A stretch of 39,201 bases of DNA from contig JAIRKD010000029.1 of NCBI GenBank assembly GCA_031260285.1, positions 1 through 39,201 of the forward strand. The letters run 5' to 3'. This document shows positions 1 to 39,201 of this stretch, piece by piece. Both the position numbers and the translations under genes were made by a program. The notes below the pieces were generated by a model. The model saw nothing but the letters and a program-made list of their open reading frames with translations. It was not told the DNA's origin and did no database searches. Positions within the stretch are counted from its first letter, which is position 1, and the number at the start of each line of letters is the position of its first letter. The DNA comes from Gemmatimonadota bacterium. GTDB lineage: Bacteria; Gemmatimonadota; Gemmatimonadetes; Longimicrobiales; Longimicrobiaceae.

Positions 1-886
1 CTTCATGGTGAACAATTCACCGTTTGCCGGCCGGGAAGGGAAGTACGTCACCAGCCGTCAGCTGCGGGAGCGGCTCTTCAAGGAGCTGGAGCACAATGTG
101 GCTCTGCGCGTGGAGGAGACGGACTCTCCGGATACGCTGACGGTTTCGGGGCGCGGTGAACTGCACCTCGGCATCCTGATGGAGACGATGCGGCGCGAGG
201 GGTATGAGTTCTCGGTCTCGCGGCCGCGGGTGATTCTGCGCACTCATGAGGGTCAGCGGCAGGAGCCCTATGAGGAAGCAACCATCGACGTGCCGGAGGG
301 GCTTACCGGACCGGTGATCGAGAAGCTGGGTCAGCGGCGTGCGGAGATGCTGGAGATGCGGAACCCGGGTGGCGGGCTTGTCCGGCTCATCTACAGGATC
401 CCGGCGCGCGGCCTCTTCGGTTACCAGTCCGAGTTCCTGACCGATACGCGGGGTGAAGGACAGCTTCACCACCGCTTCCTTGAGTACGGCCCGTACGTCG
501 GACAGATGTCCACGCGACTGCGCGGTGTGCTGGTCAGCATGATTGACGGAGTTTCGGTGGCGTACGCGCTTGGCCAGCTCCAGGAGCGGTCCACCTTCTT
601 TGTGGCTCCCGGCGATCCGGTCTACGAGGGGATGGTTGTGGGTGAGAACGCCCGGCCGGGCGACATGGAGGTGAACGTCACCAAGGGTAAGAAACTCACC
701 AACATGCGCGCCTCCGGCTCGGACGATAACATCCTTCTGGAGCCCCCGCGGCGGATGTCCCTTGAGGACGCTCTCGGCTACATCGCGGACGATGAGCTGA
801 TCGAGATCACGCCCAAGGCATTCCGGTTGCGGAAGCGGGTTCTGGGCGCAAGCGACCGGAAGAAAGCATCTCGCGTATCCGCCTGA
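1..886 (+). CDS. typA: Ribosome-associated GTPase TypA/BipA, 3' part (5' end outside window)
   Basis: C-terminal part (about 294 residues) of TypA/BipA, a translational GTPase that binds the 70S ribosome and supports ribosome assembly and stress adaptation. The reading frame is open from base 2, and the GTPase domain lies upstream of the window. Visible are the segment [11 protein letters not shown]-like ([17 protein letters not shown]), the EF-G-like motif [10 protein letters not shown] near residue 50, the domain V start ([10 protein letters not shown]), and the TypA-specific C-terminal domain with [17 protein letters not shown] and ending in a basic tail. Full-length family members are about 605-615 aa, so roughly half is present. 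The ATG at 5 is an internal Met, not a start. No terminator-like hairpin is obvious directly after the stop. Confidence 0.95.
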
Positions 887-1267
887 GCTTCGGGGTATCC
901 GGGGCGGATCCGGAGCCCGATGCAGGCTGTGGCGAGGTCAGATGTAGAGGGGGAGTACGGAGCGTCTGTACCGCTGGAGCTGCAACGACGGTGACGGGAG
1001 CGGCGGTTGATTGACATACGGGAGAAGTGACGGATCGGGATGCGGTATGGTTCTTGTTGTGGCCGTCAGACGAGGTTGTGTCGCTTTTTATCCGTGCTTT
1101 ACAACCGGCTGCTCTTCGTCGTCCTGACGAATTTCTGAAAACAAGGTCTGCCTGTGGATCTTGACAGCTGTTGTCCGCCCCTTACTTTGCGGCGGAAATA
1201 CCCCACGGTGGCGTGTGAAGAGCGCCCTGTGAGCCCCACTCATCCGGCGTGGAGAGGAGACTTCGGA
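887..1267. other. Intergenic region typA to acidic-protein gene
   Basis: 381 bp without a convincing gene. It contains two perfect TTGACA hexamers (1011-1016 and 1161-1166). Only the second has a plausible -10 at normal spacing. An antisense reading frame here has no ribosome-binding site and no recognisable protein features. Confidence 0.6.
1161..1188 (+). promoter_or_regulatory. Candidate promoter for the acidic small protein
   Basis: Perfect -35 hexamer TTGACA at 1161-1166, 16-bp spacer, weak -10 TACTTT at 1183-1188, about 80 bp before the ATG at 1268. The -10 matches only three of six consensus positions, so the call rests mainly on the -35 and the position. Confidence 0.4.
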
Positions 1268-1513
1268 ATGGCGGATGTAATAGCGGTACCCGGAATCGAC
1301 GATACCCAGCACTCCTGGGCGGAACTCTTTGAGGCCCGCTTTGACGAGGAGGAAGACGGCTGGGATTCCGGCGAGGGTGAAAAGTGGGGCGAGGATGATG
1401 AGGAGTGGGAGGAAGAAGAGGAAGATGATTGGGATGACGAGGACGAAGACGATTGGGACGAGGAAGAGGACGAGTGGGAAGATGGTGAGGACGGGGAGGA
1501 CGAGGATTTCTGA
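1268..1513 (+). CDS. Hyperacidic Trp-periodic small protein (81 aa), unknown function
   Basis: Family not recognised. I chose the ATG at 1268 because GGAGAGGAGA (1251-1260) lies 7 nt before it; the frame is open further upstream but without such a site. Residues 1-25 are ordinary (MADVIAVPGIDD...). From residue 26 to the end, about 41 of 56 residues are Asp or Glu, with a single Lys. Trp occurs at 17, 32, 40, 47, 55, 63 and 70, so the last six are 7-8 residues apart. No signal peptide or membrane segment is seen, so it should be cytoplasmic. It is a stand-alone transcription unit with its own candidate promoter and a strong terminator. Possible roles (nucleic-acid mimic, cation buffer, chaperone-like tail) are guesses. 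Low-complexity coding could mislead, but the ribosome-binding site and terminator support a real gene. Confidence 0.7.
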   Translation: MADVIAVPGIDDTQHSWAELFEARFDEEEDGWDSGEGEKWGEDDEEWEEEEEDDWDDEDEDDWDEEEDEWEDGEDGEDEDF

Positions 1514-1814
1514 GGACTCCGGGCTGTAACTCCGGTTTCAGCCAGCCTCACCCCGGATTGAAGATCTTTTGCCACTGAGTGGCGAAATGACATAGAAAAG
1601 CCGATCGGCTCGTATGAGCTGGTCGGCTTTTGTTGTTCCCCCGTGTTCTCCGTGCTCCTGCCCTGCTGGCAGTTCTCCACCCTCTGATGCTTTCCCGCTT
1701 GTGTGGCCTGACCGTAAACCCCGGTTCTGGCCGTCGTGTTGCAGATCAGGACGAAAGCCGCTTCGGAGGGGCGCGCAGGAAGAAATGATCTGAACCCGGG
1801 GAGGGGGAGCCGTC
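1514..1814. other. Intergenic region holding a terminator
   Basis: About 300 bp. It holds a small hairpin GCCAC/GTGGC (1571-1583), the strong terminator at 1596-1634, and the GAGGGGGAG ribosome-binding site (1801-1809) of the next gene. No further gene is seen. Confidence 0.6.
1596..1634 (+). terminator. Rho-independent terminator after the acidic-protein gene
   Basis: A 16-bp stem with three G-U wobbles pairs 1596-1611 with 1616-1631 around a 4-nt loop. The 3' arm ends in TTTT and is followed by GTTGTT. The A-run at the 5' foot means it could also act on the minus strand. Confidence 0.8.
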
Positions 1815-4484
1815 ATGAATGGATGGAGAGCTGAAGGGAAGATCTACTGGCGATCCGTTACCCTGACAGGGTTCGCGATGATGCTGCTGGCCCACCCTGG
1901 CTCTCTCTCCGGACAGGGAGCCGGAGTGATAGCCAGCGCGAGCGCTGGAGTTGGACTGAGGGCCGGGACTGATTCAATAACGGTAGCGGTTGGGCCAGGG
2001 TACCAGGCCGGACTCGTCCGGAGGCTCCTTCTGGGAGACGGGTACCGGGAGCTCTGGACCACAGCTGTCCGTGTTCCCCTGCTTCAGCCGGAGGTTGAAG
2101 GGGGAGGGCTGACACTCCTGCGGGAGGGGAACGGCCGTCAGACGGCCTCCCTGCTCTTCCTCGGAGGAGATCAGGTTGAGTACGTCTTCCGTTCAGCGGA
2201 TAAAACGCAGGGTGACGCGCTTCCGGATGACTTCCGCGGGACTCTCATCGCCTGGATCGTACAGGATCTGGTTTCCGCGAAACATCCCGGTTCCGCGGTG
2301 ATCACGGGCGGACTGCTTGATGCGGTTGGCGTTCCGCATCCCGGGCCGCGTCTGCGGGTGATGGCGGACCACCCGATCCTGGGTGATCATCGGGAAAAGT
2401 TTGCGCATCTCCCCGGGATGATCGAGGAGCATCCGGAAGCGGAGCCACCGGTTGGCAGCCGGTTCCGTAACCTCTCGCGGACCATCGATTCGGAAGAGCT
2501 TTTCCGGCGCCTGGATCAGTCGATGGAAGATCAGGTTGACGAGCGGGCCTACCTCGCTGTTCGGCTGATGGATCTCCTGGTGGGCGATTGGGACCGGCAC
2601 CCCGATCAATGGCGGTGGGGGCTGATCGCCGAAAGGGACCTCCAGTCTCCCGGAGCGCCGCGTGTCTGGGTTCCGATCCCCCGTGACCGGGATAACGCCT
2701 TTTCGGATGTCGGCGGTCTGGTGAGTCATCTGGCGAACTATTTTGCGCCGTCGATGGTGCAGTTCAGAGGGGAGTATCCGGATCTGTACCGTCTTGTCCA
2801 GAACGCCGCTGTCCTTGACCGGCGCATCCTGTCACCCATCCCCTACGACCTGTGGGATGAAGTTGCTCTTGAACTGCGCGATCAGCTGACGGACGCAGCC
2901 ATCAGTGATGCCATTGCCGGGTTGCCGGTTGAATGGGAGACCCTTGAGCGGGAACCCCTGGAGGCCCGGCTGCGCGTACGCAGAGATGCACTTCCCGAGG
3001 TCGCCAGGCAGCTGCGTACAATGATGGTGAGCGAAGTGGAGATCTACGGCACCGGTGAGGATGATGAAGCCCGGATCGAGAGGCGTCCCGACGGCTCGGT
3101 GCGCGTTTCTCTGCTTGCCACTCAACACGGAGGAGCGGTCTACTTCGACCGTGTCTTTCAGCCGGCCCACACCCGGGAGTTGCGGATCCATCTGGGGGCC
3201 GGCAACGACCGGGCGGTTGTAACCGGCAAGGGCAATGAAGTTACAGTGCGCGTTCTGGGAGGACCGGGTGATGACTGGTTCGAGGATCTTTCTGTAACGG
3301 AAACGCCAGCCCGGACCCTGTTCTACGATCATGAAGGGGATGATCACTTTGCGGGATCCGTAACCGGAAAGACCCTTGTGGATCGGCGCCAGCCTTCATC
3401 CCAGCGGGGCGACCATCCGGTATTCCATTCCAACGCGCCACCTCCTCGTGACTGGGGAGCCCGGTTCACCCCGCTGGTGCCACGGATCAAGTGGCGGAGT
3501 CAGATCGGTCCCGTTGTGGGTGCCGGCCCCCGCTGGGAGGAGTTCGGGTTCCGGAGGCAGCCTGAAGCGCGTAGGCTTGATCTGGCCGCGCTGTACGCTC
3601 CTCTGCACAACCGGTTCGGTGTTGAAGCAGAGGCACGCTGGCCTCGTGCCCGGGTCGGCGAATCCGTCCGGGTATCCGCGTATGGATCGGCCATCAATGT
3701 CACCCGGTTCCATGGATTCGGGAACGATTCACCCTCCGCGGACCAGGTTGTGGATCCGCTTGTCTGGTCCACGAATTATGGATTTTCCGCGGTGGCTGTG
3801 GAAGAAGGGGAGCGAGGATTCGAGTTCTCGATCGGGCCTGCGGTTCATTATCTTCGCCCTGACGCCGGATCGGGTTCTCCGGCATCGCTGGAAGAAGGGC
3901 GGGGTGGTGATCCGTTCGGAGTCGCAGGGGTTGAAGGAGCCGTTGTTCTGGATCGGCGGGATTCCTCCAGCTATCCTCGCCGGGGAGTGCGGATGAACCT
4001 GACCGCGGAGGGGTTCCCCGTTGCATGGGGAGGAGTGGAAAACGGGTTTGCGAGTGCCTCGATTGCGGGGGCTGCGTACCTTCCCATTCCCGCGCCGGGA
4101 GAGATGACGCTGGCAGTCCGGGCAGGGGCGGCAGCTGCCGGACGCAACACCCCTTTCCAGTTTGCACCCGCGCTGGGAGGATCCTCCACCCTCCGGGGCT
4201 TCCATACCCACCGTTTTACCGGCGATGGCATGCTTTACTGGGGCGCCGAGTTGCGTGCATATCTGATGCGGGGTAATCTACGTTTCGTCAAGGGTGAAAT
4301 TGGCGCCATCGGGCTCCTCGACGCCGGTCGTGTTACCGGTTCAATCGGAAGCTCTGCTGGCTGGCATTACGGAAAAGGCGGCGGACTCTGGTTCGGCGTG
4401 CTCGACCGGTCTTTGACTGTGCATCTTGTCTATGCGCGCGGTGAAAGAGGTGGCCTCTATGCAGGGTTGGGGATGCCGTTCTGA
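1815..4484 (+). CDS. Outer-membrane beta-barrel protein with N-terminal kinase-like domain (889 aa)
   Basis: Large exported protein. The start at 1815 has GAGGGGGAG 5 nt upstream. Signal peptide about residues 12-35 (LTGFAMMLLAHPGSLSGQ). Residues about 100-400 show an atypical-kinase pattern: VEYVFRSADK with Lys130, GMIEEHP near 201-207, GDWDRHPDQW at 257-266, and PIPRDRDNAF ending at 296. The DRH and the later D-x-D-x-AF resemble the catalytic and metal-binding Asp motifs of CotH, HipA and Fam20C kinases (inference). Residues 453-490 carry two RTX-like glycine/Asp turns (LGAGND, LGGPGDD). From about 545 on, alternating strands, aromatic residues and a terminal Phe indicate a BamA/Omp85-type surface-antigen barrel. 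doxX follows 69 bp downstream, likely co-transcribed. The barrel assignment is firm; kinase activity is unproven. Confidence 0.85.
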   Translation: MNGWRAEGKIYWRSVTLTGFAMMLLAHPGSLSGQGAGVIASASAGVGLRAGTDSITVAVGPGYQAGLVRRLLLGDGYRELWTTAVRVPLLQPEVEGGGLTLLREGNGRQTASLLFLGGDQVEYVFRSADKTQGDALPDDFRGTLIAWIVQDLVSAKHPGSAVITGGLLDAVGVPHPGPRLRVMADHPILGDHREKFAHLPGMIEEHPEAEPPVGSRFRNLSRTIDSEELFRRLDQSMEDQVDERAYLAVRLMDLLVGDWDRHPDQWRWGLIAERDLQSPGAPRVWVPIPRDRDNAFSDVGGLVSHLANYFAPSMVQFRGEYPDLYRLVQNAAVLDRRILSPIPYDLWDEVALELRDQLTDAAISDAIAGLPVEWETLEREPLEARLRVRRDALPEVARQLRTMMVSEVEIYGTGEDDEARIERRPDGSVRVSLLATQHGGAVYFDRVFQPAHTRELRIHLGAGNDRAVVTGKGNEVTVRVLGGPGDDWFEDLSVTETPARTLFYDHEGDDHFAGSVTGKTLVDRRQPSSQRGDHPVFHSNAPPPRDWGARFTPLVPRIKWRSQIGPVVGAGPRWEEFGFRRQPEARRLDLAALYAPLHNRFGVEAEARWPRARVGESVRVSAYGSAINVTRFHGFGNDSPSADQVVDPLVWSTNYGFSAVAVEEGERGFEFSIGPAVHYLRPDAGSGSPASLEEGRGGDPFGVAGVEGAVVLDRRDSSSYPRRGVRMNLTAEGFPVAWGGVENGFASASIAGAAYLPIPAPGEMTLAVRAGAAAAGRNTPFQFAPALGGSSTLRGFHTHRFTGDGMLYWGAELRAYLMRGNLRFVKGEIGAIGLLDAGRVTGSIGSSAGWHYGKGGGLWFGVLDRSLTVHLVYARGERGGLYAGLGMPF

Positions 4485-4553
4485 ACGGTGTCTCCAGCTG
4501 GCGGCGTGAGGTCCCTCCGCGACGCCAGGGTTGTTCACTTCAGAGAGGGAACC

Positions 4554-4979
4554 ATGATCAAATCGTTTCTCCGCATTCCAACCAACTCCTGGAACACGGA
4601 TCTCGGCCTGCTTTTCCTGCGGATCGTGGCCGGCCTCTACCTGGCACTGATTCATGGATGGAGCAAGATCCCCCCGGGCCAGTTTACGGGAATGATCCAG
4701 GGGATGGGTCTGCCGGGGATCGTCGCCTGGGTCGTCGCTTTTACGGAACTCTTCGGGGGCCTGCTGATCGCGCTCGGGTTCCTGACCCGGCCCGCTTCGC
4801 TGGTCCTTGTCATCCAGTTCCTGGTGGTGGTGCTGGTTGCACATGCGCCGGACCCCGTATCCCAGCGCGAACTCGGGCTGCTCTATCTGACCGTTTCGTC
4901 GTTGCTGCTGCTGGCCGGACCGGGCCGCTTCTCCGTTGACGGGATCCTCAACAGGAAGAGCTCTCCCTATCAGCGGTAA
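4554..4979 (+). CDS. DoxX family membrane protein (141 aa)
   Basis: Small integral membrane protein of the DoxX family (related to the thiosulfate:quinone oxidoreductase small subunit and many redox-associated membrane proteins of unclear role). Four hydrophobic segments are visible: LGLLFLRIVAGLYLALIHG, the stretch around GIVAWVVAFTELFGGLLIALG, the segment around SLVLVIQFLVVVLVAHA, and LGLLYLTVSSLLLLAG. The family-typical pattern HGWSKI-(P)-GQFTGMIQGMGLP and the E in FTELFGGLLIALGFLTR are present. I use the ATG at 4554, preceded by GAGAGGGA; the longer frame from 4488 adds 22 residues with no membrane character. It lies 69 bp after the outer-membrane protein gene and is followed by a strong terminator, so the two probably form one transcription unit. 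The substrate is unknown. Confidence 0.85.
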   Translation: MIKSFLRIPTNSWNTDLGLLFLRIVAGLYLALIHGWSKIPPGQFTGMIQGMGLPGIVAWVVAFTELFGGLLIALGFLTRPASLVLVIQFLVVVLVAHAPDPVSQRELGLLYLTVSSLLLLAGPGRFSVDGILNRKSSPYQR

Positions 4980-4991
4980 GGAAATCAATAG

Positions 4992-5029
4992 AAATCCGGG
5001 GGCGTTTCCATCACCCCCGGATTTTTCTT
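4992..5029 (+). terminator. Rho-independent terminator after doxX
   Basis: Perfect 11-bp stem AAATCCGGGGG (4992-5002) with CCCCCGGATTT (5014-5024), 11-nt loop, followed by a T-rich tract (TTTTTCTTG). Confidence 0.85.
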
Positions 5030-5039
5030 GTTTCCGGGG

Positions 5040-5068
5040 TTGAAAAAGAGCCAGGTGCGGGTTATGTT
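5040..5068 (+). promoter_or_regulatory. Promoter of tRNA-Ile
   Basis: -35 TTGAAA at 5040-5045, 17-bp spacer, -10 TATGTT at 5063-5068, 19 bp before the first base of the tRNA. Spacing and position fit a dedicated sigma-70-type promoter. Confidence 0.7.
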
Positions 5069-5087
5069 ATGGGCTTCCCACGGGAAG

Positions 5088-5161
<74 letters not shown>

Positions 5162-5178
5162 TAATGGTAAACAGTTAT

Positions 5179-5212
5179 CCCGCTTGGCGTTACGACGCTG
5201 GGCGGGTTTCTG
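5179..5212 (+). terminator. Terminator of the tRNA-Ile transcript
   Basis: A 12-bp stem (5179-5190 with 5195-5206, three G-U pairs) closed by the UACG tetraloop, followed by TTTCTGTTT. Confidence 0.8.
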
Positions 5213-5257
5213 TTTCCGGGGGTTCTGAAGGGATCCGGTCTGTTCTGGCGGTGGGTG

Positions 5258-5378
5258 GGTAATTGCCTGTTCTGACACCGCGACGGTGGTCAATTACCGG
5301 GGATGTCCTGGCAGCTTCCCGCCCGTTGGATGGTTGCATTACGTGCAACGATCGGTCACCATGAAGCTGCATCATGGT
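5258..5378. promoter_or_regulatory. Cluster of three inverted repeats upstream of arsM
   Basis: Three separate dyads lie in the arsM upstream region. GGTAATTG (5258-5265) pairs with CAATTACC (5291-5298) and encloses a CACCG/CGGTG hairpin. TTGCA-N5-TGCAA is at 5334-5348. ACCATGA-N7-TCATGGT is at 5358-5378. A GATAAT at 5404-5409 is a possible -10 just downstream, but no good -35 is visible. The dyads could be operators for an arsenic-responsive regulator; no arsR-like gene is in the window. The rest of the 5213-5457 gap shows nothing else. Confidence 0.45.
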
Positions 5379-5457
5379 TTCCGGCGGATGGGGTGTGGGC
5401 CGGGATAATGTACGAGTCTGAAGTTTTCCGAAGATATCGTTTGAACCGGAGGGTCTG

Positions 5458-6417
5458 ATGAACCGCGAGACGACAAAGGTCCCGACCACACTGGACGAGA
5501 TCCGCGCGACTGTACAGACACGCTATGGTGTCACCGCTGCGCGAGTAGCTGCCGGTGAAGCCAGTGCCTGCTGTGGCCCCGCTGAGGGATCCAGTGGCTG
5601 CTGTGGCTCAACAGGTGAGAACTGGGATCCGATCACCGCCGATCTGTACGAGGCAGGGCAGACAGCGGGGCTTCCCGCCGAGGCGCTGCTTGCGTCGCTT
5701 GGCTGTGGTAATCCGACGGCGCTTGCCGAGCTCCGGGAGGGTGAGGTTGTGCTGGATCTCGGATCAGGTGGCGGGATTGATGTACTGCTCAGTGCAAAAC
5801 GGGTTGGTCCGGGTGGCAAGGCGTACGGGCTGGATATGACCGACGAGATGCTGGCGCTTGCACTGGAGAACAAGGCAAAGGCCGGTGCAACCAATGTCGA
5901 GTTTCTCAAGGGTCATATCGAATCCATCCCGCTGCCATCCGGTACGGTGGATGTGATCATTTCGAACTGTGTCATCAACCTCTCCGGCGACAAGAGACAG
6001 GTGCTGAAGGAAGCGTTCCGGGTACTCAGGCCGGGGGGCCGCTTTGCCGTCAGCGATGTCATCACGCGCGAAGGTCTGCCTCAGCCGGTCCGGGAGAGCA
6101 TGGCGTTGTGGACGGGATGTGTAGCCGGCGCACTCGAGGAGAAAGAGTTCATTGCCCTGCTGAAGGAAGTCGGCTTTGAGAATCCAGGCATCGAGCCGAC
6201 GCGTGTCTACACGCGCGAAGATGCCGCGGCACTGATCGCCGGTACGGGGCTCGATCTTTCCCTGGCGGATCAGATCGAAGGCAGGATCATGAGCGGCTTT
6301 GTACGCGCCAGAAAGCCCGGAGGACTGCCGGAGCGGGAAAAAAGGCCCGGGAAGCCGCTTCTGTCGTTCGGCGAGTCAGCGGGGGCGTGCGGGTGTGGCC
6401 CGGAAGGTTGCTGCTGA
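5458..6417 (+). CDS. arsM: Arsenite S-adenosylmethionine methyltransferase ArsM
   Basis: Methylates As(III) with S-adenosylmethionine to give methylated arsenicals; cytoplasmic class I methyltransferase. Start ATG 5458 with GGAGGG at 5448-5453. The SAM-binding motif DLGSGGGID is at residues 100-108, with GLDMTDEML at 124-132. The three As(III)-binding cysteines of the family are recognisable as Cys83 (LGCGNP), Cys171 (SNCVINLS) and Cys221 (WTGCVAG); the 50-residue gap between the last two matches characterised ArsM enzymes. Extra vicinal pairs occur at 38-39 and 48-49, and the C-terminus is Cys-rich ([10 protein letters not shown]), features common in ArsM and plausibly extra arsenic-binding sites. 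It is monocistronic, convergent with uppP 21 bp away; a bulged GC-rich inverted repeat spans the gap but has no clear T-run. No other ars gene is nearby. Confidence 0.95.
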
Positions 6418-6438
6418 TTTATCCCGGGCCCCACCTTC

Positions 6439-7248
6439 TCAGAACGGATTCCAGTAGAGGGCGAGAAGCAGAAGGCCAAGCGCGATACGGTACCAGCCAA
6501 ACGCCACAAACGTCCGGGTGGAGACAAACGCCAGAAGCGCGCGGATGGCGATCAGTGCGGAGATGAACGACGCAAGCGCTCCGGCCAGAAATACCGGGAT
6601 ATCCGCGGTGGTGAGCAGGTTCCTCGCGCTCCAGAGCTTGAGGGCTGTGGCGCCGAACATCGCCGGAATCGCGAGGAAGAAAGAGAACTCCGTTGCCGCG
6701 AGCCTGGAGAACCCGATCAGCAGACCGCCCATGATTGTCGCGCCTGACCGGGAGGTCCCGGGGACCAGAACAGCCAGCACCTGAAAGAACCCGATGATGA
6801 GCGCGGCACGGATCGGAATGTCATCAACCGTAAAGACATGGGTCTCCGGAAGGTTCCGCTCAATCCAGATGAACGCCGCACCCCCCAGTGCCAGAGCAAT
6901 GGCGACCACAACGGGGGAGTAGAAATGAGCTTCCACCCAGTCGTCCGTCGGCAGGCCGATCAGTACCGCCGGGATGGTTGCGATCAGCAGATTCCAGACA
7001 AGCCGCCGGCTCTTCTCCTGGGAGGGGAGGGTGAGGACGACTTCGGCGATCTTCAGCCGGTAGACCCAGAGTACCGCGAGAATCGCGGGGAGCTGCACAA
7101 ATACGAGAAAGACGTTGGCGCGAGGCCCCGTCCAGTTCAGCGCATCCTCCGCCACGATGAGATGACCCGTCGAAGAGACCGGAATAAACTCGGTCAGCCC
7201 CTCTACGAGCCCCAGAAGCGTCGCCTTCAGAAGATCCCCGACCATCAT
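6439..7248 (-). CDS. uppP: Undecaprenyl-diphosphatase UppP/BacA
   Basis: Dephosphorylates undecaprenyl pyrophosphate to recycle the lipid carrier for peptidoglycan and other envelope polymers; also gives bacitracin resistance. Multi-spanning inner-membrane protein. Both family signatures are intact: GLVEGLTEFIPVSSTGHL near the N-terminus and PGTSRSGATI in the centre. I place the start at the ATG at 7248 (MMVGDLLKATLLG), giving 269 aa, close to the usual 265-275; the frame is open 42 codons further upstream, but those residues are unlike the family. The ribosome-binding site is weak (AAGGACGGAA, spaced about 10 nt). It is transcribed alone, convergent with arsM and divergent from the region before the ribbon-helix-helix gene. 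Confidence 0.95.
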   Translation of the reverse strand: MMVGDLLKATLLGLVEGLTEFIPVSSTGHLIVAEDALNWTGPRANVFLVFVQLPAILAVLWVYRLKIAEVVLTLPSQEKSRRLVWNLLIATIPAVLIGLPTDDWVEAHFYSPVVVAIALALGGAAFIWIERNLPETHVFTVDDIPIRAALIIGFFQVLAVLVPGTSRSGATIMGGLLIGFSRLAATEFSFFLAIPAMFGATALKLWSARNLLTTADIPVFLAGALASFISALIAIRALLAFVSTRTFVAFGWYRIALGLLLLALYWNPF

Positions 7249-7451
7249 TTGTCGTTCCGTCCTTGAGGTGCGGGAGCTGTGAGGCTCCTTCGTAGTGTAT
7301 CTATTGGCTACAGTTAAATCGTAGCATATCCGGACATTCTGAAGAAGTCCCGGGTCTCGGGATTCCCTGATCATGATCCGGTCCCCGACGGATATCCATC
7401 CTGATAGACCCCTTATACCCCTCGATTCAGAGTCTCAGATTCCATCCGTCG

Positions 7452-7474
7452 ACAGGTATTTCCACCTGTTTTTT
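7452..7474 (+). terminator. Terminator-like hairpin with T-run, no upstream plus-strand gene
   Basis: ACAGGT (7452-7457), 6-nt loop, ACCTGT (7464-7469), with a T-run at 7469-7474. It is correctly oriented to end plus-strand transcripts, but the nearest upstream gene (uppP) is on the minus strand. It may end a short RNA or act as a leader attenuator. Confidence 0.5.
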
Positions 7475-7552
7475 GAGGAATGGAAAACGTTTTCAATCAG
7501 TTTACCAGTGGTATTCCATATTTATCTTCTCGCGATCGGAAGTATTGTTGTT

Positions 7553-7558
7553 TATAAT
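7553..7558 (+). promoter_or_regulatory. Candidate -10 box of the ribbon-helix-helix-like gene
   Basis: Perfect TATAAT within TTGTTTATAATGC, with a TG two bases upstream of the hexamer, in AT-rich DNA. No good -35 at 16-18 bp. Transcription would begin near 7565, about 145 nt before the start I prefer. Confidence 0.45.
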
Positions 7559-7709
7559 GCAGAAAATTCTTCCGGGGTTTTGATTCTGGAATGTTCCACA
7601 GATGTGATTGTTCAGAAGATATAAATATATTCAACCTGTTGATGAGAAATATGATATGACAGATCATCAAGTATTTTTCGAACTTAGCGGAGTTGAGAAA
7701 GAGGTTGAA

Positions 7710-8009
7710 GTGAACAGTCCGGTTCTGGAGGAAGTTGTGGTTATGAGCCCTGAGCGTCAGAAGCTGGCAGCGGATCAGTCCCGGAAGCTGACTGAGACTC
7801 CGGTTGAATCCGTGGTTGCTGACGAGGGTCCGCGTCGGCGGGGGCGGAAGCTCACTACGGGGCGGAATACTCCGTTTACGGTGAAGCTGCGGCGTGAGAC
7901 CAATGATCTGATCTATACGCTTGCGGATGAGATGGAGTGTAATGCGCTTGCCGAAGTCATCGAGAAGGCGCTGGAGGCACTTCAGAAGCAGCGTGCGGGA
8001 GGCCGCTGA
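7710..8009 (+). CDS. Small DNA-binding protein: AT-hook-like motif plus ribbon-helix-helix-like domain
   Basis: Likely transcriptional regulator, about 99 aa. The frame is open upstream to a TTG at 7608 and an ATG at 7656, but I prefer GTG 7710, which has AAAGAGG 5 nt before it; ATG 7743 with GGAGG 11 nt upstream is another option. The N-terminal part is acidic and probably flexible. A basic RRRGRKL segment resembles an AT-hook. The last 45 residues (TPFTVKLRRETNDLIYTLAD, then MECNALAEVIEKALEAL) fit a MetJ/CopG ribbon-helix-helix: one strand, a helix, and a second helix. No toxin-like partner is adjacent. Targets are unknown; a 15-bp palindrome 54 bp after the gene is a possible site. Fold assignment by eye only. 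Confidence 0.65.
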   Translation: MNSPVLEEVVVMSPERQKLAADQSRKLTETPVESVVADEGPRRRGRKLTTGRNTPFTVKLRRETNDLIYTLADEMECNALAEVIEKALEALQKQRAGGR

Positions 8010-8010
8010 C

Positions 8011-8031
8011 AGAGAAGAGAGAAGAGAGAAG
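8011..8031. repeat. Three tandem copies of AGAGAAG
   Basis: A 7-bp unit repeated three times exactly, starting two bases after the preceding stop codon. Non-coding; the copy number could vary by slippage. Confidence 0.8.
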
Positions 8032-8062
8032 TGGGGTAGTGTGCGGCCTTTGATGACACGGT

Positions 8063-8077
8063 CCTGCTGACAGCAGG
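8063..8077. promoter_or_regulatory. 15-bp palindrome, candidate operator
   Basis: CCTGCTG-A-CAGCAGG, perfect dyad symmetry about one base. The loop is too short for a good hairpin, so protein binding is the more natural reading. It lies between the ribbon-helix-helix-like gene and the 4-TM gene. Confidence 0.4.
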
Positions 8078-8159
8078 CTGAGACACCGGCGGTTGGCCGG
8101 GCGGTATGGCGCGATTGATCATAGAGGTCGTATGATTATTCGACTGGCTAACCATTGAT

Positions 8160-8546
8160 TTGACTCTCTCCACCCGTACCGTTCAGACTCTCATGGGCCT
8201 TCTGATTGACTGGCTGATTCTCACTGTAGCGGTATGGGTCACTGCGGTTGCCCTGCCCGGCTTCCATGTCAGGAGCTTCAAGGACGCGATTGTTGTAGCG
8301 CTTCTGGTGGGGCTGCTGAACTTCCTGCTGGGGTGGCTTCTCTTTGCGGTTTTCACGGTTGCTACGCTCGGGATCGCCTGGATTCTTTCATTCATCACCC
8401 GATGGATCATAAACGCAATCATTCTGCGGCTGGTTGATTCGATGACCGACCGGCTCACGATCGACGGCTTCAAGTGGGCTCTGATCGGGGCGCTGGTGAT
8501 CTCCATTGTGAGCATGCTGGGGGATGGGTTGATCCGGGGTTTCTGA
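8160..8546 (+). CDS. Four-TM membrane protein, phage-holin-like (DUF360 type)
   Basis: Small inner-membrane protein of the widespread family annotated as mycobacterial 4-TMS phage holin (DUF360); function unknown and usually not phage-linked. Four hydrophobic segments: LLIDWLILTVAVWVTAVALPGF, a second at AIVVALLVGLLNFLLGWLLFAVF, a third around VATLGIAWILSFITRWIINAI, and the C-terminal WALIGALVISIVSMLG. The family pattern LPGF at the end of TM1 and AxxVALLxGLLN are present. The start is uncertain: TTG 8160 (128 aa) or ATG 8193 (117 aa); neither has a good ribosome-binding site. An 8-codon frame (8132-8158) with AGAGG before it ends one base before the TTG and could couple translation. It is followed by a strong terminator. 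No holin/endolysin context is seen. Confidence 0.75.
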   Translation: MTLSTRTVQTLMGLLIDWLILTVAVWVTAVALPGFHVRSFKDAIVVALLVGLLNFLLGWLLFAVFTVATLGIAWILSFITRWIINAIILRLVDSMTDRLTIDGFKWALIGALVISIVSMLGDGLIRGF

Positions 8547-8846
8547 GGGTATTACCAGGGAAAGCTTTCCTGCCTGGAGCGGATCCTCAGACTTCTGAGG
8601 ATCCGCTCTTTGTCTTTGTTCTTGATCTGAGCCCCGAGCGTCGTAGATTCGAAGGAGGGCGAAGCAGGATCCGTGGACCGCGGGAGACAGGAATGGCTTC
8701 CCGGGCAGGGCTTCCGTAACCCGAATTCAACCATGCAAAGCGACAGTAACAGTCGAATACGCCTGCCGTTGCGGTCTTCCGTCGTCTGATCCTTCCGGGA
8801 TCGGTTCACAGGGGGACCGCTGGTTCAACGGGCCCCGAGGTGAACG
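8547..8846. other. Intergenic region before mgtE
   Basis: 300 bp holding the terminator at 8577-8618, a small dyad CGAC-N7-GTCG near 8741-8755, and the mgtE ribosome-binding site. I could not recognise an M-box magnesium riboswitch by eye; a covariance search would decide. Confidence 0.5.
8577..8618 (+). terminator. Rho-independent terminator
   Basis: Perfect 14-bp stem GAGCGGATCCTCAG (8577-8590) with 8595-8608, loop ACTT, followed by TTTGTCTTTG. Confidence 0.85.
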
Positions 8847-10217
8847 ATGAGACACACTCCCAGAGCAGCATCCTCCGCTGTTGATCCGATGTTCGTCGCC
8901 GAAATGGCGGGCGAACACATTGCTGACGTTGTCGCGCTGCTGAACGACCGTGACCTGGAACAGGTCGCGAGCCAGCTGGCGCGTCTTCCGATCCCGTATA
9001 TCGTCGAGATCTTTGATCGACCGGAGCTGACCCGGCCGGGCGAGATCCTGCTCGAATTCCCGGAAGGGCTGGCTGGCCGTATCCTGACCGCCATGTCCGC
9101 GGACCGGGCGGCGGCCACACTCCGGGATCTGGATGGCGCGGACCGGAACCGACTGCTTACCGGGCTGGAAGCGGATACCGCGGCGGAGCTGAAGCTTCTC
9201 CTCACCTATCCGGCGGACACCGCCGGGAGCATCATGACCACCGAATTCATCAGCGTACCGACCAGTTATTCGGCGGCTGAGACACTTCGGCATCTGAAAG
9301 AGGTGGAAGCGACCCGGGAGACGATCTATGCCATCCATGTGCTTGACCCCGGGACGCGGGCGCTGAAGCGGGTGGTCACCCTCCGTCAGCTGATCGGGGT
9401 GACGCCGGAGACTCCAATCCTCGCGGTGGGTCCGGACCGGATACCGGTTGCGGTTCCCGCGGATGCGGACCGGGAGGAAGTGGCCCGGCTGATCTCGATC
9501 CACGACCTGCTGGCGGTTCCGGTGGTGAATGAACGTCAGCAGCTGCTGGGAATTGTCACAGTGGATGACGTGATCGACGCCATCCTCGCTGAAAGTACGG
9601 AAGACGTGCAGAAGTTCGGGGGCGTTGAGGCCACGACGGAACCCTCTCTGCAGATCGGGTTCCGGGAGATGATCCGGAAGCGGGCGGGCTGGTTGTGTGC
9701 CCTGTTTGTCGGGGAGATGCTGACCGCCAGCGCGATGCAGCACTTCGAGGGAGAGCTCGCGCGTGCTGTTGTTCTCACGCTGTTCATTCCGCTCATCATG
9801 AGTTCGGGCGGGAATTCGGGGTCCCAGGCGACTTCGCTGCTTATCCGGGCTCTGGCACTGGGTCAGCTGCGGCTTCGCGACTGGTGGCGGGTTGCTCTTC
9901 GGGAACTGCCCACGGGTCTGGCTCTGGGGCTGATTCTGGGTGTCATTGCCATCATCCGGATCGCGATCTGGCAGATCGGCGGAATCTATGACTACGGGGT
10001 TCACTGGCCGCTGATCGCCCTGACAGTCGGGGCGGGGCTGGTGGGGGTGGTCACCTTCGGCTCGATGGCCGGTTCGATGCTGCCGTTCCTTCTGAAACGA
10101 CTGGGTTTCGACCCCGCCAGCGCTTCAGCGCCCTTTGTTGCCACCCTGGTCGACGTGACTGGGCTGGTGATCTATTTCAGTGTTGCGCTGGCGATACTCA
10201 GCGGAACGTTGCTGTAA
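8847..10217 (+). CDS. mgtE: Magnesium transporter MgtE
   Basis: Mg2+-gated magnesium channel of the inner membrane, 456 aa, the usual family length. Start ATG 8847 with AGGTGA 3 nt upstream. Residues about 20-135 form the MgtE N-terminal helical domain (ADVVALLNDRDLEQVASQL). Residues about 140-265 hold two CBS domains that sense cytoplasmic Mg2+ (IMTTEFISVP; IHDLLAVPVVNERQQLLGIV with TVDDVID). Five transmembrane segments follow, with the family signature PLIMSSGGNSGSQATSLLIR in the pore-domain helices and FVATLVDVTG near the C-terminus, where Asp436 corresponds to the conserved pore Asp (Asp432 of Thermus MgtE). Monocistronic, convergent with the SLC13 gene 62 bp downstream. Confidence 0.96.
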   Translation: MRHTPRAASSAVDPMFVAEMAGEHIADVVALLNDRDLEQVASQLARLPIPYIVEIFDRPELTRPGEILLEFPEGLAGRILTAMSADRAAATLRDLDGADRNRLLTGLEADTAAELKLLLTYPADTAGSIMTTEFISVPTSYSAAETLRHLKEVEATRETIYAIHVLDPGTRALKRVVTLRQLIGVTPETPILAVGPDRIPVAVPADADREEVARLISIHDLLAVPVVNERQQLLGIVTVDDVIDAILAESTEDVQKFGGVEATTEPSLQIGFREMIRKRAGWLCALFVGEMLTASAMQHFEGELARAVVLTLFIPLIMSSGGNSGSQATSLLIRALALGQLRLRDWWRVALRELPTGLALGLILGVIAIIRIAIWQIGGIYDYGVHWPLIALTVGAGLVGVVTFGSMAGSMLPFLLKRLGFDPASASAPFVATLVDVTGLVIYFSVALAILSGTLL

Positions 10218-10279
10218 CGGGCAGGTCCGGTGGGGCTGTGCAGAAAACCGGTGTTCCGTTTGCGGAGTGGCCGGGGTGT

Positions 10280-12166
10280 TCAGGGTGGCAGCAGCGCCGG
10301 AACAAGCAGAACACTGATGGCCATGACGAGGAGCGTAAGAGGTACGCCGATCCGCACAAAGTCGCCGAAACGGTAGCCGCCGGGAGTCACCACAATTGCG
10401 TTGACGGGTGACGAAACCGGTGTCATGAATGCCGCTGAAGCCGCAAGCGCGACAATCATCGCAAAGGGATAGGGCGAGGCCTCCAGCCCCCGGGCGACGG
10501 AGATCGCCACCGGCGCCATCAGAACGGCGGTGGCGGTGTTGGAGATGAACATCCCCAGCACAGAGGTGACGATGAAGAGAGCCGCCAGAAGCGCATGGAT
10601 CCCGGCTTTTCCCATCACCATCATCAGTGCGTGTGAGGCGAGGTCCACCCCGCCGGTCCGCTCCAGTGCGATCGAGAAGGGAAGCATCCCCACAATCAGC
10701 ACCATCGTTTTCCAGTCGATAGCGCGGTAGGAGCTGTCGAGGTCAACACACCCGAGAGCACCCATCAGCAGGCAACCGATCAGCGCAGCCTGCACATTGG
10801 GAACGATCCCCGTGATCATCAATCCGACCACCAGTGCCAGAATCAGCAGCGCCTCTCGTGAACGCCCCTGGATCTCAACCGGGTGTTCGTTCCCCAGAGA
10901 AAGGCCCAGTGCCACCAGGTCATGTCCCGCCGTGTGCCGGAGTGCGCGGATCGACTTCCAGGAGCCCATTACAAGCAGTGTATCACCTACCTTGAGCTCC
11001 ACGTCACGGATATGTTTCTCTGCCTTCACCCCGCGCCGGATACCGATCACCGTAAGCCCGAACTTCCCCCGGAACGCCGACTGCCGGATCGTGTGACCCA
11101 CCAGAGCCGAGTCCGCGGGAATGATCACTTCCACCGCTCCGAGGTCCTGGGTCGGATCGGTGAAAGACACTTCCGCGAGGGGCAGGGGATGAAGGTTGTA
11201 CTGGTCGTACAGCTCATCAACATTGCCCACCCGCCCGACGAGATCCACAAGCATGATATCGCCGACACGCAGCTCCGTCTGGCCCATCGGAGCAATAAAC
11301 GTCCGCCCGTGCCGGATGGCGAGAATGTTCATTCCCGCCCTGGAGCGCAGATTCAGATCGCGGAGGCTGTAGCCGGCAAGAGGAGAGTCCCGGCCGATCT
11401 GAAAGCGGTACTCCCGCTCCTGAAGGTCGTACCGTTCCATCCAGTCCTTCAGATCCGGAAGCTTCGGGCGGCTGAGGTCTTCCGCTGGTTCTCCCCCGTC
11501 TGAGGGAAGCCAGCGCCGCGCAAAAAGCGTCCAGCCGATCGCCATCACCAGGACGGGGATGCCGAACGGAGTGAAGCTGAAGAAGTGGAAACCCGTTTCG
11601 CCCTCGCGGATCAGCTCCGCGTTTACAATCAGGTTGGGCGGAGTGGCAAGCAGAGTGGTCATGCCGCTGATCAGTGCTGCGATACTGACCGGCATCATCA
11701 GCCGGCCCGGCCCGATCCCGGTGCCGCGTGACATCCGCAGCGCAACGGGGATGAAGATCGCCGCTACGGCCGTCGAGCTCATTGTCGCTCCGATCCCGCA
11801 GACCGCAATCATCAGGAGCGGGATCAGCCGCTTCTCGCTGGATCCACCTTTCACGACCAGCCAGTCTCCCACTTCGCGGACCACTCCCGTACGAACAAGA
11901 CCGTCACCGAGAACAAAAAGCGCGGCGATCAGCACAATGTTCGGGTCGGAAAATCCGGATAATGCTTCTCTGACGGTGATTACACCGGTGAAGGGAAGCA
12001 TCGTCATCACAATCAGCGCAACCGCATCCATCCGGGGACGGTTGAGCGCAAACATCACAACCGCTGCACCGAGAAGCGCCAGGACGGCGCTGAGACCTGA
12101 GATCACGATAGGGGTCGGTAACCGCGTCGTCGCGGGTCGCGGAAAGAAATGAAACCAGGTCACCAA
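10280..12166 (-). CDS. SLC13/DASS-family transporter with two RCK_C (TrkA-C) domains
   Basis: Inner-membrane anion/Na+ symporter-like permease of 628 aa. Two transport halves flank a cytoplasmic module: an N-terminal membrane half to about residue 215 (with MSSTAVAAIFIPVALRM and TPPNLIVNAELI), two TrkA-C/RCK_C domains at about 250-345 and 350-435 (each ending in a RVGDIMLV or KVGDTLLV strand), and a C-terminal membrane half with FISNTATAVLMAPVAISVA and SSPVNAIVVTPGGYRFGDF. This architecture is typical of SLC13 proteins of the SAC1/YbhI kind; substrates may be sulfate or dicarboxylates, not predictable here. The preferred start is TTG 12166 with AGGA 7 nt upstream; GTG 12163 is the alternative. 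It overlaps no neighbour and is divergent from the DUF2442 gene. Confidence 0.9.
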   Translation of the reverse strand: MVTWFHFFPRPATTRLPTPIVISGLSAVLALLGAAVVMFALNRPRMDAVALIVMTMLPFTGVITVREALSGFSDPNIVLIAALFVLGDGLVRTGVVREVGDWLVVKGGSSEKRLIPLLMIAVCGIGATMSSTAVAAIFIPVALRMSRGTGIGPGRLMMPVSIAALISGMTTLLATPPNLIVNAELIREGETGFHFFSFTPFGIPVLVMAIGWTLFARRWLPSDGGEPAEDLSRPKLPDLKDWMERYDLQEREYRFQIGRDSPLAGYSLRDLNLRSRAGMNILAIRHGRTFIAPMGQTELRVGDIMLVDLVGRVGNVDELYDQYNLHPLPLAEVSFTDPTQDLGAVEVIIPADSALVGHTIRQSAFRGKFGLTVIGIRRGVKAEKHIRDVELKVGDTLLVMGSWKSIRALRHTAGHDLVALGLSLGNEHPVEIQGRSREALLILALVVGLMITGIVPNVQAALIGCLLMGALGCVDLDSSYRAIDWKTMVLIVGMLPFSIALERTGGVDLASHALMMVMGKAGIHALLAALFIVTSVLGMFISNTATAVLMAPVAISVARGLEASPYPFAMIVALAASAAFMTPVSSPVNAIVVTPGGYRFGDFVRIGVPLTLLVMAISVLLVPALLPP

Positions 12167-12334
12167 TTGACTATCCTGCCGGTGGCGACGTCAACCTCGA
12201 AAGGAATATTCCCGCCAATACCAACCCGGGTCTCCGGACTTCTATCCGATCCGGTAGGTTGTTGTTAACGTTTTCCAGATGAAACGGGAGGGTCTCTCCA
12301 TAATGTTGATGACGGGTACGGACAGGGGGCAGAT

Positions 12335-12895
12335 ATGGAACCGGAACAGGTTTTTTGGGATGAACTGTGGGAGAATGAGGGGATCACCGGAGAGAAGTAC
12401 CCGGGTCCTGAGGGGGTGGATCGGGAGAGAGATCAGGAAAGGGAAGGTCCGGAAGCCGATTGTGAGCCGGTTGGAGGTGATTCTGATCCGGCCGGGATGG
12501 ATGAGCGGGTGGTTGCGGGGCGGCAGCCATCAGGCCCGCCACCGGAGCTGGACCCCCGGGCGGTGAGCGCGCACTACAACCGGAAGAGCCGGAGGGTGGA
12601 GATTGAGCTGGCGGACGGGTGTCTGCTGGCGTTTCCTGTGGCAACTACACCCGAATTGCGGAGAGCGAAGCCGGCTCTTCTGAAAAGGATCGAGGTGACG
12701 GAAGACGGTGGCGTTCTCCGCTGGGAGGGGCTTGATGTGGAGCTTTCCGTGGTCGGGTTGCTGGCTGGTCGCTTCAGTCGCAAAGCCTGGACGCGGGAGA
12801 ACGCGAGACGGGTGGGATCGATGACCAGTCCCGCCAAGGCAAGAGCAGCCCGGGAGAACGGAAAGAAGGGTGGGCGTCCCCGGAAGGAACGATAA
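12335..12895 (+). CDS. DUF2442 domain protein with acidic N-terminal extension
   Basis: 186 aa. Residues about 72-140 match DUF2442 (a beta-rich fold: VEIELADGCLLAFPV, then RWEGLDVELSVVGLLAG). The C-terminus ends in ARAARENGKKGGRPRKER, a basic tail frequently seen after DUF2442 domains. The first 70 residues are Glu/Asp/Gly/Pro-rich and probably disordered. DUF2442 proteins are often paired with DUF4160 in toxin-antitoxin-like or mobile contexts; no DUF4160 gene is next to this one. ATG 12335 is preceded by AGGGGG. Function unknown; the basic tail suggests nucleic-acid contact (inference). Confidence 0.75.
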   Translation: MEPEQVFWDELWENEGITGEKYPGPEGVDRERDQEREGPEADCEPVGGDSDPAGMDERVVAGRQPSGPPPELDPRAVSAHYNRKSRRVEIELADGCLLAFPVATTPELRRAKPALLKRIEVTEDGGVLRWEGLDVELSVVGLLAGRFSRKAWTRENARRVGSMTSPAKARAARENGKKGGRPRKER

Positions 12896-13124
12896 GCCTG
12901 CGATGACTGTCAGGGCGGGCTGACCACTCTGTCCATCCGGTGTCCATCAGGTTCGGCCCGAGCTGTCCTCCAGAGAGGTCGGAGATGGCCCGGGGGGTAC
13001 GATGGCCTTATTCGTAAATTGTTTCTGTATAACGATTTGTGATTATCTGACATACTGGCGCAACTTCTGACAAAGGGATTTCCCTGGAAGGCGGTACGAA
13101 CCGGAACTGAATGGGGAGGTCTCC

Positions 13125-13481
13125 ATGCGCTGGGTGACACTGTTGGTGATGATGCTCGCGAGTCCGCTTCTGGCTGGTTGTGGTGACCTCGCCAGTCTGG
13201 TCCTTCAGGATCTGGATGGACGTTGGGTTTCCCGGGTTGACGGGGAGAAGATCCTGCTGCGGGTGAACGACGACCGGGGATATCTGAGTGGAACGGGTGA
13301 GTGGGGTGCCGACAACGTTTATGTATCAGGGGACCGGGAGGAGTCGCGGGTGCTGCTCACAATAGAGTTCGGGCGGTTCAACCCCATCGAGTTTGAGGGG
13401 CAGCTTGAGGGATGGGATCTGAAGGGGCGGCTCTATGGGTCGGGGTATGACGGGACGTGGGTGGTGTTCCGCCGGGAGTAG
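13125..13481 (+). CDS. Small lipoprotein (118 aa), unknown function
   Basis: Type II signal peptide MRWVTLLVMMLASPLLAGC with lipobox LAGC (Cys19), so the mature protein is lipid-anchored to a membrane facing the periplasm. The mature 100 residues look like a small beta-rich lipocalin-like or beta-sandwich domain: short strands with glycine turns, starting DLDGRWVSRVDG and ending GSGYDGTWVVFRRE. The DGRW...GTW pattern recalls lipocalin-type META/DUF-like barrels, but I do not recognise a named family. ATG 13125 has a strong GGGGAGG site 7 nt upstream. Stand-alone; the upstream 13010-13060 segment is AT-rich with TATAAC at 13027-13032 as a weak -10 candidate. Confidence 0.75.
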   Translation: MRWVTLLVMMLASPLLAGCGDLASLVLQDLDGRWVSRVDGEKILLRVNDDRGYLSGTGEWGADNVYVSGDREESRVLLTIEFGRFNPIEFEGQLEGWDLKGRLYGSGYDGTWVVFRRE

Positions 13482-13630
13482 CGGAGTATAGTGGGGAGAT
13501 GGTCCCCGTGGCGTTCATAATCGATTACACATTTCCATCTCCCCCTCGCGGGAACCACTTCCCCGCGTTACATATGCGTCTGGACCTACCCTGAGTGGCA
13601 ATCTGCTTCAATACCTCCTGAGCCTCCGTT

Positions 13631-15910
13631 ATGACCTCGAACCAGGCCATAGACTCTTCCGCGTCCGCAGCCGCTCGCTCTCCTGCAGTTATGGGTGAAC
13701 TTCCATCCTCCCGCCGGTTCCGGGGGATCGAGGTACTTTTCACCCTCGCCATCTTTGCGGGTGCGTTCCTGCTCTTCCTGGTGCAGCCGATGTTCGGGAA
13801 GATGGTTCTCCCGCTGCTGGGCGGTTCACCGGCGGTGTGGAACGCGTGTATGCTTTTCTTCCAGGTCGCTCTGCTTGCGGGGTATCTGTACGCTGATGCG
13901 GGAAGCCGCTGGATTTCCCCGAAGAAGCAGTGGATGCTGCACCTTGTACTGCTCGGGGTTGCGCTGGCACTGCTTCCGATCTCGGTGGGAGCTGCTCCCG
14001 CTGGTGACGCCGCACCGATCCCCTGGCTGCTGGGGACGATGTTTCTCTCGCTTGGTGTGCCGTTTGTGGCGCTCTCCGCGACCGGTCCGCTGCTGCAGCG
14101 CTGGTTTGCGCGTAGTGGAGCTCCGGGCGGGGAGGAGCCGTATCACCTGTACGCCGCCAGCAACCTGGGGAGTATGCTCGCCCTGCTGGCCTACCCGCTG
14201 CTGGTTGAACCACGGTTCCGCCTGACGGAGCAGTCGCTGGTCTGGACAGGCGGGTTTGTGGCACTCATCGGACTGATTGCGGCCTGCGGAATCCGCAGCC
14301 GGTGGACGGGGGGGTTCATTGCTCCTGATGAATCCGTGAGGGATGAACTCAACAGCGCTGAGGGCTCGCGCCTGACGGTACGGGACCGGCTCTTCTGGAT
14401 CGCGCTTGCGTTTGTTCCCTCTTCTCTGCTGCAGGGGGCGACCACCTATATCACCACCGATGTCGCACCCGCGCCGCTTTTCTGGGTGCTTCCACTCGCG
14501 CTCTATCTGCTTTCCTTCACTCTGGCGTTCTCGCGGAGGCAGCTGCTCCGGCGCAGCACACTGCTCACACTGCAGCTGATTGCACTGGGCGGAGTGATGG
14601 TGGTGATGCTCCGGTCGGACAGCCTGCGCAACCCGAGTGTCTGGATTCCGCTTCATCTTCTGGCACTCTTCCTGACGGGGCTGGTGTGCCATGGGGAGCT
14701 GTCGCAGCGGCGACCGGCCGTGAACCACCTGACCGAGTTCTACCTCTGGGTTGCGGCGGGTGGAGCGCTGGGCGGGGTGTTCAACGTGCTTGTCGCTCCG
14801 GTGATCTTCTCCCGGCTCTGGGAGTACCCGGTTGTACTGGTGCTCGCCTGTCTCGTCCGTCCCTGGCAGGGGATTATTCCCGGCGGGCGTCGGTACGCCC
14901 TCTCCTGGGCGCTGCGTGCCGCCGGAGTTGCGGCGCTTCTGGTGATGCTCACGGATCCCCGGTTCAATGTACTGCCCGTCTGGGGGTTCCTGGCGGTTGC
15001 CCTGCTCTCGGGATATCTGGCGACACGGATCCTGGGGAGCGCCCCTTTCTGGCTTGCCCTGTCGCTGGTGCTTGCGCTCACCTTCCGGATGACAACGCAG
15101 ATCCGTACGGAAAACACTCTGCTCGTGGAGCGTTCCTTCTACGGGCAGTTCAGGGTGAACCGGCCGGAGGGGTACACGCTCCTGCTTCATGGGTCAACGC
15201 TGCATGGCGTGCAGAGTACCAACCCCGATCGGCGGAGGGTGCCGCTTTCCTACTACGCGGAGGGAGGACCGTTCTGGCAGCTGATGAGTGCTGTTCGCGC
15301 CACGAACCCCACGCTCCGGGTTGCGGTTGTGGGTCTGGGAACCGGCAGTACTGCCGCTTACGCGGCCCCCGGGGATGACTGGACCTTCTATGAACTGGAT
15401 CCGAATATCATCCGGGTGGCCCGGGATACCTCTCTCTTCACCTTCCTGGCGGACTCACCAGCTCCCGTGAGGGTGAAAGCCGGAGATGCCCGACTCTCGA
15501 TTCAGAGCGAGGAGCCGGGCCGGCAGTTTGATCTGATTGTGCTGGATGCGTTCAGCTCCGACGCAATTCCCACCCATCTGCTGACGCTGGAGGCGATGCA
15601 GGTCTTTCTGGACCGCCTCGCGCCGGGGGGAAGAATCACCATTCATATCAGCAACCGGTATATCGATCTGCGCCCGGTTCTGGAGGCTTCCGCGCGGACG
15701 CTGGGCCTGGCGACCCGTATCGAGTCAGGCCCGATCATAATTGTGGAGGGAAGTTATACGACGGTTGCCACCTGGGTGGCGATCGCCCGCGACCCGGCGG
15801 ACCTCGAAGGGCTGACGGATGAAGATGGCTGGATGGACCTTCAACCAACCCGCCGGATCGAGCCCTGGACGGATGATTTCACTAGTCTCTGGCCTGTGAT
15901 GCGATGGTAG
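13631..15910 (+). CDS. Membrane protein with C-terminal spermidine-synthase-like methyltransferase-fold domain
   Basis: 759 aa, of the family often annotated as fused MFS/spermidine synthase. The first about 490 residues hold many transmembrane helices (for example EVLFTLAIFAGAFLLFLVQP, with MVLPLLGGSPAVWN after it). The cytoplasmic C-terminal domain has a Rossmann fold: VVGLGTGSTAAYA, FYELDPNIIRVA, GDARLSI and LIVLDAFSSDAIPTHLLT, matching the polyamine-synthase-type nucleotide site. Real spermidine synthases are soluble and about 290 aa; in this family polyamine synthesis is not established, so no gene symbol is given. The start is uncertain: ATG 13631 has no good ribosome-binding site and ATG 13691 is an alternative. 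Neighbours give no metabolic clue. Confidence 0.85.
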   Translation: MTSNQAIDSSASAAARSPAVMGELPSSRRFRGIEVLFTLAIFAGAFLLFLVQPMFGKMVLPLLGGSPAVWNACMLFFQVALLAGYLYADAGSRWISPKKQWMLHLVLLGVALALLPISVGAAPAGDAAPIPWLLGTMFLSLGVPFVALSATGPLLQRWFARSGAPGGEEPYHLYAASNLGSMLALLAYPLLVEPRFRLTEQSLVWTGGFVALIGLIAACGIRSRWTGGFIAPDESVRDELNSAEGSRLTVRDRLFWIALAFVPSSLLQGATTYITTDVAPAPLFWVLPLALYLLSFTLAFSRRQLLRRSTLLTLQLIALGGVMVVMLRSDSLRNPSVWIPLHLLALFLTGLVCHGELSQRRPAVNHLTEFYLWVAAGGALGGVFNVLVAPVIFSRLWEYPVVLVLACLVRPWQGIIPGGRRYALSWALRAAGVAALLVMLTDPRFNVLPVWGFLAVALLSGYLATRILGSAPFWLALSLVLALTFRMTTQIRTENTLLVERSFYGQFRVNRPEGYTLLLHGSTLHGVQSTNPDRRRVPLSYYAEGGPFWQLMSAVRATNPTLRVAVVGLGTGSTAAYAAPGDDWTFYELDPNIIRVARDTSLFTFLADSPAPVRVKAGDARLSIQSEEPGRQFDLIVLDAFSSDAIPTHLLTLEAMQVFLDRLAPGGRITIHISNRYIDLRPVLEASARTLGLATRIESGPIIIVEGSYTTVATWVAIARDPADLEGLTDEDGWMDLQPTRRIEPWTDDFTSLWPVMRW

Positions 15911-16211
15911 ATTGCTCCAGCCGACCGCAATGATCTTCCCCGGGGAGAAAGAGTCTTTCCGGGGTAGGCCTCATCGCTGATACCTCAGATACCGGATAAT
16001 GACCCGATCTCAGATGTTTCCTTCCCGGGATTGCTGACGCCGACGCCAGGACCCGTACCGCCGGACGCTCAGCGCGTATCCCGTATAGATGAGTACTACC
16101 GCCATCGCCGAAGCGAGCCCCGCAGGGAGGCGCGGATCCGCACCCTTCCCGGTCAGGCGGAAGTGAGTACAGACAGCTCCCGGAGCCAGGGAAAGAGTTC
16201 CCGGCCGGGAA
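15911..16211. other. Intergenic region between convergent genes
   Basis: 301 bp between the stops of two convergent genes. It holds an imperfect hairpin at 15938-15964. A short minus-strand frame (16010-16105, 31 codons) with one hydrophobic stretch lacks a ribosome-binding site and is not called. Confidence 0.5.
15938..15964. terminator. Possible terminator hairpin between convergent genes
   Basis: CCCCGG (15938-15943) pairs with CCGGGG (15959-15964), and AAAGA with TCTTT inside. No T-run follows on either strand, so this is weak. Confidence 0.3.
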
Positions 16212-19200
16212 TCAGGATGACTCTATCACCTCACAGGAGATCGGCGAAGGGGGCAGGGGAGCCCCGGGGAAGGTGACGGTGAACATCGTCCCGACGCCCT
16301 CAAGGCTGTGGACGCTGACTGTTCCCCCGTGAAGCTCAACCAGGCCGCGCACAATTTCGAGACCAAGCCCAAGCCCGGACTTCCTCTCGGAAGAGGATTC
16401 TCCGGCCTGCCAGAAACGGTCGAAGATATGGGAAAGGCGTTGGGACGGGATACCGACACCATTGTCCCGCACCCGCAGCAGGATGTTACTCCCTGTCCGG
16501 CGCGCCTTGAGTGAAATCGTCCCACCTTCCGGCGTGAACTTGATCGAGTTGACAAGCAGATTGCAGACAACCTGCTGAAGCCGGTCAGGGTCGCCCATCA
16601 CCAGGCCGGTATCTTCCGGAACGTCCACTTCAATCCGGATCCCTTTCTCCTCCGCGGCGGGGCGGACAAGATCAACGGCTTTCTCGACAAGGGGGCCAAC
16701 CTTCACCGGAGAGATCTCCAGCCGGAGCTTGCCCGTGGCGATACGCTCGACGTCCAGGATGTCCTCGATCAGCCGAACCTGACTCCTGACGCTTCGCTCG
16801 ATGGTATCAAGAGCGCGGTCCCGAAGCTCGTGGCTGGGGCTGGAGTGAAGCAGCGAAGTCCACCCCAGAATCGAGTTGAGTGGTGTGCGGAGCTCATGAC
16901 TGACGGTGGCCAGGAATTCGTCCTTGGTTCGATTCGCATGTTCCGCGACCCGCCGCTCGGCAACAAGGGCAGTCACATCAAAAGCATGGATGAATACAGA
17001 GGAAACGATCCCCTCCTCATCGCGGAGTGGAATCCAGGCGTAATCAAACCAGGCATCGGTCCGGACGCCGGTATTCCGCCGGTCCAGCCGTGACAGAGCA
17101 TTGTGGATATGTACCGTCCGTCCGGTATCAATTACCTCGCGGAGGCGCCGGAGTGACTCGGCGTCACCCATCTCGGGAATGGCTTCACTGATCGGCAGAC
17201 CGATCACATCCGCGGTCTTCCCCCAGATCTCCAGAGCGGTCTGGTTGGCGAATTCGAGGATCAGATCCGTGCCATGAACCACCAGCGCGGCCGCCGGGGA
17301 GTCGTTGAACATCATCTCAAGGCGACGGCGTTCCGCATCCGCCGCCTTGCGCGCGGCTGCCCGGTCACGCGCCTCGGCTATCAGCCGTTCCACCCGGAGG
17401 ATCAGAGTGTTTGCGGCAAACGGCTTCGCCATGTAATCATCCGCACCCGCGCGCAGTCCTTCCGCGACCGCCATCTCCTCCGCACGGGAGGAGAGAAGGA
17501 GAATGGGGATGTACGCCAGCGTCCTGTTCGCCCGGATCTCGCGGAGCATCCGCAACCCGTCCACTCCCGGCATGGCAACATCCGCGACAATCAGATCCGG
17601 GGGTCTGCGGAGCACGGCCTCCAGTCCGCAGACGCCATCCGGGACGGTTTCAACCTCCCACTGGCGTTGCAGGAGCCGGGCGAGGTAATCACGCATATCA
17701 GCATTATCGTCCGCCACAAGAATACGGGCCCGCTCCGGTTCTGTATTCCACAGCGGAGAGCCGGGCGGCCCGCTTCCCTCTTCAACCTGGCGGTCCGGTA
17801 CTGACGGCCAGCGCAGCGCTTCTGTAAGATAGGCGCTCACATAGATATCCGTCTCCGGAACCGGATCCGCCCCTGAAGTCTCGGGCAGCTCCGGCCGGAA
17901 GCGGGGCAGGTGAACCCGGAAGGTGGTTCCCCGGCCCATGGTGCTGTGTACCTCGATGGACCCGCCCTGCAGTTTCACCAGGTCCCGGGTCAGCGCCAGC
18001 CCGATTCCCGTACCTTCCTCTGCCCTCGCTCCCTTGTTTGCACCGCGGTAGAACCGCTCAAAAATATGGGGAAGCTCAGCGGCAGGAATTCCCAGACCCG
18101 TATCCTCCACCTCCAGCACCACCTCCGGACCGACGATCCGGAGCCGCACGCGCACCGAGCCTTCCAGAGTGAATTTCAGCGCGTTGGAGAGCAGGTTGAG
18201 AACGATCTTCTCCCACATGTCGCGGTCCACCTGAACCGGAGGGATCGCCGGGTCGCACAGCACATCGAAGTGAAGGCCGGCGCTCTCAAAGGCGGATCGG
18301 AAGGTACTCGCCAGATCCGTCGTCAGCATGGAGAGGTGTGTGGGACGGAAGTTCGCCCTTATCCCTCCGGCCTCGATCCGGGAGAAGTCCAGCAGCGTAT
18401 TGACAAGCTTCAGCAACCGCAGCGAATTGCGATGCACCACCTCAAGATCTTTCCCATGCAGGGATCGCTCATGAGTGTTGAGCGCTTCCGTGATCGGACC
18501 CAGAACCAGGGTGAGTGGCGTTCGGAACTCGTGGCTGAGGTTTGAGAAGAAGAGAGTCCGGGCGCGCTCGATCTCCGCGAGTGTCTCCTCCCGCTTTCTT
18601 TCAACCTGGCAGGCGTGAGCGTTCTCGATTGCCGTTGTGATATGCTCGGCAATCAGCCCGACAAACCCTGCATACTGGGTATCAAAGGTGAGGCGCGGGC
18701 TGATACCCAGAACCAGGTACCCGAAGGGGAAGGGCTCAGAACCACGGCGGAGGCGGAGGGGGAGGATCACTGCCTGCCGGACAGCTTCCGGCCATGGTTC
18801 AACCACAATCCGTCCGTACAGGGAAAACAGATTGTTGACGGGAGCAGCTGTATGGTTCGCCAGCATCAGCGGCCAACCTGTCATCTTCGCTCCCGCCCGC
18901 AACTCCACCCGGGGGATAAGTGCGGGAGATCCTGTCGTCAGCCCGCTTGCCGCGACCAGCCGTGCCTCCGACCTCGAATCGTCAACGAGATAGAAGATGG
19001 TAAACGGGATGTCCGTGGTTTCGCGGGCCAACTCACGCGCGATGCTGATGCAGACTTCTTCCCGGGAAGTCCCCGCAACGGCTCGCGTGCTCAACTTCGC
19101 CAGCATCGCAAAACGCCTCTTCACCAGGACGTGTTCCGTAATGTCCTGCAGCCCGATCACCACACCCGCAACTTCCTGCGACTCACCCCATACCGGGGTG

Positions 19201-19562
19201 AGCGAAAGGATGAAGTGGGCTTCCGAGGTGAAAGGATGACGGTGGACCGGAAGCATCACTTCCCGGGACAGGGTGGCCTTCCCACCCCGGAATACCTCCT
19301 CCAGAAGAGGTTCGGTCACATCCCAGATCTCGGCCATTACCTCCCGGGCCGAGGCCCCCAGCGCCCAGGGATGACGTGCTCCGGCGATCGGGATGAAGGA
19401 GCTGTTATAGATCACCGTCTGCTCCGGCCCCCAGACAATGAGAACCGGGACCTCGGTATGCGCACAGAGATCTACGCTCGCGCGCAGATTTGACGGCCAT
19501 CCCTCGGGATCCCCCAGGGGGCTGCGTGACCAATCCGCTGATAAGAGCATCTCCCCGATCAC
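16212..19562 (-). CDS. Hybrid histidine kinase with two kinase cores (PAS-GAF-HK-REC-PAS-HK)
   Basis: Cytoplasmic sensor kinase, 1116 aa, no membrane segment. Domain order: PAS about 8-145 (the DWSRSPLG...WP type common in soluble hybrid kinases), GAF about 150-320, HisKA with phospho-accepting His344 (SNLSHEFRTPL), HATPase to about 555 (N-box Asn460, DTGLGIP, GTGIGLAL), response receiver 612-730 (Asp618/619, phospho-acceptor Asp661, Lys713), PAS about 745-870, second HisKA with His889 (ATVSHELRTPLNS) and second HATPase (NLLVNSIKF, DNGVGIP, GLGLGLEIV). All key residues look intact. The start is GTG 19562, with AGAGAGGGG 8 nt upstream; ATG 19550 is the alternative. The signal is unknown. Divergent from the HD-GYP gene, suggesting a shared signalling function. 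Confidence 0.92.
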   Translation of the reverse strand: MIGEMLLSADWSRSPLGDPEGWPSNLRASVDLCAHTEVPVLIVWGPEQTVIYNSSFIPIAGARHPWALGASAREVMAEIWDVTEPLLEEVFRGGKATLSREVMLPVHRHPFTSEAHFILSLTPVWGESQEVAGVVIGLQDITEHVLVKRRFAMLAKLSTRAVAGTSREEVCISIARELARETTDIPFTIFYLVDDSRSEARLVAASGLTTGSPALIPRVELRAGAKMTGWPLMLANHTAAPVNNLFSLYGRIVVEPWPEAVRQAVILPLRLRRGSEPFPFGYLVLGISPRLTFDTQYAGFVGLIAEHITTAIENAHACQVERKREETLAEIERARTLFFSNLSHEFRTPLTLVLGPITEALNTHERSLHGKDLEVVHRNSLRLLKLVNTLLDFSRIEAGGIRANFRPTHLSMLTTDLASTFRSAFESAGLHFDVLCDPAIPPVQVDRDMWEKIVLNLLSNALKFTLEGSVRVRLRIVGPEVVLEVEDTGLGIPAAELPHIFERFYRGANKGARAEEGTGIGLALTRDLVKLQGGSIEVHSTMGRGTTFRVHLPRFRPELPETSGADPVPETDIYVSAYLTEALRWPSVPDRQVEEGSGPPGSPLWNTEPERARILVADDNADMRDYLARLLQRQWEVETVPDGVCGLEAVLRRPPDLIVADVAMPGVDGLRMLREIRANRTLAYIPILLLSSRAEEMAVAEGLRAGADDYMAKPFAANTLILRVERLIAEARDRAAARKAADAERRRLEMMFNDSPAAALVVHGTDLILEFANQTALEIWGKTADVIGLPISEAIPEMGDAESLRRLREVIDTGRTVHIHNALSRLDRRNTGVRTDAWFDYAWIPLRDEEGIVSSVFIHAFDVTALVAERRVAEHANRTKDEFLATVSHELRTPLNSILGWTSLLHSSPSHELRDRALDTIERSVRSQVRLIEDILDVERIATGKLRLEISPVKVGPLVEKAVDLVRPAAEEKGIRIEVDVPEDTGLVMGDPDRLQQVVCNLLVNSIKFTPEGGTISLKARRTGSNILLRVRDNGVGIPSQRLSHIFDRFWQAGESSSERKSGLGLGLEIVRGLVELHGGTVSVHSLEGVGTMFTVTFPGAPLPPSPISCEVIESS

Positions 19563-19640
19563 CCGCCGCTCCGCCCCTCTCTGGATACCCGGTCATTCCG
19601 TCTCATTCCGATCCCGGACCGAGACTGTCGCTGGAGACAG

Positions 19641-19649
19641 ATAATACCA
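19641..19649 (-). promoter_or_regulatory. Extended -10 promoter for the hybrid kinase
   Basis: On the minus strand TGG-TATTAT (TGn extended -10), about 80 bp upstream of the GTG start. No -35 is needed for this class. Confidence 0.45.
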
Positions 19650-19856
19650 GACCCCCGACAACGCTTCTGACAGGCGGGTCCGGCTTTCCTCCACCCCGTC
19701 ATCGGGCTCTTCCGCACGCGCTCCGACCCGCCCGCACGATCCGGGCCGGCATCCCTGAATGGAAATGGAACGAACAGACCCGTAAGGCCGTTATTCCGGT
19801 ACGGAAGAACAGACAAGTCAAATGACAAAACCATCATATGGCAACCGCCAACAGGA

Positions 19857-19884
19857 GGGAGCACGATAACACGATCGTGCTCCC
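19857..19884. repeat. Perfect 11-bp inverted repeat
   Basis: GGGAGCACGAT (19857-19867), 6-nt spacer, ATCGTGCTCCC (19874-19884). No T-run follows on either strand, so terminator action is doubtful; operator or RNA hairpin are alternatives. Confidence 0.6.
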
Positions 19885-19985
19885 GTCAACGCTACCGAGG
19901 TTCCCGAGGGGGGTGGGGCCGCAGTCCGCGAAGGGAAGAACGTCAGGACGGCAATTCACGTACCTGCATACAGTTCTATTTAAGG

Positions 19986-20028
19986 ATAACATCAATGTTC
20001 CAGAGATCGCAAGTAATGATGTTATTAT
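19986..20028 (+). promoter_or_regulatory. AT-rich dyad with extended -10 box (plus strand)
   Basis: ATAACATC (19986-19993) and GATGTTAT (20018-20025) form an 8-bp dyad with a 24-bp spacer. The right arm overlaps TG-T-TATTAT (20020-20028), an extended -10 facing the HD-GYP gene, so a regulator bound to the dyad would cover this promoter. The gene start is about 350 nt downstream, implying a long leader or another promoter. Confidence 0.4.
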
Positions 20029-20059
20029 AAGTTAGGATATCGTTGTCCAGTCGATTTCC

Positions 20060-20072
20060 TGACCGCCGGTCA
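20060..20072. promoter_or_regulatory. 13-bp palindrome TGACCG-C-CGGTCA
   Basis: Perfect dyad about a single base, about 30 bp downstream of the extended -10 box; operator-like. Confidence 0.35.
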
Positions 20073-20240
20073 ACTCCGGCCCGGCAGATACCCTCGATTC
20101 TCTTCAGATTTCTCCGGCTTTCATCTCCATTCTTACTCGTTGTGGTGTTGTCCTCAACCCGGCCCGCATCAGTCCAGAGAATGAGTTTTGATCGCATCAG
20201 TCGCCGACAGATTTCTGGTCCGGGACGCGCGGGCGGAACT

Positions 20241-20275
20241 CCGCAAATCCCTGCCTTACGAGCCGGAATTTGCGG
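20241..20275. repeat. Inverted repeat CCGCAAAT / ATTTGCGG
   Basis: 8-bp arms at 20241-20248 and 20268-20275; the stem extends by two further pairs (CC with GG) after a one-base bulge. It would form a leader hairpin in the HD-GYP mRNA. No T-run. Confidence 0.5.
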
Positions 20276-20376
20276 GCTGTAACCACACTGAGCTCAAGGC
20301 TCCAGGATAATGCTGATGGTTTCGGGCCGTTGCCGTTGCCGTACTGTTTGCGGCAGAAAAGAACGAGGTCCGAACG

Positions 20377-23250
20377 TTGCACGCTGGAGCCGTGCTGAAG
20401 GATGCGCAAAGGGCGAACCACTCGTGGAGCGAAAGAACGGATCGTCAGATGTCTCAAGTACCCTCCGAATCGGATGGTCCAGATAAATCCGGTGCCTCGT
20501 CATCGGCTCCGGCCCGGTCCGCGCGGGAGCGGAAGGCTCCGGGTTCGCGGAATCGTCCTGAAAACCGGTCTCCGATGCCGGATGGAAAGCCGGTTGAGAT
20601 GTCCGGTCATCTCCAGAAGAAGGCAGGCAGATCATCAAAAAGGGCTCGTGCCCTCCCCGATGCTGCCAGCCCCCCGGCCACCGACCTCCGGAGCGCGGAG
20701 CCGGAGATGGAGAGCGAAGAGGAAAGAGACGAAGAGCGTCGGCGTTACATCTTCATCTCCACGGCGAGCGCAAGCCTCGCGGCATCGCTGGACCATGAGG
20801 AGACGCTGAGGATCATCGCTCGCCTGGCCGTTCCGGGGTTCGCCGACTGGGCCGCGATAGATCTCCTCAACGATGACCGGTCGCTCCGGCATGTCGCGGT
20901 TGAGCACCCCGACCCCGAGAAGCTGGAGCTCGTCCGGTCTCTTGAACGTGAGCATAATCCATTTCGTGAAACCAGAGAAGCGGTACGGCGGGTGATCCAG
21001 ACCGGGGAAACGGAATTCATTCCGGTGGTGAACTCCACCCGGAATATGGACCGGGCCCTGGATGATCTGACCCTTGAGCTGGTCCAGGAGGTACGGCCCC
21101 GATCGGTCCTGATTGTTCCCATTGTTTCCGGCGGTCACTCGCTTGGGGCCATCACTTTCCTTTACAGCGAGGCGTCCGGCAGAATCTACTCGGAGGGTGA
21201 CAGGCGGATGGCGGAGGACCTCGCCGCCCGGGTCGGAACGGCGCTGGAGAACGCCCGCATTGTTCAGGAGTTGAGAGACGCAAGATCCCGTCTGGAGAAG
21301 CAGGCGGAGGATCTGGAGGAAAAGAGCAGAGAGCTGGAATCCGCCCTCCGGCGCCTGAGTCTGAATATCGAGCAGTCCCCTCTCGCCGTTATTGATACGG
21401 ACACGGTGGGAACAGTGGTGAGCTGGAACCCCGGAGCGGAGAATACCTTCGGATACTCCGCCAGCGAAGCGATCGGAAAATCCATCTCCTTCATCTTTGT
21501 GGACGGGAAACAGATCGTGGAGCAGTTTCCCGACGTGGTGGACAAACGGCTGAAGGTCCGGCGCCGGATGTTCGAGAATATCCGGAAGGACGGGGAAATC
21601 ATCTCCTGCGACTGGTACGCCACTCCCACGGTGGACCGTGACGGTGAAGTCATCGGAGTTTCCGGAATTGCCGCTGATTATACCGAGCAGACCCGGCTGG
21701 AGAGAGGCGCCCACCGTCAGATGGAGCGCCTCAGCGCACTGCGGGCTGTGGACCTGGCGATCGCGGCGAGTATGGACCTCCAGGTCACACTTTCGGTGCT
21801 GCTTGATCAGGTCGTGACCCAGCTTTCAGGGGACGCTGCTGCGGTGCTCACGGTAAATGACTTCACCCAGCGTATCACCTACGCCGCGGGCCGCGGCTTC
21901 CGCACCTCCGGAATCCAGGAAACAGATCTCAATCTGGGAGAAGGAACGGTGGGCCGCGCGGCGATCGAGCGTCGGACCATCAGCATCCCGGGCTTTGAAT
22001 CCAGCAGAATATTCGCCCGTCACAAGATGGTCGAAGCGGAGGGATTTGTTTCCTATTACTGCACTCCCCTCATTTCCAAGGGGAGGGTGACGGGGGTGCT
22101 GGAAGTGTACACCCGTGAGCAGATCAGAGCCGACCGGGAGTGGATCAACTACCTCGAAACCCTCGCCGGGCAGGCGTCGATCGCGGTTGACAACGCGAAG
22201 CTTTTCGAGAACCTCCAGCGCTCCAATGTGGACCTGGAAATGGCCTACGACTCGACACTTGAGGGGTGGGCTCGCGCGCTGGACCTCCGGGACAACGTCA
22301 CTGAGGGTCACAGCCGTCGGGTTACCGAAATGGCCGAGCGGCTCGCCCGGACGGTTGGAATCCGCGACGCGGATCTGATCAACCTCCGGCGCGGGGCGCT
22401 CCTGCATGATATCGGCAAGATGGGCATTCCTGACTCCATTCTTCACAAACCCGGTCCGCTGGACGAAGAAGAGTGGAAGATCATGCGGATGCACCCGATC
22501 TATGCGCAGGAACTGCTCTACCCGATCGAGTTCCTGAGGCCCGCGCTCGACATCCCCTGTGCGCACCATGAACGCTGGGACGGTAAGGGGTATCCGGAAG
22601 GCATGCGAGGGGAGGAGATCCCCCTGGCCGCGCGGGTCTTCGCCATTGTTGACGTGTGGGACGCCCTTCGCTCCCGCCGCTCGTACAGCGCGCCCTGGCC
22701 CGAGGACAAGACCCGTGAGGAGATCCGCAGTCTGGCTGGCAGCCATCTGGATCCGGATCTCGTGGATATGTTCCTGAGCATGGACTGGGAATCCCCGGAA
22801 GAGCAGGACCAGGATATCAGGACCGCTGACGGGGCAGGAAGGAGCGGTGGTCGGGAACGCCGGAGGGGAGCCAGGGAATGGTGGAAGGGGAAGGAGGGAT
22901 ACAAGCCTCGATTCCCTGTTCCCGAACAATATTTCCGGGAAGGTCCGCTTGAAGTTGAACCATCCGGAGAGCGGTCTTCGGAAGAGTCCGGGAAAGCTTC
23001 AAAGAGCTCCGGGAACGTTTCCAGAGAGATCCGAAAGCCTTCGAAAAAGAATGGAAAGTCTGCTGGCGAATCCGGGAACACCGGGAAGGGCGCGGGGAAA
23101 TCCCGGAAGCCCTCGGGAGAAGCTCGTGGAGGGTCAGGGAATGCTGGTCCGCCACCTGAAGCTGACAAGCCTGCGGCAAGGCCGGTGACGGGAAAGGGTG
23201 GTCCGACAAAGAGCCGGCCCCGGATCCAGCGGAAGCGTTCCTCTTCCTGA
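20377..23250 (+). CDS. GAF-PAS-GAF-HD-GYP cyclic-di-GMP phosphodiesterase
   Basis: 957-aa cytoplasmic signalling protein. The N-terminal 110 residues are Ser/Pro/Lys-rich and disordered. GAF 1 about 125-295, a short coiled coil 296-325, PAS about 326-440, GAF 2 about 450-610, HD-GYP about 620-800, and a 150-residue basic Ser/Gly/Lys/Pro tail. The HD-GYP core is complete: His645, LLHDIGKMGIPD (His677, Asp678, Lys681), His706, His730-His731, the GYP motif 738-740, and FAIVDVWDAL. Such domains hydrolyse c-di-GMP. There is no receiver domain, so input comes through GAF/PAS. The start I give is TTG 20377 with GAGGT 7 nt upstream; ATG 20449 is possible. Divergent from the hybrid kinase; secD follows in a separate transcription unit. 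Confidence 0.93.
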   Translation: MHAGAVLKDAQRANHSWSERTDRQMSQVPSESDGPDKSGASSSAPARSARERKAPGSRNRPENRSPMPDGKPVEMSGHLQKKAGRSSKRARALPDAASPPATDLRSAEPEMESEEERDEERRRYIFISTASASLAASLDHEETLRIIARLAVPGFADWAAIDLLNDDRSLRHVAVEHPDPEKLELVRSLEREHNPFRETREAVRRVIQTGETEFIPVVNSTRNMDRALDDLTLELVQEVRPRSVLIVPIVSGGHSLGAITFLYSEASGRIYSEGDRRMAEDLAARVGTALENARIVQELRDARSRLEKQAEDLEEKSRELESALRRLSLNIEQSPLAVIDTDTVGTVVSWNPGAENTFGYSASEAIGKSISFIFVDGKQIVEQFPDVVDKRLKVRRRMFENIRKDGEIISCDWYATPTVDRDGEVIGVSGIAADYTEQTRLERGAHRQMERLSALRAVDLAIAASMDLQVTLSVLLDQVVTQLSGDAAAVLTVNDFTQRITYAAGRGFRTSGIQETDLNLGEGTVGRAAIERRTISIPGFESSRIFARHKMVEAEGFVSYYCTPLISKGRVTGVLEVYTREQIRADREWINYLETLAGQASIAVDNAKLFENLQRSNVDLEMAYDSTLEGWARALDLRDNVTEGHSRRVTEMAERLARTVGIRDADLINLRRGALLHDIGKMGIPDSILHKPGPLDEEEWKIMRMHPIYAQELLYPIEFLRPALDIPCAHHERWDGKGYPEGMRGEEIPLAARVFAIVDVWDALRSRRSYSAPWPEDKTREEIRSLAGSHLDPDLVDMFLSMDWESPEEQDQDIRTADGAGRSGGRERRRGAREWWKGKEGYKPRFPVPEQYFREGPLEVEPSGERSSEESGKASKSSGNVSREIRKPSKKNGKSAGESGNTGKGAGKSRKPSGEARGGSGNAGPPPEADKPAARPVTGKGGPTKSRPRIQRKRSSS

Positions 23251-23299
23251 AGGGGAAGAACGGCGGATCAGCCACGGCGGCAAAGGCGTTAGCGCCCCG

Positions 23300-23329
23300 T
23301 TGACACCTTGCCTGTTCCGCCGGTATTTT
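23300..23329 (+). promoter_or_regulatory. Promoter of secD-secF
   Basis: -35 TTGACA (perfect, 23300-23305), 18-bp spacer, -10 TATTTT (23324-23329), about 78 bp before the secD start. A small GGCG-TTAG-CGCC hairpin sits just upstream (23285-23296). Confidence 0.65.
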
Positions 23330-23406
23330 CACTGCTTCACCTCGCCCGCAAGTTCGCGAGCCGCATATCATTTCCCTCACTCTCCCGTGGTCGGGGGGTC
23401 TTGCTG

Positions 23407-25011
23407 ATGCTCAAGGACCTCAGAGCTCGCCTCCTGCTCATTCTCGGCGTCATCGTCGCTTCCCTCTGGCTCCTCGTGTCACGAGGAATCATACTGGGGC
23501 TGGACCTGCAAGGGGGAACCTACCTCGCGCTTGAGGTGGACGACCCGGCGAATGCGCTTACCGTAGCCCAGCGTTCAGACGCGATCAGCCGGGCGGAAAC
23601 GGTCATCCGGACGCGAATTGATGAACTCGGCGTTGCTGAGCCGGGGATCCAGAAGTCTGGCCAGGAGCGACTGGTTGTCGAACTGCCCGGGGCGGATCGC
23701 GAAACCCAGCAGCGGGCGAAGGACGTCATTCAGCGGAGCGCTTTCCTGCAGTTCCAGATCGTGCGCCCCGCCAGTGACCTGGATCCGGTGCTTCCGCGGA
23801 TTGATCGCGCGATTATCGCCGCCGGGCTGACGGCCGGGTCACTTCCCCAGGCCGCACCCGCCCCGGTTCTGCCTTTCGGGACAGATTCCGTAGCCGCGAG
23901 CCCGGACGGTGCTGTCACCTCTGCCGGGCCGGATCCCGCGGCTGAGGCGCCGCCGACGGACCGGCCTTTCAGCGGCCGGCTGATCCCGGGTGGAACGGGG
24001 GCGGAGGCGGTCTATATCGTCGCTGCTGAGGATATTGATTTTGTCACCGAGGCGATCACTCTTCCGGGGGTGATTTCAGCGCTGCCGCGCGGCACCGTTC
24101 TCCGCTGGGGACGGGTTCCGGCGGGTGTTGAGGTTCCGTACCGCCAGCTGTATCTGCTCGAAGCCAGCCCGCTGATCACCGGTGAGCGCCTGATTGATGC
24201 ACAGGCCCAGCGTGACACGCGGCTCGGTCAGCCGATTGTGACCTTCCAGTTCGACCGGCAGGGCGGTCGTCTCTTCGAGCGCGGCACAAGCGTAAACGTC
24301 GGGAACCTGATGGCGATTGTGCTTGATAATCAGGTTTTCAGCGCTCCGGTCATCCGGCAGCCGATCGGTGCCCAGGGGCAGATCGAGATGTCGGGAAGCG
24401 GGCTTGAAGAAGCAGGGGATCTGGCGCTGGTTCTGCGCGCCGGATCGCTGCCGGCCCCGATCCAGATTGTCGAGGAACGGGCAATCGGTCCGTCTCTCGG
24501 GCAGGACTCGATTGATCGAAGCATCGTTGCCGGTGTGATCGGCGTGATCGGCGTGATCTGGCTGATGGTCGGGTACTACCGGTTCTCCGGGATCCTGGCG
24601 ATCGCGGCCCTCGCGATTTACGTACTGGTGGAACTGGCGGGACTTTCCGCGCTGGGGGCTACGCTCACACTGCCGGGAATCGCGGGCTTCATCCTTTCCA
24701 TCGGCATGGCGGTGGACGCCAACGTACTGATCTTCGAACGGATCCGGGAGGAGATCGCGATCGGTCGTACTCCCCGGGCTGCGGTGGTTGAGGGGTTCAG
24801 CAACGCCTTATCGGCGATTATCGACGGACACGTCACTACCCTGCTTACGGCGCTGGTTCTCTTCCAGTTCGGAACCGGACCGGTTCGTGGCTTTGCTGTA
24901 ACGCTGGTGCTCGGCACCATCGCTTCGCTGTTCACGGCCGTATTTGTTACCCGTACCTTCTTCATGGTTTACCTGGACCGGCACGCGGCCGTCAAGGGAA
25001 TCAGCGTCTGA
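23407..25011 (+). CDS. secD: Protein translocase subunit SecD
   Basis: Membrane subunit of the SecDF complex that uses the proton gradient to pull exported proteins across the inner membrane. 534 aa from ATG 23407 (MLKDLRARLLLILGV); the frame is open 33 codons upstream, but those residues run across the promoter's downstream region. TM1 is near the N-terminus, followed by GLDLQGGTYLALEV, a periplasmic P1 domain (RTRIDELGVAEPGIQ), and a Pro/Ala/Asp-rich insertion around residues 150-200 that is a probable flexible linker. Five C-terminal TM segments carry the RND signature GMAVDANVLIFERIREE, where the conserved Asp contributes to proton relay. The ribosome-binding site is weak. secF starts 25 bp later. 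Confidence 0.95.
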   Translation: MLKDLRARLLLILGVIVASLWLLVSRGIILGLDLQGGTYLALEVDDPANALTVAQRSDAISRAETVIRTRIDELGVAEPGIQKSGQERLVVELPGADRETQQRAKDVIQRSAFLQFQIVRPASDLDPVLPRIDRAIIAAGLTAGSLPQAAPAPVLPFGTDSVAASPDGAVTSAGPDPAAEAPPTDRPFSGRLIPGGTGAEAVYIVAAEDIDFVTEAITLPGVISALPRGTVLRWGRVPAGVEVPYRQLYLLEASPLITGERLIDAQAQRDTRLGQPIVTFQFDRQGGRLFERGTSVNVGNLMAIVLDNQVFSAPVIRQPIGAQGQIEMSGSGLEEAGDLALVLRAGSLPAPIQIVEERAIGPSLGQDSIDRSIVAGVIGVIGVIWLMVGYYRFSGILAIAALAIYVLVELAGLSALGATLTLPGIAGFILSIGMAVDANVLIFERIREEIAIGRTPRAAVVEGFSNALSAIIDGHVTTLLTALVLFQFGTGPVRGFAVTLVLGTIASLFTAVFVTRTFFMVYLDRHAAVKGISV

Positions 25012-25036
25012 CCCTCGGGGGGATCAAGGCAGCACG

Positions 25037-26002
25037 ATGCGTATTTTCGCAAACGCGGATTATCCGTTTCTGAGGTGGCGGTTCAAGGCTTATGCTGTAG
25101 CGGCCCTGCTTCTGGCGCTGGGTGTTCTGGCGATGGTTGTCAATGCCGTCACAACAGGTTCCTGGCTCCACTACGGTGTGGATTTCACCGGTGGTACGCT
25201 GGTTCAGGTGGACTTCCACAGCCCGGTTGAAGCTGAGGACATCCGCGCGGTAAACCCGGACTGGACGAGTGTTACCCGCTTCGGGGAGCCGGGCGCATCG
25301 GAGTACGTGATCCGCGTCCCGTCGTTCCAGAGCCAGCTGAATATTGACCCCGCCAGCGAGGTGACCACATCGCTCACCAGAGTGTTTGGTGAAGGGTCGT
25401 TCCAGGTAATCCGTACGGAGTCGGTGGGTCCGCGGGTCGGGGCAGAGCTGCAGCAGAGGGCCCTGCTGGCGATTGTGGTCTCCATGATCGGTACGCTGAT
25501 CTACCTTGCGTTGCGCTTCGAGTGGCGCTTCGGTATCGCCGCGATAATCGGAACGGCGTACGACGTGCTCATCTCGCTGGGCATCATCGCCGTGCTGAGG
25601 ATGGAGGTTGATGTCACCACGGTGGCGGCGTTCCTGACCATCGTCGGGTATTCGCTGAATGACACCATCGTTGTGTTCGACCGGATCCGGGACGAGGTCG
25701 GCCGGGCACCCAGAGGAACGCGGTTCATTGCGATCGCAAACCGTGCGATCAACGAGACGCTTCCCCGTACGGTGATCACCGGTGGCAGCACGATGCTCAC
25801 CCTGCTGACGCTCTTCCTCTTTGGTGGAGCTGTGATCCGGGACTTCGCTCTGGTGCTGATCCTCGGGATCGTGATCGGTACCTTTACGACGGTGTTCATT
25901 GCCTCGCCGGTCCTGGTGGATATCCAGGGAAGATGGCCCAGGAAGGCAAAGAGCCCCGCGAGCCATGGTGGCTCCAGGAAGAGAGCCTCTTCAAGCGTCT
26001 GA
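25037..26002 (+). CDS. secF: Protein translocase subunit SecF
   Basis: Partner of SecD in the Sec translocon accessory complex, 321 aa. ATG 25037 (MRIFANADYPFLRWR) with AAGG 7 nt upstream; an upstream extension of the frame overlaps secD and is not family-like. TM1 around residues 14-33, GVDFTGGTLVQVDF, a small periplasmic P4 domain, then five TM segments with the SecF signature GYSLNDTIVVFDRIRDE and NRAINETLPRTVITGGSTML. Same transcription unit as secD; a hairpin follows. Confidence 0.96.
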   Translation: MRIFANADYPFLRWRFKAYAVAALLLALGVLAMVVNAVTTGSWLHYGVDFTGGTLVQVDFHSPVEAEDIRAVNPDWTSVTRFGEPGASEYVIRVPSFQSQLNIDPASEVTTSLTRVFGEGSFQVIRTESVGPRVGAELQQRALLAIVVSMIGTLIYLALRFEWRFGIAAIIGTAYDVLISLGIIAVLRMEVDVTTVAAFLTIVGYSLNDTIVVFDRIRDEVGRAPRGTRFIAIANRAINETLPRTVITGGSTMLTLLTLFLFGGAVIRDFALVLILGIVIGTFTTVFIASPVLVDIQGRWPRKAKSPASHGGSRKRASSSV

Positions 26003-26025
26003 CCCGGCTTTCGGGCACGAAGTGA

Positions 26026-26055
26026 AACCGCCGCGTCTGGTCGCGGCGGTTCTCA
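26026..26055 (+). terminator. Hairpin after secF, probable terminator
   Basis: Perfect 10-bp stem AACCGCCGCG (26026-26035) with CGCGGCGGTT (26042-26051), 6-nt loop; the following CTCATTT is only weakly T-rich. Confidence 0.6.
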
Positions 26056-26067
26056 TTTGGGGGTATT

Positions 26068-26175
26068 CCCCGGGGACATCCTCTTCAGAAGCAGACTCCC
26101 CGGGGATGTTCCGCAGGGGATTCCTTCCCGAGGGGGGATCCTCCACCGGACGCTCCGACACCGTCTTCCCCGGGG
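26068..26175. repeat. Three CCCCGGGG palindromes between secF and tatD
   Basis: Identical 8-bp palindromes at 26068-26075, 26098-26105 and 26168-26175, offsets 30 and 70 bp. ACATCC after the first and GGATGT at the second extend a dyad between them. Non-coding. Confidence 0.6.
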
Positions 26176-26193
26176 TGCTCCCGGCTCAACTGA

Positions 26194-26964
26194 ATGTCGA
26201 CCATCACCCTGATTGATTCACACGCCCACCTCACGGATCCCCGTCTCGTGTCAGAGACAGAGGATATTCTGCTTCGTGCGCGGGAAGCGGGGGTCGGAGC
26301 TGTGGTTACAATCGCCTCCAACGCCGGGGACAGCGAGCGGACGGTTGCGCTGGCTGCGGCATATGAAGGGGTTTACGCAACGGTTGGCATCCACCCGCAC
26401 GAAGCGTCAACCGCCACTCCCGAAGCGCTGGCAGAGGTACGGGATCTGGCGACCCGTCCGGGTGTTGTGGGGATTGGTGAGACCGGCCTGGACTTCTATT
26501 ACGACAATGCCCCGCGCGACGCCCAGTACGCCTCGTTCCGTGCACAGCTGAAACTCGCACGGGAGCTGGATCTTCCCGTTATTGTGCATGCGCGGAGCGC
26601 GGACGATGAGGTGGTTTCTGTGATTCGTGAAGCGGGCTGGGGGCGGGGGATCCTGCACTGTTTCAGCGGCGGCGCTGCGCTGCTTGAGGCGGTGCTTGAG
26701 CTCGGCTGGTACGTCTCCTTCTCCGGCGTCATCACCTTCCCGAAGTGGGATGGAAAGGAGCTCCTGCGTTCAGTTCCGCTCAACCGCCTGCTTGTGGAAA
26801 CCGACAGCCCCTATCTGGCGCCGGTTCCCTTCCGGGGAAAGACAAATGAGCCGGGCCATGTACGCCAGGTCGCGGAGCGTGCGGCGGAGCTGCGTGGGGA
26901 GAGCTTCGAAGTCCTCGCCGCCGCGACGGCCGCAAACACCCGCGCGGTATACCGCATCGGATAG
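26194..26964 (+). CDS. tatD: TatD family metal-dependent deoxyribonuclease
   Basis: Amidohydrolase-fold 3'-5' exonuclease/hydrolase, cytoplasmic, implicated in DNA repair and quality control. 256 aa, usual family length. Metal-binding residues are all present: His10 and His12 (DSHAHL), Glu96 (GIGETGLDFYYD), His132 (VIVHAR), His155 (ILHCFSGG) and Asp204 (VETDSPYLAP). GKTNEP, another family motif, follows. ATG 26194 lacks a clear ribosome-binding site. mutL begins 3 bp after the stop, so this is the first gene of a repair/tRNA-modification operon. Confidence 0.95.
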   Translation: MSTITLIDSHAHLTDPRLVSETEDILLRAREAGVGAVVTIASNAGDSERTVALAAAYEGVYATVGIHPHEASTATPEALAEVRDLATRPGVVGIGETGLDFYYDNAPRDAQYASFRAQLKLARELDLPVIVHARSADDEVVSVIREAGWGRGILHCFSGGAALLEAVLELGWYVSFSGVITFPKWDGKELLRSVPLNRLLVETDSPYLAPVPFRGKTNEPGHVRQVAERAAELRGESFEVLAAATAANTRAVYRIG

Positions 26965-26967
26965 CCC

Positions 26968-28761
26968 ATGCCACGCCGCATCCACATCCTTTCGGATCAG
27001 CTCGCCAACCAGATCGCGGCGGGTGAGGTTGTTGAACGCCCGGCCTCCGTCGTCAAGGAACTGATGGAGAACGCGCTGGATGCTGGCGCGACCCGGATTA
27101 CCGTCTCGATCAGGAACGGCGGGAAAGCGGAGATCCGGGTTGCGGACGACGGACATGGGATGGGGCGGGAAGACGCTCTCCTTGCCCTTGATCGGCACGC
27201 CACCAGCAAGATTTCCGATCCCGACGATCTTGTCCGGGTCCGCACACTTGGCTTCCGCGGGGAAGCGCTTCCATCCATCGCATCAGTAGCCCGCCTCTCG
27301 CTGGAAACGGCGGAGCGTGACGGTGACGGCACCCGGATCCTGGTCAACGGAGGCCGGATCGCGGGAGTGGAGTCGTGCGCGCGACGGACGGGCACAACGG
27401 TGAGCGCGCGGAGCATCTTTTTCAATACCCCCGCCCGGGCAAAGTTTCTCCGGTCCACAGCCGCGGAGACGCGGGCGGTTACGGAGGTGGTGACAGTGCT
27501 CGCGCTGGCGCATCCGGGAGTGGCGTTTACCCTGGAGTCAAACGATCGCGTCACCCTCGAACTGCCGTCAACGACACACCTGGCCACCCGGATCGCTGAC
27601 ATCTGGGGACCGGAAGAGACCGGGGAGCTGATTCCGGTTGTCTGGGCCGGTCCCCGGTCTGCCGTCTCGGGGCTTGTCCAGCGCCCGCATAACGCCACAA
27701 CCGGAGGGCGGCGCTCCTACCTGTTTGTGAACGGTCGGTCGTTCTCCGACCGGTTCCTCGTCCGGGCCGTTGATCGTGGTTACCTGACCACCATCGCTCC
27801 GGGTGTCCGTCCTTCGTTTTTCCTCTTTCTGGACGTCCCTGATGGAGATGTTGATGTAAACGTTCATCCATCCAAGGCCGAGGTGCGTTTCCGGTACCAC
27901 GCCGGGGTGGAAGAGGAGATCGAGCACGCCGTGCGCACCGCTCTTCAGCCGTTGGCGAGTGCCCCGGGGCTCACCAGCTCCGCTTCCACCGGCGATCTCT
28001 CCATGACGGATGGGCCATCCTGGCGAGGGTGGGGAGAAAGTGGGATTTTCGGACCGGGACGGACCGCGGGTGTGTCGCCCGCAGCCACCAGCGCCGAACA
28101 GATGACACTGTTTGTGGCTTCAGCGGCAGGGGATGCAACGGGTCATTCCCCCTCCGCGAACCACGCTGACAGCGCCCTGGTCGCGCCGGTGATGTGGCAG
28201 GTTCACAATACGTATATCTTCGCGGAGACCCGTGACGGGCTGATCATCGTGGATCAGCATTCAGCGCATGAGCGCGTGCTCTACGAAGAGATCTCCAGCC
28301 GGTGGGGCGGGCCGGAGGCGACGGAGTCACAGCGGCTGCTCTTCCCGATCACCATCCGTCTCACCGCCGCGGAACTTGATCTGGTGGAGCAGATGCGGGG
28401 GCTGTTCGCCGCGATCGGGTTCGAGATCGAGGAGTTCGGAGGCCGGTCGATCATTGTTCATGCGGTTCCCAACCCTCATCCGCATTTTGACGCCGAGCGC
28501 TGTCTGCGGGAGATGATCCGGGAGCTGTCTGAAGGCTCGGAGCTGATCTCGGCCGCGCGGAACCAGCATCAGCGGCTCGCCCTTACCTTCGCCTGCAAGG
28601 CGGCGATCAAGGCCGGCCAGCCGCTTTCCCAGGCGGAGATCAGCGAATTGTTCGACCGGCTCTTCGCCACGGAACTGCCCTATCACGATATCCATGGGCG
28701 TCCGACGGTGGTTCAGCTTCCGCTTGCCGAGCTTCACAACCGGTTCCGGCGCAGCGGATGA
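26968..28761 (+). CDS. mutL: DNA mismatch repair protein MutL
   Basis: GHKL ATPase that couples MutS mismatch recognition to strand incision. 597 aa. N-terminal ATPase motifs: AAGEVVERPASVVKELMENA, DDGHGM, TLGFRGEALPSI, TGTTVSARSIFFNTPAR and HPSKAEVRF. A linker at about 325-400 is Ser/Gly-rich. The C-terminal domain carries the nicking-endonuclease motif as Asp429-Gln-His-Ser-Ala-His-Glu435-N4-Glu440, followed by ACKAAIKAG (542-550) and HGRP (576-579), as in MutH-lacking bacteria. The usual Cys of CPHGRP is Asp574 here. Starts 3 bp after tatD; its stop overlaps the miaA start (ATGA), indicating coupling. Confidence 0.96.
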   Translation: MPRRIHILSDQLANQIAAGEVVERPASVVKELMENALDAGATRITVSIRNGGKAEIRVADDGHGMGREDALLALDRHATSKISDPDDLVRVRTLGFRGEALPSIASVARLSLETAERDGDGTRILVNGGRIAGVESCARRTGTTVSARSIFFNTPARAKFLRSTAAETRAVTEVVTVLALAHPGVAFTLESNDRVTLELPSTTHLATRIADIWGPEETGELIPVVWAGPRSAVSGLVQRPHNATTGGRRSYLFVNGRSFSDRFLVRAVDRGYLTTIAPGVRPSFFLFLDVPDGDVDVNVHPSKAEVRFRYHAGVEEEIEHAVRTALQPLASAPGLTSSASTGDLSMTDGPSWRGWGESGIFGPGRTAGVSPAATSAEQMTLFVASAAGDATGHSPSANHADSALVAPVMWQVHNTYIFAETRDGLIIVDQHSAHERVLYEEISSRWGGPEATESQRLLFPITIRLTAAELDLVEQMRGLFAAIGFEIEEFGGRSIIVHAVPNPHPHFDAERCLREMIRELSEGSELISAARNQHQRLALTFACKAAIKAGQPLSQAEISELFDRLFATELPYHDIHGRPTVVQLPLAELHNRFRRSG

Positions 28762-29732
28762 CCGTCAACCCCGACCAGACGACCTACCCGATCGCGATTG
28801 TCGGACCCACAGCTTCCGGGAAGACCGCTCTCGCCAACGAGGTTGCGCTTGTCCTGAAGGGGGAGGTCATCTCCATGGACTCGCGGCAGGTCTACCGGGG
28901 AATGGATATCGGCACGGCCAAAGCCACTCCCGGGGAGCGCGCGGCGGTGCCCAGTCACGGGTTGGACCTTGTCTCTCCGGGCGAGCGGTTCAGCGCGGTT
29001 CGTTTTGCACGCTACGCCCGTGAGGTGATTGACCAGATCCAGAAGCGTGGAGCCACCCCGATTCTGGTCGGGGGTACGGGCTTCTTCCTTCGGGCGCTGA
29101 CGCACCCCACCTTTGCGGAACCGGAGCTCGACCCTGACCGGCGCAGGCAGCTCGGGGAGTATCTGAACCGTTTTCCCACGGAGACGCTGCTCGGCTGGTT
29201 GCGGGCGTTTGACCCCGTCAACGCTGAGCGCCTGACCCGCTGGGGTGGGCGGCAGCGGATTCTCCGGGCGCTTGAGATGCCTCTGCTCACAAGCCGGTCG
29301 CTCTCCTGGTGGCACGCCAACTCGGAGCCTGAGGCGGAGCCGCTCTCCCCGCTCGTCTTTGTCCTCAACCCGCCGCGTGAGCTGCTGGACGAGCGGATCA
29401 CCCGCCGTGTTCAGGAAATGGTTGCAGCCGGACTGGTGGAAGAGGTCGCGCGACTGATGGCGGAGGGTTACGATGAGCACTCCCCGGGAATGAACGCCAC
29501 CGGGTACCGGGAGCTGATCCCCTATCTTCGCGGTGAAATCCCCCTCGAAGAAGCGCTGGAGGAGATCCGCCGGAATACCCGGGCGTATTCGAAGCGCCAG
29601 CTCACCTGGTTCCGCGGGCAGCTTTCCGAGGGAGCAGTCTGGCTGGATGGTGCGGCCCCCCGCGAGGATCTGGTCAGCGAGATCGTCGAGACCACCCGCT
29701 TACGGGGTGTCTCCCGCTCCGGGGCTCCCTGA
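28758..29732 (+). CDS. miaA: tRNA dimethylallyltransferase MiaA
   Basis: Transfers dimethylallyl from DMAPP to A37 of tRNAs reading UNN codons. 324 aa. P-loop GPTASGKT at residues 16-23, then MDSRQVYRGMDIGTAK and PSHGLDLVSPGERFSA, GGTGFFLRAL, GYRELIPYL and RRNTRAYSKRQLTWFR, all family motifs. ATG 28758 overlaps the mutL stop in ATGA. In many bacteria mutL and miaA are adjacent; here the pair sits inside a larger operon-like run. bshA follows after 96 bp. Confidence 0.96.
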   Translation: MTVNPDQTTYPIAIVGPTASGKTALANEVALVLKGEVISMDSRQVYRGMDIGTAKATPGERAAVPSHGLDLVSPGERFSAVRFARYAREVIDQIQKRGATPILVGGTGFFLRALTHPTFAEPELDPDRRRQLGEYLNRFPTETLLGWLRAFDPVNAERLTRWGGRQRILRALEMPLLTSRSLSWWHANSEPEAEPLSPLVFVLNPPRELLDERITRRVQEMVAAGLVEEVARLMAEGYDEHSPGMNATGYRELIPYLRGEIPLEEALEEIRRNTRAYSKRQLTWFRGQLSEGAVWLDGAAPREDLVSEIVETTRLRGVSRSGAP

Positions 29733-29828
29733 CCGGGAAGCTGTTGATGAATCCGCGATTGGAAAGCTGCTCCCGGAAATCCGCCGACGAGAGCTCGCCG
29801 ATATGAATCTGCTGATAGGAATCCGCCG

Positions 29829-30989
29829 ATGAAGATAGGGATCACCTGTTACCCGACGTACGGCGGGTCCGGCGCGATCGCGACGGAGCTGGGGATGGCG
29901 CTTGCGAGCCGGGGGCACGAGGTGCATTTCATCACCTACGCCCAGCCGTTCCGTCTTCCGCACTTCCTGGAGCGGGTCTACTTCCACGAAGTCGAGATCG
30001 TCCGCTACCCTCTTTTTGAACACTCGCCGTATCCGCTTTCACTTGCGGCGGCGATGCACGAGGTGGCGGAGCGCGAGCAGCTGGACATCCTGCACGTTCA
30101 CTACGCGATTCCGCACGCAACCTCGGCCTGGATCGCGAAGGAGATGCTGGGAGACCGGCATGGCCTGAAGATCATCACAACGCTGCACGGGACGGATATC
30201 ACCCTTGTCGGCCAGGAGCGCTCCTTCGAGCAGATCACCCGCTTCTCGATTGAGCGTTCGGACGGGATCACCGCGGTCTCCGATTTCCTCCGCCGTGAGA
30301 CGGTTACGCACTTCGGGATCAATTCGGAGCGCATCGAGGTGATCCCCAACTTTGTGGATCTGAACGTCTACGACCGCAGCCGCTTTGCCGACCACCGGAA
30401 CGCCCTTGCTCCGGAAGGGGAGAAGCTGGTGATGCACATCTCGAACTTCCGATCCGTAAAACGGGTGCGTGATGTGGTCCGCACCTTTGATCGTATCCGT
30501 CGCTCCATCCCGGCCCGGCTTGTCTTTGTCGGGGATGGCCCTGACCGTCCTGAAGCCGCCGCGGAAGCGGATGCGCGCGGCCTCACCAACGAGGATATCG
30601 TCTTTCTGGGGAAACAGGACTCGGTGGCTGAACTGCTTGCCTGCGCGGATCTGTTCCTTCTCCCTTCGGAGTCCGAATCGTTTGGTCTCAGCGCCCTGGA
30701 GGCGATGGCGTCCGGTGTTCCGGTTGTGGCAACGGCAACCGGAGGGCTGACGGAAGTGGTGGCCGAAGGCGTGGGCGGGCACCTGCTTCCCGTGGGGGAT
30801 GTCGAAGGGATGGCTGAGGCCAGTCTGACAATCCTCGCCGACCAGGCCAGCTGGAGCCGGTACAGCGAAGGAGCCCGTGAGGCCGCCACCGCGTTCCGGG
30901 TGGAGGAAGTGGTTCCGATGTACGAGCGGTACTATGAGCGCGTCCTCAACCAGCCTTCCGGTTCTGATATGCGCGGAGGAGCACGATGA
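29829..30989 (+). CDS. bshA: N-acetyl-alpha-D-glucosaminyl L-malate synthase BshA
   Basis: GT4-family retaining glycosyltransferase that joins UDP-GlcNAc to L-malate, the first step of bacillithiol synthesis. 386 aa, family length. The N-terminus MKIGITCYPTYGGSGAIATE is diagnostic for BshA, with HVHYAIPHATSAW, TTLHGTDITLVG, VIPNFVD and the C-terminal donor-site motif SESESFGLSALEAMASG with its EX7E pair. ATG 29829 has AGGA upstream. Its stop overlaps nadC (ATGA). bshB and bshC are not in the window. Implies bacillithiol as the main low-molecular-weight thiol. Confidence 0.94.
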   Translation: MKIGITCYPTYGGSGAIATELGMALASRGHEVHFITYAQPFRLPHFLERVYFHEVEIVRYPLFEHSPYPLSLAAAMHEVAEREQLDILHVHYAIPHATSAWIAKEMLGDRHGLKIITTLHGTDITLVGQERSFEQITRFSIERSDGITAVSDFLRRETVTHFGINSERIEVIPNFVDLNVYDRSRFADHRNALAPEGEKLVMHISNFRSVKRVRDVVRTFDRIRRSIPARLVFVGDGPDRPEAAAEADARGLTNEDIVFLGKQDSVAELLACADLFLLPSESESFGLSALEAMASGVPVVATATGGLTEVVAEGVGGHLLPVGDVEGMAEASLTILADQASWSRYSEGAREAATAFRVEEVVPMYERYYERVLNQPSGSDMRGGAR

Positions 30990-31858
30990 CGCTTGCGGAC
31001 GGCGGCTTCCCGTCTTCGGAGACCCATCTTCTCCGGCTTATCGAGATCAGCCTCGCGGAGGATGTCGGCCCCGGTGACCGCACCACGGAATGGACAGTCC
31101 CTGCGGATCGGCCCGCCTCAGCCCGGATCATCGCAAAGGCCCCGGGTGTGATCTCCGGCCTGGAACCGGCGCGGCTGACCTTCTCCCGTGTTGATCCCGC
31201 ACTTCACTTCCGCGCGCTGGTCAGTGACGGAGCCGCTGTGGAACCCGGGATGGAAATCCTCCGGCTGGATGGTCTGGCGCGTTCGATCCTCACCGGAGAA
31301 CGGCTCGCGCTCAACTTCCTTCAGCAGCTTTCGGGAGTTGCCACCCTCACCCGGAAGTACGTCGACGCGGTTGCCGGAACCGGCGCCCGGATCCTGGATA
31401 CCCGCAAGACTACGCCCGGGATGCGCGCACTCGAAAAGCAGGCAGTTGCTGATGGAGGTGGCGCAAACCACCGCTTCGGCCTCCATGATATGGTGCTGAT
31501 CAAGGAGAACCATATCCGCGCGGCGGGGGGAATCACGGCCGCGGTTGAGTCCGTCCGGCTCCACAACCGGGAGGGGTTGAAGGTGGAGGTGGAGACAACC
31601 TGTCTGGCGGAGGTTGCCGAAGTACTTGCGGTTGGCGCGGATCGCGTGCTCCTCGACAATATGTCGGTTGAAATGCTTGCCGAGGCGGTGTCTCTGGTTC
31701 GCGCCTCAGGGCTGGAGATCGAGACGGAAGCTTCCGGAGGGGTGAGCCTTTCTACGATCCGGGAGATCGCGGCAACCGGTGTGAACTGGATTTCGGTTGG
31801 CGCGCTTACCCATTCAGCTCCGGCACTGGATCTGTCGCTGCTGATTGACGAACCGTGA
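30986..31858 (+). CDS. nadC: Nicotinate-nucleotide pyrophosphorylase (quinolinate PRTase) NadC
   Basis: Converts quinolinate and PRPP to nicotinate mononucleotide in de novo NAD synthesis. 290 aa. Motifs: EDVGPGDRTTE near the N-terminus, ERLALNFLQQLSGVATLT, LDTRKTTPGMRALEKQAV, GGGANHRFGLHDMVLIKENH, VEVETT, DRVLLDNM and ETEASGGVSLSTI...TGVNWISVGALTHSAPALDLSL. Start ATG overlaps the bshA stop. No nadA or nadB is present here. Confidence 0.96.
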   Translation: MTLADGGFPSSETHLLRLIEISLAEDVGPGDRTTEWTVPADRPASARIIAKAPGVISGLEPARLTFSRVDPALHFRALVSDGAAVEPGMEILRLDGLARSILTGERLALNFLQQLSGVATLTRKYVDAVAGTGARILDTRKTTPGMRALEKQAVADGGGANHRFGLHDMVLIKENHIRAAGGITAAVESVRLHNREGLKVEVETTCLAEVAEVLAVGADRVLLDNMSVEMLAEAVSLVRASGLEIETEASGGVSLSTIREIAATGVNWISVGALTHSAPALDLSLLIDEP

Positions 31859-31989
31859 GCCGGAGAAAGTACGCCTTGCAGAAAGTGGTCAGGGAAGCAG
31901 CCGCGGAAGTTACATCCGGAGCTGTTACATCAGGAATGATTCCAGCCGGAGTTGCCCCGGAAGTGATCAGGGGAACGCTGCCCTGGTGA
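31855..31989 (+). CDS. Candidate 44-aa ORF coupled between nadC and birA
   Basis: GTG at 31855 overlaps the nadC stop (GTGA), and the TGA at 31987 overlaps the GTG I use for birA (GTGA). The peptide starts (V)SRRKYALQKVVREAAAEV and contains VTSGAVTSG from a 15-bp-period direct repeat (31909-31935). No family recognised, and third-position GC looks lower than in the flanking genes. It fills an otherwise unexplained 127-bp gap. It may simply be a chance frame in GC-rich DNA. Confidence 0.3.
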   Translation: MSRRKYALQKVVREAAAEVTSGAVTSGMIPAGVAPEVIRGTLPW

Positions 31990-32792
31990 CAGAGATCATG
32001 GCGGACTGCTGGGAAGGTACTTCCGAGCGCGAACTTGCGGCCCACTGGCACCTTCCGGAGGTTCGGCTCTACTCCGTTCTGGGCTCAACCAGCGACCTGG
32101 CGCGGCGCCTTGCGGTTGAGGGCGCTCCCGCAGGCACTCTTGTGCTGGCGGATGAACAGCGCGCGGGGCGGGGGAGAGGAGCGCACAGCTGGTCGTCCCC
32201 GCCGGGGGTTGGCCTCTGGTGCTCGTTTATCTTCCGGGGCACTCATCCTGATGAGGTGGGGCGCCTCCCGATCCGCATCGCCCTTGCCGCGGCCCGCGCC
32301 CTGGACCCCTGGACGGACGGGGCAGTGAAGGTGAAGTGGCCGAACGATCTCTTCCTCGGCGTGCACAAGTTCGGAGGCATCCTCTGTGAGGCCTCCTGGG
32401 AAGGGCCGCGCCTGGATCATGTGATTGTCGGCATCGGTCTGAACCTCCTTCAGGCGGAAGACGAGTTCCCCGAGCCACTCCGTCCGCTGGCGACATCGAT
32501 CCGCGTATTCACAGGTCGTTCCGTCTCGCGTTTTGATGTCGCAACCGCCGTGATCAGCGCGCTCCGGCCCTTTGCCACCGGTGCACATCCGCTGGGTCCC
32601 GACAGAATCGTGGAGAACTTCGCCAGCCGCGACTATCTGAACGGCCGTTATGTCGAGATCCTCGAACCCGAAAGCGGTCGCAGCCTCGCTGCCGGTTACG
32701 CAAACGGCATCCATGCGGACGGAGCGTTGCGGGTTGAATCCCCCGAAGGTCTGGTGATGGTCCGCTCCGGAACCGTCCGGATCGGGGGGTGA
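31986..32792 (+). CDS. birA: Biotin--[acetyl-CoA-carboxylase] ligase BirA, monofunctional
   Basis: Attaches biotin to the carboxyl-carrier protein. About 268 aa from GTG 31986; ATG 31998 is an alternative, and a longer frame from 31845 overlaps nadC and adds low-complexity residues. Catalytic motifs: LGSTSDLARRLA, the biotin/AMP-binding loop as RAGRGRGAHSWSSPPGVGLW (GRGR-G/A-W), KWPNDLFLGVHKFGGILCE and IGIGLN-like VGIGLNLL, then the C-terminal SH3-like domain. The N-terminal winged-helix repressor domain of bifunctional BirA is absent, so it should be an enzyme only. Co-transcribed with nadC; a 110-bp gap follows before aroA. Confidence 0.93.
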   Translation: MTEIMADCWEGTSERELAAHWHLPEVRLYSVLGSTSDLARRLAVEGAPAGTLVLADEQRAGRGRGAHSWSSPPGVGLWCSFIFRGTHPDEVGRLPIRIALAAARALDPWTDGAVKVKWPNDLFLGVHKFGGILCEASWEGPRLDHVIVGIGLNLLQAEDEFPEPLRPLATSIRVFTGRSVSRFDVATAVISALRPFATGAHPLGPDRIVENFASRDYLNGRYVEILEPESGRSLAAGYANGIHADGALRVESPEGLVMVRSGTVRIGG

Positions 32793-32902
32793 CCTCCTTG
32801 CGCCCCGCCCGCGCACACCCGACCATATCGCCGTAATGATTCCTCCGCTGACGATATCCGTCCCCGGGAATCGTCTGTGAAAGAAGTCGGCGGCAGGACC
32901 TC

Positions 32903-34264
32903 GTGAGAGAGTACGATAAACGATCAAATCCGCGATCATCCGGAACTGTTGATAGAATGAAGCTTCATATTGAAGGTGTAGTTTCCGTTCCCGGTGACAA
33001 ATCGCTCACCCACCGCGCCCTGATGCTGGCGGGTGCCGCGCGGGGAGAAAGTCAGCTCTCGGGCCTGCTTGCGGGAGAAGACTGCCGGAGCACCGCTGAC
33101 GTGCTGCGCGCCCTGGGTATTGAAGTCCCCGATCTGCCGGGGAATGGATCCGGAATTGTGGTACGCTCCCCGGGGATCAACCACTGGACCGCCCCTGTCT
33201 CGATCCTGGACTGCGGCAACAGCGGCACCACCTCCCGCCTGATGATGGGGCTGCTCGCGGGGCGTCCCTTCAGCTCCACCCTCACCGGTGACGCCTCTCT
33301 GCGGAGCCGACCGATGCGGAGAATCACCGACCCGCTCACAACCATGGGCGCCCGCGTCACAGAGCTGGAGCGTCCGGATCGGCTTCCCCTGGAGCTGCAC
33401 GGCGGACGTCTTCACGGAATCGCTCACCACTCCTCCAAGGCCAGCGCCCAGATCAAGAGCGCCGTGATCTTCGCGGGTCTTTCCGGCGGCGTGGATGTCA
33501 GCGTGCTGGAGCCGGTCCAGTCACGTGACCATACCGAGCGCATGCTTCGTTCTCTCGGCATGGAAGTCCGCGAGCGCCCGGAAGGGGACGGCTGGCTGGT
33601 CGAAAGCCGCGCCCCCGCGGGTGAGCTTCCCCCCCTGGATATGGTCGTTCCGGGGGATCCCTCGTCCGCGGCTTTCCTTGTGGCGCTTGCCGCGCTTGCG
33701 GATACCGGCGAACTCCGCGTCACCAATGTGGGGATCAATCCTACCCGGACGGGCTTCTTCGAGGCCGCCCGGAGGATGGGCGTCGTCATTGAGGTGGAAA
33801 ACGAGCGGATTACGGGTGGCGAGCCGGTGGGCGATCTGGTTGTCCGCCCCGGTCGGCTCCGGGCCACCGAAGTTCTGGGCCCCGAGGTTCCGGCGATGAT
33901 TGATGAGATCCCCGTGCTGGCCTGTCTTGCCGCCCGGGCGGAGGGGGAAACCCGGATCACCGGAGCGGATGAACTCCGGGCCAAGGAGAGCGACCGGATC
34001 ACCGCGATTGTTGACAACCTGCGCGCGATCGGTGCTGATGCGGAGGAACTCCCCGACGGACTGATTGTCCGTGGCTCGGACAGGCCGCTTTCGGGCTTTG
34101 TCCGCACCCTGCATGATCACCGGATCGCGATGGCGTTCGGCGTTCTTGCGGCGCTGCCGGGCAACCGGATCACCATCGAGGCTCCCGAGGTCGCGGATGT
34201 CAGCTATCCCGGATTCTGGGATACAATTGCGGATCTTGGTGGCGGAGCGGTGGTTTCGGGATGA
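32903..34264 (+). CDS. aroA: 3-phosphoshikimate 1-carboxyvinyltransferase (EPSP synthase) AroA
   Basis: Joins shikimate-3-phosphate and PEP in the sixth step of the shikimate pathway. 453 aa from GTG 32903 (AGGA 4 nt upstream); ATG 32957 (MKLHIEG) would start closer to the conserved VPGDKSLTHRAL and is a real alternative. Motifs: GDKSLTHRA, CGNSGTTSRLMMGLL (closer to the Bacillus-type GNSGTT than to the enteric GNAGTA form), GDASLRSRPM, SAQIKSAVI, SRDHTERML, DPSSAAF, DEIPVLA, RAKESDR and DHRIAMA. The stop overlaps the cmk start (ATGA). Confidence 0.95.
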   Translation: MREYDKRSNPRSSGTVDRMKLHIEGVVSVPGDKSLTHRALMLAGAARGESQLSGLLAGEDCRSTADVLRALGIEVPDLPGNGSGIVVRSPGINHWTAPVSILDCGNSGTTSRLMMGLLAGRPFSSTLTGDASLRSRPMRRITDPLTTMGARVTELERPDRLPLELHGGRLHGIAHHSSKASAQIKSAVIFAGLSGGVDVSVLEPVQSRDHTERMLRSLGMEVRERPEGDGWLVESRAPAGELPPLDMVVPGDPSSAAFLVALAALADTGELRVTNVGINPTRTGFFEAARRMGVVIEVENERITGGEPVGDLVVRPGRLRATEVLGPEVPAMIDEIPVLACLAARAEGETRITGADELRAKESDRITAIVDNLRAIGADAEELPDGLIVRGSDRPLSGFVRTLHDHRIAMAFGVLAALPGNRITIEAPEVADVSYPGFWDTIADLGGGAVVSG

Positions 34265-34953
34265 ACACTTCAACCACCACCTCCGGCCTGGTGATCGCGA
34301 TTGACGGCCCGGCCGCCTCCGGAAAGAGCAGCACCGCAAGAGCCGTGGCCGGTCGGCTCGGGTACCGGCACCTCGATTCCGGCTCCTTCTACCGGGCGCT
34401 GACCCTGGCAGCGCTTCAGCGTGGAATCCCCGTGGACCGCTGGCCGCTCCTCACGCATGAAGAGCTTGATTCCCTTCATGTGGACGCGGTGCCCGCGGAC
34501 GGATCCTTTCTGGTTCGTGTGGATGGACAGGATGTTTCCGAAGCCATCCGTGGTGCGGACGTCAACGCTCATGTTTCCCTGATGGCAGCCGTTCCCGCAG
34601 TTCGTGGCTGGCTGCTGGAGATCCTCCGCGAAACGGGACGAAATGGCGGACTGGTGGCGGACGGTCGTGATATCGGTACGGTTGTGTTCCCGGACGCGGA
34701 TCTGAAGATCTTTCTCATCAGCGACCCCGAGGTCCGTGCCCGCCGCCGGCTTCTCCAGCAGGGCGCTCACCCCGACGGGGAAACGCTGCGTCAGGAGACT
34801 GAACGCCTCGCCGCCCGGGATCATCTGGATCAGACCCGTTCCATTGCGCCTCTTGTTCCCGCCGCGGACGCGATCACCCTTGATACCTCCGACCTTTCCT
34901 TCGAGGAACAGGTCAGTGCCGTGGTGGAGCTTTCCCGCGTGCGGGAGCCGTAA
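34261..34953 (+). CDS. cmk: Cytidylate kinase Cmk
   Basis: Phosphorylates CMP and dCMP with ATP. 230 aa, long-type bacterial CMP kinase. P-loop IDGPAASGKSST at residues 14-25, YRHLDSGSFYRALT, GRDIGTVVFPDADLKIFL and the lid-like RARRRLLQQG. Overlaps aroA by 4 nt. The aroA-cmk-rpsA order is common in bacteria; here two small outer-membrane protein genes lie between cmk and rpsA. Confidence 0.96.
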   Translation: MNTSTTTSGLVIAIDGPAASGKSSTARAVAGRLGYRHLDSGSFYRALTLAALQRGIPVDRWPLLTHEELDSLHVDAVPADGSFLVRVDGQDVSEAIRGADVNAHVSLMAAVPAVRGWLLEILRETGRNGGLVADGRDIGTVVFPDADLKIFLISDPEVRARRRLLQQGAHPDGETLRQETERLAARDHLDQTRSIAPLVPAADAITLDTSDLSFEEQVSAVVELSRVREP

Positions 34954-34986
34954 GACCCTCCGCTCCCCGTACGGAAAAAGCCTGGG

Positions 34987-35011
34987 GAAGGGTGAGCCAC
35001 GGCCACCCTTC
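34987..35011 (+). terminator. Weak hairpin after cmk
   Basis: GAAGGGTG (34987-34994) with CACCCTTC (35004-35011), 9-nt loop; no T-run follows. Terminator role uncertain. Confidence 0.3.
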
Positions 35012-35053
35012 ACGGAGCTCTTCTCTCCGATAGCATTCCACCTCTTCTTATCG

Positions 35054-35059
35054 TATAAT
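35054..35059 (+). promoter_or_regulatory. Candidate -10 box of the first small outer-membrane protein gene
   Basis: Perfect TATAAT in AT-rich DNA, about 100 bp before the ATG at 35161. No clear -35. Confidence 0.45.
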
Positions 35060-35160
35060 AGCTTCTCTGAAGAGTATTTTCAGAGAATCACATATTCCCG
35101 GTGGAACAGCCGGCAACTGCTGAATCCACAACATATGGATTTTTCATACGCGAGTTAGAA

Positions 35161-35799
35161 ATGACAGTTGCAGCGAAGATCTTTGTTACCACTTTTATTC
35201 TCTCTATCCTTGCGACCCCGGCACTGGCTCAACTCTGTACAGGCACTCCACTCAACCGGGGTCAGACTGCGCTTGGCCTCGGGGTCAGTTTTCCTGAGTC
35301 GGCCGTAGGATATGGCATCAGAGGGATCAGACAGGTGACGGATAAGGTGGCTGTTGAAGCCACGTATGCTCTGGTCTCTTACGATAGTAACTTCCTTGAT
35401 GGTGCTGACGTTCCAACCGAACACGATTTTGGAGCGAATATCGCATACGAGATACGTATGTGGACGGAATCCAGTGCTCTGGATCTGGCGATCTGCCCTG
35501 TTGCCGGCTTCGGGTATGTTGTCTTGGACCCCATTCACATACTTTCAATTCCCCTTGGCCTTGGTATCGGCACCCTGATTCCAGTTACGAATACCTCGGT
35601 TTCGCTGAATCCTTACCTGGTTCCGCAGTGGGGATGGACCCGGCTGAGCATTGACGGGTTGGGGAGCACATCGGATACAGGCATCGGGATATCAGGAGGA
35701 GCCAACCTGTTGTTCAACGACATCTTTGCTGGCCTGCAGTTCTCAAAGCCGGAAAATGGCGAAGCAGTTTTCGGAATTCAGGCTGGACTCGTATTCTGA
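35161..35799 (+). CDS. Small outer-membrane beta-barrel-like protein, paralogue 1 (212 aa)
   Basis: Exported protein of unknown family. ATG 35161 begins a clean signal peptide (MTVAAKIFVT, hydrophobic core, ATPALA, cleavage before Gln24); the frame is open to GTG 35101, but that adds 20 residues in front of the signal. No obvious ribosome-binding site. The mature part is a run of short amphipathic strands with Gly and aromatic residues ending in IQAGLVF, typical of a small 8-strand barrel. Two cysteines, Cys26 and Cys112, could form a disulfide. It is clearly paralogous to the gene at 36111. A strong terminator follows, so the two are separate units. Confidence 0.8.
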   Translation: MTVAAKIFVTTFILSILATPALAQLCTGTPLNRGQTALGLGVSFPESAVGYGIRGIRQVTDKVAVEATYALVSYDSNFLDGADVPTEHDFGANIAYEIRMWTESSALDLAICPVAGFGYVVLDPIHILSIPLGLGIGTLIPVTNTSVSLNPYLVPQWGWTRLSIDGLGSTSDTGIGISGGANLLFNDIFAGLQFSKPENGEAVFGIQAGLVF

Positions 35800-36110
35800 A
35801 TACACGGGGAAGTGGAGTGCAGGCAGACTCCAATCCACGAAGAGATATGGCCGGGAGCGGGCCGTTGTCCGCTCCCGTTTTTTCTGGAGGGTACCCGCCG
35901 TCTATGAGTACCATACGCGATGGCTGGTTCCGCCTGACCTCCACTGACCAGATACTGTTGTCTCTGCAGACTTGCCACCGGGGCAGAGCCTGACAAGATT
36001 GTTGAAGGTTGCCGCTTCGCGCCCTTCCGCAGATGAGCAGATTCCGCAGAGTGGACGCCGGACCCCGGGAGCACATCTTCTTTTCCGTCAGAACCTCCAC
36101 AGAACCAATC
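35800..36110. other. Intergenic region between the two barrel paralogues
   Basis: 311 bp. It contains the strong terminator at 35852-35883. GATACT at 35951-35956 is a weak -10 candidate for the downstream gene. Nothing else recognised. Confidence 0.5.
35852..35883 (+). terminator. Rho-independent terminator
   Basis: Perfect 9-bp stem CGGGAGCGG (35852-35860) with CCGCTCCCG (35869-35877), 8-nt loop, T-run of six. Confidence 0.9.
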
Positions 36111-36737
36111 ATGGCACGCAGATCACGGTGGATCCTCACCACTCTGGCTCTTTCCTTCCTTGCCACTCCCGCACTGGGCCAGGCGTGTATCGGCACTCCT
36201 CTCAGTCTGGAGCAGCTGATGGTCGGCATTGGAGTCAGCTTCCCTGAGGGCGCCAAGGGATTTGGTATCAATCTTGGCCGGAAGATGTCGGATCATCTGG
36301 TTCTTGGAGCCGAATTTACAATTTTGGATACCGGTGGCATTTTTGATCCGGGGAACTACGGGCGTACCATGGGAGCGAGCATGGGGTTTGAAGCCCCTAT
36401 CCAGCCAACCGCAACGGGACTCGAGATTACTGTCTGCCCCACGATCAACCCTGCGTATGAAGTCTGGGGAGACTACAACAGGCTTGTCGTTCCCTTCGGA
36501 TTGGGAACCGGCATCACCTTTCCGCTCGCGGGCGGCGCCATGAAGCTGACCCCCTGGGTGATTCCTCAGGTGGTGCGGATCCGGGAGAGTGTCCCCACCT
36601 TCAGCGTCACGGACAGCGGCATCGCGGTCACGGGTGGCGCGAATCTGATTGTGAAAGACTACTTCGGGGGCCTGCGGTTCTCGAAAGAGAGTGACGTCAG
36701 AGTGCTGTTCAGGATCCAGGCAGGGATGATCTTCTGA
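36111..36737 (+). CDS. Small outer-membrane beta-barrel-like protein, paralogue 2 (208 aa)
   Basis: Paralogue of the preceding gene. ATG 36111 starts a signal peptide (MARRSRWILT, then LALSFLATPALG, cleavage before Gln24). Shared with paralogue 1 at the same positions: Gln24-x-Cys26-x-Gly-Thr-Pro-Leu, GVSFPE at 41-46, a second Cys (109), and the C-terminal pattern GGANL...F.GL.FSK...IQAG-[LM]-[VI]-F. The middle is diverged. The frame is open 34 codons further upstream without signal-like residues. No recognisable ribosome-binding site, as in paralogue 1. Probably an outer-membrane barrel; function unknown. Confidence 0.8.
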   Translation: MARRSRWILTTLALSFLATPALGQACIGTPLSLEQLMVGIGVSFPEGAKGFGINLGRKMSDHLVLGAEFTILDTGGIFDPGNYGRTMGASMGFEAPIQPTATGLEITVCPTINPAYEVWGDYNRLVVPFGLGTGITFPLAGGAMKLTPWVIPQVVRIRESVPTFSVTDSGIAVTGGANLIVKDYFGGLRFSKESDVRVLFRIQAGMIF

Positions 36738-36758
36738 CCTTCGGGGATTTCCGGAGGG

Positions 36759-36797
36759 CCGGAATTCCTGAATATATCGGGCAGATCAGAATTCCGG
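36759..36797. repeat. Inverted repeat CCGGAATTC / GAATTCCGG
   Basis: 9-bp perfect arms at 36759-36767 and 36789-36797, 21-bp spacer, just after the second paralogue's stop. It could end that transcript but lacks a T-run. Confidence 0.5.
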
Positions 36798-36824
36798 GGA
36801 GGTGAAAGGCCTCTTTCCGCTCTT

Positions 36825-36866
36825 CAGATCCGGAAGGTCATCACGTGTGGTGCGCTTCCGGATCTG
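36825..36866. repeat. 12-bp perfect inverted repeat upstream of the rpsA promoter
   Basis: CAGATCCGGAAG (36825-36836) and CTTCCGGATCTG (36855-36866), 18-bp spacer containing CACGTG. Either a stable hairpin in read-through RNA or a protein site. Confidence 0.6.
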
Positions 36867-36937
36867 CTCCCATCGGACTCCACATCCGCCCGGCGGTCCC
36901 GCCATTGCGTCAGGGGCAATATTTTCCGGTGAATCGA

Positions 36938-36968
36938 CGTTGACTCAACGCCCTGAAGAAGCTAATTT
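36938..36968 (+). promoter_or_regulatory. rpsA promoter with operator-like palindrome
   Basis: -35 TTGACT (36940-36945), 17-bp spacer, -10 TAATTT (36963-36968). The -35 is embedded in the 13-bp palindrome CGTTGA-C-TCAACG (36938-36950), so a dimeric regulator there would block the promoter. Predicted leader about 95 nt. Confidence 0.5.
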
Positions 36969-37051
36969 TCCCTGTTTCCCGGCTTGCCTTCGGGCCAGCC
37001 ATCTGTCCATCACTTTCTGACACTCCGCACGGGTCTTCTGACTCGCGCGTC

Positions 37052-37069
37052 GAGGAAGGCCCATCCTTC
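37052..37069 (+). promoter_or_regulatory. Hairpin sequestering the rpsA ribosome-binding site
   Basis: The only SD-like sequence, GAGGAAGG (37052-37059), is 12 nt before the ATG. GAAGG (37055-37059) can pair with CCTTC (37065-37069) around CCCAT, which both masks the SD and would bring its 5' part near the start. This suggests translational autoregulation as known for S1 mRNAs. Confidence 0.45.
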
Positions 37070-37071
37070 AA

Positions 37072-38886
<1,815 letters not shown>

Positions 38887-39111
38887 GCTCCCCGGGGGTG
38901 GCTTTCCGCAGAGCTGCGGAGAGGTGATGGTATCAGGGGCGGAAGATTTTTCTTCCGCCCCTGATGTTTAAGTGGGGTTATAGTAGATCACCAAATGGGA
39001 TTTTTTTCCTGCTTTCCTGTATACTGCTGTTGTGTCCTTTATATCGATAAGTGGATAGAGACAATAAGTTTATAAGTTCACCAGTGTACATTGTTGAGGC
39101 AGGGAGAGAAT
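38887..39111. other. Intergenic region after rpsA
   Basis: Holds a small TCCGCAG/CTGCGGA hairpin (38905-38920), the rpsA terminator, and then AT-rich DNA from about 38970 with TATACT (39020-39025) as a possible -10. No gene seen until the edge. Confidence 0.5.
38932..38970 (+). terminator. Terminator hairpin after rpsA
   Basis: Perfect 15-bp stem (38932-38946 with 38951-38965), TTTT loop; only GTTTA follows, so the T-run is short, but the stem is very stable. Confidence 0.7.
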
Positions 39112-39201
39112 GTGAGTCGTGCTGGAGTCGATCAGAGTATAAAGGTTAGTTGCAAGGTCTTCTCAAATACTCAGTTCAGTTTACACCCTCGTATAGTTTC
39201 C
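39112..39201 (+). CDS. Possible 5' end of a gene running off the window
   Basis: GTG at 39112 with GGGAG (39102-39106) 5 nt upstream opens a frame that stays open for 30 codons to the edge (starts VSRAGVDQSIKVS). No family recognised, and AT-rich composition makes an open frame of this length somewhat informative. Too short to judge. Confidence 0.3.
   Translation, partial: MSRAGVDQSIKVSCKVFSNTQFSLHPRIVS

Follow-up and report, generated by a model that had tools for sequence, protein, structure and literature searches.

A typA-linked family of small hyperacidic proteins with conserved hydrophobic anchors in Gemmatimonadota

Introduction

Besides a folded N-terminal domain that binds RNA polymerase (RNAP), the delta subunit (RpoE) of Bacillus subtilis possesses an acidic C-terminal region, which spans residues 91-173 and carries a net charge of −47 (PMC7749165). 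In eukaryotes, the escortin Tsr2, one of the dedicated ribosomal-protein chaperones, has a mobile acidic tail joined to a folded domain. This tail uses acidic plus aromatic contacts to hold the basic ribosomal protein eS26 free of RNA (PMC6131548). In the acidic activation domains of eukaryotic transcription, acidic residues are interspersed with exposed Trp, Leu or Phe anchors, as formulated in the acidic exposure model (PMC10550315). The D/E repeats of eukaryotic DNA- and RNA-binding proteins are polyanionic disordered tracts that act as nucleic-acid competitors in cis, on the domain to which they are attached (PMC10250230). Among bacteria, CrsL of actinobacteria is a 5.7 kDa disordered protein with a conserved MLGIGP motif, which binds CarD and RNAP, folds upon binding its partner in transcription and occurs at rRNA promoters (PMC12709188).

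Here, we analyse a hyperacidic 81-residue protein encoded in a 39,201-nt stretch of Gemmatimonadota DNA (the window). Its length and charge are close to those of the acidic region of delta (~80 residues, −44 compared with −47), and it is likewise predicted to be disordered and potentially nucleic-acid-mimicking. However, it has no counterpart of the folded domain of delta and matches no profile. The analogy with Tsr2 would lie in a mobile acidic tract that makes acidic plus aromatic contacts, whereas Tsr2 is eukaryotic and its tail is part of a larger, folded protein. Acidic activation domains share the interspersed anchors, but the family described here is more acidic and its anchors are unusually even. 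Unlike the D/E repeats, for which regular Trp anchors are not described, the window protein is free-standing. Like CrsL it is very small, probably disordered and bacterial, although descriptions of CrsL mention no hyperacidic Trp repeat.

Results

The window, which is contig 97 in an assembly of 2.76 Mb, starts inside typA/bipA. The ORF that follows on the same strand is identified by its sequence features as a real protein gene (Table 1). The encoded protein has a net charge of about −44 at pH 7 and a computed pI of about 4.05. Asp and Glu make up 41 of the 56 residues between positions 26 and 81 (73.2%), in agreement with the first-pass annotation of this DNA, which had put the fraction at about 73%. 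The six Trp residues it had listed, at positions 32, 40, 47, 55, 63 and 70, are also correct, and an additional Trp is found at position 17. The gaps between the last six are 8, 7, 8, 8 and 7 residues. When six Trp were placed at random in 56 positions, this evenness was matched in 1.9e-4 of the trials, and all gaps were 7 or 8 in 3e-5 of them. The claim that the spacing is too even for random acidic low complexity is thus borne out (P about 2e-4). Further along the window, a 759-residue ORF at 13631-15910 on the forward strand has no Pfam match.

Table 1. Positions of the hyperacidic gene, its expression signals and its upstream neighbour in the window
Feature	Position	Strand	Description
typA/bipA, 3' part (BipA_C, EFG_C)	5..886	+	Constant neighbour of the hyperacidic gene in relatives
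Promoter	1161..1188	+	TTGACA 1161-1166, 16-nt spacer, TACTTT 1183-1188; from an alignment of upstream regions
Shine-Dalgarno sequence AGGAG	1255..1259	+	Separated from the ATG by 8 nt; also kept in relatives (family group f1)
Hyperacidic protein gene	1268..1513	+	About 25 N-terminal residues, with a short helix predicted at 17-26, then the acidic tract with Trp anchors (26-81)
Intrinsic terminator hairpin	1596..1631	+	16-bp stem 1596-1611/1616-1631, GTAT loop, U-rich 3' arm

The expression signals are preserved among relatives, which are referred to below by the labels that a genome search gave to their family groups (f1-f11, f1 being that of the window). The host genome is a Gemmatimonadota genome related to Longimicrobiaceae. 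Judged by the typA product, its closest named record is a Gemmatimonadota MAG and the second carries the label Longimicrobiaceae, both of them f1 members. The good ribosome-binding site noted earlier is present, and a strong Shine-Dalgarno (SD) sequence precedes nearly every assigned ATG in f1, f2 and f5. The gene also has a conserved promoter, a feature absent from the first-pass annotation. All 15 aligned f1 loci keep its TTGACA hexamer and spacing, as do f2 and one f7 locus; it lies about 85-126 nt upstream of the gene in f1 and f2 and 72 nt upstream in the f7 locus (perfect TTGACA, 16-nt spacer). A GTG at 1154 would open a longer ORF of 119 residues; it was rejected as a start, as the promoter falls within that ORF and the ATG at 1268 is conserved with its SD. 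The strong terminator attributed to the gene was recovered as a stable hairpin (MFE z = −4.8 against shuffles). It was missing from the forward-strand list of a simple consensus scan, probably because its U run forms part of the stem. Opposite the gene, an antisense ORF spans 1240-1680. Since a GAN-rich coding strand readily leaves its complement open by chance, this ORF was set aside.

A search of GTDB contigs with the window protein as a single sequence found no homologues, probably because low complexity defeats BLAST, and homologues were therefore gathered by synteny, as short hyperacidic ORFs on the same strand directly downstream of typA/bipA. The window gene is itself such an ORF. Such ORFs are present in 62 of 107 Gemmatimonadota loci, distributed as 15/16 in f1, 6/7 in f2, 12/12 in f4, 22/22 in f5, 5/5 in f6 and 2/12 in f7. 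None was found after typA in the 27 loci of f3, which belongs to the same order as the window, or in the six loci of f8-f11. Among 62 typA loci from other phyla, there was no same-strand hyperacidic ORF, and a single Lys/Glu-rich ORF on the opposite strand exceeded the threshold. The absence in f3 covers the typA locus and the surroundings of two f3 16S genes. A copy that had moved elsewhere could escape profile searches, which recover f1 only and miss known f2 and f4 members, and a GAN-codon pattern search gave matches too numerous in every genome to be useful. Unless the gene has moved, TypA does not need a hyperacidic protein in f3. L050 is the single f1 locus that lacks the gene. The interval between its typA and the next gene (L050:2300-3500) is full of short direct repeats, GCACTTTCGCAC being one example, which suggests a rearrangement.

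Profiles of Pfam and NCBIfam gave no convincing match for the six members searched, and phage records gave no match. A profile search of the PDB returned one match, a carbazole dioxygenase (E 0.006), which was discarded as a spurious match of acidic composition. We also found no description of the typA-linked proteins in the literature; they appear to form an undescribed family, fixed in a majority of the sampled families of Gemmatimonadota.

The hyperacidic gene is under purifying selection, with dN/dS of 0.14-0.57 between f1 pairs and changes concentrated in third positions. An alignment of 13 non-redundant f1 sequences provided the check on homologues that had been proposed with the first-pass annotation: five Trp columns are essentially fixed (one Leu exception, a few gaps), and D and E both occur in 29 of 31 acidic columns. 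The two exchange almost freely, with a pair identity within the acidic columns of 0.61, compared with 0.52 expected under free exchange. Several f1 proteins have Leu at the one missing Trp place and maintain gaps of 6-8. Outside f1, Trp is spaced by 4-8 residues in f2, and Leu, Phe or Tyr take its place in the same acidic setting in f4, f5 and f6. Anchors are more even than in shuffled sequences in most f1 and f2 members and in some f4 members, and much less even in f5. Evenly spaced anchors are therefore under selection, strongly in f1 and f2, with a mixed signal in f4 and a weak one in f5.

A functionless origin of the period, by low-complexity drift or by tandem duplication of a GAN-GAN-TGG unit, would be compatible with the 21-24 nt periods reported by Tandem Repeats Finder. 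Slippage is seen in two f2 members, L023 and L031, whose units show excess wobble identity (z 4.2 and 5.3); this recent-looking expansion of acidic-Trp units is a route by which the tract can lengthen. However, wobble identity between the Trp units of the window gene is at chance (0.21 against 0.25), so its period is not the product of recent slippage. Drift is also at odds with a dN/dS well below 1, with the conservation of start, SD and promoter, and with the presence of the gene in several families over the class. We thus disfavour this explanation and consider it highly improbable.

The members differ at their C-terminal ends. A short basic motif, R-x-x-W-[DE] or similar, is present in f4, f6 and part of f2, and this common ending in Trp-Asp/Glu supports homology among them. 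Loci with the basic tail in f6 and, in part, f4 are L147-L150, L157, L158, L164, L229, L233, L239 and L240, and the tail in these two groups is possibly a separate binding motif. Neither the window protein nor f1 proteins in general have this motif; their C-terminal ends consist of acidic and hydrophobic residues instead. The kinship of f1 with the motif-bearing families rests on synteny and composition.

The earlier suggestion of repeated aromatic contacts on a polyanion is sound insofar as Trp columns are kept while D and E vary, but the idea that these contacts form one face is not supported. At 100 degrees per residue, the resultant of the Trp positions is 0.28 in the window protein and 0.34 under random placement, and a helix-face arrangement was rejected; values of other members vary widely. 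The variable spacing in f2 and the use of Leu, Phe or Tyr elsewhere also speak against a single face. AlphaFold, run with a four-sequence alignment, predicted coil with a single helix (residues 17-26) at low confidence (mean pLDDT 58, pTM 0.19). From its composition, extended disorder is the likely state of the protein.

In many f1, f2 and f5 loci, the gene is followed next by a co-directional 16S rRNA, commonly ~330 nt past the stop codon. No rRNA operon (rrn) follows the gene in the window itself, and its assembly yielded no 16S rRNA gene. Complete f5 genomes keep typA and the acidic gene together and have rrn elsewhere. As both the window and these genomes retain the pair without an adjacent rrn, the link with typA is more constant than that with rrn. 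In relatives, contigs with typA frequently end where the 16S gene starts. In several families, the rrn leader has a conserved element similar to T-TTGACAATC, located about 140-200 nt ahead of the 16S start (loci L005, L008, L014, L023, L031, L132, L137, L138 and L142-L145), which we take to resemble a boxA antitermination site. Further upstream of it in f1 and f2, GGGTTGAC[GA] and a TA-rich −10 element make up a promoter-like sequence.

Discussion

The sequence comparisons provide good support for a new protein family in which selection maintains an unusual rule of spacing; what follows on its function is a proposal. We tentatively favour the reading, with a probability of about 40%, that the protein is a disordered polyanion that carries hydrophobic anchors at intervals and acts in trans as a chaperone or decoy for one or more basic proteins involved in making ribosomes. 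After a short N-terminal segment, the polyanionic tract would present anchors at regular short distances, these being Trp in f1 and Leu, Phe or Tyr in other families. Its acidic residues would favour an extended conformation and attract a basic surface on a protein partner, and the anchors would contribute hydrophobic contacts along the chain. As an rRNA-like mimic of nucleic acid, the protein may thus shield basic partners from non-specific RNA until rRNA replaces it. Candidate partners include free ribosomal proteins, an assembly intermediate and TypA/BipA itself, which is a 50S assembly factor (PMC8313970). The idea of an acidic chaperone has a precedent in the Tsr2 tail, which holds a ribosomal protein off RNA (PMC6131548). 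The protein fits either a basic partner or nucleic-acid mimicry. It is gene order, beside typA and often ahead of rrn, that suggests a ribosomal role; conserved order next to rrn can also reflect co-location in highly expressed regions. The f3 loci, whose typA lacks the gene beside it, and the window, where rrn does not follow, count against this reading.

The main rival, which we likewise infer, is a delta-like action on transcription, in which a free-standing polyanion would enter the main channel of RNAP or bind a transcription factor, compete with nucleic acid and tune strong promoters such as those of rrn. The close match to the delta tail in size and charge (PMC7749165), the precedent of a small disordered regulator at rRNA promoters in CrsL (PMC12709188) and the location of the hyperacidic gene before rrn are all in its favour. 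However, the protein has no RNAP-anchoring domain and no match to delta or any other Pfam or NCBIfam profile, and the gene that constantly accompanies it is typA rather than rrn or an rpo gene, with rrn lying elsewhere in complete f5 genomes. We consider such a regulator rather unlikely.

It is similarly doubtful that the protein is a polyanion with no specific link to ribosomes, which sequesters DNA-binding or other cationic proteins, buffers Mg2+ or Ca2+, or forms condensates through its Trp stickers. Its composition would be compatible with these roles, and 30 of 37 members pass the activation-domain rule of acidic residues plus W/F/Y/L clustering, which indicates a general competence for binding hydrophobic patches (PMC10550315). 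Nevertheless, a pure charge buffer does not need fixed Trp columns, and any such role leaves the conserved linkage to typA unexplained.

A bolder reading is that a purely disordered polyanion serves as a lineage-specific factor in ribosome assembly or rRNA transcription, in which the functionally conserved element is a "ruler" of anchor spacing rather than a fold or an exact sequence. We regard this reading as speculative and, on balance, improbable. The family offers a clean evolutionary record for a hyperacidic disordered protein, in which selection keeps the spacing of the anchors and not the choice between Asp and Glu. If a role in ribosome assembly or rRNA synthesis is true, it would represent a bacterial, free-standing example of an acidic chaperone, a kind known until now mainly from the tails of proteins in eukaryotes. 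Cultured species of Gemmatimonas and Longimicrobium make its function testable.
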